From the NCBI RefSeq assembly GCF_902779965.1, contig NZ_CACZDK010000004.1, positions 186,001 through 250,000 on the forward strand: 64,000 nucleotides of DNA. Direction: 5' to 3'. The notes beneath the pieces were generated by a model that made no database searches, was not told the origin of the DNA, and saw only the letters and a list, made by a program, of their open reading frames with translations. Below, piece after piece: positions 1 to 64,000 of this stretch (within the stretch, counting starts at the first letter, position 1; each line of letters begins with the position of its first letter). Source of the stretch: Fibrobacter succinogenes (GTDB taxonomy: Bacteria; Fibrobacterota; Fibrobacteria; Fibrobacterales; Fibrobacteraceae). A program made the position numbers and the translations under genes.

Positions 1-1678
1 AGAAATGGTTCGGAGCACGCACTTGCGCCAAATCCAGAATCGTGGGGCCAATGTCCAGCTGCGAGGCAACATCTTCGCGGATCTCAAGACCTTTAAAGAG
101 CGAGGTATCCGCAGAGAAAATCCCCATGAAAATTTGCGCAGCCGAAACACCAAGCGGTTGCGGCACCTTGTAATCAATGGAATCCACAGGCGTATCGTGG
201 TCACCAAGAATCACGACAACCGTACGGTCAAAATCAGGCCTTGCATAAAGCGCTTCGAAAAAGCGGCCCATTTGCGCGTCCGTATAACGTAATGCGTTCT
301 TGAAACGCACCATCGCATCTTCGGGTTTTGCTGCGTAACTGTCCGGGTAACCATAAAACGGAATATGCGTTGCAATCGTATTGGCTGCTAGGAACCAAGC
401 GCTATCCGTTGGCATAGTCTTGAGTAGTTTTATCGCTAAATCCATCCCGAGACTGTCAGACGTTCCCGGAATTTTCGAGTCCTCAATAACGCGCCAGTTG
501 TCGCCATAAAAGCGTTCTACAAAAGGCAACGTGTGGTCAAAAACAGGATTTGAAACAGTCATGTACGCACGATGATAATTTGTCAGATATTCCTGGAAAC
601 CTTTGAAATGGTTCGAGGCATAGAACGCCGGCACATCGCGATTCGGGTGCGATGGGAATCCAAGGTAAGTCGAAGTTGTTCCACGAACAGTCGGATAGCT
701 ACCGCTGAACGCATTCTTGAACCAAAGCCCGCCCACATTCGCCATTTTCCACAAGTTCGGAGCAAGCGACGTATCACCTTCGAGCATTTTATTCAGCACA
801 CGGCCTTTATAAGATTCTCCGAAAATGAAAACGATATTGTACGGTTTTGTCGCCTTGTATTCATGCTTCGGAGCATTACGGTAGCCAGGGAATTTCGCAT
901 CTAGACGAGCGCCTGCAAAATCAGCCGGCAAAAAAGCATCGAGGTCATGGACAAGTTCATCCGTAATAGAATAGCCATCACGGAAAAATTCAAAAGTTTC
1001 AAGCCCTGCAATATGCAACACAGGTGCAGTCAGCGTCCATTTTCCAAGTGTAAAGCGCCAATCGATTTGAAAAGGAAAATTAGTAACGCCACGCGCACCC
1101 ACAATGAACAAGATCAATGGAATCACAGAAAGAGTTGCTCCCGAAGCGAGCATGGTCAAAGGAATTCTCTTATCCGACAACTTTGCAATGCGCAATTCCA
1201 TCATCGTCATGCGTTTTTTCCGAATCGAATACGTCACGCAAAAAGCAATTCCACCCGCCAGAATCAAGAACACAAGCCCAATCCAGAGAACCGTGCCAAC
1301 GACATCGCCACCGAGAGTCGAAACTGTAGTCTCATCCGTAATATTCGAAACATGAAAATAAGTACGTATAAATGAATAAGAAAGACGTTGGTGATTAAAG
1401 CGGAAAATTTCGTAGTCCGCAATCGCAAAGAAAAAATAGACGACATAAAAAACAGCTAGTGCGCGAGGACTCTTCAAGAACGTAAAGATGGAAGACATCA
1501 CAAAGATAGCGCCATACGCCATAAAAACTTGCCAAATCGTTTTGCCAGCAAACATTTCGGACATCGAAAGTCCAAGCGGATCCGGCAAAGCGTAAAACAA
1601 AACAAGCATCACCGTTTGTAACAATAAAGCCACAGACGTAATCAGGATAAACGGATTTTTCAAGAGCTGTTTAATCAT
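1..1678 (-). CDS. LTA synthase-like membrane sulfatase/phosphoglycerol transferase (partial, C-terminus off the left edge)
   Basis: The visible 559 codons start at an ATG at 1678 and run off the left edge without a stop. The first ~200 residues hold about five hydrophobic segments. They are followed by an extracytoplasmic alkaline-phosphatase/sulfatase-fold domain with VFIFGESYKG, the Thr-bearing stretch SYPTVRGTTST (the position of the catalytic Thr in LtaS-type enzymes) and the metal-site motif VVILGDHDTP. This is the architecture of LtaS/OpgB/EptA-like enzymes, which transfer phosphoglycerol or phosphoethanolamine to envelope glycans or lipids. In a Gram-negative-type envelope, modification of a periplasmic glycan or lipid A is more likely than true LTA synthesis; that is inference. 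The gene stands apart from its neighbours; the next upstream gene starts at 2097 on the same strand. Confidence 0.85.
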   Translation of the reverse strand, partial: MIKQLLKNPFILITSVALLLQTVMLVLFYALPDPLGLSMSEMFAGKTIWQVFMAYGAIFVMSSIFTFLKSPRALAVFYVVYFFFAIADYEIFRFNHQRLSYSFIRTYFHVSNITDETTVSTLGGDVVGTVLWIGLVFLILAGGIAFCVTYSIRKKRMTMMELRIAKLSDKRIPLTMLASGATLSVIPLILFIVGARGVTNFPFQIDWRFTLGKWTLTAPVLHIAGLETFEFFRDGYSITDELVHDLDAFLPADFAGARLDAKFPGYRNAPKHEYKATKPYNIVFIFGESYKGRVLNKMLEGDTSLAPNLWKMANVGGLWFKNAFSGSYPTVRGTTSTYLGFPSHPNRDVPAFYASNHFKGFQEYLTNYHRAYMTVSNPVFDHTLPFVERFYGDNWRVIEDSKIPGTSDSLGMDLAIKLLKTMPTDSAWFLAANTIATHIPFYGYPDSYAAKPEDAMVRFKNALRYTDAQMGRFFEALYARPDFDRTVVVILGDHDTPVDSIDYKVPQPLGVSAAQIFMGIFSADTSLFKGLEIREDVASQLDIGPTILDLAQVRAPNHF

Positions 1679-1722
1679 CGTAACCAACTAAAAAGAACCG
1701 AACCGAAATATAAAAAAGTTCG

Positions 1723-2097
1723 TCAAAACGCGAGAGCGTTCACCCAATAGCAAAATGCGGTTATTGCCGAAAGCGGAGTCATCACATATTTTTCTTTTTT
1801 ACTCTTCGAAGCGAGATTGGCAAGACAGTTCATCGTCAAATAAACAGCCAAGGCAATCCCGATAATCTTTGTGACTTTATGCGAAAACCATAAGGACATA
1901 TAGCCACCGAGCTGCAAAAGCACAATGGCAAAGAAAACTTGCAAAAGCAACTGCACCGCAAGAACAATGCGCAATTTAGCAGGAAAAACTTTAAATCGGC
2001 CACCCAAGGTAAACGCACCTAATGGCGCCCCAAGAATCAAGGCAACGCTCATCACAACGACAAGCAATAGTAAAACAGCACCGATTATTGCAGTCAT
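1723..2097 (-). CDS. small integral membrane protein, unknown function (124 aa)
   Basis: About four hydrophobic helices cover almost the whole chain, ending in CYWVNALAF. The start at 2097 is chosen because GGAGG lies at 2103-2107, 5 bases before the ATG; an in-frame TTG at 2109 would put this ribosome site inside the gene. I do not recognise a family. It could be transcribed together with the sulfatase-like gene 44 bases downstream, so a role in the same envelope process is possible but unproven. Confidence 0.75.
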   Translation of the reverse strand: MTAIIGAVLLLLVVVMSVALILGAPLGAFTLGGRFKVFPAKLRIVLAVQLLLQVFFAIVLLQLGGYMSLWFSHKVTKIIGIALAVYLTMNCLANLASKSKKEKYVMTPLSAITAFCYWVNALAF

Positions 2098-2270
2098 AAA
2101 AACCTCCAAGAATTAGTTTAAATATAACTTCAAAGCAAGGACTTATTAGCAGTCAACTAGAGACTCATAGATGTTTTGTCAATGGAAGTTTTCACCCCAA
2201 GAGGGACATTCCTATGTTTTCGAGGTATTTTATTATTACGTGCTGTAACCTAAAAAAATCTGGAGTCGCA

Positions 2271-4556
2271 ATGAGTGTGTTTTCAAAAATATTTAAGGCT
2301 TTGACATTTGTCCTTGCGGTATCGACATTTTCTTTTGCGGGCATAGCCGATGGGGCCGCCAAATTCTTGGGCAACACGACCACTTTGGGCGAAATTCCCG
2401 ATAATTTTGGCACTTACTGGAACCAGATAACCGCCGAGAACGAATGTGTTTGGGGCTATGTCGAAAAAACGCGCGGCGAATACGACTGGACCGGATGCGA
2501 CCTCGCCTATAACTGGGCAAGAAAGAACAAAGCGATTTTTTCGTTTCACACCCTGTTGTGGGGTTCGCAAAATCCGCAGTGGTTAAGCAAGCTCGACGTT
2601 GACGAAACCAAAAAAGCTTGGACAGCTTGGATCAACGCCGTTAAGGAACATTATCCCGACCTCGAAATGATTGAAGTGGTCAACGAGGCCGTCAAAAACG
2701 GCAACAGCTATCATTCCAGTTTTTCCAGCAATAAACTGATTGAGGCGCTAGGCGGCGATAGCGGCAACTACGAATTTGTGGTTGCGGCTTTCAAGATGGC
2801 ACGAGAACGCTGGCCAGAAGCCATTCTGATTTACAACGACTACAATACCATCCAATGGCAAAAAGTAGAGGGCATCGACCTTCTCAAGAAAATAAAGGCA
2901 CAGGGGGCGCCAGTTGACGCTTACGGAATGCAGTTCCACGAAACAACCGCACAAGGGAGCGGCAAACGCAAGTGCTTGCATTTCTCCGTCCTCAAACGCG
3001 CACTTAACGATGCACACGAACAAACAGGCCTTCCCATATACATTACACAATACGATGTCGGAGACAAGGACGATAATCTTCAGAAAAAATGCTACATAGA
3101 GCATATTCCGCTCTTGATGGAAACAGAATACGTGAAGGGCATTACCCTTTGGGGCTACATTTACGGCAAAACTTGGCTTTCTTGTAACGGTTTGGAACAA
3201 GGTTGTTCCGGCCTTATCAAAGACGGAGTCGAACGGCCGGCATTGACTTGGCTCAAGGAATATTTCAAGGATTCGAGAGTTCGTCGCTATATGCTAGGCC
3301 TTGCCAACGGTGCAGAAAAACGTCTAGGTAATGTCATTGTCGATGGTCAATCCTTTCCCGAAGATTATGAGGACTACTGGAATGAAATTACAACGGATAA
3401 CGCGTGCACATGGATTGCCGTCGAAAAGGAACGCGGCAATTACGATTTTTCAAAATGCGACGCCGTTCATCAGTGGACTGTTTTAAATCGATGGGATACT
3501 CGCATGCCCTTCAAGTTCCGCAATCTGCTGAAAGGGACGCATTTGCCACATTGGCTGAATGGGCTCGACGTGAACGAAACCAAGGAAGCCATTACGGCTT
3601 GGTTTGACGCCGTTGCCAAGCATTATCCCGAAATTTACCAGATTGAAGTTGTCGATGGAGCCGTCCGTAATAGCACAGGTCACTATCATTCCGGATTTGA
3701 AGCCTACAACAACGTAATTGAGGCTCTCGGCGGCGACGATGGCGACTACAAGTTTGTGGCCACGGCCTTCAATATGGCTCGTAAACGCTGGCCTTATGCG
3801 ACCCTGATTTACAACGATTATGACGAAATGCGTTGGGAAAACGATCCGACGGTTAATCTCATTCTGAAACTTCAAGAACAAAATGCGACAATAGATGCAT
3901 TTGGATTGCAGGCCGCAAACTGGATGATCCAAGGTTCAGGCCCTGAGATAGAGTGCATTGCCGGGAGTAAAATACGGGACGGCATTCAAAAAATTTACGA
4001 CAAGATAAAGATTCCCTTGCTCATTACAGAATACAGCATCGGTACGGATGATGACAACCTTCAGAAGGCTTGCTTTGCAGAACATATTCCCGTTTTCATG
4101 GAATCGGAATATGTTGCGGGAGTCACTCTCTGGGGCTACATTTACGGGGAAACGCCGCGGATGAACCCCACAAATACAGGCCTCATCAAAGATGGAAAAA
4201 ATCGCCCTGCTATGGACTGGCTTGAACAATATTTCATTAAGCACTGGGCAGACAGCAAGAACATGTATTCTAGCGGCATTCCGACACACCCGCTAGACTC
4301 GTTAGATTCAATCGCTCTGGAAAATCCAAATGCAATTGACCGAAAAATCGATAACAAGATTCGCCTAGAGCAGAACACGCTCCAAAATTACGATGTGTTT
4401 GACGTGCAAGGAGTGCGCTTGGGCAAGCTCTCGGCATACGGCTTTAGCGAAGCCACAGCCAAGCTCAAGTCCGTCAGTGCCGCGAAACCCTCGGGCATAT
4501 ACTTTTTGCGAAGCCAAGCCTCCGGAAAGATGAAAAGCGTTAGAGTTGCGAGGTAG
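2271..4556 (+). CDS. secreted tandem GH10 xylanase-like protein with complementary active-site losses
   Basis: 761 aa from the ATG at 2271 (GGAG just upstream; the earlier in-frame ATG at 2214 lacks one). There is a signal peptide (residues 1-23), then two GH10-type TIM barrels (about 28-335 and 342-655) and a C-terminal module (about 705-761, containing VFDVQGVRLG and SGIYFLR) resembling type IX-type sorting domains. Barrel 1 keeps the acid/base in VVNEAV (E139), HTLLW (H93) and H223, but the nucleophile motif reads ITQYD, with Q260 where family 10 has Glu. Barrel 2 keeps the nucleophile in ITEYS (E587), but its acid/base motif reads VVDGA (G463), and H93 and H223 are replaced by R417 and A549. 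GH10 enzymes cleave beta-1,4-xylan by a double-displacement mechanism needing both Glu residues, so neither barrel should be a normal hydrolase. Binding, transglycosylation or relic functions are possible. Confidence 0.9.
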   Translation: MSVFSKIFKALTFVLAVSTFSFAGIADGAAKFLGNTTTLGEIPDNFGTYWNQITAENECVWGYVEKTRGEYDWTGCDLAYNWARKNKAIFSFHTLLWGSQNPQWLSKLDVDETKKAWTAWINAVKEHYPDLEMIEVVNEAVKNGNSYHSSFSSNKLIEALGGDSGNYEFVVAAFKMARERWPEAILIYNDYNTIQWQKVEGIDLLKKIKAQGAPVDAYGMQFHETTAQGSGKRKCLHFSVLKRALNDAHEQTGLPIYITQYDVGDKDDNLQKKCYIEHIPLLMETEYVKGITLWGYIYGKTWLSCNGLEQGCSGLIKDGVERPALTWLKEYFKDSRVRRYMLGLANGAEKRLGNVIVDGQSFPEDYEDYWNEITTDNACTWIAVEKERGNYDFSKCDAVHQWTVLNRWDTRMPFKFRNLLKGTHLPHWLNGLDVNETKEAITAWFDAVAKHYPEIYQIEVVDGAVRNSTGHYHSGFEAYNNVIEALGGDDGDYKFVATAFNMARKRWPYATLIYNDYDEMRWENDPTVNLILKLQEQNATIDAFGLQAANWMIQGSGPEIECIAGSKIRDGIQKIYDKIKIPLLITEYSIGTDDDNLQKACFAEHIPVFMESEYVAGVTLWGYIYGETPRMNPTNTGLIKDGKNRPAMDWLEQYFIKHWADSKNMYSSGIPTHPLDSLDSIALENPNAIDRKIDNKIRLEQNTLQNYDVFDVQGVRLGKLSAYGFSEATAKLKSVSAAKPSGIYFLRSQASGKMKSVRVAR

Positions 4557-4646
4557 GAAAATTGACCGTGAACTGCAATGAAAGCCTTCTGCTGCGGGAG
4601 TGTCATTCCCGGCTTGACCGGGAATCTCCTTCTAAAAACTTAAAAA

Positions 4647-4668
4647 CCTCGGCAGTTTAATGCCGAGG
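4647..4668 (-). terminator. intrinsic terminator between convergent genes
   Basis: Perfect 8-bp stem CCTCGGCA/TGCCGAGG with a 6-base loop. Read on the minus strand it is followed by a T-rich stretch, so it best terminates the gene ending at 4740; it can also end the plus-strand GH10 gene. Confidence 0.8.
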
Positions 4669-4739
4669 CCTTTATTTACGAGCTTTTTCCACTAGCGTGG
4701 AGCGGGCTATACTCGCATCGCTCCGAAAAAATATACGTT

Positions 4740-6986
4740 CTAATCAACGTTATTCCAGTCAAGATAAAGCAGAAGAAATTTCGGCATAAATTCACCATCC
4801 CTATATCTATACGATTTTACCGAATCAAGTAATATAGACATGCCTGTTTCTGAAGCGACGCGCTCACATTTTGCCGAATATTTTTCATAAATCGGATTTT
4901 TACCGTATTTAGTTTTCTTATAACCAGTTATCTTCCTTGGCGGATTAAAAGAGCAACCCTTTATATTCACCTTCGAAACTTTAGAACGCCCTTTTTCATC
5001 GAACCCTTTGGGCATTGTCGCGTTAACTGTTATTTCTACATTCCCTATATCTGAATTCCAATATTTAACAACACCATCTATTTCCCCCCAATTGTTTAAT
5101 GGGATATAAACTGTTTCATCATTTGTTTTTATAGACACCGATTTAATACGACCATTTTGCAATCTTGCTTCATATTTTTCTTTTTCATCTCGACAAGAAG
5201 GGCCAACGTCAAAATCAGATATAGATATGATAGGCATACATTCAAGATATTTTGCAGAATTTTTATTTCCATTTAACAGATAAATTATATCACGAACAAC
5301 AGATGGTTTCAATTTCGAATCAGTTCCATCAAGAAACTCAATGTGATACCCATTTTTATCAAATAGTACTTTATAAATATTACCGTATATAAAGAAACCG
5401 CTAGAAGTTCCATCGTTTATAAATTTTCTATAAACTATATCCATATTATGCGGGTTTATCCCAGTCTCTTTTCCCTCTTTAATTTTTTTATCTTTTATGA
5501 CTAATTCCGACACAATAATGGAAAAAATGTCATCACTAGAATACAAAGGATACATACATGTCATATTCCCATTTTTTCGAGGAAGTTTCATCAAACTATC
5601 CATTTCAACAATATACGAATCCTCCCCTGATACAAAAGAACATCTAGACATAGTTTTGTATTCATCATCATAAGAGCGGCTTGATTTTAATTTTTCACAT
5701 AATCTTTCAACGCTATCTTTAATCGATACATACTTATCAAGAACCGCATTTAAAGAAATATCAGAACGCGCTGAATAATTTTCTCTATATTCACTTAAAT
5801 AGTCTATCGCCAGGCTTAACGAATGTCCTGATTCATATTCAGCCTTAGCCTTTTTTATGATTTCAGATACAGGCATCTTATTTTTGTTTAAACCGTCTTC
5901 AGCGTCAGCGGTGTATTTTCCTTGCGGAAAATTTTTTAAATAATATCCATATAACCCTCTTATACTAGCATTATCCCAATAGTTTTTTTCCAAAGAGTCA
6001 AGAAAAACTTTATATACATCTTTTGAAAAAACCTTTTCATTGCAAGTTTTTTTGATTGGTTCAATGCCCTTCTTTATTTCTCCTCTACCAAAATACTTTA
6101 GCAAAGCAAAACATTTATCAGGTATTTGTCCATGAATTTGAATTTCCCTTTCTATAAGAGGCTTCCATTTCGACGAAAACGATGATAAAGGATCTTTGAT
6201 TTCATTTAGATAGTTTAAGTATTCGGTTAATGAAATGTTTTCCGTTCTATTTGAAACAAAATTTTGGTTTATCGATCCTCCCCAAAAAGCACCCATTGAT
6301 TTTTCACTTCTTTCCTGGACTTCTTTTATCCTTTTGTATTCATTATTTAATTCATCGCTTAACTTATAAAAATAACCTTTCCCATCAAAGCCCCGTCCAT
6401 ATTCACCATCTCTGTCATTTGACAACAAAAAAGACCAAAACTGGCGTTTGGGGGACCATTGCTTATAACTGTGTAAGGCATTGATATTTCCAAAAAGGGC
6501 GTTGGCATAGTCTTTTGCATAACCATCTCCATCACCATAATATTCATTAAAATGTTCGTACCATTTATTTGAACTGATATCATACCGGGTGCAAAATGTT
6601 AAAAAATCCCTATATTTATTCCAGAAAAGCACTGTTGCTATGACAATATTCGGACTTTCACTTACACTAAGTGGATTATCTCTTTGAAAAACCGAATCCG
6701 TTGTGACCGCAAGTTGTACGCAAAAATCTTTTTTATAACTATTTATGGAATTACTTTTATACCATTCCGCTAAAAATTCGTCACCAGATTTTTCCATTCC
6801 CCAAAAGCACGCTCTTGTCCTTCCTTGACAATTGGAATAACATCTCTCATTAGCGCATTCATGAAAGCAACGCGGCCAATCACCACTGTTAATAACTAAA
6901 CCGCTAGAATCCTTTTCAAAGCACCGATCTCTTGCAGCAAAAGCAGCAATTGTAATCATAAAGATTGTCAATAGAATTTTTTTCAT
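4740..6986 (-). CDS. large secreted Cys-containing protein of unknown function (748 aa)
   Basis: The start at 6986 follows TGGAGA by a normal spacing and opens directly into a signal peptide (MKKILLTIFMITIAAFA); an in-frame ATG at 7013 lies ahead of that ribosome site. The mature N-terminus is Cys-rich (RDRCFEKD, CFHECANERCYSNC), suggesting disulfides and a periplasmic or surface location. The middle is helical and charged; the C-terminal third has scattered Cys residues and beta-rich segments. I recognise no domain. The gene is visibly more AT-rich than its neighbours and uses AT-ending codons, unlike the GC-rich housekeeping genes, which suggests recent acquisition or relaxed selection. It lies 53 bases after another unknown gene and probably shares its promoter. 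Confidence 0.75.
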   Translation of the reverse strand: MKKILLTIFMITIAAFAARDRCFEKDSSGLVINSGDWPRCFHECANERCYSNCQGRTRACFWGMEKSGDEFLAEWYKSNSINSYKKDFCVQLAVTTDSVFQRDNPLSVSESPNIVIATVLFWNKYRDFLTFCTRYDISSNKWYEHFNEYYGDGDGYAKDYANALFGNINALHSYKQWSPKRQFWSFLLSNDRDGEYGRGFDGKGYFYKLSDELNNEYKRIKEVQERSEKSMGAFWGGSINQNFVSNRTENISLTEYLNYLNEIKDPLSSFSSKWKPLIEREIQIHGQIPDKCFALLKYFGRGEIKKGIEPIKKTCNEKVFSKDVYKVFLDSLEKNYWDNASIRGLYGYYLKNFPQGKYTADAEDGLNKNKMPVSEIIKKAKAEYESGHSLSLAIDYLSEYRENYSARSDISLNAVLDKYVSIKDSVERLCEKLKSSRSYDDEYKTMSRCSFVSGEDSYIVEMDSLMKLPRKNGNMTCMYPLYSSDDIFSIIVSELVIKDKKIKEGKETGINPHNMDIVYRKFINDGTSSGFFIYGNIYKVLFDKNGYHIEFLDGTDSKLKPSVVRDIIYLLNGNKNSAKYLECMPIISISDFDVGPSCRDEKEKYEARLQNGRIKSVSIKTNDETVYIPLNNWGEIDGVVKYWNSDIGNVEITVNATMPKGFDEKGRSKVSKVNIKGCSFNPPRKITGYKKTKYGKNPIYEKYSAKCERVASETGMSILLDSVKSYRYRDGEFMPKFLLLYLDWNNVD

Positions 6987-7039
6987 AATAATTCTCCATT
7001 TTAAGTTTGACATTCAGGAGACTCCTTTATTGGTTATAA

Positions 7040-7360
7040 TTATTTCGTTTTGCGCTTTGCGGGCATATCAAATAAGATTTTAAATGCAGCAAGGAATTCA
7101 AAGGCATCAGAGTATGTCCAAATAGAAATAATTGCCTGACTAGCATTCCATTCTCCTTTAGAGTCATAACTGATAAATTTCACAATGTAATGATCCTTAC
7201 TCCATTGAAAATGAAACTCTACAGAATGCCATCGCTTTGAATAAATGCAAAAAGATTTGGGATTATCATCAAATCCATAACCGTTTTCTTTAGCAACGGC
7301 CTGAAAAATTTGATGTATCTTTTCACATAAATCATCAATTTCTTTCTTTTTACTAGCCAT
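7040..7360 (-). CDS. hypothetical protein (106 aa) upstream of the unknown secreted protein
   Basis: Starts at the ATG at 7360, preceded by GGAGG; an in-frame start 12 bases earlier would swallow the ribosome site. No signal peptide or membrane segment; the N-terminus is charged (ASKKKEIDDLCEKI) and the rest is aromatic-rich (RWHSVEFHFQW). Likely cytoplasmic. Same strand as, and 53 bases from, the 748-residue gene, with similar AT-rich composition, so the two probably form a unit. Function not recognised. Confidence 0.65.
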   Translation of the reverse strand: MASKKKEIDDLCEKIHQIFQAVAKENGYGFDDNPKSFCIYSKRWHSVEFHFQWSKDHYIVKFISYDSKGEWNASQAIISIWTYSDAFEFLAAFKILFDMPAKRKTK

Positions 7361-7895
7361 AACAGCCTCCATTGTTTACACCTATGGAGTCAACCCCTGC
7401 AAAACAGCAATGAGCCTTGCCAAATTTGTATGGATACAAAAAAGGCGTAGATCGTTGCGGTTTACCTAGATGAGGCTCTGCAATGCCTGTATTCGATAAA
7501 CGCAAACGACCCACGCCCCAAAAGGGCTGTTGCCTTTTGGTTATACGACCAAAGACCGACCAAGCAGTCGGCACAGCAAACTGAGATACACCGCAAAACG
7601 GCATACCTGCGTGAGCGTTCGCCTTGTCCTCGAATACTTGAAATTTGCAGATTTCATCTAGAGAACAAGAGCTAAACTCTCTAATATGTCCATTCTAAAA
7701 AATAACTTAAAATCAAACCGAGTTCAAAGAAAATTTACAGGAGCGTTCGTTTTTGTGACAAAAATGGCGTTTTTGAGCCAAATTGCAAAGGTAAAGTGTA
7801 ATCCGACTTGGAAGAAAGGCAGACGCAGGATGGCTACATAGCACCCCATTGACCTCAAAAAACGAAAAATGTATATTATGGGTGGAGGTCTCATC
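7361..7895. other. 535-bp gap without a convincing gene
   Basis: Between divergent units. Short ORFs here have no ribosome site or recognisable sequence. The left half is more GC-rich and could be the remains of a gene; the right half (about 7690-7890) presumably holds the promoter for the small-ORF/ART-like pair. No strong hairpin seen. Confidence 0.5.
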
Positions 7896-8027
7896 ATGGA
7901 TAAGGAATACATGAAAATGCTGCTCGAAATGCTTAAACAGACTCCTAAAACCAAAGAGGAGGCTATAGAGCATTTGCAGAAAATCGGAGTTCTGGACCGT
8001 AAAGGCGAACTCGTCAAATCCCATTGA
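7896..8027 (+). CDS. 43-residue protein, putative antitoxin/immunity partner of the ART-like gene
   Basis: Strong GGAGG precedes the ATG at 7896. The protein is soluble and helical, ending in LQKIGVLDRKGELVKSH. A tail of the type GI/VLD-x-x-G-x-L is, as far as I recall, common in tiny ORFs placed just before toxin-like genes in Bacteroidota and Fibrobacterota. The stop codon lies inside the ribosome-binding region of the next gene (GAGGA at 8026-8030), so the two are translationally coupled. The order small gene first, putative toxin second, fits a toxin-antitoxin layout; the function is inferred only. Confidence 0.7.
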   Translation: MDKEYMKMLLEMLKQTPKTKEEAIEHLQKIGVLDRKGELVKSH

Positions 8028-8038
8028 GGAAATTTGCC

Positions 8039-8677
8039 ATGTTGGAATCCAGACCGAACCTGTATGTCGGCTACCATGGTTGCAGCGAAAAACATGGTGA
8101 AGAATATTTACGTCTAGGTACTCGAAAGAAAATCCACATAAGCGAATCTGATTACGAATGGCTTGGCAGGGGTTTCTATATCTGGGAAAACAATTATACG
8201 CGTGCATATGAATGGCGAGCCAAGGAATACAAGACAACCGAGAAGCCTTTTGTTATCGGAGTCATTTACTCGCTTGACGAATGTCTCGATTTGACAGACT
8301 CCAAATATCTCGACCTCGTATCTCAAGCATATGCAAGCCTAAAAACAGCATTCGACACAGCACACAAGCCCCTTCCTGTAAATCAGGAATTCAACAAACA
8401 TAAGTCATCGGGCATTCGAGGTAAACGCTTATTGGATTTTGCAGTTTTGGAAGAACTGCATAGCACAATGGACAATCCTAATTCACAAAACAAATTCGAT
8501 CCTTGGGTTCGCAAAGACGGGAAAGTGGTCAAGCCATTTGACACTGTTCGCTCTGCGTTTTACGAAGGCGAATCAGTTTACAAAGGTGCGACATTTCAAA
8601 AAAAGAATCACATTCAAATTTGTATCAAAAACCTCAACTGCATTAAGGGATTTTTCCGTCCGTTGGACATGAAATAA
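8039..8677 (+). CDS. putative ADP-ribosyltransferase-fold protein (212 aa)
   Basis: Start chosen at the ATG at 8039, after GAGGA; an in-frame TTG at 8024 overlaps the upstream gene. Near the N-terminus is YHGC (H13) and then GRGFYIW (Y47), followed by a helix with AYEWRAKEY. This H...GxGFY spacing is what ART-like families such as DUF3990 show at their NAD-binding core. The C-terminal part has FYEGE and KNHIQICI, ending in GFFRP. No signal peptide or membrane segment, so an intracellular target is expected. It is coupled to a 43-residue upstream gene. Best reading: a toxin or defence effector that modifies a host molecule using NAD. The fold call rests on short motifs and is moderate. Confidence 0.6.
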   Translation: MLESRPNLYVGYHGCSEKHGEEYLRLGTRKKIHISESDYEWLGRGFYIWENNYTRAYEWRAKEYKTTEKPFVIGVIYSLDECLDLTDSKYLDLVSQAYASLKTAFDTAHKPLPVNQEFNKHKSSGIRGKRLLDFAVLEELHSTMDNPNSQNKFDPWVRKDGKVVKPFDTVRSAFYEGESVYKGATFQKKNHIQICIKNLNCIKGFFRPLDMK

Positions 8678-8778
8678 CTCTCGAGAAATCATAAACTTTA
8701 CTATAGAGTCCTTGGTTGGTGAATGTCGGCTCTATGCCGTGTGTTTCTTTGGAAACCTAGCCGCTGAAGGAATTTTTT

Positions 8779-8940
8779 TTGCCAAAAAACCTTAAAAATA
8801 AAAATGTCTCCCCTGAGGCACATCAACGAGAGGTGCAAGGAGTCCATATACCCATTCGCCATAACACGCAGGAGCTTGATGGTTCAACCGTCAAAAGGTA
8901 TATTTTAAAAGGATATTCAACCGGAGTAAGGTATGCTTGA
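8779..8940 (+). CDS. possible 53-residue protein with TTG start
   Basis: An open frame from TTG at 8779 (AAGGAA upstream) to TGA at 8938-8940, overlapping the next small gene by 8 bases. The protein is basic (VKRYILKGYSTGVRYA at the end). I do not recognise it. The chained overlaps with the next two small frames make a real or decayed mini-operon plausible; the TTG start and short length keep confidence low. Confidence 0.35.
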   Translation: MPKNLKNKNVSPEAHQREVQGVHIPIRHNTQELDGSTVKRYILKGYSTGVRYA

Positions 8941-9115
8941 TGTTTGCGAATGCATAAAACCCGACTCATATGTCAGTTCCAACATTGACAATGTTATGAC
9001 CTTTAATCTGCTTAAAATCATTCAACTATCCGAACGAGATGTCCAAGCCGGAAGAACGGAATCAGCAACATCAGCATTCCAGGAACTAAGGCAGAAATAC
9101 AATGTCGCAAGATGA
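8933..9115 (+). CDS. Phd/YefM-like antitoxin remnant (60 aa)
   Basis: The ATG at 8933 follows GGAGTAAGG. The C-terminal third (SAFQELRQKY) matches the usual C-terminal end of Phd/YefM-type antitoxins, which neutralise RelE/ParE-type toxins, but the DNA-binding N-terminal part is not recognisable. The toxin frame begins inside this gene, 14 bases before its stop, the usual antitoxin-then-toxin order. Probably a decayed antitoxin. Confidence 0.5.
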   Translation: MLDVCECIKPDSYVSSNIDNVMTFNLLKIIQLSERDVQAGRTESATSAFQELRQKYNVAR

Positions 9116-9185
9116 CGTTTACAATGTAATTGTATCTCGATTCACAAAAAAGATTTCTATTGCAAAAAGACGCAGGCTCGAATAA
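9102..9185 (+). pseudogene. truncated RelE/ParE-type toxin start
   Basis: Begins at an ATG overlapping the antitoxin-like gene and encodes 27 residues including DVYNVIVSRFTKK, which resembles the first strand of RelE/ParE toxins. The frame then runs straight into the arm of a terminator hairpin and stops. The catalytic part is gone, so this is probably the stump of a deleted toxin. Confidence 0.45.
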
Positions 9186-9204
9186 GTCTGCGTCTTTTTC
9201 TTTT
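9164..9204 (+). terminator. strong intrinsic terminator
   Basis: A 12-bp perfect stem, AAAAAGACGCAG paired with CTGCGTCTTTTT, with a 12-base loop and a following T-rich run. It overlaps the last codons of the truncated toxin frame. Confidence 0.85.
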
Positions 9205-9601
9205 GGGGCGGGGTAAGCCAGGCGTTACAGAAACCCCGGCGACTCGACCATAGCCATGCGAGCATGGCTGCGGCACTCGCCTTGCATGGTTTTGCGGGTG
9301 CGGCGACGGAGCACCCGTTGTGAGCCTAGAGCGACTCGTATTAACGAGTCGTGTAGGCGACCTTTGACCACTTAGTGCTTTAGCACTTATGTGGGCATGG
9401 CGACCTTTAGGTGGGAGTGAGACGTTAGCCGAACGGTCTTTAGAGAGGGTTGCGGAAGACCCGACGACTTTTTTGCGCATAAAGGAGGTGCCCGCTCGAT
9501 GGCGGGCATGACATGCCGCTTTTTGCATTTGAATGTCGGGGCTGAAGCGAGGGGGATACTTCCCCCTTCATAATAGGTTACAGGATAGACTCTATAGAAT
9601 T
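9205..9601. other. 397-bp gene-free stretch full of short inverted repeats
   Basis: No credible gene. It holds several small palindromic pieces: ACTCGT...ACGAGT near 9337, AGTGCT...AGCACT near 9376, GGGGGATACTTCCCCC near 9550, and CCATGCGAGCATGG near 9254. The last recurs with small changes near 27139. This is the same type of dispersed intergenic material seen elsewhere in the window. Confidence 0.6.
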
Positions 9602-10882
9602 TTATTTCTTTAGGCAGCGGACGAGTTTCGCGCCTTTTTTGTTGTATAAGTCGGAACCATTTGTTTTATTGTACATATCAAAATAATAATAGTTACCCTT
9701 ATTGCCAGTAGAGCTACTCATCCAAAAATCATCTCGGCTAGTCCATTTGTATTTTCCATCAGAGGTACGGAAACCAGAACCTTGTATATAAAGCCGATCA
9801 ATATTACCGCTTACAGCAGACCATTCGCTTTCCGTAGGGAGGCGCCAGCCGCTAGGACAAGCCTTTTGAGCGGCCTTCCATGTATAAAAGCGACCTTTCG
9901 ATGAACAATACGATTCTGCATTCGTATAGCACCAGCTTTCTTTTGTCTTAAAATCTAAACTTTGAGCCATCCACACAGTTCCACCAATATTTGCAACCTT
10001 ATATGATTTCAAATCGCGGGGGTCATGGAACACAACATTCGCAGCGGCAAGACTGTCATCCTTGACGCAACGGACAGAGTACCCTGCAGTCTTTCCAAAA
10101 ACGGGTGTTCCATACGTTTTCATATTTGACAGCAAGCCCCATTCAAAAGCTTCTTTTTCATCTGATTCAGTAGAAGTCCAAAAATCGCCGTTACTACCAA
10201 GCCCACCAAATACAGTGTCCGTACCATCAAAGGAGCGAGAACCTGCCAAAAGCCCAGCAAAACCATATTCATCTTTAAAATTGCAATAAGCACATGCTGC
10301 AGCCAGGCCATCCTTTTTTCTATCTACACCTTCAAACAAGTCTTGCCACTCTGTTGCTTCAGGGAAATGCCGCCCTTCCGGGCAAACGCCACGAACGGGG
10401 TAAATCGGAGTACACTTTTTTCCTTTGCCACACCCTTTTGCGTTATTCGAAAAAGTTCCGGCACTATCCATTGCGGCAGATCATGAGTACAGACGTCAAT
10501 ACTGAGCGCAATTGCGTTTATCATTATCATAGCACCAGGAGTTTCCAATTAGTCCCGGAGCAGCAATGGTATCGCCATAATTCAAGTTTTGCGCCATCCA
10601 GACCAGGTTTCCAATTTTCACAAATTTATATGTAGCGCCATCTCTGGAATCCACAAACGTATTTGGGGCTTGAGCAGTGGCCTTTGCTTGAGAATTAGCC
10701 ATCGTTCGAGATTCCTGTTTTTGGGGTTCCGCGGCAGGGACTTATTTTTCAGTTTGCTTTTGTTTTCCCTTGCTTAATGATTTTAAAAGGCCCTTCAACG
10801 ACGACTTGGCGCAAGCCGGTTCAGCAACAAGCATAAGAACCGTAAGAAAGAATGCAACCCTATTCAATTTTATCATATTCAT
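9602..10882 (-). pseudogene. FISUMP-domain secreted protein with three in-frame stop codons
   Basis: One continuous frame of 427 codons from the ATG at 10882 encodes a signal peptide (FFLTVLMLVAEPACA), a Lys-rich linker and two FISUMP domains (GNLVWMAQNLNYGDT and GGTVWMAQSLDF; each ends in a VRC motif). It is interrupted by TAA at 10742-10744, TGA at 10496-10498 and TGA at 10481-10483. The two TGAs replace residues expected to be Gly and Trp in a CAQYGRLYTW-type motif, so they look like point mutations; no frameshift is needed. FISUMP proteins are abundant, mostly uncharacterised surface proteins of Fibrobacter. Downstream of the last stop, 289 codons remain open. Confidence 0.85.
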
Positions 10883-11080
10883 TTAACTATCCCATTGGAT
10901 GGATATACCTATCCGGTTCACTTTCACCACAAATGTAAATAAAAAGGAGATTCCGCATCAGTCCCGTCTGATGTTTAAAACTTTAAACAATGAGGGCTTT
11001 AAATAGTCAGTTCACAACCTTCAACGTCGGCCGCGGTACTAAATCATTTTGTTTTTTTTCGCTCCTAACGGTAATTCACT

Positions 11081-11413
11081 TTAAAAAGCTATTGAGAAAA
11101 CGAGTCCCGCAGTTCCTAGGGCGAGAAGTCCTAAACCTATGACAGCACCTTTTTCGAATTTATCGCGTGATGCAGGTTCGTCTACACCGAAAGAGTACAC
11201 CAAAGCCATGAGTCCGCCGAACATTAATATTGGCGACATTGCTCCTGTTGCGACTTTCCAGCTATTGTCCGATGTTGTATCAGATGTTTCTATACGTGAT
11301 TCCACAGTCTCGTTTACTTTATTTATAGTTATCGATGGCGAATCCAGGGATATTGCAAACGCGTTTGAAATAATCAGTGTAAGGCAAAGAAGTAATACCG
11401 ACAAAAGTTTCAT
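11081..11413 (-). CDS. small secreted/membrane protein, unknown function (110 aa)
   Basis: N-terminal signal peptide (LLSVLLLCLTLIISNAFA), a polar Thr/Ser-rich stretch, then two hydrophobic helices (about 57-75 and 88-108) separated by a charged DEPASRDKFEKG loop. Probably an inner-membrane protein with a periplasmic N-terminal segment. No close ribosome site before the ATG. Family not recognised. Confidence 0.6.
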   Translation of the reverse strand: MKLLSVLLLCLTLIISNAFAISLDSPSITINKVNETVESRIETSDTTSDNSWKVATGAMSPILMFGGLMALVYSFGVDEPASRDKFEKGAVIGLGLLALGTAGLVFSIAF

Positions 11414-11641
11414 ATAAACAATATAACATAATGTGAGCTCCTCTCTTGATTGTGGTGTAGATTTATGGACGGAAAATGCGTGCGTCTAGAATTTTAGCGA
11501 ATCGACAGCCCGCGTCTTGTCAACATTCCATTAACAACACAAAAGTTCAACTTCCCCCCCTCCTATATAAAAAACCGTACTTTTTGCCCTAATGAGCACT
11601 ACGATTTTTTTTGCCAGGATTTTTTTTCTAAATTTCGAGCC

Positions 11642-14185
11642 ATGAATCAAGAAACACCCGATACTACTCTAGGTTTATCTAACGTCAATCACCTAGAACG
11701 ACTTTATGACGGCTGGTTCCTGGATTACGCCAGCTATGTGATTTTGGACCGTGCAGTCCCGTATTTTGAAGATGGACTGAAGCCTGTCCAGCGCCGTATT
11801 TTGCATTCCATGTTCGAAAACCACGATGGTCGTTACCAGAAGGTAGCAACGATTGTCGGTCGAACGATGGCTTACCACCCGCATGGTGACGCCTCCATCG
11901 GCGATGCTCTTGTGGGCCTCGGTCAGAAGAATTTGCTCATCGACACCCAGGGTAACTGGGGCAACCCCTACACGGGCGACCGCGCTGCCGCCCCCCGTTA
12001 TATCGAAGGCCGCCTCACGCCGTTCGCTGTTGATGTCGTGTTCAACCCCGAAACAACGGAATGGATCCCGAGTTACGATGGCCGTAGCGAAGAACCGGTC
12101 ACGCTCCCGGTCAAGTTCCCGTTGCTTTTGGCTCAGGGCGTCGATGGTATCGCAGTCGGTCTTTCGACTTCCATCCTCCCCCACAACTTCCGCGAACTCT
12201 GCGAGGCTAGCATCGCCTGTTTGCGCGGCAAGAAGTTTACGCTTTACCCGGACTTTTTCACGGGCGGCATTATCGACGTGTCGGACTACAACGACGGTCA
12301 ACGCGGGGGCAAGGTCAAGGTCCGCGCGAAGATTGAAAAGGTCGATAACAAGACGCTCGCCATCCGCGAAATCCCGTACGGCACCACGACCGTGAGCTTG
12401 ATTGAAAGCATTGTCAAGGCAAACGACAAGGGCAAAATCAAAATCAAGCACGTGGACGACAACACGAGCCAGGGCGTCGAAATTCTCGTACACTTGCAGC
12501 CGGGGACGGACCCGCAGGTGGCCATTGACGCGCTTTACGCCTTCACGGACTGCGAAAAGTCGCTTTCGCCGTGCACATGCGTCATTATTGACAAGCACCC
12601 GAAATTCGTGGGCGTCTCGGATATTCTCAAGCTGAACACGGAACATACCGTGAAACTTTTGGAATGGGAACTGGCCAACGAGCTCAAGCACCTCGAAGAC
12701 AAGTGGCACATGACCACGCTCGAAAAGATCTTTATCGAGAAGGAAGTCTACGAGGTCATCAAGAAGGCCAAGGACCGTGAACAAATTATCCGTCTCGTTC
12801 GCGAAGGACTTACGCCGTACCTCAAGCGCCTGCACCGCAAAGAAGTTACAGACGAAGAAATCGGCAAGCTCATCGAAATCCCGATCCGCCGTATAAGCCA
12901 TTACGACCGCGAAAAGGCCGACCAGCTCTTGAAGGAACTGGAAGAGAGCATCGCAACCTGCAAGTACAACCAGGAACATATCATTGACTACGCCGTGAAC
13001 CACTTCAAGAACATCTTGAAGAAGTATGGCGAAGGCAAGGAACGTCGCACGCAGATTGCCGAATTCGGTAAGGTGAACGCTGTACACGTGGCGCTTGCAA
13101 ACCAGAAGCTCTACGTGAACCGCAAGGAAGGTTTCGTGGGTACCGGCATGAAGAAGGAAGAATACCTCTTCGACGTGTCCGAATACGATGACTTGATCGT
13201 GTTCAAGGCCGACGGTAGCTTCAAAGTCGTGAAGGTCAGCGACAAGGACTTTGTCGGTAAGGACATCATCCTCGTTGAAAAGTTCAACAAGGACGACGAA
13301 CGCCATATCTATAACGTCATCCACCAGGATGGCAAGGACGGCTACGCTTACATCAAGCGCTTCAACGTCGGTGGCGTGACCCGCGACAAGGATTACTACA
13401 TGGGCAAGAACAAGCCCGGTAGCAAGATTCTTTACATGTCGAGCAACATGAACGGCGAAGCCGAAGTCGTGGAAGTCATCTTGAAGCCGCGTCCGCGTAT
13501 CAAGCTGAACTTTGAAGTGGACTTTAGCGAAGTCGAAGTCAAGGGCCGTGGCGCACTCGGCAATATCGTTTCGAAGTACCCGGTCAAGACGGTCAAGAGA
13601 CTCCGCAAGGGCGTTTCGACGCTTGGCGCAAGAGTGCTTTACTTCGATGCTCCGAGCGGTATCGTCTCGACGCAGAAGAAGGGCGATTGCCTCGGTGAAT
13701 TTGGCGAAAACGACAAGTTGCTCATCATCAAGCAAGATGGTAGCGCACGCGTGCACAACATGGCAGACCCGATTCTCGTGGGTTCGAACATCAAGTATCT
13801 GCACAAGTACGACCCCGCACAGGTCTTTACGGTACTTTACTTCGAAGGCTCGAATTTCAACTACATGGTCAAGCGCTTCAACCTCGAAGGCTGCCCCATG
13901 ACGACGGAATTCAGCGTGGTCTCTGACCACAAGGACACGAAGCTCATCGAGCTCTTTGCAACAGATGACGCCCGCGAACTGATGGAATACCAGGTGGGTC
14001 GCGAAGTCCAGAAGGAAGAACTTGACTTGACGGAAATTGCGGAAGTCAAGGGCTACAAGGCTCTCGGCAGCAAGTTCACCGCCAAGAAGATCAAGCGCGT
14101 GAGCCGCATTTCGCCGGCAGACCCGTTTAGCGACGGAAGTGGCGAAGGCGACGCAAGCGAAAGCGAAGACCCGAGCTTGTTCTAG
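11642..14185 (+). CDS. parC: DNA topoisomerase IV subunit A
   Basis: 847 aa type IIA topoisomerase A subunit, which cuts and rejoins DNA; with ParE it decatenates daughter chromosomes. The N-terminal breakage-reunion domain has DGLKPVQRRIL, the HPHGD motif and AAPRYIEGRL with catalytic Tyr120. A long coiled segment follows (about 390-450), and the C-terminal half contains the beta-pinwheel repeats. An acidic Ser/Glu-rich tail ends the protein. The partner parE lies about 38 kb away on the same strand. Codon use is strongly GC-rich and biased, as expected for a well-expressed housekeeping gene; this creates a long but false antisense frame. ParC rather than GyrA is chosen because the paired B subunit is ParE-like. 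Confidence 0.93.
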   Translation: MNQETPDTTLGLSNVNHLERLYDGWFLDYASYVILDRAVPYFEDGLKPVQRRILHSMFENHDGRYQKVATIVGRTMAYHPHGDASIGDALVGLGQKNLLIDTQGNWGNPYTGDRAAAPRYIEGRLTPFAVDVVFNPETTEWIPSYDGRSEEPVTLPVKFPLLLAQGVDGIAVGLSTSILPHNFRELCEASIACLRGKKFTLYPDFFTGGIIDVSDYNDGQRGGKVKVRAKIEKVDNKTLAIREIPYGTTTVSLIESIVKANDKGKIKIKHVDDNTSQGVEILVHLQPGTDPQVAIDALYAFTDCEKSLSPCTCVIIDKHPKFVGVSDILKLNTEHTVKLLEWELANELKHLEDKWHMTTLEKIFIEKEVYEVIKKAKDREQIIRLVREGLTPYLKRLHRKEVTDEEIGKLIEIPIRRISHYDREKADQLLKELEESIATCKYNQEHIIDYAVNHFKNILKKYGEGKERRTQIAEFGKVNAVHVALANQKLYVNRKEGFVGTGMKKEEYLFDVSEYDDLIVFKADGSFKVVKVSDKDFVGKDIILVEKFNKDDERHIYNVIHQDGKDGYAYIKRFNVGGVTRDKDYYMGKNKPGSKILYMSSNMNGEAEVVEVILKPRPRIKLNFEVDFSEVEVKGRGALGNIVSKYPVKTVKRLRKGVSTLGARVLYFDAPSGIVSTQKKGDCLGEFGENDKLLIIKQDGSARVHNMADPILVGSNIKYLHKYDPAQVFTVLYFEGSNFNYMVKRFNLEGCPMTTEFSVVSDHKDTKLIELFATDDARELMEYQVGREVQKEELDLTEIAEVKGYKALGSKFTAKKIKRVSRISPADPFSDGSGEGDASESEDPSLF

Positions 14186-14317
14186 AAAAGAAAGCTCCGC
14201 TTTGATGTCATGCCCGCCTCCGTGCGGGCATCTCCTTTTTTAGGACGAGAAGGTGATTCCCGATTAAATCGGGAATGACAATTCGAGGGGGCTCGCAATG
14301 ACGGAATTAATGAATTA

Positions 14318-14346
14318 TGCCCCGCAGAAGCGGGGCATTTCTTTTT
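14318..14346 (+). terminator. intrinsic terminator downstream of parC
   Basis: GCCCCG/CGGGGC stem with a short AAG-type loop followed by a T-rich run. About 130 bases after the parC stop; the interval holds repeat sequence with further inverted pairs (14207-14285). Confidence 0.75.
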
Positions 14347-14376
14347 ACATTCAATAAAGGGCGCTATTTAAAATCT

Positions 14377-15007
14377 CTATTCATTAGAATCTCGATCCAC
14401 CCACCCCAAATAAACTTTCAAATAAAATCGCGGTCCCCTTTTAAGTTCGTATGTATTCGTAACCACATAAGCATACGATGCAGAAACTCTTAAAACCATA
14501 AAATTAATGTTCAAATCAGCATGTGGTCTGAAATAGAATTTACGACCGGGACTAAAAGCAAACCAATCCATCTTATAACCAGCACTCACCGATACAGGAA
14601 TCCAACCCTTCCAAAAGAAATATTCCACGGTTGGATTCAACAAGAACAAAGTCCAAAAAAAGCTATTCATCAGAATATCGTCATCATGGCGGCCTTCACC
14701 ACGTAACACAACAAACGGAAGGAAAGCAAAAGAAACAAACGAGTTTATCCCTGATACTCTATGGTCAAAATGACTCGTATCACTTCTATCCGAAATCATG
14801 TGGTAACTAAATACATCAGCATTCAGATAAAGATTTTTCCCAACCGGAATTCCACCTTCCAAGGTCATACTAAAATCTTCATTATAAACAGCTTTATCAT
14901 TGACATGATCAGTCCACCCTGCACCTTCACCTCCAAAAAAAAAATCCATCAGCAAAAGCATGGGAACAGAAGAATATCAAACAACATAGAATCACTATTC
15001 GACGCAT
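14377..15007 (-). CDS. predicted outer-membrane beta-barrel protein, out of frame at a 10-base homopolymer
   Basis: GGAGG precedes an ATG at 15007 that opens a clear signal peptide (MRRIVILCCLIFFCSHAFA). After Asp-Gly comes a run of ten T (minus strand). With ten T the frame hits a stop within three codons; with nine it would join the 194-residue frame that follows (GGEGAGWTDH...). That frame shows alternating hydrophobic and polar strands rich in Tyr/Phe and an N-terminal Gly-rich start typical of small outer-membrane barrels. The joined protein would be 209 aa. The likely reading is a slipped-strand ON/OFF switch currently OFF, or else a sequencing error in the run. An internal ATG could give a leaderless product, but it lacks a signal peptide. 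Confidence 0.7.
14935..14944 (-). repeat. 10-base homopolymer tract (A on plus strand, T in the gene)
   Basis: The longest single-base run noticed in a coding context here. It sits exactly at the signal-peptide/mature junction of the barrel gene, and one base less restores the frame. Confidence 0.8.
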
Positions 15008-15043
15008 AAATCATACCCTCCAAAATTTCAATACAAGATACTG

Positions 15044-15733
15044 TTAAAGAATATCTCTGTTCAAGAGTTCGCCGTGACTGAGTTCCAAACGGCGGAAGGG
15101 GCTGTTCAGATAAAAGTCCGGATTATGCGTTGCCATGAGGATGGTCGTTCCGCGGGCATTGATTTCCTTGAAAATGCAGAAGACTTCTTCAGCGTTTTTC
15201 GGGTCCAAGTTACCGGTCGGTTCGTCAGCCAAAAGCAAATACGGGTTGTGCACCATCGCACGGGCAATCGCCACGCGCTGCTGTTCACCGCCCGAGAGCG
15301 TGTAAGGCATTGCAAAGCGCTTTTGGCTAATGCCCACGAGCGCAAGCGCATCAAAAACCGCACCGTTAATCTTGTTACTCGGAGTCCCCACAATGCGGAG
15401 TGCAAGCGCTACATTTTCAAAAACGTTCCGGTCCGGCAAAAGTTTAAAGTCCTGGAAAATAATTCCCATCTTGCGGCGGAGCGCCTGGATTCTATCGTCC
15501 GGAGTATTCTTGCTATCGTACAGAACATTGTCCGAGAACTTGACCATCACCTGGCCGCCACGCAATTCATCCGGACGTTCGTCCATATAAATTAAGCGCA
15601 AAAGCGTTGATTTTCCAGCGCCAGAATGCCCCGTCAAGAAAACAAACTCGCCCTTGTTTATACGGAAGGTGACGTTGTTCAACGCCTTCCAGTTGGCTTC
15701 GTAAGATTTCGTGACGTGGGTAAAATGAATCAT
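15044..15733 (-). CDS. ftsE: cell-division ABC transporter ATPase FtsE
   Basis: 229 aa ABC ATPase with Walker [10 protein letters not shown], signature [15 protein letters not shown], Walker [13 protein letters not shown] and the switch His in MATHNPD. The opening [18 protein letters not shown] and the strong FtsE pattern after Walker A ([11 protein letters not shown]) separate it from LolD. FtsEX couples ATP use to activation of cell-wall hydrolases at the septum. No ftsX lies beside it: downstream is the barrel gene, upstream a SurA-like gene with only a 1-base gap. It is probably expressed with the chaperone genes. Confidence 0.88.
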
Positions 15734-15734
15734 A

Positions 15735-17012
15735 TTATTCCGTCATTCTGATTTCGACAAGGACTTCTTTGCGCCACTTTTTGATAAGCCTTTCGAGCTT
15801 TTCATTTTCCAAGTGCGTTGCAGCCATGAGTTCAATTTTGCCGTAATCTTCTTCGAGCGTGAGTTCGCGCACCTGACGAGAATCATCCAAACGGAACAAG
15901 TGATAAGCACCGTCAATCATGACCGGTTCCGAAATTTCACCAACACTTAAGTTAGCAACCGGATCTACATAAGCGGGTTCCATTTCGTTACGCTGGAACC
16001 AGCCAAGCAAGCCTCCCTGGAAGTTGCTGGACTTGTCTTCACTAAACTTCTTAGCGGCCGTTGCGAATTGTTCCTTTGTCGTAATAGCTTTGCGGAGCGA
16101 ATCGGCGAGCGCCACCACAGCCGCAGTATCCTTTGCCGTCGGAATTGTGCGCAAGAGAATTTGTGCAGAACGCACGCCATCTTCTTTACGGCCAATCACA
16201 CGGGCAATGTGCCAACCCAAGTCCGTCTTGACCGGAGTCGAAGCATAGTGACCATTCTTCAAACGAGCGATGGCCTGTTCGAAAGCCGGGTCCAAAAGGC
16301 CGCGCTTGAAATAACCGAGGTCGCCGCCCTTTGCAGCAGAGCTGTCCTGCGAGTGGTTCTTGGCCAAAAGTTCAAATTTGATACCGAGGTTCAAGCTATC
16401 AATCAAGGTTTCGGCCACATGCTTCACGGAGTCCACAATCATGGAATCCGGTTTCACAGGAATCTGGATGTGGCTGAGCAAAACGCAGTTGAACTGGCGC
16501 GGGAGCGAATCCTTGTAATCCTTGTAGAACGCATCCACTTCTTTTTTGGTCGGGTGAATGGTGCCCACGTGGAGCTGACGCACACGGGAAATTTCCATAT
16601 GCGTGCGGATTTGCTTACCAAGCTGTTCACGGTACTGGATCATAGAAAGGCCAAGTTGCGCACGAACAGCCTTTTCAAGAGTCGCCATGTCGATTTTTTG
16701 GCTTGCGGCAATCGACTGCAAATGAGCAGTCACACGCTGATCCACTTCGGCTTCCGTAATCACAATCGAGTCGCGGTCAATGCGGCTGAGCAAAACTTTT
16801 TCTTCAATCAAGCGGTTCAGAACAGCTTCTTTCTGTTGCGCTTCCGTCATGTTCGAAGCTTCAGGCGTATCCTGGAACCTGTAAAGGTTGTTCATAAACT
16901 CCGAACGCATAATCGGCTTGCCATCGACAACAGCAGCAATGCCTTCCATCAACACCGGATCGGCAAAGCAAGCAGTACACAGGGCAAAAACTAAAGAGGC
17001 AATACGATTCAT
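15735..17012 (-). CDS. SurA-like periplasmic peptidyl-prolyl isomerase with two parvulin domains
   Basis: 425 aa. Signal peptide (ASLVFALCTACFA), a helical SurA-N-type chaperone region (about 20-165, including AAVVDGKPIMRSEF), two PpiC/parvulin domains (about 175-275, with GGDLGYFKRG; about 285-375, with GGLLGWFQRN) and a basic C-terminal helix. SurA escorts unfolded outer-membrane proteins across the periplasm, which fits the barrel and secretin genes in the region. Its start overlaps the stop of the upstream lipoprotein gene by one base, so the two are translationally coupled. Confidence 0.85.
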   Translation of the reverse strand: MNRIASLVFALCTACFADPVLMEGIAAVVDGKPIMRSEFMNNLYRFQDTPEASNMTEAQQKEAVLNRLIEEKVLLSRIDRDSIVITEAEVDQRVTAHLQSIAASQKIDMATLEKAVRAQLGLSMIQYREQLGKQIRTHMEISRVRQLHVGTIHPTKKEVDAFYKDYKDSLPRQFNCVLLSHIQIPVKPDSMIVDSVKHVAETLIDSLNLGIKFELLAKNHSQDSSAAKGGDLGYFKRGLLDPAFEQAIARLKNGHYASTPVKTDLGWHIARVIGRKEDGVRSAQILLRTIPTAKDTAAVVALADSLRKAITTKEQFATAAKKFSEDKSSNFQGGLLGWFQRNEMEPAYVDPVANLSVGEISEPVMIDGAYHLFRLDDSRQVRELTLEEDYGKIELMAATHLENEKLERLIKKWRKEVLVEIRMTE

Positions 17013-17815
17013 TATTTTTCCTTTTCACTAAGTACGTTCATCTTCGTAATTATGGGAATACCCGTTTTCCATTCGTCCTTGAGGCGCTTCAAAACGACGT
17101 TCTGGTGTTCCATCCAAGCTTGCATGGAAACATCTTCAATCACCTCATCAAGCGGACGCGCGTCAGCGGAATCAAGACGGTTTGTAATCACCGCAATCTT
17201 TGCAGCGCCGTCGCAAACTTTCATCGGCGTAATACGCCCAACAACAGCCTTATGAATCGACGGAATCATGCACGGATCCGGCGTTTTATCGACAGCATCG
17301 AATTCCCTCATGCGCTTTACCAATCGGTGATTCGGCGGAATCGATTCAAACTTGGTGTTCTTGAATTCCTTGTAATAAAGCACAGAAGACTTCCAGTCGC
17401 CAAACGAAAGAATCGCGCCCGAAACTCTTGTCTTTCCGTTCAAATAAAGATTCTTGTTCTTATGATAAAAGTCAATTTTTTCGCCGTCGCTCACCATCAT
17501 CGTATCGAGGAAGGTCTGCATGTAGTAATCGGCTACAATTTTACGCTTCGTACGTTCGAGCATGCGGATTAGCGCAGAATCATTGAGCGCACCGTTTTTC
17601 ACAGCCTGCTGGTAAACAAGTTCTTCATCAATCCAGTGCTGCAAAAAGAGAATGCGTTCGTTGTCGCCCCAGGAATCCCAATCAGGAGCATACGTATAAA
17701 TCTCCGACTGGTGCAACTTGGAGTCACCCACCGTAACAATCACGGGGTCTTCGGACTTGCAGGCGGCAAAAAGCACCAAACTAAAAGCAAGTAATATTCG
17801 AATAAGAGATTTCAT
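17012..17815 (-). CDS. lipoprotein with SurA-N/PpiC-like chaperone region
   Basis: 267 aa from the ATG at 17815. Signal with lipobox LVLFAAC, so membrane-anchored. The mature part begins VIVTVGDSKLHQSEI, the same pattern that opens SurA/PrsA-type chaperones, followed by helices (WIDEELVYQQAVKNG). A full parvulin domain is not evident, so this looks like a chaperone module without isomerase. Coupled to the SurA-like gene; probably a partner in outer-membrane protein delivery. A longer in-frame start at 17866 would overlap the upstream helicase gene and is rejected. Confidence 0.75.
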   Translation of the reverse strand: MKSLIRILLAFSLVLFAACKSEDPVIVTVGDSKLHQSEIYTYAPDWDSWGDNERILFLQHWIDEELVYQQAVKNGALNDSALIRMLERTKRKIVADYYMQTFLDTMMVSDGEKIDFYHKNKNLYLNGKTRVSGAILSFGDWKSSVLYYKEFKNTKFESIPPNHRLVKRMREFDAVDKTPDPCMIPSIHKAVVGRITPMKVCDGAAKIAVITNRLDSADARPLDEVIEDVSMQAWMEHQNVVLKRLKDEWKTGIPIITKMNVLSEKEK

Positions 17816-17852
17816 CGCGTCAAATTTAGCAAATTCAGAACCATGAGAGTAC

Positions 17853-20800
17853 TTAAAGACGTCCAAAACGACCTTTCAACCTCGCCAAAGCGTCTTCTTC
17901 CACAATATCTTCGACATCACCACCTTTGCGCTTGTATTTCAAGATTTCGAAATCTTCAAGCAGCGCCTTCGCCTGTAGGTAAAGATCGGCATAATCCCCG
18001 TTATCTACCGGCGTGCGGTCGATTTTTCCGAGGAGTTCGCGAGCATTCTTGAGTTCGTGATCCTTGAGGTAACGGGCCTTGAGGTACGGGCGGAAATATT
18101 CGCGAAGCGTGTTGGCAGAAAGTTCAGTGTTTTCGCGAGCGGCGCCGGAATCGAGGGATCCACCCAGAAGCGGCGAGACTGCGCACAGACGTTCAAACAA
18201 AGTAAGCTCTTTTTGGTACGCCGAATGGATCGCTATTATTATTTTATTTTTTAAAATCGATTTTTCGTTTGCATTGCGCATGTTCACGCTGAAATCTTTG
18301 AGGATATTCCAGCATTTGACAAACGCATCAGCACCAACAAGGCCTGATTCATATGTAGCACGCACAAGCGAGAGGCGGATTTCTTCATCTTCGCTGCGGG
18401 TATTTGCGGCAAGGCTCCTGAAGTCGCGAATCTTTTTGCCACGCGAAAATTCAAGTCCTGAAAAACGAACACAGCGATTGGCATCAAGGCCGTCGGCAGC
18501 AAGCGATTTTGCAACCCAAATCTTGAGCGCCGTTTCAAAGCCATCAGAATAAAGCCCACCCGTTTCAAGCATATTCAAGCGGTCGGCAATGAGTTGCTTT
18601 TTCTCTTCGGAAAGCGAAGTCTTTTGCTGTGCGGGATGTGATGCAGTATCGAGATGCGACGCCGTTTCGAGACGCCCGCTCTCTACACGTTTGCGGAAAG
18701 ATTGCCAGAAGCGGGATTCATCCGCACCCATCAACGCAGACTCGCCCAAGCGCCAGCCAAAGCGCATTTCTTCAAGCGGAAAGTCAATTCCAAACGTCAC
18801 AATCGCCGGGCGAACCGCCAAGAACATGCGATAAGAGCCCCATTCTGGAGAAATTTCGAGTTTATAAGGTTCCGGGAAGCCGGGCTTCGAAACAACCAAA
18901 TGCAAACGCAAATGATTTTCTTTGTCGGGATTCACCGTCGGGACATCGATGCTAGCGCCGTTTGCACCCGAGCGAATTTCCTTTGTATTCGAAAGGACCT
19001 CGTAAAGCAACAATAGAGGCGCTTTATGCGGAAAGTTATCAAGCGCTGCATAAAATTCATCGTCAATTGCGGTGCGTTTTGCTTCGAGCAATTTCTTGAC
19101 GCTCTTGGGCATTTCACGAATCACAGATTCAATCATCCATTCGCGCCATTGCTGAATGCTCATCGCAAATTTTGCCGGAGAAATTTCAGTCAGCAAATCA
19201 TAAGGCAACGAGAGCGTTATGCCATCACAATCGCGAGTCGCATCAAAAACCATTTCGCCTGTGACAACGCGCTCGCCAATACGGAAATGCTCGATGGAAC
19301 CGCCGAGAGTAGGGGCGACATCTTTAAACTTGACTGGATTCTTCACCCTTTCAGGGTTCAGAATGACGTTGCCTGCATTCGTCTTCCCAAGCGCTACATT
19401 CGTCATCCTGAGCGCAGCGAAGGATCCAGTGCGGAACCCGTCAGCATCACTTGTCCAAGTTGTTCCGGTCGTGCCGCCATCCAACTGGTCCAGCCAATAC
19501 TTTTCATCAAATTTCAAAAATTGGTCGGTGTGCTCGTGAATGTAATCCTTGAGCGTCTTAATAGAGTTTACTTTGCACGCAATTCGCGTGTAGTATTCCA
19601 CAAGAGCATCTTCGCTCGGAGCAAGCCCGAACTGGCGTTTACGCGCTTCGAGGGCATGCAGATTTTCAACGACGCGATCGTTGTGCGTCATGAACGGGAA
19701 CGGACGCGCCACCTCGCCCATCACCACTGCTTCACGCCAAAAAATCTGGGCGCAGTCTTCGGGATTTACGCGAGCATAATCCACACGATGGCCACGGCTA
19801 ATCACAAGTCCGCGGAAGCTCACTTCTTCAACCGCTTCGACAAAGCCGCGTTCCTTGTTCCATGTCGGTTCAAACCAGCGACGCGTACAAAACGGTTCTG
19901 CCACTTGCAAAATCCATTCCGGCTTGATTTCGGCAGCCTTCGTGAGGAACGTGCGGCTTGTTTCGCGCACTTCGGCACTGAAAAGCCATTCCACGCTCTT
20001 GGCGTACAAATCACTGCCGGGGAACACATGCGTTTCGCGGCCGCTCACCAAGCGGTAACAGCCGTTTTCGATATCGCGGTGCGCAATCCCGCCCAAGAAT
20101 CCGGAGAGAAGCGCAATGTGCAAATTGTCGCGATGGAACGAATCGAACGGACAAACTTTATTTTCAAACTTCACTTCAAGAATGCGACTGAACTGTTCGT
20201 ACAAATCCACCCATTCACGCAAGCGCAAAAAATGCATGCTGTTCTTGTCGCAGAACTTGCGGAGTTTGTTCCAAGTTTTGCCGTCCCAGTCCGTGCAGAA
20301 CGCATTCCACATCGAAACGTAAACGAGAAAGTCGCTCTTGTGACCGCAGAATTTTCGGTGCAACTGACGGATGCGAGTGCGTTCCGGTTCATCGTTCGGC
20401 ACCACACGCGGATCCTGGATGCTAAGTGCCGAGCACACAATAAGCGCAGGCTGCAAAACGCCCAAATCACGGGCGCGCAAAAGAACCGCCGAAAGCGACA
20501 CGTCCATCGGGAGGCGCGTCATATCGCGGCCAAGCTTAGTCACGTGACCGCTAGAATTATCAGCGGTGAGCGCACCCAGTTCAAACAACGTCTTGTAAGC
20601 GCCGCGAAATGCCGAATGCGGAGGCGACTGCAAGAACGGGAAGTTTTCAAGTTCCAGCCCGAGGCTGCGCAACTGCAAAACGACGTTCGCAAGATTGCTA
20701 CGGCGAATTTCTGGCTCCGTGAATTCATCGCGCTTTTCGAAATTTTCGGGAGAGTAAAGGCGAATGCACACGCCGGGCTTCACGCGCCCCGCGCGTCCAG

Positions 20801-21932
20801 CGCGCTGCCGCGCGCTGGCCTTCGAAATTTCTTCGACGGGAAGCCCTTGGATTCTCGCCTGCGCATTGTAGCGCGAGATTCGAGCCATACCCGTATCGAC
20901 AACGTAAGCAATGCCCGGAATCGTAAGCGATGTTTCAGCAATGTTCGTCGCCAAGACCACACGCGTCTTGCCTGTATGCTTGAAAATACGGCGCTGTTCG
21001 TCAGGACTCATGCGTCCATACAACGGAAGCACATCAAAAGTCGCGGCATCCAGCTCATGCGCAAGCTCGCCCGCCAAGTCCTGAATGTCGCGTTCCGTCG
21101 GCAAAAAGCAGAGCAAATGGTCGCGATGTCGCGTTTCCAAATCGAGAATCGCATCACGCGCTTCTTCAATCAACCCCGAATCGCCCTTGCCACTGATATC
21201 ACGACCGAATCCTCTCTCGTCTCTCGTCTGTAGGGCTCCGCCCGTTCTCGTATCTGAGAAATAATACTCGACATCCACAGGATACGTGCGGCCTTCGGCC
21301 TCCATCACGCAACTGTTGTCATAAAATTCTTCAAAAAGTTTTGCGTCAAGCGTTGCCGATGCAACAATCAACTTGAAATCCGGACGACGAGAAAGTACCG
21401 TCTTGAAAATGCCAAGCAAGATATCGATGTTCAACGAGCGTTCATGCGCTTCGTCAATCATGATGGCGTTGTACTGCCGGAACAAGCGGTCCTTGCGGAA
21501 CTCCTGCAACAAGATACCGTCCGTCATCACCTTGATGGGGGCTTCATTTGTACCTTGTTCCCAGAAACGAATTTTCGTCGAGACAAGCTCTTCGTCCTTG
21601 AGTTCTTCGCGCAAGCGGTCGGCAATGGAAATCGCCGCTAAACGCCGAGGCTCGGTAACGCCGATTTTAAAGGAACAGGTATTAGGTTTTAGGTTACAGG
21701 ATTTAGGAGTCTCCGAATGACACTCCCCATCACTTCCTACTTCCGACTTCCTACTGTCTACTTTTTCTAAAAACCACTCTAACAAAAACTTCGGTAATTG
21801 CGTAGATTTGCCGGAACCCGTATCGGCCTTGACAATAATAACTTGATGTTTTTCTAAAAGCTCAAAAAACTCATCCCGATGTTCAACAACAGGAAGCTCA
21901 GGATATTCAATTTTCAAATCGGTTAATTGCAT
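17853..21932 (-). CDS. hrpA: DEAH-box ATP-dependent RNA helicase HrpA with two repeat-derived insertions
   Basis: 1359 aa. RecA-like helicase core with ADTGSGKSTQLP (motif I), MIDEAHERS (DEAH), VASATLD, TNIAETSLTIPG and QRAGRAGRVKPG (motif VI), then the long HrpA-type C-terminal region. HrpA unwinds RNA and rescues stalled ribosomes in other bacteria. Two stretches look foreign. Residues about 55-89, between motif I and the TEPRRLAA motif, are encoded by heptamer and other intergenic-type repeat (21670-21768), where HrpA relatives have only a few residues. The stretch around SFAALRMTN is encoded by a dispersed 98-bp element (19333-19430). Both keep the frame. Whether the protein still works is unknown. 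Confidence 0.9.
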   Translation of the reverse strand: MQLTDLKIEYPELPVVEHRDEFFELLEKHQVIIVKADTGSGKSTQLPKFLLEWFLEKVDSRKSEVGSDGECHSETPKSCNLKPNTCSFKIGVTEPRRLAAISIADRLREELKDEELVSTKIRFWEQGTNEAPIKVMTDGILLQEFRKDRLFRQYNAIMIDEAHERSLNIDILLGIFKTVLSRRPDFKLIVASATLDAKLFEEFYDNSCVMEAEGRTYPVDVEYYFSDTRTGGALQTRDERGFGRDISGKGDSGLIEEARDAILDLETRHRDHLLCFLPTERDIQDLAGELAHELDAATFDVLPLYGRMSPDEQRRIFKHTGKTRVVLATNIAETSLTIPGIAYVVDTGMARISRYNAQARIQGLPVEEISKASARQRAGRAGRVKPGVCIRLYSPENFEKRDEFTEPEIRRSNLANVVLQLRSLGLELENFPFLQSPPHSAFRGAYKTLFELGALTADNSSGHVTKLGRDMTRLPMDVSLSAVLLRARDLGVLQPALIVCSALSIQDPRVVPNDEPERTRIRQLHRKFCGHKSDFLVYVSMWNAFCTDWDGKTWNKLRKFCDKNSMHFLRLREWVDLYEQFSRILEVKFENKVCPFDSFHRDNLHIALLSGFLGGIAHRDIENGCYRLVSGRETHVFPGSDLYAKSVEWLFSAEVRETSRTFLTKAAEIKPEWILQVAEPFCTRRWFEPTWNKERGFVEAVEEVSFRGLVISRGHRVDYARVNPEDCAQIFWREAVVMGEVARPFPFMTHNDRVVENLHALEARKRQFGLAPSEDALVEYYTRIACKVNSIKTLKDYIHEHTDQFLKFDEKYWLDQLDGGTTGTTWTSDADGFRTGSFAALRMTNVALGKTNAGNVILNPERVKNPVKFKDVAPTLGGSIEHFRIGERVVTGEMVFDATRDCDGITLSLPYDLLTEISPAKFAMSIQQWREWMIESVIREMPKSVKKLLEAKRTAIDDEFYAALDNFPHKAPLLLLYEVLSNTKEIRSGANGASIDVPTVNPDKENHLRLHLVVSKPGFPEPYKLEISPEWGSYRMFLAVRPAIVTFGIDFPLEEMRFGWRLGESALMGADESRFWQSFRKRVESGRLETASHLDTASHPAQQKTSLSEEKKQLIADRLNMLETGGLYSDGFETALKIWVAKSLAADGLDANRCVRFSGLEFSRGKKIRDFRSLAANTRSEDEEIRLSLVRATYESGLVGADAFVKCWNILKDFSVNMRNANEKSILKNKIIIAIHSAYQKELTLFERLCAVSPLLGGSLDSGAARENTELSANTLREYFRPYLKARYLKDHELKNARELLGKIDRTPVDNGDYADLYLQAKALLEDFEILKYKRKGGDVEDIVEEDALARLKGRFGRL
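19333..19430. repeat. REP/MITE-like dispersed element inside hrpA
   Basis: The ends are near-inverted copies: ACTGGATTCTTC at the left and AAGGATCCAGT at the right. It contains CATCCTGAGCGCAGCGAAGG, a widespread intergenic repeat core found in many bacteria. It is read in frame by hrpA. Related cores lie near 26600, 27000 and 43120. Confidence 0.75.
21670..21768. repeat. heptamer-type intergenic repeat inside hrpA
   Basis: On the hrpA strand it reads AGTAGACAGTAGGAAGT and similar 7-base units, then a run of ATTAGG/TTAGG-like words. Such units normally lie between genes here (34601, 43020, 60461, 63009). One unit has C instead of A (AGTCGGA), which removes a TAG stop in the reading frame. Confidence 0.75.
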
Positions 21933-22101
21933 TCTAGCTATGAGGTCGCAGCTACGCTGCTTTCAGGTATGAGCTATGGGGTCGTGCCTTCGGCACTTTG
22001 AGGTATGGGGAATGGGCTTATTGTAACAAGAAAAGTCCAACGCAATTTCAAAGGAGCTTTTGCTCCGTGCCCATAGCCCAAAGCGACTGTAAGGAGCGTG
22101 C

Positions 22102-22242
22102 TCATTCCTTAATATGCCCGCATTTGTCGCAGGTGAGTTTGTAGCTGTTATCGGGGTCCACCACCATCACGCCATCGCATTCCGGCACTTCGCAGGGGAG
22201 TTCCCCCGGCATCACTTCTCTGTAAGTCTTTTTTTCTTCCAT
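22102..22242 (-). CDS. small zinc-ribbon protein (46 aa)
   Basis: Two Cys pairs, CEVPEC and CDKC, in a 46-residue chain suggest one structural zinc site. Start taken at the ATG before EEKKTYREV. No clear ribosome site. Divergent from the thioesterase gene, 61 bases apart. Function unknown; small ribbons of this kind often bind nucleic acid or protein. Confidence 0.6.
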   Translation of the reverse strand: MEEKKTYREVMPGELPCEVPECDGVMVVDPDNSYKLTCDKCGHIKE

Positions 22243-22303
22243 AATGCACTGAATATAGAAATTCGTGCCCCCGCACCGCCAATACATTACTTATTTTTTT
22301 AGC

Positions 22304-22783
22304 ATGGAAAACGCAAAAACAGTCAAGCAATCTCAAGTCGAAACCCGCGACATCGTTCACCCTTCCGACGTCAACGCCTACAATTTCGTATTCGGCGGAC
22401 ACATGATGTCGCTCCTCGACAAAGCCGCCTGCATCGCCGCCTACACGCACGCAAGGCGCAGAGTCACAACGATTTCCATCGACAATGTACGCTTTTTCAA
22501 GCCGGCAACCGTCGGCACAATTCTCACGATTAAAGCCTCCGTGAACCGCGTGTTCAACACTTCATTAGAAGTCGGTCTCAAAGTCGTCGGCGTTCACCCG
22601 CAAATTTCGTGGCAGCCCGAAGTCATTTGCCACGCGTACATGACATTTGTCGCTCTGGACGAAAGCGGCAAGCCCACCCCTATTCCCTCCATCATCCCCG
22701 AAACCGAAGACGAAATCCGCCGTTTCGAAGAAGCCGAAATCCGCCGCAACGCAAGAAAAGCGCTTGCAGATCAGTTAAAGTAA
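22304..22783 (+). CDS. acyl-CoA thioesterase, hotdog fold
   Basis: 159 aa from the ATG at 22304 (MENAKTVKQS). Contains HPSDVNAYNFVFGG and LLDKAACIAA, the active-site region of YciA/BACH-type acyl-CoA thioesterases, followed by the strand TTISIDNVRFFKP. These enzymes hydrolyse acyl-CoA to free acid and CoA in the cytoplasm. The C-terminal helix is rich in Glu and Arg. The longer in-frame start at 22265 is unlikely as it would overlap the divergent promoter region. Confidence 0.85.
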   Translation: MENAKTVKQSQVETRDIVHPSDVNAYNFVFGGHMMSLLDKAACIAAYTHARRRVTTISIDNVRFFKPATVGTILTIKASVNRVFNTSLEVGLKVVGVHPQISWQPEVICHAYMTFVALDESGKPTPIPSIIPETEDEIRRFEEAEIRRNARKALADQLK

Positions 22784-22888
22784 AAATACAAATAAATTCC
22801 TTCGTCTAAAAAACACTGGTTACAGTCGAAAACATTTTCACCAAAAAGCCCCTTTGACGTTAGGGGTCTCGTTTCTAGATTTTCACAC

Positions 22889-24223
22889 ATGAAAAAGATC
22901 GACGTCAAGGACCGTTCGCTCATTAGCCTTTCATGGCCGCTAATCCTCACATTCGCCGTGAGCATGATCCAGCCCATGATGGACAGCTGGTTTTTGTCGC
23001 GCACTTCCGAAACCGCAGCCGCGGGCGTTGGCGCCATGCTTCCCATTCTCGGGGCTCTTTTCACCGCGCTCCACGCATTCTCACAATCGGGCGCCAGCAT
23101 TGTTTCGCAGTACATTGGCGCAAAACAGAACAGCCACGCGAGCAGCACACAGACGATGGTCCTTTTCGGGAGCATTCTTCTCGGCATCGCGCTCACGCTC
23201 GTCATTTATCCACTTTCCGGAAACATTCCGCAATGGATGGGACTCACAGAAGCACCTGCTGAATTCGCTACGCAATTTTTAAGCGTTGTTTCATTCGGAT
23301 TCGCTTTCCGCGCCTTGCAAACCATTTTGACCGCCCTCATCGCAACACACGGCCTTACCATTTGGAACCTTATCGGGAACACGCTCACAATTGCCACAAA
23401 CGCCGCTTTGAACGTCGTATTCCTCGAAGGACTTTTTGGACTCCCTAAAATGGGCGTTCACGGCGTGGCCCTCGCGACCGCACTTTCTTGGCTTATTTCT
23501 TCGTGCATCCTTTGGCTTGTACTCAAGTTCAAAGTGCACCACCACAGCAAAATTCGCGACTGGAAACGTACCCGCGTTCTTTTGCCCGACTGGATCCGCA
23601 TCGGCCTCCCCGCCGCAGCAGAGCCCATCAGTTTCCAGCTTTTCCAAGTGTTCATCACCGCGATGGTCGTCTACATCGGCACAACCGCAATGACCGCCCG
23701 CGTGTTCGCAGGAAACTTTGCCGCACTTTCCGTCATTCTCGGAGTCGGCCTTGGCAGCGGAAACCAGATTCTCGTGGCGCACCTCGTCGGTGCACATGAC
23801 TACGTCAAAGCAAACCGTCGTGTTCACCAAACACTCGCCGTGGGCATCATCAGCGGATTCTTGCTATCCGTCGCTGTCGCGCTCCTCGGCGAACACTTGC
23901 TCAGGCTCTACACCGACAATCCAGAAGTTCTCCGCCTCGGGAAAATTTGCCTTTGGTGCGATGTCGCTGTGCAGCCGTTCAAAGCTGTAAACTTTATTGT
24001 CACCACATCGCTCCGTGCTGCAGGCGATTCCAAATTCCCAGCGCTCGTAGGTAGCGGCATGATGTGGACGCTTGGGCTTGCAACATCGCTTATCCTCGCA
24101 TTCGTTGTCGGGCTCGGACTCCCCGGCCTTTGGCTTGGCATGGCCGCCGACGAATTCTACCGTTCGTTCGCCAACATTTGGCGCTGGCGTAGCGGCCGCT
24201 GGAAAAGCAAGGCTGTGGTATAA
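22889..24223 (+). CDS. MATE-family multidrug/sodium antiporter
   Basis: 444 aa with about twelve membrane helices in two related halves. MATE-type features include SWPLILTFAVSMIQPMMDSWF in the first helix pair and the counterpart IGLPAAAEPISFQ opening the second half. Such transporters export cationic or organic compounds using Na+ or H+ gradients. Single gene, ending near a terminator at 24273. Confidence 0.88.
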   Translation: MKKIDVKDRSLISLSWPLILTFAVSMIQPMMDSWFLSRTSETAAAGVGAMLPILGALFTALHAFSQSGASIVSQYIGAKQNSHASSTQTMVLFGSILLGIALTLVIYPLSGNIPQWMGLTEAPAEFATQFLSVVSFGFAFRALQTILTALIATHGLTIWNLIGNTLTIATNAALNVVFLEGLFGLPKMGVHGVALATALSWLISSCILWLVLKFKVHHHSKIRDWKRTRVLLPDWIRIGLPAAAEPISFQLFQVFITAMVVYIGTTAMTARVFAGNFAALSVILGVGLGSGNQILVAHLVGAHDYVKANRRVHQTLAVGIISGFLLSVAVALLGEHLLRLYTDNPEVLRLGKICLWCDVAVQPFKAVNFIVTTSLRAAGDSKFPALVGSGMMWTLGLATSLILAFVVGLGLPGLWLGMAADEFYRSFANIWRWRSGRWKSKAVV

Positions 24224-24272
24224 ATAGAACTTAGTTGGCGGAACTTAGAACTTAGATTTAAAGTGATTATGC

Positions 24273-24302
24273 AAAAGTCCGGCGGGAAAGCCGGACTTTT
24301 TA
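24273..24302. terminator. bidirectional intrinsic terminator
   Basis: AAAAGTCCGGC / GCCGGACTTTT stem with a GGGAAA-type loop, flanked by A and T runs, between the convergent MATE and Rpn-type genes. A partial copy of this sequence occurs again near 25507. Confidence 0.85.
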
Positions 24303-24327
24303 ACTAAAGAACTTCATCAATTTACGA

Positions 24328-25362
24328 TTAACCGAGAGCGGCCTTGATGGCGAGAACATCAGCTTCGGAAAGCTCAGTGAAATCAGTAATTTCTTCAATA
24401 GGCTTGTTTTTCAACAGCATTTTCTTTGCTATTTCGCGAGCTTTTTGATTGGCACCTTTTGCGAGACCCTTTGCGAGACCCTTTGCGAGACCCTTTGCGA
24501 GACCTTGTGCGAGACCTTGTGCGAGACCTTCTTTGAGACCTTTTTCCATACCTTGTTGCAAGCCACTATCAATAGCCGCTTTATGGATTGCGTATTCATC
24601 CCACTTGGCTTTCTGTGCTTCGTCGATCATCTTCTGTTCCTCTTTCGATAATTTAGCCAATTTCGCTGTCGAAAACAAGAGCTCGAAAACCGTATTCACA
24701 TACTGCTTGGGCATCTGCGTCATGTTTTTAATGTTCTTGAGAGCGTAAAGCGCCTTGTCAAGCGTTGTTTCAAGCTCATCCAAAGGCTTGTTGAACTTAG
24801 GAAGTTCTACAAATGCAAAATTGAGCGTTTCACTGATACTAGCTCCGTTCATTTCTCGAAGCTTTGCACGGCGGATGTAGCGGTCATCTGCAAACACGTT
24901 AAACTCCATGAATACCACCGTAACGACAGGATTCAATTCGTAATTGTACTTTTTACCGCGTTGTCCCTGAGCAACAATCGTCTGCGAGGCGTAATAAATC
25001 GAACGATTGACTATGTTTTTCTGAAAAAGAATCTGCACTTCGATGATGAACCTACGCTGAGCAGAATCAATACAGTGCAAGTCAAAGACAGAAGTTCGAT
25101 TTTCGTTCGATCCGACGCTGTATTCCTTGTTACGGGACTGCACATCGACAATCGGTGATGCAATTTCGCCTTCAAGTACGGCGTTCAAAAGCGCAATCAG
25201 GCAAACCTTATTTTGCGTGTCGGGATTAAAAGCCTTCTTAAATGTTCTGTCGAGAAGAAGATCCGCGAAAACTCCAGCTCCTTTGTATTCTTCGAAAGTC
25301 TTTGCCTCGCCAATCATTTCACCATAGCCATTTTTTGTTTCGACCACAATATTATTTTCCAT
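24328..25362 (-). CDS. Rpn-family recombination-promoting nuclease/transposase-like protein
   Basis: 344 aa. The N-terminal half has the Rpn/PD-(D/E)XK pattern: ADLLLDRTFKKAF, then VFDLHCIDSAQRRFIIEVQ (the D...ExQ active site), then an extended region with NFAFVELPKF. RpnA-type proteins promote RecA-independent recombination and often occur in many near copies per genome. The C-terminus has a 28-residue (L/G)A(K/Q)G repeat encoded by 12-bp tandem units, then a basic helix. Stands alone with its own terminator. Confidence 0.85.
   Translation of the reverse strand: MENNIVVETKNGYGEMIGEAKTFEEYKGAGVFADLLLDRTFKKAFNPDTQNKVCLIALLNAVLEGEIASPIVDVQSRNKEYSVGSNENRTSVFDLHCIDSAQRRFIIEVQILFQKNIVNRSIYYASQTIVAQGQRGKKYNYELNPVVTVVFMEFNVFADDRYIRRAKLREMNGASISETLNFAFVELPKFNKPLDELETTLDKALYALKNIKNMTQMPKQYVNTVFELLFSTAKLAKLSKEEQKMIDEAQKAKWDEYAIHKAAIDSGLQQGMEKGLKEGLAQGLAQGLAKGLAKGLAKGLAKGANQKAREIAKKMLLKNKPIEEITDFTELSEADVLAIKAALG
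24457..24540 (-). repeat. 7 x 12-bp tandem repeat in the Rpn-type gene
   Basis: Four near-identical CTTTGCGAGACC units, two TTGTGCGAGACC units and one diverged unit. Unit length is a multiple of three, so copy-number change alters protein length without breaking the frame. Confidence 0.9.
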
Positions 25363-25742
25363 ATTTTTCCAGTGTTAAAACACCCGATAATGTCGGGTTC
25401 ATAGACAGAAAACCGCTCTCCGTCCATTACATTAACACGCTTTTTTAGGGCAATTTGTCCTGAAAAATTTTCACTAGACCGAAATTTTTACAATTAACAA
25501 CACTATATGCAAAAGTCCGGCGGGAACGCTAGAATGACGCAGGAGCCGAGCGATGCAGAAACATGGTTGACGCTTACAGCGTCAGTTCTGCGCCTAACAA
25601 ATAGAAAACACAAGTGTTTTCTGCTTGATTAGCCTTGTAAACTTTTGCATGTTTCTATTTCCGAGGCGAACAAGTCATGCACGCAGTGCAATGACGTGCA
25701 AGGAAGGCGGATGTAATCCGCCTTAATATTTTATAAGGGAAA
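25363..25742. other. 380-bp gap with nested inverted repeats
   Basis: No gene. Between about 25556 and 25657 there is an outer pair GAAACATG/CATGTTTC, enclosing TGACGC...GCGTCA and the 9-bp pair AGAAAACAC/GTGTTTTCT (25603-25622). A final hairpin AAGGCGG...CCGCCTT lies at 25704-25724. This could be a repeat element or an RNA structure; nothing shows it is transcribed. Confidence 0.5.
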
Positions 25743-26858
25743 TTATTCGAGTTTTACACAACGAACAGAGAAACCATTAACTTTCAATTCTCTATGTTGT
25801 TTTTGAGGTGCGGAATCATAAATACTTATAAGACCATGATGTGCACGAATTGCAGAATCTTGTTCATATTCCTCGGGGCGAAACCAAGCTGTTTTTTCAT
25901 TCAAATATTCAAATTTTCCATCAGGTTTTCGAAATCCTGCACCAACAAGGGAAAAACCTGTAGTATTGTAGCCACTAAAGCGGTATCCAGAACGAAGTCC
26001 TGCAACACCACGTTCTTCATTACCATCTGCATTTTCTATAATTTTATAATCATCCCAAGTCATCAAACGCCAACCTTCCGGGCAAATTCCTCGATGATTC
26101 TCTTGTATTAAATCGGCACAACTTTCAGTATTGCAACGACTCGGCAGTTGCATCATCTCCGCCCACTGGTAAAGTCCGCCAAATTCATCACATTTTGTAG
26201 TATCATTATTATAGCAATAGCGTTCTATTTCGCCATCATCATTCTGATCATTTTCGCCAAGAACCATCTTACCAATATTCAAATTTTCTGCCATGACGGT
26301 AACAGTATCCTCAGTCCAAATGGCTTTACCATTAGCACCCATTTCTTTAAAGACACGCCCTGGAATAGTGATGTAATAATAGCTTCGCCCATTACGAGGA
26401 TCAACAAAAGTCTTATAACGATTTTCACCGATTTCCCAATCTGCAGCATGCGTCTTGGAATGGTCAAACGGAACATATTCGCTGCTGGAGGATTCCACTT
26501 TTTTACTTGAGCTCGATACAGGAGCAACAGAAGACGACGAAACAATCTTTGCAGACGATGAGGAAGTAATCTTTTGACTAGAACTTGATGGATCCCCTTC
26601 GCTACGCTTCGAGGATGACGACTTCACGTCATTGCGAAAAGTCGAAGACGACGAGGCAATCTTTTGGCTAGAACTGCTACTTGAAGCGGGAATGACAGAA
26701 GACGATGAGGCTTTATTCGAAGAAGACGACACATCATCGTCATTCGCGGAAATACCGCTGTCGCCGCCACAAGCGACAAAGGCTATAGCCAGGAAAATAG
26801 CAAGCAAAGATTGCTTCGCTACGCTCGCAATGACGTCATTCATTCCAAACTTTCTCAT
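25743..26858 (-). CDS. FISUMP-domain lipoprotein with poly-Ser linker and repeat-derived segments
   Basis: 371 aa from the ATG at 26858, preceded by AAGGAG. Signal peptide with lipobox AIAFVAC; then a long SSSS-spaced linker (about 40-125) and a FISUMP-type C-terminal domain (YYITIPGR, VMAENLNIG, CPEGWRLMTWDD, ending VRCVKLE). Surface-anchored, function unknown; in Fibrobacter such proteins are linked to fibre attachment. The N-region peptide NDVIASVAKQS and the linker piece RSEGDPSS are translations of dispersed intergenic repeats (about 26800-26850 and 26590-26635), so repeat DNA contributes to both the signal peptide and the linker. Confidence 0.85.
   Translation of the reverse strand: MRKFGMNDVIASVAKQSLLAIFLAIAFVACGGDSGISANDDDVSSSSNKASSSSVIPASSSSSSQKIASSSSTFRNDVKSSSSKRSEGDPSSSSQKITSSSSAKIVSSSSVAPVSSSSKKVESSSSEYVPFDHSKTHAADWEIGENRYKTFVDPRNGRSYYYITIPGRVFKEMGANGKAIWTEDTVTVMAENLNIGKMVLGENDQNDDGEIERYCYNNDTTKCDEFGGLYQWAEMMQLPSRCNTESCADLIQENHRGICPEGWRLMTWDDYKIIENADGNEERGVAGLRSGYRFSGYNTTGFSLVGAGFRKPDGKFEYLNEKTAWFRPEEYEQDSAIRAHHGLISIYDSAPQKQHRELKVNGFSVRCVKLE
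26590..26635. repeat. REP-like repeat core inside the FISUMP lipoprotein gene
   Basis: Contains GGATCCCCTTCGCTACGC and CGAGGATGACG, the same element type as at 19333 and 27000. Read in frame within the Ser-rich linker. Confidence 0.65.
26805..26840. repeat. REP-like repeat forming part of a signal peptide
   Basis: AGATTGCTTCGCTACGCTCG followed by CAATGACGTCATT is a common bacterial intergenic repeat core. Here it encodes NDVIASVAKQSL at the start of the lipoprotein. Confidence 0.7.
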
Positions 26859-27257
26859 TCGCACTCCTTTTGTATGGATAAAATAGAAAAATATATTGAA
26901 TAAATTTTTGTAATAGAGAAAAGCTATAGACTAGGAAACCACAAAGGCGATTCCAGCATAAAGCCAGAATGACAACGCAAAGACAAGACTTCACTGGATC
27001 CCCTCCGCGTTGCTCCGAGGATGACAAGATCGAGAATGACTGAATCCATGGATGACGCGTCCGCGCCACATTCTACCGCCTACTGTCTACTTATACTCTC
27101 GCTTCGCTCAAGTATCAAATGCTAGCCTCGGTCATGCCCATGCAAGCATGGTCGCGACACTCGACTTACGCATTTGTCCTACTGCCAACAGCCTTCTGCC
27201 AGCATATCCCAAATCACTAACCACTAGTCACCAACCACTATTTACTACATTTGGCGC
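26859..27257. other. 399-bp intergenic repeat cluster
   Basis: No gene. Holds a REP-like core (ACTGGATCCCCTCCGCGTTG near 26993), heptamers such as CTACTGTCTACTT (near 27078), CATGCAAGCATGGTCGCGAC near 27139 (also seen near 9254 in varied form) and CACTAACCACTAGTCACCAA near 27217. It separates the divergent FISUMP lipoprotein and dnaG genes, so both promoters must lie within or beside repeats. Confidence 0.7.
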
Positions 27258-29501
27258 ATGCCTTTCTACTCCGACGAAATCATCCAAGAACTCAAGAACC
27301 AGGCGGATATCGCGCTGGTCATTCAGCAGTTCTTGCCGCTCAAAAAAAGCGGTGTTAATCGATACGTCGGCGTTTGCCCTTTTCACGATGACCACTCGCC
27401 TTCCATGACCGTAAATTCTACACTCGGCATTTACAAGTGTTTTGCGTGCGGTGCTGGTGGTGATGTTTTCAAGTTCATCCAGGAACATGAAAAATTGGAC
27501 TTCAAGGGCGCTGTAGAATGGGTCGCCAACTTCGTCGGTTTTGCACTCCCGAACATCGGCAACAATGTCAATACCGAAGTTCTTGAAGAACGCACGATGG
27601 TCCGCAAGCTTAACGAGCTTGCCTGCGCCTGGTTCGAAGAGCAGCTCACATTAAGCCCCAAGGCTTTGGAGTATTTGAACAAGCGACACGTTTCGCCCGA
27701 AACTCGCAAGCAATTCCACATCGGCTACGCCCCGACGGGGCGCGAAGGATTTATCGGTTATGCCGCACGCAACGGTTTTTCGCCTCGCGACTGCGTCAAG
27801 GCCGGACTTGCCGTCGAAAAAGAGAACGGCGGTATCGCAGACAAGTTCCGCGATCGCTTGATGATAGCCATCCAAAACCTCTCGGGAGTCGTTGTCGCGT
27901 TTGGCGGTCGAGACTTGAGCGACCCCGCATCGCACAACGGAATAAAGCTTGCCAAGTACATGAACAGCCCGGAAACGGCGCTTTACAGCAAGCGAGACAT
28001 TCTCTTCGGGTTGAATCACAGCCGAAACGCCATCATGAAGGAAAATGCGGTCATTATCGTCGAAGGATATTTTGACCTCATCAGCCTTTACCAAAGCGGC
28101 GTGCAAAATGTCGTAGCCGCCTCGGGTACGGCGTTGACCGAGAATCACGCAAGCATCCTCGCCCGCTATGCGAAAACGGCTTACCTTGTTTTTGACGGAG
28201 ACGCCGCCGGGCAAAACGCCACGCGCCGCAGTCTCGAAATTGTGCTGCCCAAAGGCCTTTCGCCAAAAGTTTTTGCGCTTTCGCGACCGGACGGCACCAA
28301 GATTGACCCGGACAACTTCGTAAACGAACAAGGCCCGGACGCCTTCAGAAGAGCGCTCCGCACCGCCGAAGACTGGCTCAGCTATCTTGGGCGCACCATG
28401 CCGAACAACAGTCCCGAAGACCGAGCCGCATTCATCACGCAGGCGAAAACGCTCATCAAGAGTATCGAGAATCCGGAACTCCGCAATCAATATTTGAAAC
28501 TTGTTTCGGAGCGTTACAGCACAACGCGCTCGCTCGCGGGCATCAAGGTGGCACACCCAAAACGCGAAAAAGCGCCCACTGCCGAACAGCCCGCAGCACC
28601 ACAAGTAAACGTTCCGTGGGAACTCTTGTCACCGATTGAAGTGCGCTTTGCAAATTTGCTTTATCGCAACCCCACCCTTCTCGACCGCGCCGCAGAATAT
28701 TTCGACATGGACTTTGCCGCCAGCGGAATCCAAATTTTCGATTCTCCGCTGATTGATGAATTTATCCAGTCCATTCTCGCGCAGTACGCTGAAACGGGCG
28801 CGTTCTCGCCAAGAGTCTTGTACGAATCGCTTTCGCCGCAGTTGCAGCTTTTCTTGGAACAGCTCCCCGACGAAACATGGAAAACGCCGAACGAGATTCT
28901 GGAATTTTACGACACGCTTGCCGTGCTCACCCTTAATCTGTGTGACCGCTACAAAAAACTCATTCCGCTGGATTCCGAAGCGGGCATGCGTCTCCGTATG
29001 CAGTTGAACAAGTTCACGCAGGGCATCCAAACGATTTCCAAGAAGCGCAAGCTTTCCGCCATTACGCCGGACGTTTTCGCCGAGCAGATTATCCAGAGCA
29101 AAACACCGCTCATCGAGCTTTACACTGAAATTAACGAGCTTGCGATGAACGGAGGGAACACCGCGCAGTTCAACAATGCACAGTTCTCGCCGCAGGCTCC
29201 CACGCAATTTGCAGCACCAACCCCGGCACAACCAAGTTCGCCGCAGTACGCAGCCCCTCAAGCCGCGACCGCACCGACTGCCGTGCAATTTGCAGCACCC
29301 GCCGTGCAGCCCACACAGTTCGCACAACCCGAAATGCCCCCGGAGATGGAAGCCCCGCCTCCATTCGATGGCGACGAGCAATTTGCATCCAGCGAACCGC
29401 CCGAAGAAGCTCCGTACGATCCGAACGAAGAACCCTATGTCCCTGATGACGAACCCTACGTCCCCGACGACGACTTCGGAGCCATGGACGATTTCGGCTA
29501 A
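27258..29501 (+). CDS. dnaG: DNA primase DnaG with Pro/Gln-rich extension
   Basis: 747 aa. Zinc-binding domain with C40, H43, C61, C64 (CPFHDDHSPS, CFACGAGGD); RNA polymerase domain and TOPRIM core with VIIVEGYFDL (Glu about 268) and VFDGDAAGQ. It makes RNA primers at the fork. After a helicase-interaction-type helical region comes an unusual 140-residue C-terminal tail: about 630-700 is Ala/Pro/Gln-rich and the end is acidic (DDEPYVPDDD). Repeats in the DNA of the tail (CAGTTCGC, GCAGCACC) suggest slippage growth. Immediately followed by sufC (31-base gap). Confidence 0.93.
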   Translation: MPFYSDEIIQELKNQADIALVIQQFLPLKKSGVNRYVGVCPFHDDHSPSMTVNSTLGIYKCFACGAGGDVFKFIQEHEKLDFKGAVEWVANFVGFALPNIGNNVNTEVLEERTMVRKLNELACAWFEEQLTLSPKALEYLNKRHVSPETRKQFHIGYAPTGREGFIGYAARNGFSPRDCVKAGLAVEKENGGIADKFRDRLMIAIQNLSGVVVAFGGRDLSDPASHNGIKLAKYMNSPETALYSKRDILFGLNHSRNAIMKENAVIIVEGYFDLISLYQSGVQNVVAASGTALTENHASILARYAKTAYLVFDGDAAGQNATRRSLEIVLPKGLSPKVFALSRPDGTKIDPDNFVNEQGPDAFRRALRTAEDWLSYLGRTMPNNSPEDRAAFITQAKTLIKSIENPELRNQYLKLVSERYSTTRSLAGIKVAHPKREKAPTAEQPAAPQVNVPWELLSPIEVRFANLLYRNPTLLDRAAEYFDMDFAASGIQIFDSPLIDEFIQSILAQYAETGAFSPRVLYESLSPQLQLFLEQLPDETWKTPNEILEFYDTLAVLTLNLCDRYKKLIPLDSEAGMRLRMQLNKFTQGIQTISKKRKLSAITPDVFAEQIIQSKTPLIELYTEINELAMNGGNTAQFNNAQFSPQAPTQFAAPTPAQPSSPQYAAPQAATAPTAVQFAAPAVQPTQFAQPEMPPEMEAPPPFDGDEQFASSEPPEEAPYDPNEEPYVPDDEPYVPDDDFGAMDDFG

Positions 29502-29532
29502 GCCCACAAGATTTTAAAATTAAAGAGGAAAT

Positions 29533-30282
29533 ATGTTATCCATTAAGAACCTTAAAGCAAGTATTGAAGACGGCACCCAAATCCTGAAAGGGATCAATCT
29601 TGAGGTCAAGCCGGGAGAAGTCCACGCCATCATGGGCCCGAACGGCTCCGGCAAAAGTACGCTCTCCAAAGTGATTGCAGGCCACCCCGCCTACCATGTC
29701 GATGGCGGTTCCATAGAACTCGACGGCAAGAACTTGCTCGAAATGGAAATCAACGAACGCGCCAATTCTGGCCTCTTTATCAGCACGCAGTACCCGACCG
29801 AAATTCCGGGCGTGAACAACGTGGAATTCTTGAAGATGGCGCTCAACAGCAAGCGCGCCTTCCTCGGCCAGCCCGAAATGAGCGACGAAGACTTCAAGAA
29901 GCTCTGCGAAGAAAAGATGAACTTGCTCGAAATGGACGAACGCTATCGTGAACGCGGCGTGAACGACGGCATGAGCGGTGGCGAAAAGAAGCGCAACGAA
30001 ATCCTCCAGATGGCTATTCTCGACCCGAAGGTGAGCTTCCTCGACGAAACAGACTCCGGTCTCGACATTGACGCCCTCCGCATCGTGGCAAACGGCATCA
30101 ATCACATCATGTCGCCCGAAAAGGCTGTGATTCTTGTGACGCATTACCAGCGCTTGCTGGACTACATCAAGCCCACTTACGTTCACGTGCTCCGTCACGG
30201 CAAAATCATCTTGAGCGGCGGCCCGGAACTCGCCCTCAAGCTCGAAGATCAAGGCTACGACTGGATTGAAGAAGCCAAGTAA
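29533..30282 (+). CDS. sufC: Fe-S cluster assembly ATPase SufC
   Basis: 249 aa ABC-type ATPase with GPNGSGKST, MSGGEKKRNEIL and VSFLDETDSGLD, the SufC-specific pattern. SufC works with SufB and SufD as a scaffold for building iron-sulfur clusters in the cytoplasm. Good ribosome site (AGAGGAA). Followed 15 bases later by sufD. No sufB or sufS in this window, an unusual gene split. Confidence 0.92.
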   Translation: MLSIKNLKASIEDGTQILKGINLEVKPGEVHAIMGPNGSGKSTLSKVIAGHPAYHVDGGSIELDGKNLLEMEINERANSGLFISTQYPTEIPGVNNVEFLKMALNSKRAFLGQPEMSDEDFKKLCEEKMNLLEMDERYRERGVNDGMSGGEKKRNEILQMAILDPKVSFLDETDSGLDIDALRIVANGINHIMSPEKAVILVTHYQRLLDYIKPTYVHVLRHGKIILSGGPELALKLEDQGYDWIEEAK

Positions 30283-30297
30283 AGTCGAGGACGCATA

Positions 30298-31353
30298 ATG
30301 AACGCTGAATTTATACAGAACTTGCCCACCGCGGAACAGGCGATAGCACGCCTCCGCGAACTCGGCATGCCCAAGCGCAATAACGAACTTTGGTCGTTCT
30401 TCCCGGTCGCCAAAATCCCGACTCCGGAATTTATGGGCACGAATTTTGCGGCATCCCCCGCAGCATCCCCAGCATCCCCGGCTGAAAATGCCGCGACCGC
30501 CACGGCCTCCCAAGAAACCGACTTCGCCGCCCTCCTCCCGATTGCAAACCAAGCCCGCCCCATGATTCGCGAAATCGTGCCCGGCGCAGCCGAAATGGCA
30601 ATGCTCAAGTGCAACAACGACTTTGGGCACACCGTCCTTGACATCGGCAAAGGCGCCAAGGTGAGCCTCGAAATTCTCGACAACAAGGTCACGCACGACA
30701 TCGCTGCCGAGCGTTTTGACATCAACGTCGGAGAAAATGCTGACGTCGAAATTTTCTTTGCAAACCCGGCTTGCGATTTGCCGCTCCGCTTTAGGCACTT
30801 CAACATCAACCAGGCCGCAGGCGCCAACGTCCGCTTTTCGAGCATCTGCAAGGATACCGCAATTGGCCGCGTAAGCGTCGAATGCCACCTCAAAGGCGAA
30901 GGCGCTAACTTTGACTACCGCAGCCTCCATGTTCTTGATGGCGAAGCCTCGCAGCACAGCCGCCTCACAATTTACCACGAAGCCCCGCGCACTACAAGCA
31001 CCCAGCTTGCCCGCAACCTGCTTTCTGGTTCTGCACGCGTAAGCTACGACGGAAGCGTCATCGTCGGTTACGACTGCACAGGCGTCAATTCGAGCCAGCT
31101 CGTGAACACGATCCTCTTGAGCGAAGATGCTAGCGTCTCCGTGAAGCCCGTCCTCAAGATTTATCATGACGATGTAGAATGCACCCACGGCAACACAGTC
31201 GGCGAACTCGATGCAGAACAGATGTTCTACCTCGTGAGCCGCGGCATCCCGAAAAAGGCCGCCCAGGAAATGCTCATGCGCTCGTTTGCACAAGAAACAT
31301 TCCTACCGCTCCCGGACAGCCCCGCGAAAAAGCGGTTGATGAGCAGTCTTTAG
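30298..31353 (+). CDS. sufD: Fe-S cluster assembly protein SufD
   Basis: 351 aa. The C-terminal half has the SufB/SufD beta-helix and the conserved DDVECTHGNTVGEL and FYLVSRGIPKKAA motifs. SufD lies directly after sufC. The N-terminal part carries an Ala/Ser/Pro run (about 50-68) encoded by short repeated CATCCCC-like DNA, which is probably a slippage product. SufD rather than SufB because it lacks the long SufB N-terminus and is short. Confidence 0.85.
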   Translation: MNAEFIQNLPTAEQAIARLRELGMPKRNNELWSFFPVAKIPTPEFMGTNFAASPAASPASPAENAATATASQETDFAALLPIANQARPMIREIVPGAAEMAMLKCNNDFGHTVLDIGKGAKVSLEILDNKVTHDIAAERFDINVGENADVEIFFANPACDLPLRFRHFNINQAAGANVRFSSICKDTAIGRVSVECHLKGEGANFDYRSLHVLDGEASQHSRLTIYHEAPRTTSTQLARNLLSGSARVSYDGSVIVGYDCTGVNSSQLVNTILLSEDASVSVKPVLKIYHDDVECTHGNTVGELDAEQMFYLVSRGIPKKAAQEMLMRSFAQETFLPLPDSPAKKRLMSSL

Positions 31354-31505
31354 ACGACAAATGCGTAAGGCGAATGAAGCAGGATTGCTTGCAAGCCTAT
31401 TTTTGAGCCTAGCATTTGGTACTTGTACAAAGAACGCTCGCAAACTCGCTACAGACGAGAGACGAAAGGGCCTGTAAGATACAGGCACAACTAAACAATA
31501 AAAAA

Positions 31506-31532
31506 GGCGGCTTCGGTCGCCATTTTCTTTTT
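31506..31532 (+). terminator. intrinsic terminator for the sufCD unit
   Basis: GGCGGC/GTCGCC-type stem with a TTCG tetraloop followed by a T-rich run, about 150 bases after sufD. Flanked by repeat sequence. Confidence 0.7.
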
Positions 31533-31630
31533 TAATATTTCCCCATCTAAAAACGTAAATTATTTGTAGTAAAATGATATGTTTTAGACAAAATTCTATA
31601 TTAGAGCAAAACTTTAAAACAGGAGCCCAT

Positions 31631-32125
31631 ATGCATCCTACTAAAATAGGTATAGCTCTCGTCTTTTCCTTGAGCTTTATCCTTACTTCATGCTGGCCAA
31701 CCGATTCCGGTTCGAACAATTGTAGTTTTGCCGAAACAGACAACGAATGGGTTTATACAACGTCCAGTCATTACGAAGACGGTACCTCTGAATCCGATGT
31801 CAAAGTCACTGTAACGGATACTGGAGCCATAGCTCATTATAAATCAAAGAGAAGCGGCAGTATGAGTTTTGAAATGAGATGCTATAATTCTTACCCAGGA
31901 TCGCAGAATACACTACCAGATGAAGAACATCCCCAAACAGAGACTTGGCAAAATTTCGTAACTACATATTATTGCAAGAATGGTATTTACTATGGAGAAT
32001 CTGATGAATTCATCAATTTCAAAGATGAAAATAGCCAATACAAGTCTCGCAAGCAATTATTCGATAAACACATGGAATCTTGCAAAGCAGCTGGCAAATA
32101 TTACGGCGCCGGTCCATTTTTCTAA
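31631..32125 (+). CDS. lipoprotein of unknown function (164 aa)
   Basis: ATG at 31631 follows CAGGAG; an earlier in-frame start at 31574 lacks a ribosome site. Lipobox FILTSC anchors it. Four further Cys (two in CSFAET and CYNSY, others near the C-terminus in YYCKNG and ESCKAAG) may form disulfides. No known domain recognised; beta-rich, periplasmic or surface. Confidence 0.75.
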   Translation: MHPTKIGIALVFSLSFILTSCWPTDSGSNNCSFAETDNEWVYTTSSHYEDGTSESDVKVTVTDTGAIAHYKSKRSGSMSFEMRCYNSYPGSQNTLPDEEHPQTETWQNFVTTYYCKNGIYYGESDEFINFKDENSQYKSRKQLFDKHMESCKAAGKYYGAGPFF

Positions 32126-32160
32126 AAAAATCTGCATGCAAATGGTACAACAATAAAAAA

Positions 32161-32182
32161 ATCCGTCGGAAGCCCGGCGGAT
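32161..32182 (-). terminator. terminator for the small minus-strand gene
   Basis: 9-bp stem (ATCCGTCGG/CCGGCGGAT with one G-T pair) and AAGC loop. On the minus strand it is followed by a run of seven T, so it belongs to the small gene ending at 32215. Confidence 0.75.
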
Positions 32183-32214
32183 TGTCAAAAGATTTTTACA
32201 CAAAAAGATAAAAA

Positions 32215-32334
32215 CTAGAAAAAACCACATAGGATTAGCAGCGTCGTGCCACTAAAGGCAACGATGAAATTCACCACAAAATCATCGAAAGCGGTTCGTT
32301 CCGGCTTATCTTCCGGAACATAAAAGTTTTTCAT
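32215..32334 (-). CDS. 39-residue single-span membrane protein
   Basis: Encodes KNFYVPEDKPERTAFDD followed by one hydrophobic helix (FVVNFIVAFSGTTLLILCGFF). Preceded by GGTGG at a good distance, and followed by a minus-strand terminator, which supports a real transcript. An ATG 12 bases earlier is also possible. Function unknown. Confidence 0.5.
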   Translation of the reverse strand: MKNFYVPEDKPERTAFDDFVVNFIVAFSGTTLLILCGFF

Positions 32335-32454
32335 TCCACCACCCATTCTTTTCTCGTTTCTTGTAGAACTAAATCTACATTGTAAAGTTAATATAATACA
32401 ATAAGCTATCAAAGGTTTTTTTAAATTTTATTTACATTACAAAAAGCAAAAGTA

Positions 32455-32484
32455 ATGCTCCTCACATTAATGAGGAGCATTTTT
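32455..32484 (-). terminator. terminator downstream of the SulP gene
   Basis: 10-bp perfect stem ATGCTCCTCA/TGAGGAGCAT with a CATTAA loop; T-rich on both sides. Lies 55 bases beyond the SulP stop. Confidence 0.8.
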
Positions 32485-32538
32485 AGGACGCAAATCACAC
32501 GACAACGCGATTTATTCAGACGCGCGCATTAACAACAA

Positions 32539-34446
32539 TTATTTCTTAACGTCTTCAATCTTCTTGATGGGTTCATCCATCATGCGTTCAGCGATAACTT
32601 CCGGCGTTTCTTCAGCGATTGCAGCGTTCGATTCTTCCGGCATCCACGGCTTGTCAAGGTTCTTTTCCCAAGAGACCGTCGGAGCTTGCACATCTTCGTG
32701 CGAGGTATCCACAATCGGGAGGCCCAAAAGTTCACGGGCGCGGTTCAAAGCCGCATCGATGTTACCGAGAGCATTTTCTTCGCCGAGCTGCTTGAGCACG
32801 CCGGCACGCGTCAAAGCCACCACCGGCTGGGCATGAACGCCGCTAAGGAGCAACTGAGTGCCTTCGCGGTTGCAACGATTAAGCAAGTCTTCGATCATAT
32901 TGATACCAGCGGCATCAATGCTCGAAACACTACGCATGCGCAAAATCAAAATCTTTGGCTTTTCCGAAATGCGGTTCATCGTTTCCTTGAACTTGTCTAC
33001 AGCGCCAAAGAAGAGCGAACCGGCAAGTTCGTAAACAACAACGCCCTTCGGTACCTGGCGCGAAAGCTCGTTGTGAGCGGCTTCTTCGTCATCTTCCTTC
33101 AAAGCAGAAGTCACCGATTCCACTTCGGCCACATCGCTCATGCGCTTGATGAAAAGCACTGCGGCAAGGAGCACGCCCACTTCGATAGCAACCGTAAGGT
33201 CGATAATCACCGTGAGGAAGAATGCGACAAGCATCACCGTCACATCGCTCTTCGGAGCCTTGAACATCTTGATCACACTGCGGTAACCGCACATATTGAA
33301 AGCGACCTGGAAAAGCACAGCGGCAAGGGCTGCCATCGGGATCATTTCGGCATACTTGCCAAGCACGAGCATAATAAGCAAGAGAACGACTGCATGAACA
33401 AGACCAGAAATCGGGCTCACAGCGCCGTTACGAATGTTCGTTGCTGTACGAGCGATAGCGCCCGTAGCCGGAATACCGCCAAAAATCGGGCTCAAAATGT
33501 TAGCGACACCCTGGCCAAAAAGTTCCGTGTTGGAGCGGTGCTTTGTACTCGTCATACCATCAGCCACCACAGCAGAGAGGAGCGATTCGATAGCGCCAAG
33601 CATGGCAATCGTGAGTGCCGGCTGGAACACCTTCTGCATCATTTCAAGGCTAATGTTCGGGAGGTGCGGAACCGGGAAACCGCTCGGGATGTGATTCTTC
33701 ATGCCAATGGTCACCACCCCGTGACCATTCACCGGATCGTCCCAACCCAAAACCTTTACCATAACCGTTGCGACAATAATTGCAATAAGGGAACCTGGAA
33801 CTTTTGTAGTAATCTTCGGCCAAAGGATGCAAACAGCAAGAGCGATTACACCCACGATTACAGAGTAAATATTCATCGAGCCGAACGAAGAAACATAAAG
33901 CTTGATTTTGCCCACGGCATCAGCCGGGTCAGCGCCCGCAAACGTAAGGCCAAAAAAGTTCGGCACCTGGCCAAGGGCAATAATAATAGCGATACCCGCC
34001 GTAAAACCAATCGTCACCGGATACGGAATGAACTTGATAATCGCACCGAATTTAGCAAGACCGAAAATGACGAGGAAAATACCGGCTAAGAGAGTTGCCG
34101 AAGCAAGGCCATCGTATCCATACTGGCTCACAATGCCGTAAACAATCACGATAAAGGCGCCCGTCGGGCCACCAATCTGGAAGCGGGAACCGCCCAAAAG
34201 CGAAATGATAAAGCCCGCGATAATGGCGGTGTAAAGACCTTGTTCCGGACCAACGCCAGATGCAATAGCAAACGCAATCGCCAAGGGGAGCGCCAAAATG
34301 CCAACAATCAAGCCAGACATTAAATCGCTAGTGAAGTCCTTGCGGGTGTAACCACGCTTGAAAGAACGGACGATTTCTGGGGTAATTGTCGAAACGACGC
34401 CATCCAGATATTGTTTAACAGATTCTTTGGCGCGAATATCTGACAT
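32539..34446 (-). CDS. SulP/SLC26 anion transporter with STAS domain
   Basis: 635 aa. About eleven membrane helices (about 40-440; SulP region LMSGLIVGILALPLAIAFA, GPTGAFIVIV), then a STAS domain (about 470-585; GVVVYELAGSLFFGAV, SSIDAAGINMIED). SulP proteins move sulfate, bicarbonate or similar anions across the inner membrane; substrate cannot be told from sequence. Followed by an acidic C-terminal tail. Single gene with a GGAGA ribosome site and its own terminator. Confidence 0.9.
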   Translation of the reverse strand: MSDIRAKESVKQYLDGVVSTITPEIVRSFKRGYTRKDFTSDLMSGLIVGILALPLAIAFAIASGVGPEQGLYTAIIAGFIISLLGGSRFQIGGPTGAFIVIVYGIVSQYGYDGLASATLLAGIFLVIFGLAKFGAIIKFIPYPVTIGFTAGIAIIIALGQVPNFFGLTFAGADPADAVGKIKLYVSSFGSMNIYSVIVGVIALAVCILWPKITTKVPGSLIAIIVATVMVKVLGWDDPVNGHGVVTIGMKNHIPSGFPVPHLPNISLEMMQKVFQPALTIAMLGAIESLLSAVVADGMTSTKHRSNTELFGQGVANILSPIFGGIPATGAIARTATNIRNGAVSPISGLVHAVVLLLIMLVLGKYAEMIPMAALAAVLFQVAFNMCGYRSVIKMFKAPKSDVTVMLVAFFLTVIIDLTVAIEVGVLLAAVLFIKRMSDVAEVESVTSALKEDDEEAAHNELSRQVPKGVVVYELAGSLFFGAVDKFKETMNRISEKPKILILRMRSVSSIDAAGINMIEDLLNRCNREGTQLLLSGVHAQPVVALTRAGVLKQLGEENALGNIDAALNRARELLGLPIVDTSHEDVQAPTVSWEKNLDKPWMPEESNAAIAEETPEVIAERMMDEPIKKIEDVKK

Positions 34447-34600
34447 TTAAGGTCTCCCTATTAAATTCGAGACCCAAATTTAGGAATTTACTTCAATTTC
34501 GTTAAGGGGAGTAAGATTTATTTATAAAATATTGTTTACTATAGAGTAGACAGTAAACAGTGGTTAGTAAGCAGGGCGGCTTCGCCGCGATTATAAATCC

Positions 34601-34671
34601 TAGCCACTAACCACTAATCACTAATCACTAACCACTAGCCACTAACCACTAGCCACTAACCACTAACCACT
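34601..34671. repeat. heptamer tandem array ((C)CACTAAC-type)
   Basis: About ten 7-base units of the kind CCACTAA/CCACTAG/TCACTAA. The last unit supplies the TAG stop codon of the gene ending at 34670. Upstream (34545-34570) there are related AGTAGACAGTAAACAG units. Confidence 0.85.
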
Positions 34672-35011
34672 ATAAAAGTCCTTTCTTCGCAGAGCGCATC
34701 AAGTTCTTGACTTGCTTCTTGTCCATCGCAGGAACGTTCGTGTCTTCGAAACGCTTGGAGCGCGGAGCGCAATCTTCGCAGAGGTGCTTTACTACCGTCC
34801 CAAAACTAGCGGCTCCGTCAGACATAGACATTTCACGGGAGCGATAAGTGCGAAGCAACGCTTCTTTATGGCATTTGTCACAAATTCCCATCTTGGGTGC
34901 AGCAGGCTCACGAACAGAATTACGTTTTTGCTTGTCCTTTTCGGAATCAATGGAGAAAGCACGGCTCATTGCCGCATTTTTACTAGCAAAACGATTGTCA
35001 AAAAGACCCAT
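34670..35011 (-). CDS. small protein with two Cys pairs (113 aa)
   Basis: Starts at the ATG at 35011 after AAAGGAGA. Basic and Ser-rich, with CDKC (near 44) and CEDC (near 80) separated by 35 residues, a possible zinc site. The first part (GLFDNRFASKNAAM) is conserved-looking but unknown. The stop codon is contributed by the neighbouring heptamer array. Follows the SGNH-like gene by 2 bases; the three genes from 36162 down appear to be one operon. Confidence 0.65.
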   Translation of the reverse strand: MGLFDNRFASKNAAMSRAFSIDSEKDKQKRNSVREPAAPKMGICDKCHKEALLRTYRSREMSMSDGAASFGTVVKHLCEDCAPRSKRFEDTNVPAMDKKQVKNLMRSAKKGLL

Positions 35012-35013
35012 AA

Positions 35014-35604
35014 TTACATCTCCTTTAAATCTTCTACAAGTTTTTCTTGCAAATACAGCGCCAAAAGCATGCAACAAAGCGATGTTGCTTCGCCATTTTC
35101 CATGAACAAACTGCGTCCGAACTTACCACGCGCCATCTGTTTTTCCTTGAACTCCTCGGCATATTTTGCAAAATCGAGCAAAACGATGCGATTTTCGTTC
35201 ATTTTGATGATTTCTCGGATGGACGTATTTAAAAATTCGACTTCATTGACCGCAATTGGGAACATTTCGCTTGGAATCGTGAGCAAAAACAGGCGCGATT
35301 GCGTCTTGTTTACCAGTTCATTCACCAAAAGCAGCAAAATATTGGCGACAGAAGCACCGTCGGCGCCGCCCTGGTTCAATTCACGGAGCCCAAGCCCTAC
35401 AATAATGCGGCCTGCATTTTTTCCGATAACATCCGAAGAAAGGCGCGCCTTGAGTTGCGATAGCGATACCGCGATAGGCACATTCAAGGAAAACTGTATT
35501 GGGCGACTCGGTTCCCAGCAAAGCACAGCCTCTACAAAACGGTTCGCCGCTTCGCCCTTGGGGCCGAACAATTCATCGCCAATAACTAATACTCTATTTT
35601 CCAC
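35014..35604 (-). CDS. possible SGNH-type hydrolase-like protein (196 aa)
   Basis: Opens with RVLVIGDELFGP, similar to the first block of SGNH hydrolases with Glu where Ser is usual, and has IIVGLGLRELN. The Ser nucleophile is therefore missing or replaced, so hydrolase activity is doubtful. Alpha/beta pattern, cytoplasmic. In the middle of a three-gene cluster (gaps of 9 and 2 bases). Function unknown. Confidence 0.6.
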   Translation of the reverse strand: MENRVLVIGDELFGPKGEAANRFVEAVLCWEPSRPIQFSLNVPIAVSLSQLKARLSSDVIGKNAGRIIVGLGLRELNQGGADGASVANILLLLVNELVNKTQSRLFLLTIPSEMFPIAVNEVEFLNTSIREIIKMNENRIVLLDFAKYAEEFKEKQMARGKFGRSLFMENGEATSLCCMLLALYLQEKLVEDLKEM

Positions 35605-35613
35605 ATAAACAAT

Positions 35614-36162
35614 CTATACTTTAGATTCCGTTTTGACCACTGAGATTTCCCAATAATTGTCTTTTTTTTCGCGAAAAAGCACTTTATGACCATCGGCAAT
35701 GAGCGATCCGGGCACATTTTCAATAGGAGAACCTTCATCGAGCAGGATTTTTAGCGTCCGACCTGCCGGATATCCCGACATAACAATTCGCGAGCGGGCG
35801 GCATTGAGGGGGCATTTTACCCCGCGAAGGTCCAAAACAGACGGAATTTCGCCTTGGAGAGCAGGCGGTAAAGGCAAAATTTTCACCTTTTCACAAAAAT
35901 CGGCGATTTCGTCCATGTACTTTTCGGGATTTTCGGACCATTCCCCCACCGGAAACTCAGGGAGCGCACAGCAAACGATCTTCGAAATGGCCTCTTCGGG
36001 GGTCAAAAGCGCAGAAGTCCCGCGACGGATCCATTCCACGCAAGCATACATCAACAATTTACGTAAAGATTCTGTAAAACCTTCGGTTCCACGGTTCGCT
36101 TCCATCCAGCGAACAACCGGTGATAGTAAATTTTTGTTTCGTATACCTTCGTTTTTTTCCAT
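35614..36162 (-). CDS. protein with C-terminal TusA/SirA-type sulfur-transfer domain (182 aa)
   Basis: The last 75 residues match TusA: LDLRGVKCPLNAARSR with the Cys that carries sulfur in this family, then a beta-strand pattern ending in ISVVK. The first ~105 residues are helical and not recognised. TusA proteins relay persulfide sulfur in tRNA thiolation and related paths. Heads the three-gene operon with the SGNH-like and CxxC proteins; whether these act on sulfur too is unknown. Confidence 0.75.
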   Translation of the reverse strand: MEKNEGIRNKNLLSPVVRWMEANRGTEGFTESLRKLLMYACVEWIRRGTSALLTPEEAISKIVCCALPEFPVGEWSENPEKYMDEIADFCEKVKILPLPPALQGEIPSVLDLRGVKCPLNAARSRIVMSGYPAGRTLKILLDEGSPIENVPGSLIADGHKVLFREKKDNYWEISVVKTESKV

Positions 36163-36316
36163 AAAAAGCCAATGTAAAATAGGGTTTTCAATCCAATGTA
36201 AAATAATACTTCGGGAAGCAAAAATTGGGCCAAATTTCCTTTAAAATGTAGCAAAGTTCACATCGCGTTTCTATATTTGGCCCCAAGCATCAATAAATGC
36301 AAAGGTATACAGTAGA

Positions 36317-37870
36317 ATGAGTACAATACTACTATACGCAATGTTTGTCGTCTACGTTATCGCAGGCGTGGGACTGGTGATTTACGGGTTTAGCTGCTAC
36401 TACAGCATCTATCTGTTCCTCAAGAACAGCCGCAAGACGCGTCTTTCAGACCGCAAGGCCATCTTGAAGTATTACCGCGAACACTCCATGGCCGACCTGC
36501 CACAGGTTACGACACAACTCCCGGTTTTTAACGAAGCCAACTGCGTTGAACGACTCCTCGAAGCCGTCTGCGCCATTGACTACCCCAAAGACAAGCACGA
36601 AATCCAAGTCTTGGATGACTCCACGGACGAATGCTACGAAGTCACCAAGAAGAAAGTTGCTGAACTCGCGGCCCGTGGTTACGACATCAAGCTCATCCAC
36701 CGCACAAACCGCAAGGACTTCAAGGCAGGCGCCCTCAAGGAAGGCATGGCAGTTGCAAAGGGTGAATTCCTCGCCATCTTCGATGCCGACTTCGTTCCTG
36801 AAAAAGACTTCCTCCTGAAGACGGTTCCCTACCTCGTCATGGACAAGGAAATCGGTCTCGTCCAAGGACGCTGGGGCCACTTGAACCGCACCGAATCCGG
36901 TCTTACTCTCGCCCAGTCCATCGGTATTGACGGTCACTTTGTGATTGAACAGTCCGCACGTAGCTGGGGCAAGCTCTTTATGAACTTCAACGGTACCGCA
37001 GGCGTATGGCGTAAGGAAGCCATTTACGGCGGTGGCGGCTGGGAAGGCGATACGCTCACCGAAGACATGGACCTTTCTTACCGTTCTCAGCTCGCTGGTT
37101 GGAAGATGAAGTTCGTGTTCGACGTGATTGTTCCGGCTGAAATTCCGAACGACATTAACGCATTCAAGGCACAGCAGTTCCGCTGGGCAAAGGGCTCCAT
37201 TCAGACGGCCATCAAGATTTTGCCGAAGGTGCTCCGTTCCAAGGTTCCGTTCCGCGTAAAGTTGGCCGCCATCCTCCACACGACGCACTACTCGATCCAC
37301 CCCTGCATGTTGTTCACCGCCCTTTGCGCTTGGCCGCTGCTCGCCTTCTTTGAACCGGTCGGCCATCTCCCCACTTGGGCCTACACTGTCGGTTTCGCTT
37401 TCATCTTTGCAGCAGCTATCGCTCCTTCCGTTCTTTACTTTGTCGCCCAGCGTTGCTCCGGCTATACAGGTTGGAAGATCCGCTTGCTTTCGCTCCCCAT
37501 CTTGATGGCACTTGGCGTAGGCATTGCAGTCAGCAACTCCCGCGCTGTGTTCGCCGCTGTTCTTGGCACCAAGGGTAGCTTTGTCCGCACCCCGAAGAGC
37601 GGTGGCTCAAAGAAAAAGGCCAAGAGCCACTACGCACAGAAATTCCCGTGGATGGCGCTCCTTGAACTTATCGTTGGCATCTACTGCATTTTCGGTTTGC
37701 TCGAATACATCAACGCCAGCAAGTACATCATCGGACCGTTCCTTGCCCTTTATGCAATCGGCTTCCTCTCGGTGAGCGTGCTTAGCTTTATGCATTACAT
37801 CAGCAACATTTTCGAAGTTCGCAGAGCACTCAAGCGCTCCGAATGCGTCGAAGAACAAGCAACGAACTAG
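36317..37870 (+). CDS. GT2 processive glycosyltransferase, cellulose/mannan-synthase-like
   Basis: 517 aa. N-terminal membrane helix, a GT-A catalytic domain with LPVFNEANC, VLDDSTDE, DADFVPEKDF, TEDMDLSYR and the processive-enzyme motif QQFRWAKG, then three to four membrane helices and a basic segment (SGGSKKKAKSHY). It joins sugars from nucleotide sugars into a beta-linked polymer extruded across the membrane. Closest recalled type: CslA/CESA-like synthase; donor sugar uncertain. Single gene with a downstream terminator. Confidence 0.88.
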   Translation: MSTILLYAMFVVYVIAGVGLVIYGFSCYYSIYLFLKNSRKTRLSDRKAILKYYREHSMADLPQVTTQLPVFNEANCVERLLEAVCAIDYPKDKHEIQVLDDSTDECYEVTKKKVAELAARGYDIKLIHRTNRKDFKAGALKEGMAVAKGEFLAIFDADFVPEKDFLLKTVPYLVMDKEIGLVQGRWGHLNRTESGLTLAQSIGIDGHFVIEQSARSWGKLFMNFNGTAGVWRKEAIYGGGGWEGDTLTEDMDLSYRSQLAGWKMKFVFDVIVPAEIPNDINAFKAQQFRWAKGSIQTAIKILPKVLRSKVPFRVKLAAILHTTHYSIHPCMLFTALCAWPLLAFFEPVGHLPTWAYTVGFAFIFAAAIAPSVLYFVAQRCSGYTGWKIRLLSLPILMALGVGIAVSNSRAVFAAVLGTKGSFVRTPKSGGSKKKAKSHYAQKFPWMALLELIVGIYCIFGLLEYINASKYIIGPFLALYAIGFLSVSVLSFMHYISNIFEVRRALKRSECVEEQATN

Positions 37871-37942
37871 ACTATAGTTTACTACAACATGCGACGAGAA
37901 GCCGCAGATTGTAAGACTAGAAGCTAAAGCAATTCAAGAGGT

Positions 37943-37967
37943 CCCGCAAAAAGCGGGACTTTTTTGT
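37943..37967 (+). terminator. intrinsic terminator after the GT2 gene
   Basis: GTCCCGC/GCGGGAC stem, A-rich loop of five, followed by six T. Confidence 0.85.
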
Positions 37968-38052
37968 TGGTTGAGAAAGCCGCGGACGCAAGGCTAGATG
38001 TCGCGCCAATCGCCGTCATGCCGAGTTCGAAGAACAAGGCATCCAGTTATTT

Positions 38053-38379
38053 CTAGAAACGCGTGAGAATATCATCGCGGGATGCGCGGGAATTGCGAAG
38101 CGTTTGAAAGTTGCGAAATTCTTGATATGATCGAGATTCGCGCGAGGCTGTATCGCATGGCGGGAGGCCGCGAACAAAGCGGGTGCGGCAGCGCAAGTCA
38201 TCAATGCACTCAGTTGCAAAACGAACGTAGTTGTCCAAAGCAACTGCCGTTCCGTGATGAAACATTGAATAGACGTTCAACGAGACGGTCGTAAGGATTA
38301 CGGCAACAGTCATAGCAACAAGCATTTCCAAGAGCGTAAAGCCTTTTCGAAATTTTTTAATTGACAGAAATATCTTCAT
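38053..38379 (-). CDS. type IV pilin-like pseudopilin (108 aa)
   Basis: Has the prepilin motif KGFTLLEMLVAM: cleavage after Gly, Glu at +5, followed by a hydrophobic helix. The rest (CRTRFVRGLPPC onward) is short, Arg/Ser-rich and unlike a folded pilin head, so the C-terminus may be truncated or repeat-invaded. Last gene of the secretin operon, 22 bases after the preceding pseudopilin. GGAGG lies 14 bases before the ATG. Confidence 0.7.
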   Translation of the reverse strand: MKIFLSIKKFRKGFTLLEMLVAMTVAVILTTVSLNVYSMFHHGTAVALDNYVRFATECIDDLRCRTRFVRGLPPCDTASRESRSYQEFRNFQTLRNSRASRDDILTRF

Positions 38380-38401
38380 CGCAAATAAGAATTCCTCCAG
38401 C

Positions 38402-38758
38402 TCACCGGCACCGCACCAAACGTTTGAGTGAAAAGCCATCGCACACCACAACCGCCCATGCTAAATGCGGGCTGCCAGGAACCCGCTTTAAGCGAACCGA
38501 AACCACCGGCAATTTTGGGGAATGCGAAACATTTAGCGAGAGTGCACCGATTAGAGAATCCATGCAGTTGGGACGTTCCGCAATCAGCGATTCCATAGTT
38601 AAAAGCGCCTTTTCGAACCGTTCCAAACGCATCCGCTCGTCAGCCACTTCGCGATTGAAAAAATTCCAAGCGCCAAGAAGCGCTGTCGTTCCGATAAAGA
38701 AAACGGCTAACGCCACACAAACTTCGGGCAAAGTAAAGCCATGACGAGTTTGCATCAT
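38402..38758 (-). CDS. GspI-type pseudopilin (118 aa)
   Basis: Start ATG at 38758, just after CGGAGG. Prepilin motif HGFTLPEVCVAL with cleavage after Gly and Glu at +5, hydrophobic helix (ALAVFFIGTTALL), then a small globular part. Typical minor pseudopilin. Its start overlaps the stop of the PilX-like gene, so the genes are coupled. Confidence 0.75.
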   Translation of the reverse strand: MMQTRHGFTLPEVCVALAVFFIGTTALLGAWNFFNREVADERMRLERFEKALLTMESLIAERPNCMDSLIGALSLNVSHSPKLPVVSVRLKRVPGSPHLAWAVVVCDGFSLKRLVRCR

Positions 38759-39795
38759 AAGCGCCTCCGTGCAAACACAACAGGCCGAGATTCCATGCAA
38801 AACGGCAACAAAGCTTTTGCCGAATCAAGAAGCACCGCAGATGAATCTCGGTCCACAACGCCAGACGGCGCAAGCGCAGCACCTTCAAACACTGATTTTT
38901 CAAGCAACGCCAAACGATTTCCGCGATACCCCACAGCTAAAGCGACACTAGGGAACTTCATTTTCGCATGATCCGAAATTTCCACGTTCTGTTTCGACAA
39001 AAGAAGTCCCACAAGCGAGACATCGCCCGAAACTCTCACGCCAGCAAGTCCGAAGATTTCAACGAAATCAGCACTCACCAATCCTTGCAGCAGCACATTT
39101 CCCGTTGCATAAATTCGAAGCGTATCAAAGTGAACATTCCCGTGTATTTTAACATCGCCCTCGACATTAGCCATAAACGAACGCACAGAAACACGGTCTC
39201 CATTTTTTCCAAAGGCGCCCGCACCACCAAGATCTAGCGTCAAATCGCCAGCACTCACATTCATTGCCACCGAAGAACCGCGCCCCATCAAAGTTGAATC
39301 GAGCTTAAAAAATCGGCGATTTCCCGAAAGCAACTTGAGACCTTCCGATTGCAAAATGCGCTCTTTCAAATTTTGCTCCAACGTGATTGCACAACGCGCC
39401 CATTCCGACGTAGAATAACGCCCGAATTCATTGCCTAAAAGAAATTGGAATTTTTGCACACCTCCATCAAATTGCCGCACACACTCCCTATTCGTTAGCA
39501 CACTTGTCCGCCACTCCGTCCATGGTCCAAGCACGCGAGATTCAATCGTCGGAAGTTCCGCAAAATAGCCATCCGGGAAGCCATCCAGCTTCGCAATCAC
39601 CGCCGATTCCGCCAAATACATCTCTTGCGTTTCGTTTGCAACAAGCGCAACCGTCCGGCGTAGCGGTCCCGGCAAGCGGAGCATCGCCGTCACTAAAATC
39701 GAAAGCACAAGCAACACACCAAGTACAAGCGGTAAAGCGTTACCGCGCGCTAATCGCCGAGACAATTGATGAGACATTTGGCAATTCAATCTCAT
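38755..39795 (-). CDS. PilX/GspK-like membrane-anchored protein of the secretin operon (346 aa)
   Basis: ATG at 39795 follows AAGGAGGT by five bases. Short basic N-terminus with one helix (LPLVLGVLLVLSILVTAM), then a 300-residue extracytoplasmic part; the region about 195-280 (GDVKIHGNVHFDTLRIYATGN) has repeating short beta strands like a beta-solenoid. Position in the operon fits a PilX- or GspK-like minor pilin-associated protein, though no clear prepilin site is seen. Confidence 0.65.
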   Translation of the reverse strand: MRLNCQMSHQLSRRLARGNALPLVLGVLLVLSILVTAMLRLPGPLRRTVALVANETQEMYLAESAVIAKLDGFPDGYFAELPTIESRVLGPWTEWRTSVLTNRECVRQFDGGVQKFQFLLGNEFGRYSTSEWARCAITLEQNLKERILQSEGLKLLSGNRRFFKLDSTLMGRGSSVAMNVSAGDLTLDLGGAGAFGKNGDRVSVRSFMANVEGDVKIHGNVHFDTLRIYATGNVLLQGLVSADFVEIFGLAGVRVSGDVSLVGLLLSKQNVEISDHAKMKFPSVALAVGYRGNRLALLEKSVFEGAALAPSGVVDRDSSAVLLDSAKALLPFCMESRPVVFARRRL

Positions 39796-41050
39796 AACGC
39801 ACCTCCTTACGCCCACAACGCAGTACAATTTCATTTCGACCAATTTCCTTCACGCAGTATTTCAAAAGCGAATCTCCGACAGAAAGCGTTTTCGTTTCGC
39901 CCGCAGCCGTTTTCATAAGCGCCACACGCCCACCGACAATTCCAAGCAACTTGAAATCCAACGAGTCACAAGCACGGCGCAATCTTCGCTGGTTTCCAAA
40001 AGTTTCATCATGCATAAAGCCCTCCCGTCCATGAGTCCATTTTGCAGGGAGCAAATCGCGATGGCCCTCTGCCCACGCCAACTTTTCTAAATCACGCTCC
40101 GCAGGCAACGACAATTCAACAGGCGCCACATCTTTTACAGGAACCACATCACCACACCATTCCCGCACGTTTCTCATTACCCAAGAATCATCCGAGAAAA
40201 ACGCAAACGACACCCCCAAAGTCAACAGCATCAAAGCGCACATTGTCCACCTTCTTTTTTCACAAGGCTTCATCGATTCCGATTCATCTAAATCAAGGTC
40301 GCGCCAAAACGAATCTTTCGCTGCAATCTGGAACAAAATTTCCATATCAGGAACATTATCGCCACAGACAAAAACTTCGCCGAACGCCCCAGCACTAGCA
40401 AACAATTCATCCGCCTTCAAGAACTCTTTAAACCGCCGCACTCGTTCCGCAATTCGTTCGTCAAAACAATCGCCATACCCAAATTCTTCGGACCAATGGC
40501 ATAAACGGCCATTCATAAAAACAAGGATATACAAGACATTTTTCCAAAGCGCAATGAGCATTAAATTTCCATCGTTTGCGACATTTTCCTCTACACAAAT
40601 TTCAGCAACCGAACATTCCGCAACACCCTCATTCACTTTATCTTTTAAACCACATTCCGCAACATCGCCCACAAAAATAGCGTTCAGAGGCTCGCCTCTA
40701 AGCAATTTATCGGCAACGGCAAAAAGCGCAATCTGTCGAGGCAAGCAACGGTCAAACTTTTTACGATAACACACAAGCGGTTCATTCGCAATCGACACAA
40801 GATAACGATGTTTGCGGCCATCGGATGCATTAAAAGAAACAAGCGGCCAAAAGAATACTCGGTTCACGCGCACGCCCGTATCAAGAGTCTCACGAGATTC
40901 ATCTTCGCGCACTCCGAACAAATCTCCGAAATCTTCATCGAATCGCTTTCGCAATTCCGTTCCCGTGAGAGTACCATCAAACGATGTTGTCACCTCCCAC
41001 GTCATCATCCGCGCCGCGACAGGCGCGACACACCTCGTCCACCCCATCAT
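39740..41050 (-). CDS. GspL/PilM-like protein with one span and a GspC/PilP-like C-terminal part (436 aa)
   Basis: N-terminal ~265 residues look cytoplasmic (possible PilM/GspL-type fold), one membrane helix follows (MCALMLLTLGVSFAFF), and the periplasmic end carries FKLLGIVGGRVALMK and LSVGDSLL, resembling the GspC/PilP HR domain that contacts the secretin. That would combine two inner-membrane parts in one chain. Start overlaps the secretin stop by 4 bases (ATGA), and its end overlaps the next gene by 56 bases. Confidence 0.6.
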   Translation of the reverse strand: MMGWTRCVAPVAARMMTWEVTTSFDGTLTGTELRKRFDEDFGDLFGVREDESRETLDTGVRVNRVFFWPLVSFNASDGRKHRYLVSIANEPLVCYRKKFDRCLPRQIALFAVADKLLRGEPLNAIFVGDVAECGLKDKVNEGVAECSVAEICVEENVANDGNLMLIALWKNVLYILVFMNGRLCHWSEEFGYGDCFDERIAERVRRFKEFLKADELFASAGAFGEVFVCGDNVPDMEILFQIAAKDSFWRDLDLDESESMKPCEKRRWTMCALMLLTLGVSFAFFSDDSWVMRNVREWCGDVVPVKDVAPVELSLPAERDLEKLAWAEGHRDLLPAKWTHGREGFMHDETFGNQRRLRRACDSLDFKLLGIVGGRVALMKTAAGETKTLSVGDSLLKYCVKEIGRNEIVLRCGRKEVRYEIELPNVSSIVSAISAR

Positions 41051-42882
41051 TCCGTTTTCTCCACACTTGGCGTGATGAATATGGCAAGTTCGCTTTCGTC
41101 CTCTTCTTCGGACGTGTAACTGAACAGATGCCCGAGCACAGGGATACTCCCCAAGAACGGCACCGCCTGCCTCACTTCCGTTTTACTTTTGCGAATAAGA
41201 CCGCCCAAGCAAAGTGTCTCGCCATCGCGCAGCACAACTGTCGTCTTCATGTTGCGCGAGCTGATATCACGCGGGCCATCGCCGCTGCTCCTGCCCGCCG
41301 TCTTGATTTCAGGCGCCACAGAAAGCGTAATCAATCCATCTTGCGTCATCGTAGGCGTAAGCTCTAGCGAAATGCCATCGTTAAAAGAGCGGTAATCTGT
41401 AATCGGGTAACCATCTGCAGAAACTTGACTCACAAGGTAATAGACCGTATTCGTCACGTTCAGTTCCGCCTTGTTGCCGTTCAGCGTTGTGATGCGCGGG
41501 CGCGCCAAAACTTTCGCTTCATTATTTTCTTCCATCGACGAAAGTTCCAGTTCGAATCGATCCGGCAAAATTCCAATTTTGCCGAACGCGCCCGACTTCG
41601 AAATGTCCTTGCCTAAAAAGTCAAAGAACCCGCGCACTTGTATTTCGCGCTCCCCCACATTCCGCGCAGCACCGCTCCGCACGCCAATTGCAAAGCCGCG
41701 CCCCTTACGAAATTCCACAATCACACACGCAAGCATCACCTGCATTTGCGGCACATCAATCATCTTCAAAAAATCTTCCGTCCGTTCAATCGCACGTAAC
41801 GACCCGCCCAGCACAAGCGCATTCTGCTCCCGATATTCCGAAACATTGATACTAGTCCCCTTCATAAATTTTGTAAGTTGCGCCATCGCTTTTTCCGGCG
41901 ACACATGTTTTAACGGATAAACGCGCATATCGGCAAGCGCCTTTGCAGCCCCCTCTTCCGAAACCAGAAGCGACGTTGAATCCAAACGGAATGTAAACGC
42001 ACTCCCGCGAAAAAGCGATGTCAAAAGTTCCGGCAGCGAAACATCCCTAAACGACATTTGCACGGTCTCGTTCAAATCGCCATACACAGCAAAATTGAGT
42101 CCGGCCTCATCGGCAATAGCCTTGAGCGCAACCTTCAGCGGAATCGATTGCAAATCCACCGAATAAAAGTTCCCCGCTCGTTCCACCAAAATTTCAGAAC
42201 CATCGCGCACCCCACCCGGCGCATTTTCAAAGCCACCACCCGTCGCAGCATTTTTCAAAAAATTCTCGGCCCCAGAACCATTCCGCGACGCGCCCGACTT
42301 TTTCCGTAAAACCCGCAAGCACCCTCGATCGCCGCGCACCTTGTACCCATTTGATTCCATCAACGCCTGGAACGCCATTTCCGGCGCCATCTTCGCTAGA
42401 TTTCCCGAAACAACTCCATCCACATCGTAATCCGCCAACACGTTCACACCCGTATTCAAGCCAAATTCTCGTACAAACTCACGCACATTCATGTTCTTGA
42501 CATCAACCACCACGCCGGAATCCGTAAGCGCAATCGTCCCGCCCGGCACTCGCGCCCGCCGAATATGGTAAACACGCCCCACTTGCACCACATGGAGCCC
42601 ATTCGCTGCACACAACGCCGTAAGCCCTTCAAAAAGGCTCACCCCCTCCAGATGAAACGTCACGCGAACATCGCCCGCATCATCCGTCAAAATCGACGTG
42701 CCATAAGCAAGCGAAAGCGTTCGCGCCACATCAGCCAAAGGAACATCGGCAAAATCGAGACTCACCGAGCCCGGCGAATCCAGCGAACGAACACGTTCCG
42801 AACGCAGCATCGTCGGTGAAACCGCCAGCGCCTCAACGGCAAAAAACAATGTAAGGAAAATTCCCAGAATCCTCAGAAGCAT
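41047..42882 (-). CDS. secretin (GspD/PilQ family)
   Basis: 611 aa. Signal peptide; STN/N0-type and N1-type repeats (about 40-340, e.g. VSLDFADVPLADVARTLSLA and KNMNVREFVREFG); secretin core (about 430-605) with VLARPRITTLNG, ELTPTM, VVLRDGETLCLGGLI and VPFLGSIPVLGHLF. Secretins form the outer-membrane channel of type II secretion or type IV pili. Here it heads a five-gene operon with pseudopilins but no ATPase, prepilin peptidase or platform protein, which must be elsewhere. Confidence 0.9.
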   Translation of the reverse strand: MLLRILGIFLTLFFAVEALAVSPTMLRSERVRSLDSPGSVSLDFADVPLADVARTLSLAYGTSILTDDAGDVRVTFHLEGVSLFEGLTALCAANGLHVVQVGRVYHIRRARVPGGTIALTDSGVVVDVKNMNVREFVREFGLNTGVNVLADYDVDGVVSGNLAKMAPEMAFQALMESNGYKVRGDRGCLRVLRKKSGASRNGSGAENFLKNAATGGGFENAPGGVRDGSEILVERAGNFYSVDLQSIPLKVALKAIADEAGLNFAVYGDLNETVQMSFRDVSLPELLTSLFRGSAFTFRLDSTSLLVSEEGAAKALADMRVYPLKHVSPEKAMAQLTKFMKGTSINVSEYREQNALVLGGSLRAIERTEDFLKMIDVPQMQVMLACVIVEFRKGRGFAIGVRSGAARNVGEREIQVRGFFDFLGKDISKSGAFGKIGILPDRFELELSSMEENNEAKVLARPRITTLNGNKAELNVTNTVYYLVSQVSADGYPITDYRSFNDGISLELTPTMTQDGLITLSVAPEIKTAGRSSGDGPRDISSRNMKTTVVLRDGETLCLGGLIRKSKTEVRQAVPFLGSIPVLGHLFSYTSEEEDESELAIFITPSVEKTE

Positions 42883-43379
42883 ACGCTTCTCCTAAAATGC
42901 GCATGCCCGCGTTTCACCAGCCTGTGAATAATTGCGGCCCCTGCCCGGGATAAAATTAAAGGATTAAAGGAACGATATAATCAACAGTGATTTAAAGATA
43001 TAAAAATTTATGGCAAAGGAGTAGATAGTAATTAGTAGACAGTAGACAGTGGATTGCAATTAGTAGGCTATGATTAGTGGTTAGTAAATAGTAGGAAGTA
43101 GACCGTGGTTAAGAAGTGTCATCCTGAGCGAAGTCGAAGGATCTAGTGAAAATTAGGCAACAGATGATGGATTAGTTGGCTAAAAAAAATCGGAACTTTG
43201 CTCCCCAGTGAGGCAAATCACCTCGTTTTTTCATCAGTTTTCAAGACTCTATTTTGGTTTTTCAAAATAAAATTTGCGTTTTTCAAGCAAATTCGCCACC
43301 TTTAAAAATTTTGGCATGGTTATTGCTCTCATTAGGGCAAAGGAATGAAAAAACAACTTTAATTAAGGAAGGATTAATC
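42883..43379. other. 497-bp intergenic repeat region
   Basis: No gene. About 43020-43115 is a mix of heptamers (AGTAGACAGTAGACAGTGG, AGTGGTTAGTAAATAG); 43121-43151 is a REP-like core (TCATCCTGAGCGAAGTCGAA); the last 170 bases are AT-rich and should contain the promoters of the plus-strand gene at 43380 and, in part, the secretin operon. Confidence 0.7.
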
Positions 43380-44369
43380 ATGAAATCAAAATTCATTGCT
43401 ATTCTCACACTTTCGACGCTCGCCTTTTTCGCAACGGCGTCTGCAAGGAACAATTTCTCTGACATGAAGCGTGTCAAAGCCGAAATCTCCTCTGAAATTT
43501 CGACTGAAGTCATCGACAAGAGCGATTTCGAAAAATTGCGTGACGAAAGCAAGGAAGCTCGCAAGGAACTTTTGGACAAAATCAAGCTCGACAAGGACGA
43601 TATTGCCATAAAGCCGCCAAAGCCGGAAATCGAACCGCCGACTCCGAAGACGGAAGAGGAACTCCAGGCTGAACGCGAAGCTCATGAAGCAGAAATTGCA
43701 GCAAGACACGCAGAACATGAAGCCAAGAAAGCCGAAGAAGAAGCAAAGCGTGCTGAACGTGAAGAAGCCATGAAGGCTGAACACGAAGCCCGCAAGGCCG
43801 AGATGGAAGCCAAGAGAGCTGAAGAAGAAGCAAAGCGTGCTGAACGTGAAGAAGCCATGAAGGCTGAACGCGAAGCCCGCAAGGCTGAGATGGAAGCCAA
43901 GAGAGCTGAAATGGAAGCTCAGCGTGCCGAACGTGAAGAAGCTCTGAAGGCCGAACGCGAAGCCCACAAGGCAGAAATGGAAGCCAAGAGAGCTGAAATG
44001 GAAGCTCAGCGTGCCGAACGTGAAGAAGCTCTGAAGGCCGAACGCGAAGCCCGCAAGGCTGAGATGGAAGCCAAGAGAGCTGAAATGGAAGCTCAGCGCG
44101 CAGAACGTGAAGAAGCTCTGAAGGCCGAACGCGAAGCACAGCGCGCAGAACGTGAAGAAGCATTGAAGGCTGAACGCGAAGCTCGCAAGGCAGAAATGGA
44201 AGCTAAGAGAGCTGAAATGGAAGCTCAGCGCGCAGAACGTGAAGAAGCCATGAAGGCGGAACGCGAAGCTCGCAAGGCCGAAATGGAAGCCAAAAAAGCC
44301 GAACTCGAAGCACAGAAAGCTGAAAAAGAATCTGCAAAAGAAGAAAAGACCGTTGCAAAAGCTGAATAA
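43380..44369 (+). CDS. secreted highly charged Ala/Glu/Lys/Arg helical repeat protein (329 aa)
   Basis: Ribosome site AAGGAAGGA. Signal peptide (TLSTLAFFATASA), a short segment with FEKLRDESKEARKELLDKIK, a Pro-rich stretch, then ~230 residues of near-perfect 29-residue repeats (e.g. KAEREARKAEMEAKRAEMEA). Alternating acid and base at i/i+4 makes either a long coiled coil or a stable single alpha-helix spanning tens of nanometres. Exported, so a periplasmic or surface spacer or ruler. No known domain. A shorter paralogue-like gene follows 77 bases downstream. Confidence 0.85.
   Translation: MKSKFIAILTLSTLAFFATASARNNFSDMKRVKAEISSEISTEVIDKSDFEKLRDESKEARKELLDKIKLDKDDIAIKPPKPEIEPPTPKTEEELQAEREAHEAEIAARHAEHEAKKAEEEAKRAEREEAMKAEHEARKAEMEAKRAEEEAKRAEREEAMKAEREARKAEMEAKRAEMEAQRAEREEALKAEREAHKAEMEAKRAEMEAQRAEREEALKAEREARKAEMEAKRAEMEAQRAEREEALKAEREAQRAEREEALKAEREARKAEMEAKRAEMEAQRAEREEAMKAEREARKAEMEAKKAELEAQKAEKESAKEEKTVAKAE
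43740..44310 (+). repeat. 87-bp tandem repeats in the helical protein gene
   Basis: 29-codon (87-bp) units with high identity at the DNA level, plus a shorter unit of 15 codons (about 44116-44160). Phase and unit length preserve the reading frame. Confidence 0.85.
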
Positions 44370-44391
44370 GAATCGTTAATTTCGATCAAAG

Positions 44392-44420
44392 GGCGACGGG
44401 GAAATTCCGTCGCCTATCTT
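44392..44420 (+). terminator. intrinsic terminator between the two helical-protein genes
   Basis: GGCGACGG/CCGTCGCC stem, seven-base loop, followed by TATCTTTT. Lies between 44369 and 44447; partial readthrough would express the second gene. Confidence 0.75.
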
Positions 44421-44446
44421 TTCCGAGTCTTTTCAAGGTTAACGCT

Positions 44447-44887
44447 ATGAAAAATACAAGTAAAATCATCGCATTTTTGACCGGCTCGGCATTCGTGACG
44501 GTTCCGCTCGCGCAGCCGGAATCCGATATCGCGACACCTGTAGAAAAGACAGAAATTACACAAAGCGCCCCCGACCTTGGGCAAAAACAAAAAGAAGATT
44601 GGCAACGTTTACGCGAAGAACGCAAGCAAGCCAGGCAGCAAATTTTATCGGACATCAAGGCAAATGCCAAAGAAGTCAAGGGCGTTCAAGAAGAATTTTT
44701 CCAGCAAAAAGCAAAGAACAACGAAAACTGGAATAGCCCTCAAAACCGAGACAACCTGATTAACAAAGAGAAAGGCCCTCGCGAAAAAGGCCCCCTAGAA
44801 CAGGAAAAACTCAGGCCCGAAAATTCGCCATTTGACGTTCCCCGCCCAGGTGAACACGGTCCCCTCCCCAAAGGCCCAAAGATATAG
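44447..44887 (+). CDS. secreted protein related to the helical repeat protein (146 aa)
   Basis: Signal peptide (IIAFLTGSAFVTVPLAQ). Central WQRLREERKQARQQILSDIK aligns with the FEKLRDESKEARKELLDKIK segment of the upstream gene, so the two are probably paralogues, this one lacking the long repeat. The Pro/Gly-rich tail (RPGEHGPLPKGPK) is likely disordered. AAGG ribosome site. Function unknown. Confidence 0.75.
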   Translation: MKNTSKIIAFLTGSAFVTVPLAQPESDIATPVEKTEITQSAPDLGQKQKEDWQRLREERKQARQQILSDIKANAKEVKGVQEEFFQQKAKNNENWNSPQNRDNLINKEKGPREKGPLEQEKLRPENSPFDVPRPGEHGPLPKGPKI

Positions 44888-44903
44888 CTACTCCAACCTC
44901 AAC

Positions 44904-44948
44904 AAAAAAAAATCCATTGAGCGTCTCACTCGTCCAATGGATTTTTTT
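44904..44948. terminator. bidirectional terminator
   Basis: AAATCCATTG/CAATGGATTT stem flanked by A and T runs between convergent genes ending at 44887 and 44970. Confidence 0.85.
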
Positions 44949-44969
44949 CAGCATCGTTTTTCAGTTTTG

Positions 44970-46097
44970 TTAGTCTACGAGATCTCGTACAACACAATTT
45001 GTAGTACCATCCGCACCACAAGGCACTGGCGGCTGCACAGATACTTCAGTCCAAAATCCATTATGACAACCATAAGTAAACCCAGTCACGCAGTCTTCAG
45101 CACGCGAGCCCTCGTAAATCGGATCGCAGGCACCACAGCCGACCATTCCCGGTTCGCATCGTACATCAGAGATGTGCACGCAAATTTCGTCGCCCATGCC
45201 ATACTTTCTCCATTTTCCACCTTCGCACTTGTAACGGCCTTCAAATTTACCTTCTTCAAAGCAGGCATCGCAATATTCCAATTCGCCGCGAGCGCAATGC
45301 TGATTTTCTTCGGTCTTCTTGACTTCCCACATTTCACCATTGCAAACATAGATGACTCCATTTTCGCAGTCGGCAATTTCCTTGATGCCATTCGGCTGGC
45401 ATAGGCGATAACCACATCCACCCATGCCCGGTTTGCATTCGTCCGGCTTGATATTCAAGCATGAAACTTTTTCCCAGTTGTTGTCTTTGCATTGGTAGTT
45501 GTCGCCAGTCACGCAGTCCACAGCCGAAATTCCATTCTGATTCACGCAATTGCCTTGAGCGGTCATGCCATCGTAATCGGAAATGTGCTTGCAAGTTTCA
45601 AGCGCCTTTGAAGAGCTCGACTGCACCTTCGCCGAAGAAGAGCTAGGCGGCTTAATTACAGAGGAACTGCTCAAGCCATCGTCGCATTTGGGCGCATACT
45701 TTTCATCCTTAGAAAACTTTGTATACCATGTTCCATTTTTGCAAACAAACATGACACCAGTTTCACAGTCCTCCATTTCAGGAGTCACCGACGCATCGCA
45801 ACCCGTCATGCATTTTGTAGTGGTTATATTAGCACAAACTCCAGCGGAACTAGAGCTGGGCAGCACCTCGGACGAAGAACTTTCAACCAACGCGGAAGAA
45901 CTTTCAGCCAACGAAGAAGAGCTTTCGGCCAATGCGGAAGAGCTTTCGGTCAATGCGGAAGAACTTTCGGCCAATGAAGAATTGCTGCTATTGAAGTCGG
46001 GACCGCTAAGAGATTCGTTATCACAGGCTACGACAGCAAAAGCGGTAAGCGACGTAACGGCAAAGCCGCACAACATTTTAGTTATTTTCTTATTCAT
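44970..46097 (-). CDS. lipoprotein with Ser-rich linker and Cys-rich repeats (375 aa)
   Basis: Lipobox FAVVAC; a linker with repeated ESSSALAESSS units, then about five Cys-rich modules of the form D-C-x-x-G-x-x-Y/F-x-C-x-x-G-x-W (e.g. DCVTGDNYQCKDNNW, DCENGVIYVCNGEMW). Such modules look like small disulfide-linked binding units, likely surface-exposed. Family not recognised with certainty; repetition suggests carbohydrate or surface contact. Own terminator downstream. Confidence 0.75.
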   Translation of the reverse strand: MNKKITKMLCGFAVTSLTAFAVVACDNESLSGPDFNSSNSSLAESSSALTESSSALAESSSSLAESSSALVESSSSEVLPSSSSAGVCANITTTKCMTGCDASVTPEMEDCETGVMFVCKNGTWYTKFSKDEKYAPKCDDGLSSSSVIKPPSSSSAKVQSSSSKALETCKHISDYDGMTAQGNCVNQNGISAVDCVTGDNYQCKDNNWEKVSCLNIKPDECKPGMGGCGYRLCQPNGIKEIADCENGVIYVCNGEMWEVKKTEENQHCARGELEYCDACFEEGKFEGRYKCEGGKWRKYGMGDEICVHISDVRCEPGMVGCGACDPIYEGSRAEDCVTGFTYGCHNGFWTEVSVQPPVPCGADGTTNCVVRDLVD

Positions 46098-46257
46098 ATT
46101 TTTCTCCTTTATAAATAAAATTTCACTAAGCCCTTTACACGAGTAAAGAGTTTCATAGCCCCTATCACGACAGCTATTCAGCCTTGCTTCAGGGAGACAT
46201 TTTTCAAATCATTTTTTCGAAATTCTAATTCCTAATTCCAAAAACCTAATTCTTATT

Positions 46258-47079
46258 TTACTTCACCCATTCGATTTCACTATTAAGCACAGAGCATTTA
46301 ACAGACAAACTATTTTCTACAGGGACATGTACAATTTCAGGATAGCTATCAAGTTCGCCACAGTAGTAAAAAAGGAATCTGGACATTTCATTTGTAGATA
46401 TAGAATTGCATTTGCCCGCCGGAATATCCAAAACCTTAATCGTATCCTTAGCGATGCTTGCCACAATAAAGGCCGCCGAAGCTCCATCGCCATACACGTT
46501 GAACGTATAAAGCCCACACTTTTTATCTAAAGTTTCGTCCTTTATCGCAGTGATAATATCGGAATAATCATCGACCGCCGTCGGGAATAACTTTTCCAAA
46601 ACAACGACATTCTGCTTTACAACCTTGTGCGGCCAAGGGCCATCAAATTCCGAAACTTTGGCATCCGGCCTTTCACTGTCACCATCTCCATGGTAATCAC
46701 GCTTTGTAGACAGAACGGCATTGTCAAACGCATCCGATTTTAAATTAAGCAAGCTCAAATAATACTTCAAGGAATTTGGTTTAGCAGCGCCCTCATTGGC
46801 GAGTTTATCATCACTAGAACTACTTCCGACTTCCGGCGCATAAGTACCCGGATTTTTGGAGCTACTCGAAACTGCACGCGAACTACATGATTTTATATGC
46901 AATTCTTTAGAATCACCGCTTGAACTTGATGCGACATTCGAACTCGAAGAAACCTTTTCTGCAACTTCATTCCCTTCTTCGGAAGTGCCCATAGCGGTAG
47001 AATCGGAGCATCCGGCAAAAAGGCTCACACAAAGCAACATTGCAAAAGCAATCAGCGCAGACAAACTATACTTTTTCAT
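46258..47079 (-). CDS. lipoprotein of unknown function translationally coupled to the TIGR02147 gene (273 aa)
   Basis: Start ATG at 47079 after AAGGAGAACG; lipobox SLFAGC. Ser-rich linker (SSSSNVASSSS) then a ~190-residue domain without recognised family (LKYYLSLLNLKSDAF, PAGKCNSIS). Overlaps the end of the upstream regulator-like gene by 14 bases, so they are made together. Such pairing of a TIGR02147 protein with a lipoprotein is consistent with a regulator controlling its own surface partner; this is inference. Confidence 0.7.
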   Translation of the reverse strand: MKKYSLSALIAFAMLLCVSLFAGCSDSTAMGTSEEGNEVAEKVSSSSNVASSSSGDSKELHIKSCSSRAVSSSSKNPGTYAPEVGSSSSDDKLANEGAAKPNSLKYYLSLLNLKSDAFDNAVLSTKRDYHGDGDSERPDAKVSEFDGPWPHKVVKQNVVVLEKLFPTAVDDYSDIITAIKDETLDKKCGLYTFNVYGDGASAAFIVASIAKDTIKVLDIPAGKCNSISTNEMSRFLFYYCGELDSYPEIVHVPVENSLSVKCSVLNSEIEWVK

Positions 47080-47899
47080 TTTCGTTCTCCTTAACATTCT
47101 TGGTCAACGGGAACAATTGCAAATTAAGTCTATAAACCTGTTCAATATTCTTTTCTTCAGCAGCAATAGCAATAATCTGACGGCGGCATTCATCCAGCAC
47201 GCACCCAATTTTGCCGAACGATTCGCGCGAAAGTCCCATGGTCACTCCACTAAAATTACGTTCTTCTTTCGGGAGTTCCAAGGCAGGAGTCGCCAATTTA
47301 GACATTTGGCGGTGCATTCCGCGCAAGGCAAGCCTCGTTGCATCCGTCGAGCCTTTCACCGAAGTTTCCGATTGCACAAAGTTGCCCGCCTCCTTCTTTA
47401 GCAGGCCCGCTTTCGTGAGGAAATCAAGAGAATCGCGAACTTCTTGCGCAGAAACTTCCGGATAGCACATTTTCGCCATTTCGCCCGGAGTCGCACCCGG
47501 CATAATCGGAGCAAGCTCCCTTATCACCGAGTTACGCCACGTATCATAATACTGGAACAACTCCCCTTCGAGCGTGCGGACTTTATAGACCTTCGCAATG
47601 GCGAGCATTTCTTCGTAGGCGGCCTTTTTCTTTTCTTCCTTTTCGGCCTGGCCGAACTTGACCATCGCCCTGAAATAATCCATTTCGAAGCCCGTAAGTC
47701 CCATAGCCATGCCCGTGCGTTCCACACCGATTTTGCTCAGCTTGCTTTTGCCATCGCAAACAACCTTCATGTACGAAGGCGAACTGAACCCGGCGTTCTT
47801 GGAGAACTCTCGCCAAGAAAACGCAGAGCGCAGCTTGCGATCTTCATAAAAGTCTCGCATGAACATGCGGAAATCGGTATATTCAACAATCGGCTTCAT
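47066..47899 (-). CDS. TIGR02147-family Fibrobacter protein, probable regulator
   Basis: 277 aa from the ATG at 47899 (GGAG 5 bases upstream). Cytoplasmic, basic, with EYTDFRMFMRDFYEDRK at the start and a helix-turn-helix-like segment (SWREFSKNAGFSSPSYMKVV), as in the TIGR02147 paralogous family expanded in Fibrobacter. The rest is helical (LDFLTKAGLLKKE). The family has no proven function; DNA binding is likely. Coupled to the lipoprotein gene. Confidence 0.8.
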   Translation of the reverse strand: MKPIVEYTDFRMFMRDFYEDRKLRSAFSWREFSKNAGFSSPSYMKVVCDGKSKLSKIGVERTGMAMGLTGFEMDYFRAMVKFGQAEKEEKKKAAYEEMLAIAKVYKVRTLEGELFQYYDTWRNSVIRELAPIMPGATPGEMAKMCYPEVSAQEVRDSLDFLTKAGLLKKEAGNFVQSETSVKGSTDATRLALRGMHRQMSKLATPALELPKEERNFSGVTMGLSRESFGKIGCVLDECRRQIIAIAAEEKNIEQVYRLNLQLFPLTKNVKENENEKV

Positions 47900-48119
47900 A
47901 CTCCAAAATATAAAACCAATTTTTAGAAAAGTCAAGTATTTTATGCTACAAAAGTGCAGAAATTTTAAAAATTTCAAAGATTTTTATAAAATAGTTCACA
48001 AAAAATTTCTATATACTACACCCTGTTGCATATAGAACAACCATAAATTTCAAGCCCTCATTTTTATTCAAACAAATTCCACATTCATTTGATATATTAA
48101 CCATATCAAAGGGGGATTA

Positions 48120-49778
48120 ATGATTTACCTAAAGAACCATTTTAAGTTCAGCACGTTAACTGGGCTCGTTTTTGCGATGCTCCTTGCAAGCTGCACCGCG
48201 GACAACGGCTGCGAACCCGTCAATGCCACTCCCCCGACATCGTTCGAATTGAATCAAAGTTCATCTTCTGAATCGCCGGAATCATCCGCAGAGTTGCAGC
48301 AGTCTTCTTCATCTGAAGTAACACAGTCATCGTCATCTGAAGTAAAAATTTCCGCAAATTCATCTTCCGCACAATTGTCCAGTTCAACACTTTCATCTAG
48401 CGCCACATCATCTAGTTCTGCACCTACAACATCTAGCAATTCGAGCAGTTCTATAGCAAGCATTTCCAATACAGCGATTCCCGTGCCATACGGTTGCATC
48501 GACGACAACGAAATGAACCCTCCATACGAAAACTACGAAGACCCAGAATGTGTTGTCAAACAACTGACCCAATTCGTGGTGGACTCTCTTGTAAAGCAAG
48601 GTCTTGATTACGCTCAAGCGTTGAATACTGCAAAACTAAAACTTTATTCCGTTTTTTCCATCGACACACTTTTACAAACAACTTTATTACATTCAGCTTC
48701 AATCGGCACAGCATTATCCCTATTGATTCCTGTAGACGACGCCACATTCAAAACAAGAACCGAGTTTATCGAAGCGTTTTCAAAAGGTGAAACTTTTGAT
48801 TACGAATACAGATGCCGTGCCTATGAAAACGTTTCAACTGAAAATTTGACAAAATTCAATGAACAAACATCTCCATGGTATCAAATAACAAACAGTTATA
48901 CGTATCAAGATGCGATGCTGATTTTAAGAAATTTATGGAGATATTGCGGACAACTCCCCGTATGCAATTCCCAAAACGCAAAATTGTACAAAACATACAG
49001 TTGCCCATCCAACACCCTAGTATGCAAAGACAAAGGCAGGGATTATATCTGTTCCGTAGGCTGGACCTACAGTAGTTGGGTCGTTCTGACAGCCATGCAA
49101 ACAGAAACACACGACAAAGAATGCACCGAAAACAACACGCGTTTCCCCAGCGATTCATTCCCCAAGCAGTACTACATTTGCTACGAAGGCAATTGGTATT
49201 TATCCAAAGACAACCAAGTCGGCAAACTGCCGCAAGAATACTTCTTCAACGATAGCATTAAATATGGCTCCATGGAAGATCCGCGAGACGGCAAAAAATA
49301 CAGGACAGTCGTCTACGAGAATCAAGTCTGGATGGCAGAAAATATCAACTACTACGACGAAAACGATTCTCTTCTGGAAAAACACAGCTTATGCTCTCGA
49401 AAAATCGGCTGCAATTACGGACGTTTTTACGATGTGGACGCTGCCGCCAAAGCCTGCCCCAACGGTTGGCACTTGCCCAAAGATGAAGACGTCTTCAAAT
49501 GGACCGAAATGCCATACGACGAAGCAACTGAATATTTACCGAAGCTATTTGCTCGTTTGACGGGTGAACGCATGGCTTCTGACGAGTTTGGACTGTCTAT
49601 CTTATCGATAAATAACATTGATCCGTATGGTTGGGACCAAAACGGAGTAACTTATGGATTTTTCTGGCTCGATTCGAGAAAATATATCCGAATTTCGGAC
49701 ACCTACTCACACATCGAAAGCCAAGTTGATCCTCGAGAAAACGGCCAACTCCTCCCCGTCCGTTGCATAAAGGATTAG
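48120..49778 (+). CDS. FISUMP-domain lipoprotein with Ser-rich linker (552 aa)
   Basis: GGGGG ribosome site. Lipobox MLLASC; linker of SSSS/ATSSSSAP-type stretches to about residue 125; a middle region of ~200 residues with Cys pairs and no recognised fold (RYCGQLPVCNSQ); and a C-terminal FISUMP domain (MEDPRDGKKYRTVVYENQVW, CPNGWHLPKDEDV, ending VRCIKD). Surface lipoprotein, likely in fibre contact. Directly upstream of the GH11 xylanase (31-base gap) and possibly co-transcribed. Confidence 0.85.
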   Translation: MIYLKNHFKFSTLTGLVFAMLLASCTADNGCEPVNATPPTSFELNQSSSSESPESSAELQQSSSSEVTQSSSSEVKISANSSSAQLSSSTLSSSATSSSSAPTTSSNSSSSIASISNTAIPVPYGCIDDNEMNPPYENYEDPECVVKQLTQFVVDSLVKQGLDYAQALNTAKLKLYSVFSIDTLLQTTLLHSASIGTALSLLIPVDDATFKTRTEFIEAFSKGETFDYEYRCRAYENVSTENLTKFNEQTSPWYQITNSYTYQDAMLILRNLWRYCGQLPVCNSQNAKLYKTYSCPSNTLVCKDKGRDYICSVGWTYSSWVVLTAMQTETHDKECTENNTRFPSDSFPKQYYICYEGNWYLSKDNQVGKLPQEYFFNDSIKYGSMEDPRDGKKYRTVVYENQVWMAENINYYDENDSLLEKHSLCSRKIGCNYGRFYDVDAAAKACPNGWHLPKDEDVFKWTEMPYDEATEYLPKLFARLTGERMASDEFGLSILSINNIDPYGWDQNGVTYGFFWLDSRKYIRISDTYSHIESQVDPRENGQLLPVRCIKD

Positions 49779-49809
49779 GATATACATTCTAAAAATATAT
49801 ATTGACAAC

Positions 49810-50688
49810 ATGAAGAGGAAAATATTTGGTTTAGGAATCGCCCTCACCATGGGCTTGGCTGCAAACGCATATGCGAATAGGTGCCCTAACGCATGGCCCG
49901 CGGAGGGTGAAAACTACGCCTCAGGTACGATAGACAGTACAAACTACAGTTACGAAGTCTGGCGCGATGGCTACACAGCGTCTTTGACGTGCTACGATGA
50001 TGGCGGCTACAAAGTTTACTCCAAGGGTGCGGACGCTATCGTGCGTTTCGGGCCCAAGTTTGACGAGCCCAAAAACTTCGACCAGCATGGCAACTTTGCG
50101 GCGGACTACAAGTTCAAAACAAAAGGCGGCGGCTTCGGCACAGACTTTTATCTGGTCGGCATCCAGGGCAACACCACCGAGCCGAAAACTGAATTCTACA
50201 TCGTAGACTACTGGTTCTATGAAGACGCCGACACAACAGCCTTCGGAACCAGGATGGGCGAATTCACTGTCGATGGCGACACCTACGACATCTGGCAGAA
50301 CACCGCCAACAAGGAACCGAGAGTCCAGGGCGACATGTCGTTCAAACAGTATTTCAGCATTCGACGCACCAAGCGCGATAGCGGGTACATCGACATTACC
50401 GCCCACTTCAAGAAGTGGGAAGAACTCGGACTCAAGATGGGCAAGATAACCGATGTCATGGCGCTTGTGGAAGGATCTAAGGGAAAGGGTTACACCAGCT
50501 ATCTCACTATAGACTATTTCAACATCACCGAAACAGCAGACAGTTCGGGCGGAACGACCCCCATTTTAAAACGCGCCAGCCTGCCGCTCCTAAAGGGCAA
50601 CGCCCGCGTGTTCGATATGCAGGGCCGCTACCTCGGCACCGGCGAACAGAAGTTCAGCCCCGCCATCAAGACCGTAAAGAAGCGGTAA
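49810..50688 (+). CDS. GH11 endo-1,4-beta-xylanase
   Basis: 292 aa with a signal peptide (LTMGLAANAYA). GH11 features are clear: TEFYIVDYW with the nucleophile E128, YFSIRRTKRDSGYIDI, and LVEGSKGKG with the acid/base E221. This beta-jelly-roll enzyme cuts xylan internally. After a Ser/Gly linker comes a short C-terminal segment VFDMQGRYLGTG like the end of the GH10 protein, which probably guides export or anchoring. Both catalytic Glu are present, so it should be active. Confidence 0.9.
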   Translation: MKRKIFGLGIALTMGLAANAYANRCPNAWPAEGENYASGTIDSTNYSYEVWRDGYTASLTCYDDGGYKVYSKGADAIVRFGPKFDEPKNFDQHGNFAADYKFKTKGGGFGTDFYLVGIQGNTTEPKTEFYIVDYWFYEDADTTAFGTRMGEFTVDGDTYDIWQNTANKEPRVQGDMSFKQYFSIRRTKRDSGYIDITAHFKKWEELGLKMGKITDVMALVEGSKGKGYTSYLTIDYFNITETADSSGGTTPILKRASLPLLKGNARVFDMQGRYLGTGEQKFSPAIKTVKKR

Positions 50689-50703
50689 TTTTGCAAAAAC
50701 ATG

Positions 50704-50750
50704 GATTGCCTTGACTGAGCCAAGGCAATCTAAGCCCAATCGATTGGGTT
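50704..50750 (+). terminator. paired hairpins after the xylanase gene
   Basis: GATTGCCTTG/CAAGGCAATC (50704-50730), then CCCAATCGATTGGG (50735-50748). No strong T run, so termination is moderate. Confidence 0.6.
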
Positions 50751-50814
50751 TCCCACACAAAATGAAGTATATTGAAGAAATGTTTTTTTAGAAGAGTTTT
50801 CAATTTTAGATAAA

Positions 50815-52221
50815 ATGGTCTTACATACTAGTTTGATCAAGACGTGCGCAATTGGACTTGCCGTAGCCAGCACGTCTTTATTTACGGAGTTTTCCTATGC
50901 GTCGAACATGTATCAGCAGGACAACTGGTCTCCTGAATATGGTAGTAACACTTGGATGTATGAGGACTCGGCAGGAATCTATGAAAGGGATCCGCTCGTT
51001 GACTACCATTCAGCTAAGTTTCTCTTCATGAAACGTCGGTTCTTGGATGCCGCATACGCTTTTGGTAAAATCCAGACGAAGTACCCGTCATTCCGCTTGG
51101 TGGACCAAGCTGCTTTCTACATGGCAAAGTCCTTCGAAAACCTTCGTATGCACAAGGCAGCAAAGGCTGTCTATGAAGATGCTATCAAACGTTATCCGCA
51201 AAGTGATCAACTCGCCAAGTTCCATTTCCAGTTGATGAACATCGACTATAAGGAAGGCAAGTACAAAGAAGCTATGGACAAGTATCAGGTTATCGCTCAG
51301 AAGTACGGCAAAAGCGATGCGAAGGCGGACGCGGATTACGTTGCTGGCCAAATCAAGTTCGAACAGGGTCTCTATCGGGAATCCATTGACCTGCTCGCCT
51401 CTATTCTTCCGGGTAACGCCAACTACCTCTACGCTCGCTATACCATGGGTATCGCTTACAACCGTATGAGCAAGTTTGACGAAGCCGAAAACTGTTTCCG
51501 CGCTGTTACGGAACAGCCGGTTTCCAACAAGTCCGAACGCGACATTCAGGACGCCGCGAAGGTCAAGCTCGGTCACCTATTCTTCTCTGCAGAAAAGCCA
51601 GACATCGTTGCCGCAGCTCGGATGTATCTCCAGGTCCATAAGGAATCTCCGGTGTTCGGCGAAGCTTTGCTCGGTATTGCATGGTGTTTTGCCAAGGTCT
51701 ACAAGTTGGATGAAGCAATCAAGCCGGCCAAGTGGATTATTTCTAACCTTCCGGAATCCTTTTTCGTGCCTGAAGCCAACCTCCTAATGGGTTACTGCTA
51801 CTTCATGAAGAAAGACTTCCAGAACGCTCTTGAAGCATTGACCGAAGCTGAAAATCTCACTGAAAGGCCGATGGTGTCTGTTGCTTCTCGCGACAGTGCC
51901 CGTCAGGCCTATGACGCAATGCAGGGTCAGTTCGACTCCGTTCAGGTTATCGCCTTGGATCTAGCTCGTCAGTTGCCGACTCCGCGTGTGGAAAGCAAGC
52001 GTAAAGCTTTGCGCCCGACATTCGACAAGGTTCACCAGGCTATTGAAGATTACGCATCGTTTATGCAGAAATCAATCCAGAGTGACCGTTTCGAATCCAA
52101 CCGCAAGCGCATTTTGGAAGACGCAGGCTTTACAAAGGCTTCACCTTTCACTCGTCCTGGAGGGCCTAGTGGCAGAAAGAAGCCTGATTTTTTGGACGTT
52201 GATTTAGAAGACGATTTGTAG
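50815..52221 (+). CDS. secreted TPR-repeat protein (468 aa)
   Basis: N-terminal signal-like segment, then about 10 TPR-type helix pairs (about 60-370: e.g. FMKRRFLDAAYAFGKIQTKYP, YKEGKYKEAMDKYQVIAQKYG). These fold as a protein-binding solenoid, as in BamD/YbgF-like periplasmic assembly factors. The C-terminus is basic then acidic (KPDFLDVDLEDDL). No catalytic domain. Alone between the xylanase and parE; likely an envelope scaffold. Confidence 0.8.
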   Translation: MVLHTSLIKTCAIGLAVASTSLFTEFSYASNMYQQDNWSPEYGSNTWMYEDSAGIYERDPLVDYHSAKFLFMKRRFLDAAYAFGKIQTKYPSFRLVDQAAFYMAKSFENLRMHKAAKAVYEDAIKRYPQSDQLAKFHFQLMNIDYKEGKYKEAMDKYQVIAQKYGKSDAKADADYVAGQIKFEQGLYRESIDLLASILPGNANYLYARYTMGIAYNRMSKFDEAENCFRAVTEQPVSNKSERDIQDAAKVKLGHLFFSAEKPDIVAAARMYLQVHKESPVFGEALLGIAWCFAKVYKLDEAIKPAKWIISNLPESFFVPEANLLMGYCYFMKKDFQNALEALTEAENLTERPMVSVASRDSARQAYDAMQGQFDSVQVIALDLARQLPTPRVESKRKALRPTFDKVHQAIEDYASFMQKSIQSDRFESNRKRILEDAGFTKASPFTRPGGPSGRKKPDFLDVDLEDDL

Positions 52222-52380
52222 AACGGGATATTCGTAAAAATAACCCATTTTTGCCTGATAGAGCCCCGTTAGGTCTTGCCCTTATGTGCAGTAGATAATT
52301 TTTTATATATTTGTTTTGATTATCGAAACGAAAGGGAACCTCTAAATTTTGAGGTGATGAACATTTTAAGAGATTGATTA

Positions 52381-54225
52381 ATGGCAGCTACGAAATATAC
52401 AGAAGACAGTATCAAGTCCCTCGAATGGCATGAACATATCCGCCTCCGCCCCGGCATGTACATCGGTAAGCTCGGCGACGGACAGAGCCCGGACGACGGC
52501 ATTTACGTGCTCGTCAAGGAAATTATCGACAACTCCATCGACGAATTCGTCATGGGTGCGGGCAAGAAGATTGAAATTGATATCGACGACCACGCAGCTC
52601 GCGTACGCGACTACGGCCGTGGCATTCCTCTCGGCAAGGTCATCGACTGCGTATCGAAGATCAACACGGGTGGTAAGTACGATTCCGAAGCTTTCCAGAA
52701 GTCGGTCGGTTTGAACGGTGTGGGTACAAAGGCCGTGAACGCCCTCTCCACGAAGTTCATCGTCAAGAGTTTCCGCGACGGCCGCATGAAGCAGGCCGAG
52801 TTCTGCCGTGGCGTCCTGGTACAGGACTACAAGGAATGCGCCACCACCGAAAAGAACGGTACAGAAATCTACTTTGAACCGGATGCCGACATATTCAAGA
52901 ACTACAGATTCCTCCCGGCCTACATGGAAGAAAAGGTTTGGAACTACGCCTACTTGAACAACGGCCTCCAGCTCGTGATGAACGACAAGGTCTACACGAG
53001 CCCGAACGGTCTTTTGGACCTTTTGAACAAGCACGTGGACGATTCCATCCGCTACCCGGTGATTCACTTCAAGGGTAAGGATATCGAATGCGCGTTCACG
53101 CACGGCAACCAGTACGGCGAGCACTACTACAGCTTTGTGAACGGCCAGCACACCACGCAGGGCGGTACCCACCAGCAGGCATTCCGCGAAGGTGTCGTCA
53201 AGGGCGCCCGCGACCACTTCAAGAAGGACCTCGATCCGGCCGACGTGCGCAACTGCATCATCGGTGCAATTTCCGTGCGCATCCAGGAACCAGTGTTCGA
53301 ATCTCAAACCAAGACGAAGCTCGGTTCTACGACGGTTTCGCCGGGAGGCGCCCAGTTGCGTTCCTGGGTCGTCGATTATGTGGCAAGTCAGTTCGACAAC
53401 TACTTGCACAAGAATCCCGAAACTGAAAAGGCGCTCCTCAACCGCATCACGCAGAACGAACGCGAACGCAAGGAAATCGCAGGCATCAAGAAGCTTGCGA
53501 ACGAACGCGCCAAGAAGGCAAACTTGCACAACCGCAAACTCCGCGACTGCAAGATCCACCTCACCGACGTGAAAAACGCGCTCAACCGCGAATCGATGAT
53601 TTTCATTACAGAAGGTGACTCCGCATCCGGCTCCATCACCAAGGCCCGTAACGTGCAGACGCAGGCCGTGTTCAGCTTGCGCGGTAAACCGCTCAACAGC
53701 TTTGGCATGACGAAGAAGGTCGTCTATGAGAACGAAGAATTCAACTTGTTGCAACACGCGCTCGATATCGAAAACGGTCTCGAAAACTTGCGTTACGACA
53801 AAGTGATTATCGCGACCGATGCTGATGTGGACGGTATGCACATTCGCCTTTTGCTCATGACATTCTTCTTGCAGTTCTTCCCGGAACTCGTGGAACAAAA
53901 GCACTTGTACATCTTGCAGACGCCGCTTTTCCGCGTGCGCAACAAGCAAGTGACCAAGTACTGCTACGACGAAACCGAACGCGACAAGGCGGCCAAGGAA
54001 ATCGGCAAGACCGGTCTCGAAATCACTCGATTCAAAGGTCTTGGCGAAATCAGCCCGGAAGAATTCGGACAGTTCATCAACGAAGACATGCGCCTCGAAA
54101 CGGTCAGCATTCCGCCCGACGCAACGCTCGGCAAGATGCTGGAATACTACATGGGCAACAACACGCCGAGCCGCCAGGAGCACATCGTGCAGAACCTGAG
54201 AGCCGAAGCCGTGGAAGAATTGTAG
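52381..54225 (+). CDS. parE: DNA topoisomerase IV subunit B
   Basis: 614 aa. GHKL ATPase domain ([33 protein letters not shown]), transducer (YSFVNGQHT, with Lys in TKTKLGS) and TOPRIM domain ([25 protein letters not shown]), ending in FKGLGEI. The B subunit supplies ATP hydrolysis to ParC. Short ParE as in Bacteroidota. The partner parC lies 38 kb upstream. Terminator follows. Confidence 0.93.
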
Positions 54226-54293
54226 TTGACGCTAGCGGCGCAGTTGGCAAAACATAGGCCACAGCGCTCCGAGAACTTAGTTACTAGTTTTAG

Positions 54294-54333
54294 ATGTCAT
54301 TCTAAAGCCTTGAGCTATAGAATGACATTTTTT
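54294..54333 (+). terminator. intrinsic terminator after parE
   Basis: ATGTCATTCTA/TAGAATGACAT stem, 13-base loop, then six T. Confidence 0.85.
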
Positions 54334-54378
54334 ATCTTCTCCAAAATTCCATAATAATCTATATTTACAATGTAAAAT

Positions 54379-54437
54379 AGAGTATTTGCTCTTGTTCTCT
54401 ACTTGAAAACTAGACACTTTCAGAATACAGAGAATAA
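54379..54437. repeat. direct repeat, copy 1
   Basis: About 59 bp, including ACTTGAAAACTAGACACTTT; the second copy is at 54672-54730. See the gap entry. Confidence 0.7.
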
Positions 54438-54671
54438 GGTGAACGCTCACGTCTGCGACCGGCGTATGCCTGCCGCATCGTTTTGCTACATGGTCTATTG
54501 TTTAGTAGCAGTTTGCCTGTTTGCAAGCGGCCTTTTGGGGCGTGAGTTGTTTGTGCTTATTGTATTCGGGCAGTCTAGGCCTTCAAGTAGTAAGTGCATT
54601 CAACTCCACGCCTTTTTTTGTATCCAAAAAACGCTTGGAAAAGTCTGCAAGAACAAGGGTGAACTCTCGTT

Positions 54672-54730
54672 GAGTATCGCTCTTGTTCTTTACTTGAAAA
54701 CTAGACACTTTCACGAATACAAGGAATAAG
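54672..54730. repeat. direct repeat, copy 2
   Basis: Second copy of the segment at 54379-54437, with several single-base differences and a one-base indel. Confidence 0.7.
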
Positions 54731-54961
54731 ACAAAGACTCGCCATCGCCCGTGAATTGCGCGGGCGTAGTGTACCCTGAGCGTATTGTACCCGCTCAGGT
54801 TTTTGCGGGTGTATTGTATTCTTTCTGAAATTGTCACGCTTTTAGGCGAGGAGTGAGTCGGCTCCCCGCCCTTTCTTTTTTTGTCCGCACCCCGGCCAAG
54901 CGAATCGGCAAGAACCGCTCCCGCGAGAGTGAACTCGTTCACTTTCAACGCGGAGCGAATG

Positions 54962-55951
54962 ATGGCAAAAGCAGCTCTTAAAATAGTATCTCTATTCTCG
55001 GGATGCGGTGGACTTGACAAAGGTTTTGAAAACGCAGGATTTAAAATCATATGGGCAAACGAGTACGATAAATCCATATGGGCGACATTCGAAGCCAATT
55101 ACCCAAATGTACCATTAGACCATAGAAGTATAACAGACATTTCTGAAGATGAAATTCCAGATTGCGATGGGATTCTTGGTGGTCCACCCTGTCAAAGTTG
55201 GAGCGAAGCTGGAGCAGGGAGAGGAATAAATGACAAACGAGGTCAGCTCTTCTATGATTACATTCGCGTATTAAAAGCGAAACAACCCAAATTTTTCTTA
55301 TGCGAAAATGTATCAGGGATTCTTAGCTCCAGACATTATAAGTCATTCCAGGAGTTCTTAAATAAATTCGAAGAAGCTGGATACAATGTTTCCTGGAAAC
55401 TCTTAAATGCCAACGATTACAATGTTCCCGAAGATCGAGAACGAGTCATCATCGTTGGCTACAGAAAAGATTTAAACAAAAAATTCATTCATCCAGAACC
55501 TTTAGAGCATAAACCAAATCTAAAGGAAGCTATTGGTGATTTGCCAGAAGCCGTTCCCGCCCAAAAATTCAACAAAGCGAACAAAGACCTCAATATTCCC
55601 AATCATGAATACATGACGGGAGGATTCTCCCCCATATTTATGTCACGCAATAGAGTGCGTAGCTGGGACGAGCCTTCATTTACAATTCAAGCTGGCGGAC
55701 GGCAAGCTCCACTTCATCCCAAAGCTCCCAAAATGGTCAAGGTCGAAAAGAACAAACAAATTTTCGCACCAGGTCACGAATCAGAATATAGACGATTAAG
55801 CGTTCGCGAATGCGCAAGAATTCAAACATTCCCAGACGATTACAAGTTTGTTTATAACGATGTTTCTGTCGGTTATAAAGTTATCGGCAACGCCGTTCCT
55901 GTCAACCTAGCCTACGCCATGGCAATGCAGATCAAAAAGGATTTGAAATGA
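54962..55951 (+). CDS. C5-cytosine DNA methyltransferase, M.HaeIII-like (GGCC predicted)
   Basis: 329 aa from the ATG at 54962 (GGAG six bases upstream; the ATG three bases before is too close). Motif I LFSGCGGLDKGF, motif IV GGPPCQSWSE with catalytic C77, ENVSG (E115), motif VIII DYNVPEDRERV, then a target-recognition region with NHEYMTGGF and MSRNRVRSW, and motifs IX-X RECARIQTFPDD and GNAVPVNLAYAMA. The order and the recognition region strongly recall M.HaeIII, which methylates GGCC. It protects the host from the coupled nuclease; its stop overlaps the nuclease start by 4 bases. Confidence 0.9.
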   Translation: MAKAALKIVSLFSGCGGLDKGFENAGFKIIWANEYDKSIWATFEANYPNVPLDHRSITDISEDEIPDCDGILGGPPCQSWSEAGAGRGINDKRGQLFYDYIRVLKAKQPKFFLCENVSGILSSRHYKSFQEFLNKFEEAGYNVSWKLLNANDYNVPEDRERVIIVGYRKDLNKKFIHPEPLEHKPNLKEAIGDLPEAVPAQKFNKANKDLNIPNHEYMTGGFSPIFMSRNRVRSWDEPSFTIQAGGRQAPLHPKAPKMVKVEKNKQIFAPGHESEYRRLSVRECARIQTFPDDYKFVYNDVSVGYKVIGNAVPVNLAYAMAMQIKKDLK

Positions 55952-56790
55952 GCAATATCATTGATGCAATTATCAACCTCGTGAATTACAAAAACAATTC
56001 CCTTCTTGAAAATACAGCAGGAAACAACAGAGCTAACAATTCTGGCGACGGTTTGGAAGAATACGTCAAAGACCTTTTTGCAGGAACATTCAATAAAGAC
56101 GGTGCGCAACGACTAGAAAAAATCAGCAACACATTCTCTTATCTTGGAAACAATTCAAACCCACCGGACGCCATGTTACGAGAAGGGGACGCAATTGAAG
56201 TCAAGAAAATAGAAACTCCCAATTCTGCACTAGCATTAAACAGCAGTTACCCCAAAAACAAACTGTTCGCTAGCAGTTCAATGATAAGCCAAGCTTGCAA
56301 AACCGCAGAAACATGGGAAAGCAAAGACATCATGTATATTGTCGGATTCGTGCAAAGCAACCGACTAAAACAATTGAGCATAGTCTATGGCATGGATTAT
56401 TGTGCTGACGAATCCTGTTACCTGAGAATTAAAAATACAATCAAAGAATCCGTTGAGAGCATTCCTTCAATTGAATTTGCCGAATCACGAGAACTCGGCC
56501 ATATCAATAAGGTCGATCCCCTAGGCATAACATATATGCGAGTTCGTGGTATGTGGGGCATAGAAAACCCATGGAAAGTTTTTTCTTATGTATACCAGCG
56601 AAATTCCAACAACCATTTTTCATTTATGTGCATCATCAATAATGAAAAATGGGCAACATTTGGAAATGCCACAACTTTGATGAATTTGGCAACAGCCGAA
56701 AGGTCTTTAAGCATTTCTAACATTCGTATCAAAGACCCAAACAATCCAGCAAACTTGCGAGATGCTAAGCTAATTTCATTTAGTTTTTAA
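55948..56790 (+). CDS. type II restriction endonuclease, NgoPII-like (GGCC predicted)
   Basis: 280 aa. Opens with NIIDAIINLVN, has NNRANNSGDGLEEYVKDLF, FSYLGNNSNPPDAML and AIEVKK, which gives a PD-(D/E)XK site (D74, E84, K86). RIKDPNNPANLRD near the end also fits NgoPII-type enzymes. It cleaves unmethylated GGCC and pairs with the methyltransferase. AT-rich compared with nearby parE, consistent with horizontal transfer. Confidence 0.85.
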   Translation: MSNIIDAIINLVNYKNNSLLENTAGNNRANNSGDGLEEYVKDLFAGTFNKDGAQRLEKISNTFSYLGNNSNPPDAMLREGDAIEVKKIETPNSALALNSSYPKNKLFASSSMISQACKTAETWESKDIMYIVGFVQSNRLKQLSIVYGMDYCADESCYLRIKNTIKESVESIPSIEFAESRELGHINKVDPLGITYMRVRGMWGIENPWKVFSYVYQRNSNNHFSFMCIINNEKWATFGNATTLMNLATAERSLSISNIRIKDPNNPANLRDAKLISFSF

Positions 56791-57007
56791 ATCCTATAAA
56801 TTTTAAACCTAACGAATAAGCGATATTATCAAGCATTTGGAATTCATCATCAAGTTCCAAATGCATTTTTGCATTGGTAGCCCCGCAATAAGAGAACCGT
56901 CCACCCATAGAAACATACTTATCGAGAACTACAGGTAAAAAATCTCGCTCGGTTGAAAATCCGAGTTCTTTTAAAGCATTTTCAATAATTTGTAATTTTT
57001 CATTCAT
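56780..57007 (-). CDS. small cytoplasmic protein, unknown function (75 aa)
   Basis: AAGGA ribosome site before the ATG at 57007. Short protein with NEKLQIIENALKELG at the start and YVSMGGRFSYCG in the middle. Its end overlaps the end of the nuclease gene by 11 bases in convergent orientation, an unusual arrangement. Not recognised; could be accessory to the block or unrelated. Confidence 0.55.
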   Translation of the reverse strand: MNEKLQIIENALKELGFSTERDFLPVVLDKYVSMGGRFSYCGATNAKMHLELDDEFQMLDNIAYSLGLKFIGFKN

Positions 57008-57059
57008 TTCGTTAATTCCTTCATAAAAAATAGTTTAATCAAATGACACAAAACGACAA

Positions 57060-58052
57060 CTAGCATTTTCCATTCTGCGCTTTTTCTTTCGCAATTTCAT
57101 TACTTTTCTTCATGACCTCATCCAAAGTAAACTCCTCCTTGCTAAAAAAGAAGGTATTAGAACCCAAATCTTTGAGCGAAGCTCCAAAATGATATGCGAT
57201 TTCATCAATAAACAGAAATCTATCATGCATACCATAACTGGGCAAAATTTTTATCGGGCAATTCGGATATTGAGCATTATATACCGACAGATCAACTCCA
57301 AAAACTTTACTTTTATCATAGGTATAGATTGTTACAGAAACATCTTTTTGCCGTTTAAGCATCATTGTCAAAGTTTTCTCGTCCACATATCTATCAACTA
57401 GGACAATTCTCTTTTTAGCCAGCCTAATCAAGCCACACACAAATACATAAGCATCGAAAACCTGGTTATTATAGAACAAGCCCTTTGAACGCAATTCGCC
57501 CCGATCCATAGCTTCAAAAAGTTCATCTATTTTTTGATCATGTTCAAGCATTTTTCGGTCTTGCGCAAGCATCCGTTCATCCTGATTAATAATCTTCGCT
57601 TCTACATTTGAAAGGCGATTGACAATGCAGCCATTTTGCATCATAAAATGACGCATGGCAACAAAAGCATTCATAATGCCTATGCTTACTCTTATGGCAT
57701 TTTCACTATGCAATACGGCAGAAAGCATTGCAACCCCTTGTTCCGTGAATGCATAAGGCAATTTTTTCACGTTAAAGCCGCGTTTATTACCACTAGCGTT
57801 CAAAGTCGCAATTTGCGACTTTGAAGAACAAGAAGCCTCCTCCAAATTCAATTGAAAACAGAATTCCTCTGGAAATCTTTCGATATTACGCTTTACCTGT
57901 TCATTGATACGCTTCGTTTCCACTCCATAAATCGTAGCCAAATCGCGGTCAAGTAGCACCTGCTTATCGCGAATGACAAGAATCATCCTTTCAATTTCAG
58001 TCGCAGTCAAAGGATTCAACGAGACAAACTCATTACCTACATCGTTTTTCAT
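57060..58052 (-). CDS. ORF6N-domain DNA-binding-type protein (330 aa)
   Basis: ATG at 58052 follows GGGAG. N-terminal ORF6N domain (about 15-105: VIRDKQVLLDRDLATIYGVE, NIERFPEEFCFQLN, YAFTEQGVAMLSAVL), found in phage and host regulators. A coiled middle (ERMLAQDRKMLEHDQKIDEL) then a C-terminal ~120 residues (VFDAYVFVCGLIRLAKKRIVLVD) resembling a PLD-like or ORF6N-associated domain with HDRFLFID. Likely a phage-derived regulator or effector. A terminator lies just before its ribosome site (see 58066-58106). Confidence 0.8.
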   Translation of the reverse strand: MKNDVGNEFVSLNPLTATEIERMILVIRDKQVLLDRDLATIYGVETKRINEQVKRNIERFPEEFCFQLNLEEASCSSKSQIATLNASGNKRGFNVKKLPYAFTEQGVAMLSAVLHSENAIRVSIGIMNAFVAMRHFMMQNGCIVNRLSNVEAKIINQDERMLAQDRKMLEHDQKIDELFEAMDRGELRSKGLFYNNQVFDAYVFVCGLIRLAKKRIVLVDRYVDEKTLTMMLKRQKDVSVTIYTYDKSKVFGVDLSVYNAQYPNCPIKILPSYGMHDRFLFIDEIAYHFGASLKDLGSNTFFFSKEEFTLDEVMKKSNEIAKEKAQNGKC

Positions 58053-58065
58053 TTTTTTCTCCCAC

Positions 58066-58106
58066 AAAAAAAAGCCGGCTTTTATATTTTCATATAAAAA
58101 ACCGGC
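58066..58106 (-). terminator. terminator-like hairpin in the 5' leader of the ORF6N gene
   Basis: On the minus strand, GCCGG...CCGGC with an AT-rich inner stem (TTTTATAT/ATATAAAA) is followed by eight T, then the ribosome site and start codon. A terminator between promoter and gene would attenuate its own expression. The frame upstream (from TTG 58145) is open through the hairpin, so a longer leaderless translation is also possible. Confidence 0.7.
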
Positions 58107-58133
58107 AATTTGATAACTCTTTAATCTTTTTGA

Positions 58134-58150
58134 GGTGAATAACAATCACC
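58134..58150. promoter_or_regulatory. possible operator, inverted repeat in the ORF6N promoter region
   Basis: GGTGA-7 bases-TCACC lies in the AT-rich interval between two terminators where the ORF6N promoter should be. Could bind a regulator, perhaps the ORF6N protein itself; no proof. Confidence 0.3.
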
Positions 58151-58200
58151 TATATATTCAATATACAAAAAACATTTCCCCAAAACAATATTTTAAATGC

Positions 58201-58236
58201 AAAAAGCTCGCAATTCCAAAGGTCGCGAGCTTTTTT
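58201..58236. terminator. bidirectional terminator
   Basis: AAAAAGCTCGC/GCGAGCTTTTTT stem between the ORF6N leader and the CorC-like gene end at 58256. Confidence 0.85.
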
Positions 58237-58255
58237 CATTTGCATTTAAAGAGCG

Positions 58256-59581
58256 TTACACTTTATGCAGTGTCTGCGTCTTGGGGCCTTTCACGCCGGC
58301 AGGGAGGATCATCATGACCTTTTCCATGCGGGTGCCATCCATGCGCAGAACGCGGAACGTGTAGCCTTGAATCTTGACTTCGGCGCCCGGCGACGGGATG
58401 ATTCCAAGCGTTGCCTGAATCAAGCCAGAGAGCGTTTCCACATGGGAATTCTCAGGCGGCTTGAGTTCCACATCGAGTTCGTATTCCAAATCCGAAAGCG
58501 TCATCAGCGGATCGAGAATGTAGCGTCCGTCCTTCAACTTCTGCACGTCCTCGTCTTCGTCCATGTCATCTTCGTCGCGGATTTCGCCGACGATTTCTTC
58601 AAGAATATCTTCGAGCGTCACAAGGCCAGCCGTGCCGCCATATTCATCCACGACAATCGCAAGCTGGTTACCCGTCTTGCGGAGTTCCGTCAAAAGATCA
58701 TCAATCTTCTTGTGGTACGGCACGTAGACCGGCGGCATCACAAGCTTCATCAAATCGAATGGTTCGTCACGATGTTCCGTGTACCATTCCAAAAAGTCAC
58801 GGTTCGAAAGAATACCGACAATGTTGTCGACCGTTTCCTTGTAAACCGGCAAACGCGAATGGCGTTCGTTGTTCAAGACCTTCACCAAATCTTCGAGCGA
58901 GGTGTCCACATCAATCGCGCACATGTCCACACGCGGCGTCATGATTTCGCGCACCGGCGTTTCCACGAAGTCGAAAATGTTGAGGATCATCTGGCGTTCT
59001 TCTTTTTCAAGGCCTTCGCCTTCGGCAAGCGAAGAATCCGAAATATCCGCCTGCACAGCATCACGGCGTTCTTCAGGCAAGAAGCTGAGCTTAGCATCGT
59101 AGCCCAGAGCGTTCAAAAGCTTGAGGTAAACGGTATGGCAAACTTTTCCAACCGGAACAAATGGCATGCGAAGCAGTCTGTAAAGCGGAACGAGAATTAC
59201 AGACAAAGTATCAGGCTTTAAGCTTCCAATCAAGTTCGGGCAGAAAATCGTCACCACATAAATCACGGCGCAAGCACAAAGCATATACGCCAAAATTCCA
59301 AACAACCAATAATCGTGAACCCACGGCCACGGAGCATTCGAGAAGAGGTAATAGCCGAAAACGCCAATGCCCACATCCGAGAATATACGGCCGATGGAGA
59401 CAGTTTCGTTGTAGCCACAGTTTTCAACGATCTTTGCAATCTTCGCTTCGCGATCCGTGCGGTCATGGTCTTCACGTTTGGCATAAATTGCCGCAAAGAC
59501 AGCCTTGATTAAAGTAAAAGACGCCGAAACAAAAAGAAAGAAAACGAGAAGAACAATAGCAATGGTGTTCGTATCACCCAT
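58256..59581 (-). CDS. CorC/HlyC-family protein with CBS pair and N-terminal membrane domain (441 aa)
   Basis: ATG at 59581, overlapping the end of ybeY by 8 bases. N-terminal CNNM-like membrane helices (about 5-145), a CBS-domain pair (about 210-330: EIMTPRVDMCAIDVD, HSRLPVYKETVDNIVG), a hallmark VVDEYGGTAGLVTLEDILEE, then the CorC-type C-terminal domain (about 350-435). Linked to Mg2+/Co2+ efflux or sensing in other bacteria. The ybeY-CorC pairing is common across bacteria. Confidence 0.88.
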   Translation of the reverse strand: MGDTNTIAIVLLVFFLFVSASFTLIKAVFAAIYAKREDHDRTDREAKIAKIVENCGYNETVSIGRIFSDVGIGVFGYYLFSNAPWPWVHDYWLFGILAYMLCACAVIYVVTIFCPNLIGSLKPDTLSVILVPLYRLLRMPFVPVGKVCHTVYLKLLNALGYDAKLSFLPEERRDAVQADISDSSLAEGEGLEKEERQMILNIFDFVETPVREIMTPRVDMCAIDVDTSLEDLVKVLNNERHSRLPVYKETVDNIVGILSNRDFLEWYTEHRDEPFDLMKLVMPPVYVPYHKKIDDLLTELRKTGNQLAIVVDEYGGTAGLVTLEDILEEIVGEIRDEDDMDEDEDVQKLKDGRYILDPLMTLSDLEYELDVELKPPENSHVETLSGLIQATLGIIPSPGAEVKIQGYTFRVLRMDGTRMEKVMMILPAGVKGPKTQTLHKV

Positions 59582-60059
59582 TTTCCATGCTCTCCTTGTC
59601 CTTGTATGGATCCAGTCCCAAGAACTCACATTCGCGGGCGCGCATCACTTTGCGGTCGGCAGCCTTCATGTGGTCGTACCCCGACAGGTGGAGTAGCCCG
59701 TGAACAATCACGCGTTTCATCTCGGCAAAAAAGCTGTTACCGTATTGCGGGGCCTGGCGCTTGACTTGGTCGCGAGCGATATAGATTTCGCCAAGCATTT
59801 CTTCTTCGCCGGGGATTTCTTCGTGCCACTCGAACGAGAGCACATCCGTCACCTTGTCGAGTCCGCGGTAGTTCTTGTTCATTTCGCGAACGAACTCATC
59901 CGTGCAAAGAACGATATTAACGTTGTTCTCCGTACCTTCTTCGGCTAGGAGTTTGCGGGCCATAGCTTCGAACTTATCCTTCCACGGGAAGGACTCGATA
60001 TTCCCCTCGCACAGGAAATCGATAGTGTAGTCTTTCTTTTTACTAGCAGGGTCTGGCAT
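59574..60059 (-). CDS. ybeY: endoribonuclease YbeY (16S rRNA maturation)
   Basis: 161 aa with the metal-binding HGLLHLSGYDH motif. YbeY is a zinc-dependent endoribonuclease needed for 16S rRNA 3' end processing and ribosome quality control. Coupled to CorC downstream (8-base overlap) and to the small 96-residue gene upstream (1-base overlap). Confidence 0.93.
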   Translation of the reverse strand: MPDPASKKKDYTIDFLCEGNIESFPWKDKFEAMARKLLAEEGTENNVNIVLCTDEFVREMNKNYRGLDKVTDVLSFEWHEEIPGEEEMLGEIYIARDQVKRQAPQYGNSFFAEMKRVIVHGLLHLSGYDHMKAADRKVMRARECEFLGLDPYKDKESMENG

Positions 60060-60349
60060 TAAATGTTATACCACTTTTTTAATACGTTGATAATGGCTTC
60101 GGCTTGCGCCTTGCCTGTAATCTTGAACTTGCCTTGAGGCTTGAACATGCCTTGCATTTTGCGGTAACGGCGCAAAGAGACCTTCGGTTCGCTGAATTCA
60201 CCCGTTTTCGGATCGCGATCCTGGTAAAAGAACATCACGGTCGGCCAAGCACCCTTCGACAGGACTTCCTTGTCCAATTCCTTGATGACGACTTCGCCGG
60301 TTTCTTCGTCAGTGTATTCGACGGTCAATTCTTCGACTTCTGCGCTCAT
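60059..60349 (-). CDS. conserved small protein upstream of ybeY (96 aa)
   Basis: ATG at 60349 after GGAGG; an earlier start would include the ribosome site. Acidic first third (TVEYTDEETGEVVIKELD), then aromatic WPTVMFFYQDRDPKTGEF and basic end (MFKPQGKFKITG). Soluble, unknown. Overlaps ybeY by one base, suggesting a shared function in RNA or ribosome work. Confidence 0.7.
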   Translation of the reverse strand: MSAEVEELTVEYTDEETGEVVIKELDKEVLSKGAWPTVMFFYQDRDPKTGEFSEPKVSLRRYRKMQGMFKPQGKFKITGKAQAEAIINVLKKWYNI

Positions 60350-60460
60350 TTTTACCTCCAATGAATTACAAGACTCCTATCTTGCCACAAGCACTATACA
60401 ATTATAACATTATTATGGAAATGATGGGAAATGTAATTAGGAAAGTATAGGAGAATGCAG

Positions 60461-60552
60461 TAGGAAGTAGGAAGTTAGAAGTAGGAAGGAAAACAAATAA
60501 GCAATTTTTATTTGCAGTCAACTGCCTACTTCCTACCGCCTACTGTCTACTC
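60461..60552. repeat. inverted heptamer repeat between ybeY and znuC-like operons
   Basis: AGTAGGAAGTAGGAAG on the left (60461-60487) and CTACTTCCTACCGCCTACTG on the right (60525-60544) can pair. The right arm overlaps the end of the ABC ATPase gene and gives it its TAG stop. Confidence 0.75.
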
Positions 60553-61319
60553 ACCACTTCGTGGTGATGATGTTCACAGCAGCCGCCGTGGGTGTGGTCA
60601 TGGCTCCCGAGAACGCGATGCGGCACGCCATGGGCAATCAAATCGACTTCGCAACCATATGTGCGATGGAGCATATCCTCGGTTAAATTTGCGCCTTCAT
60701 GATAATGCACAGAATGGTTCACGCACACGACGCTTTTCACCTTATGCGAAAGAGCCATCAAGTCATGCGTTACAATCACAATCGTCATGGTTTCGCTAAA
60801 TTCGGCAAGCATGTTGTAAAGCGCTTCAATTCCCGCCACGTCAATGTTGTTGGACGGTTCATCCAAAAAGAGAATCTTCGGATTACAGACAAGAGAACGA
60901 GCAATTAAAACACGCTGACGCTCACCACCGCTGAGTTCGCCCAAGCGACGGTCCAAATAGCCACCGATATGCACACGTTCAAGCGCGGCCTTAACCTCTT
61001 CCGATTTCGAAGAAAGCCCAATCTTTCCAGTAGCAACGCACTCGCCCACCGTAATCGGGAATTCAATATTCTTATTCGTGTTCTGCGGCACATAACCAAC
61101 AGCCACACGTTTCGTCGGAACCTTTTCGCCAAACAAGCGCACAGTCCCAGAAGTCGGTTTCAAAAGCCCAACCATTAACCTCATCAACGTGGACTTGCCA
61201 CCGCCATTTGGCCCGATGATGGCAACAAAGTCATTTTCGTCAATTGAAAGATTCACGTCCGTCAACACGGGCGACTTTCCATAGCCAAAATTGAGATCTT
61301 TGATGTCGATTGCAGACAT
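60540..61319 (-). CDS. znuC: metal ABC transporter ATPase, ZnuC-like
   Basis: 259 aa ABC ATPase with GPNGGGKST, LSGGERQRVLIARSL, ILFLDEPSNNID and a His-rich tail (GSHDHTHGGCCEHHHH). The gene for the binding protein lies upstream in the same operon; the membrane permease is not in the window. The last residues (VVSRQ) and the stop are encoded by heptamer repeat DNA, so the C-terminus has been rewritten. Confidence 0.88.
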   Translation of the reverse strand: MSAIDIKDLNFGYGKSPVLTDVNLSIDENDFVAIIGPNGGGKSTLMRLMVGLLKPTSGTVRLFGEKVPTKRVAVGYVPQNTNKNIEFPITVGECVATGKIGLSSKSEEVKAALERVHIGGYLDRRLGELSGGERQRVLIARSLVCNPKILFLDEPSNNIDVAGIEALYNMLAEFSETMTIVIVTHDLMALSHKVKSVVCVNHSVHYHEGANLTEDMLHRTYGCEVDLIAHGVPHRVLGSHDHTHGGCCEHHHHEVVSRQ

Positions 61320-62200
61320 TACTTTTTGCCAGCCTCTTTGAGTGCTTCAATAAACTTTTCCGTATTACCAATAAAGTCTGCGGCAAGCGGATCCGTTTCG
61401 ACGACAACAGCGCCAAGATCCTTTGCAATTGTTTCTGCAGCACGTTTACTGAATTCCGGCTGTACAAACACGGCCTTTATTCCATTCTTGCGGCCCATCT
61501 TGATGAGGTTCGCCAAATCACGCGGCTTGGGTTCCTTGCCGTTCACTTCAATAGCATACTGCTTAAGCTTGAAATCCTTTGCCAAGTAACCATAAGACGG
61601 GTGGAACACGATAAAAGAACGACGGTCACTCGGTAAACTGATAACAGTTTCATTCAATTTACGCATAACTGCGGTCAACTGATTTTGAACAGCCTGAACT
61701 TGACTGGTATAAAAAATTTCATGTTCAGGATCAAGTTGCTTTAATGCTTGATAAATATTTTGAGCCAAGAATTTCACACGATATGGAGATGTCCAAATAT
61801 GCGGATCAATTTCATCTTCATCGTGATGATGTCCATGAATTTCATGGTCATCATGTTCCGACTTCATCCATTCAATATTCTTAGAAATATCGATGACTTT
61901 AACATCTTTATTTGCGGCTAAAAAACGAGGCAGCCAAACTTTATCTAGACCTGAGCCATCCGAAAAATAAACTTGAGCCAGCGAAAAAGCCTTGATCACA
62001 GCAGGTTTCGGTTCAAAGTTGTGCGGATCGGCACCCGGCGGCAAAAGCGTCACCACATTCACGCGATCACCGCCAAGCATTTTCACAAGCGTTGCATAAG
62101 GCTGCAACGAAACGGCAACGGTAATTTTTCCATCTTCAGCAAAAACAACGGCAACAGCAAACGTAACAAGCAAGAATAAAAAACGTGCAATACGACGCAT
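61319..62200 (-). CDS. znuA: metal-binding periplasmic protein, ZnuA-like
   Basis: 293 aa with signal peptide (LLVTFAVAVVFA). Cluster-9 solute-binding pattern with PGADPHNFEPKP (H60), a His/Asp-rich loop (HDDHEIHGHHHDEDE, about 116-130) and PHIWTSPY (H134). The loop suggests zinc; manganese is possible. Overlaps both neighbours by one base. Confidence 0.88.
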   Translation of the reverse strand: MRRIARFLFLLVTFAVAVVFAEDGKITVAVSLQPYATLVKMLGGDRVNVVTLLPPGADPHNFEPKPAVIKAFSLAQVYFSDGSGLDKVWLPRFLAANKDVKVIDISKNIEWMKSEHDDHEIHGHHHDEDEIDPHIWTSPYRVKFLAQNIYQALKQLDPEHEIFYTSQVQAVQNQLTAVMRKLNETVISLPSDRRSFIVFHPSYGYLAKDFKLKQYAIEVNGKEPKPRDLANLIKMGRKNGIKAVFVQPEFSKRAAETIAKDLGAVVVETDPLAADFIGNTEKFIEALKEAGKK

Positions 62201-62991
62201 TATTTTTTCCCTTCCAAGAAAGCGTTAAAATCTATTTCACTAACGTTATTTACAATAAATTCTGGTTTCACATCAAGGCGTTCGACATCCGCCATTTTTG
62301 ATTCGCCACACAGGGGCAACACAAATCGGCAACCGGAGCGCTTTGCCAGTTCAAAGTCCGTATAGAGTCTGTCGCCCACAAACAAGATTTCTTCAGGGCG
62401 GTAAAGCTTTAAAAGTCCCGAAAGCATAGCCGGATTCGGCTTGCCAAAACTCATCTCGGGTTCGACACCATAAGCTGTTTTCAAAAGCGCCATGAAACTA
62501 CCGATATCGGGCACAGGGCCACGTTCGTCGGGGCAAACAAAATCCGTATGCGTCACCCAGAACGGGATGCCATGCTGCACTCGGAAAGAAAGCTCGCAAA
62601 GTTCACGGTAATCGAAGCTGTTGTGGTAAGCGACAAGCACAAGTTCCGTTTCTTCGACCGACGGGCGCAAATTGAGACTCGGATCCTGCGCCGCAAACCA
62701 TTCGTACACTTCCGGGTTTGCAAAGAAAAACACGTTCTTGATTTTGCGTTCGTGAATGGCATCGAGCGAAAGATACAACGCCGAGATAATAGAATCATCG
62801 GCAAGCGGAAGCCCCATGACCTTGAGGCGGTTTTCGTAAAAGACCGGAGACTTGCTCGTGTTGTTGCTCAAATAATAGACAGGCACGCGCTTTGCCACGC
62901 AATTGACCGTTTCGACCGCACCAGGGTATGGGCGGCCACTCAAATAGAGAGTTCCGTCTAAATCGAAGACAACTGCTTTTACTTTTTTCAC
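62200..62991 (-). CDS. HAD-superfamily phosphatase, NagD-like (263 aa)
   Basis: FDLDGTLYLSGRPYPGA (DxD nucleophile), a YYLSNNTSKSP motif II region, GKPNPAMLSG (motif III Lys) and LFVGDRLYTDFELAKRSGC (motif IV). The C2 cap arrangement is typical of nucleotide/sugar-phosphate phosphatases of the NagD type. First gene of the operon with znuA and znuC; the functional link to metal uptake is unclear. Confidence 0.85.
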   Translation of the reverse strand: MKKVKAVVFDLDGTLYLSGRPYPGAVETVNCVAKRVPVYYLSNNTSKSPVFYENRLKVMGLPLADDSIISALYLSLDAIHERKIKNVFFFANPEVYEWFAAQDPSLNLRPSVEETELVLVAYHNSFDYRELCELSFRVQHGIPFWVTHTDFVCPDERGPVPDIGSFMALLKTAYGVEPEMSFGKPNPAMLSGLLKLYRPEEILFVGDRLYTDFELAKRSGCRFVLPLCGESKMADVERLDVKPEFIVNNVSEIDFNAFLEGKK

Positions 62992-63008
62992 GGGATGTAA
63001 TATAGAAA

Positions 63009-63042
63009 TTAGTAGGAAGTAGGAAGTAGGAAGTAGGAAGTT
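63009..63042. repeat. heptamer array (AGTAGGA)n
   Basis: Five consecutive AGTAGGA units upstream of rsmE, between divergent genes. Same family as 60461 and 21670. Confidence 0.85.
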
Positions 63043-63080
63043 GATGAGGCTTAGAGCTTAGATTTTTTTATTTTTAAGTT

Positions 63081-63839
63081 ATGAAAACTCCCGATAGCCG
63101 TTTCTATTGTCCGCTCATTAGCGTTGGTACCATTATCTTGGACGAAAACGAAAGCAGCCATGCCGTACGCGTTTGCCGTGCTGCAAATGGCGACATATTG
63201 CAACTCTGCGATGGCCTCGGGCATTACGCCGACGCAACGATTACCAAGGCAGACGCCAAGGCCTGCGAAGTCCGCGTAGATACGGTCGAAGACGCGCCCC
63301 TCAAGCGCCCGCGCCTGAATCTCGGTATCGCCTGCCTCAAGGATGACGCGCTCGAAGAAGTCGTATTCCATGCAGCACAAACCGAAACGGACAGCGTTAT
63401 TTTCTTGCGTACAGACTATTCGCAGGAACCGAAAAATTCCGATTTGAAAAAGACAGTTCGCCGCGCCGAGCTGAAAGCGCTCGTGAGTTTAAAGCAATCG
63501 AAAAAGCCCTGGATGACACGCATCGAAGGGCCGATTGAATTTGCGGAATGGCTTTCGCAGTATAAAGGAGACTTGATCCTCTGCGATATCGATGGAGTAC
63601 GCAAATTGGATTTGGGTTTGGAGGAAAGCTCCGCAAACGGGAATGCCGCGGGCGGTTCCATAGCAAATGAAAATGCCGCACCGATTACTTTACTTGTAGG
63701 CCCGGAAGGCGGTTTTTCGCCCCGCGAAATCGAAGCGGTAAAATCGTTCAAGAACGGCAAAGTCCATTTGCTGAACCTCGGTAACACGCGCCTCCGCGCA
63801 AGAACAGCCGCAATAATTGCACTAGGGAAAGTTTTATAG
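63081..63839 (+). CDS. rsmE: 16S rRNA m3U1498 methyltransferase RsmE
   Basis: 252 aa SPOUT methyltransferase: N-terminal PUA-like domain, then LLVGPEGGFSPREIE and LGNTRLRARTAAI, the knot that binds AdoMet. It methylates U1498 of 16S rRNA. A small low-complexity insert (ANGNAAGGSIANENA) lies before the knot. Single gene. Confidence 0.92.
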   Translation: MKTPDSRFYCPLISVGTIILDENESSHAVRVCRAANGDILQLCDGLGHYADATITKADAKACEVRVDTVEDAPLKRPRLNLGIACLKDDALEEVVFHAAQTETDSVIFLRTDYSQEPKNSDLKKTVRRAELKALVSLKQSKKPWMTRIEGPIEFAEWLSQYKGDLILCDIDGVRKLDLGLEESSANGNAAGGSIANENAAPITLLVGPEGGFSPREIEAVKSFKNGKVHLLNLGNTRLRARTAAIIALGKVL

Positions 63840-63933
63840 GGCTATGAGGTATGAGCAACCGCTCAAAGCGAAGCGTGCTCAAAGTGCTTTAGCACGACCT
63901 CAAAGCACTTCAGTGCGACCCCATACCTAAAAC

Positions 63934-64000
63934 CTACAAACTAACTTTGACTTTTTCGCGCATAGCCATGACGGTTGCCTTGGCTTCTTCGACGGTGTTG
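63934..64000 (-). CDS. C-terminal end of an unidentified protein (partial, right edge)
   Basis: The last ~21 codons of a minus-strand gene run in from the right edge: EEAKATVMAMREKVKVSL before TAG at 63934-63936. Codon use matches well-expressed genes. Too short to identify. The interval 63840-63933 is repeat-rich (AGTGCTTTAGCACGACCTC and similar). Confidence 0.6.
   Translation of the reverse strand, partial: NTVEEAKATVMAMREKVKVSL

Follow-up and report, generated by a model that had tools for sequence, protein, structure and literature searches.

The window, a 64,000-nucleotide stretch of a Fibrobacter succinogenes contig, carries on its minus strand a small gene in which a run of ten T directly follows the region coding for a signal peptide and its cleavage site. 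The gene lies between ftsE and the gene for a topoisomerase subunit A, an order that is kept in 6/6 genomes, namely the window copy and the five close Fibrobacter relatives that together make up our orthologue set. The features of the locus are as follows.

15044..15733, minus strand: FtsE-like ABC-transporter ATPase (PF00005), upstream; a conserved neighbour in the six genomes
15017..15021, minus strand: GGAGG, Shine-Dalgarno-like, read from the sequence and kept in 5/5 orthologues
14948..15007, minus strand: start codon and signal peptide MRRIVILCCLIFFCSHAFA, followed by D (from translation; n-region RR, hydrophobic core, AFA cleavage motif)
14935..14944, minus strand: T10 homopolymer (A10 on the plus strand); nine T would be in frame
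14927..15007, minus strand: product of the assembled sequence, truncated at 26 codons: MRRIVILCCLIFFCSHAFADGFFFWR, then TGA (from translation)
14377..14961, minus strand: post-tract frame of 194 codons, predicted to encode the mature domain of an exported protein that is restricted to the Fibrobacteraceae; its internal ATG is unsupported as a start
11642..14185, plus strand: DNA gyrase/topoisomerase IV subunit A (PF00521), convergent; the same neighbour at the five orthologous loci

On the minus strand, GGAGG (15021-15017) is followed after a gap of 9 nt by the ATG at 15007, and the frame from this ATG, MRRIVILCCLIFFCSHAFADG, opens with a signal peptide of textbook type. By inspection of the window copy and the orthologues, RR, a hydrophobic core and AFA ahead of D make up a Sec signal peptide with a signal peptidase I site. 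The order is then ATG, MRRIVILCCLIFFCSHAFA, DG and T10, after which the frame runs through FFFWR to a stop and gives a product of 26 aa. Nine T from ATG 15007 would instead read into the 194-codon open reading frame at 14377-14961, as happens in the orthologues with nine. The ribosome site and signal peptide proposed in the preliminary description are thus borne out, and its coordinates and arithmetic, by which ten T give a stop and nine T join the leader to the 194-residue frame, are right. ATG 14961 was considered as the true start and rejected, since no ribosome site is visible ahead of it and its use would drop the signal peptide common to every close orthologue.

Because of the signal peptide, the product is best described as a predicted exported protein, and it belongs to an unnamed family of the Fibrobacteraceae. 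Among the genomes sampled, the family occurs in 24 of Fibrobacter and in one sister genus within the Fibrobacteraceae, and it is absent from all other genera of the phylum that were covered. Searches of Pfam, NCBIfam and PDB sequences with the protein gave no family match, and an AlphaFold model built from the six closest, near-identical copies had a pLDDT of 29 and was unusable. The C-terminal half has a strand-like alternation by eye, and residues 84-102 are hydrophobic enough to form a membrane helix. The earlier characterization of the protein as barrel-like is not supported, given the lack of a family or structure match, the low model confidence and the hydrophobic segment, and a location at the cell surface is putative.

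Tract length varies across the orthologue set. The window copy has T10, whereas two relatives, G019 (MAG SRR12081298_bin.88) and G068 (RGIG10017), have T9 and an in-frame product of 212 aa; for G019, identity with the open reading frame of the window copy is 93%. A third relative, G062 (RUG14562), has T8 and is out of frame, with a product of 46 aa and a shifted frame that stays open for 192 codons. In the other two the run is interrupted as TTC TTT TTT (TTCTTTTTT) and the gene is in frame, encoding 212 aa in G006 (RGIG5926) and 206 aa in G101 (RUG12208). Pure tracts are therefore 10, 9, 9 and 8 nt long in four genomes, which are different species-level genomes and not isolates of one strain, and the gene is in frame only at nine; the two out-of-frame tracts (2/4) depart from nine in opposite directions. 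A signal peptide is present in 5/5 close orthologues, and as none of the five carries the gene without it, the phase-variation reading stands within this set. Taken together, the variation in length, the restriction of the open frame to nine T and the lack of any other frame break in the six copies go beyond chance.

The frame downstream of the tract has been preserved in the copies that cannot reach it. For the codons after the tract, dN/dS of the window copy against the orthologues is 0.12-0.29, changes private to the window number 4 synonymous and 2 nonsynonymous, and none of the six copies has any other frame-breaking change. The T8 copy of G062 is more diverged (0.15 to 0.20), yet its post-tract frame is open. 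The post-tract frame of the window copy is thus under purifying selection, and since it is both intact and constrained, the OFF state of this copy is recent or reversible. The 60 nt ahead of the tract are 100% identical at the DNA level in the window, G019 and G062, despite gene bodies that diverge locally by as much as 23%. Because the 60 nt are identical while the bodies diverge, the alleles are mosaic, and tract length has changed on a single 5' background.

The T run itself calls for a more guarded assessment. Its length carries no significance of its own: A/T runs of 10 are rarer in the genome than expected, with 19 observed against ~136 under a first-order Markov model built on the window. 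The run encodes the F-F-F of a conserved F-x-F-G motif, so it need not exist for the sake of switching, and G006 and G101 break it with the synonymous codon TTC. Similar tracts in paralogues, which the preliminary description had named as a point to look for, did not turn up, as no equivalent T run was found in the paralogues. One paralogue in the window genome (L011, G000:C6) has a T7 run elsewhere and is in frame; its copy in the genome G093 (L057, G093:C1) is almost identical to it in DNA but has T8, and the frame of that copy is broken in the C-terminal half. The pair points to slippage as a general event in a family that is dispensable.

Since the run is eight, nine or ten T long among related Fibrobacter, the gene looks as though it is switched on and off by copying slips. 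The model builds on what was observed or computed, that is, the reading frames, the differences in tract length between related genomes, the constrained and intact downstream frame and the conserved synteny. In this model, nine T just after the signal-peptide codons would be the ON state and slippage to eight or ten T the OFF state, and the T10 form of the window would yield only a leader peptide of 26 residues. Slipped-strand mispairing during replication would produce the length changes, these would revert, and one population would then hold both ON and OFF states. Variable display of an envelope protein could be useful, for instance against phages or in attachment, and switches of this kind are usually found in envelope genes (PMC3711429). 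We regard ON/OFF switching of this exported-protein gene by slips in the T run as a plausible candidate and as the reading toward which we lean.

Three features of slipped-strand phase-variable genes are present here: a repeat within the frame, out at T10, in at T9 and out at T8; a repeat length that varies among close relatives; and OFF copies that are otherwise intact, with purifying selection on the window copy. A feature that is typical of such genes, if not strictly defining, is absent, in that the repeat is not kept across the family, being interrupted in G006 and G101 and missing from the paralogues. With the three features present and the typical one absent, we file the gene as a candidate phase-variable gene. 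Of the slipped-strand ON/OFF arrangement claimed at the outset, both the frameshift and the ON/OFF logic are borne out, and the T10 and T8 OFF alleles among the four pure tracts fit it. The claim that the tract is specially placed is doubtful because of its F-x-F-G coding, the TTC codon in two orthologues, the paralogues without a run and the T7/T8 frameshift at another position in a paralogue.

Several of these observations are also what would be expected from an ordinary frameshift in a dispensable accessory gene, with T10 and T8 as loss-of-function alleles that arose recently in a decaying gene and T runs acting as indel hot spots. The patchy distribution of the family (23 of 80 Fibrobacter genomes), the paralogue broken at a different T run, the two orthologues that are in frame without a pure run and the lack of enrichment of long A/T runs all favour decay, and we give this explanation appreciable weight while holding it to be less probable than switching. 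It is countered by the otherwise intact and constrained state of the T10 and T8 copies, by the occurrence of both a +1 and a -1 change, and by the position of the two breaks, both of which fall inside a tract of 8-10 nt and nowhere else in ~560 nt. A further alternative is recoding, in which RNA polymerase slippage or ribosomal frameshifting would give some full-length protein from the T10 and T8 alleles and leave the gene leaky rather than OFF. Runs of eight or more A or T are known slippage sites (PMC3711429), and in this genus dnaX has an A10 that never varies, the two alternative frames being closed by stops; however, the shift required is +1 for T10, -1 for T8 and zero for four orthologues, which does not amount to a single conserved programmed event. 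The differing directions make conserved programmed recoding very unlikely, and recoding of any kind is in our judgement very improbable as the main explanation, while RNA polymerase slippage on the run could possibly add some leakiness to the switch.

The ten T could also be an assembly or consensus error for a source tract of nine. In Illumina contigs at 10x coverage, ~1% of protein sequences were affected by homopolymer errors (PMC3277595). The assembly that contains the window is a draft in 76 contigs, and the named orthologues are MAGs. As a control for homopolymer calling we took the equally long A10 run of the housekeeping gene dnaX; this run is called as exactly ten in 30/30 Fibrobacter loci, the window genome among them. 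These assemblies therefore report ten-nucleotide runs consistently, and an artefact is unlikely. Several more long runs inside genes of the window genome, namely A10 in two other genes, G10, G9 and G8, keep their genes in frame, and an independent assembly, that of G062, has T8 at the same site. We consider an error improbable on these grounds.

Phase variation by slipped-strand repeats has been studied mainly in pathogens. In oipA/hopH and related outer membrane proteins of Helicobacter pylori and in the opa genes of Neisseria, the repeat lies in or next to the signal-peptide codons and the OFF state gives a short leader. The Fibrobacter gene resembles them in the placement of the repeat in an envelope-protein gene and in an OFF state that would yield only a short leader. 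It differs in that its repeat is one mononucleotide run of T in a single orthologue group, whereas those systems use CT dinucleotide or CTCTT pentanucleotide repeats in multi-copy families with many switches. The homopolymer contingency loci of Neisseria and Campylobacter share with it mononucleotide runs within envelope-gene frames that are polymorphic in length between strains. Their tracts are largely poly-G/C, unlike the Fibrobacter run, which is poly-T in a genome where A/T runs are not enriched and is described here from assemblies; the Neisseria homopolymer loci have been validated by deep sequencing (PMC5084427). In Mycoplasma hominis the gene of the vaa adhesin, a surface protein, has a poly-A tract in its 5' end; the gene is ON with eight A, and slipped-strand mispairing is presumed to occur at 10^-3 to 10^-4 (PMC524362). 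Both the vaa tract and the Fibrobacter T run sit at the 5' end of the gene, and the T run would act as a length switch in the manner of vaa, but the phylum, the protein and the ON length differ, and phase variation is established for vaa whereas the Fibrobacter gene is a candidate. It is plausible that the Fibrobacter case joins, as a candidate, this already known class of phase-variable genes. For Fibrobacter, a search of the open-access literature found no paper that treats this kind of phase variation in its title or abstract, and incidental mentions alone. If the reading is true, a fibre-degrading gut symbiont hedges its surface, which bears on phage predation and on attachment. Annotation pipelines may take this gene for a pseudogene, or may place its start at a false internal ATG and so lose the signal peptide.

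The dnaX site is the nearest likeness within the genus, as there too ten A/T in a row lie within a coding frame. It differs in that its tract is invariant and in frame and would serve a second product rather than ON/OFF variation. At the dnaX loci (L023 and L101, in the region of G000:C12:28126-28575, and L102-L130) the ten A are followed by GTAACTGA or GTAGCTGA, and stops lie within 4-6 codons in both other frames. With this arrangement, the A10 has the appearance of a conserved site at which slippage or frameshifting would yield a short, gamma-like product.

Other homopolymer loci occur in the window genome. An acyltransferase-3 gene that adjoins a polysaccharide flippase gene (L026/L075, G000:C18:48278-48295) is broken at T10G8, and its homologues L090 and L091 read through without a break. 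A lipoprotein gene (L059/L131, G000:C1:11393-11401) is broken at G9, and a homologue without the run (L133) has a continuous frame of ~238 codons. We count these two envelope-type genes broken at homopolymers as support for a dedicated switch. A wider reading, in which Fibrobacter, a gut fibre degrader, would possess a small envelope repertoire of homopolymer contingency genes (the exported protein at T8-T10, the acyltransferase at T10G8 and lipoproteins at G9 and G10) and thus a pathogen-style phase variation, perhaps directed against phages, is put forward tentatively and seems to us rather doubtful. A second lipoprotein gene (L061/L093, G000:C3:55966-55975) has a G10 run in frame shortly past the lipobox, and the run is absent from relatives in seven genomes. 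In a small gene elsewhere (L083, G000:C28:44102-44111), the ATG is followed by G10 and an immediate stop, and the shifted frame is open for ~89 codons.
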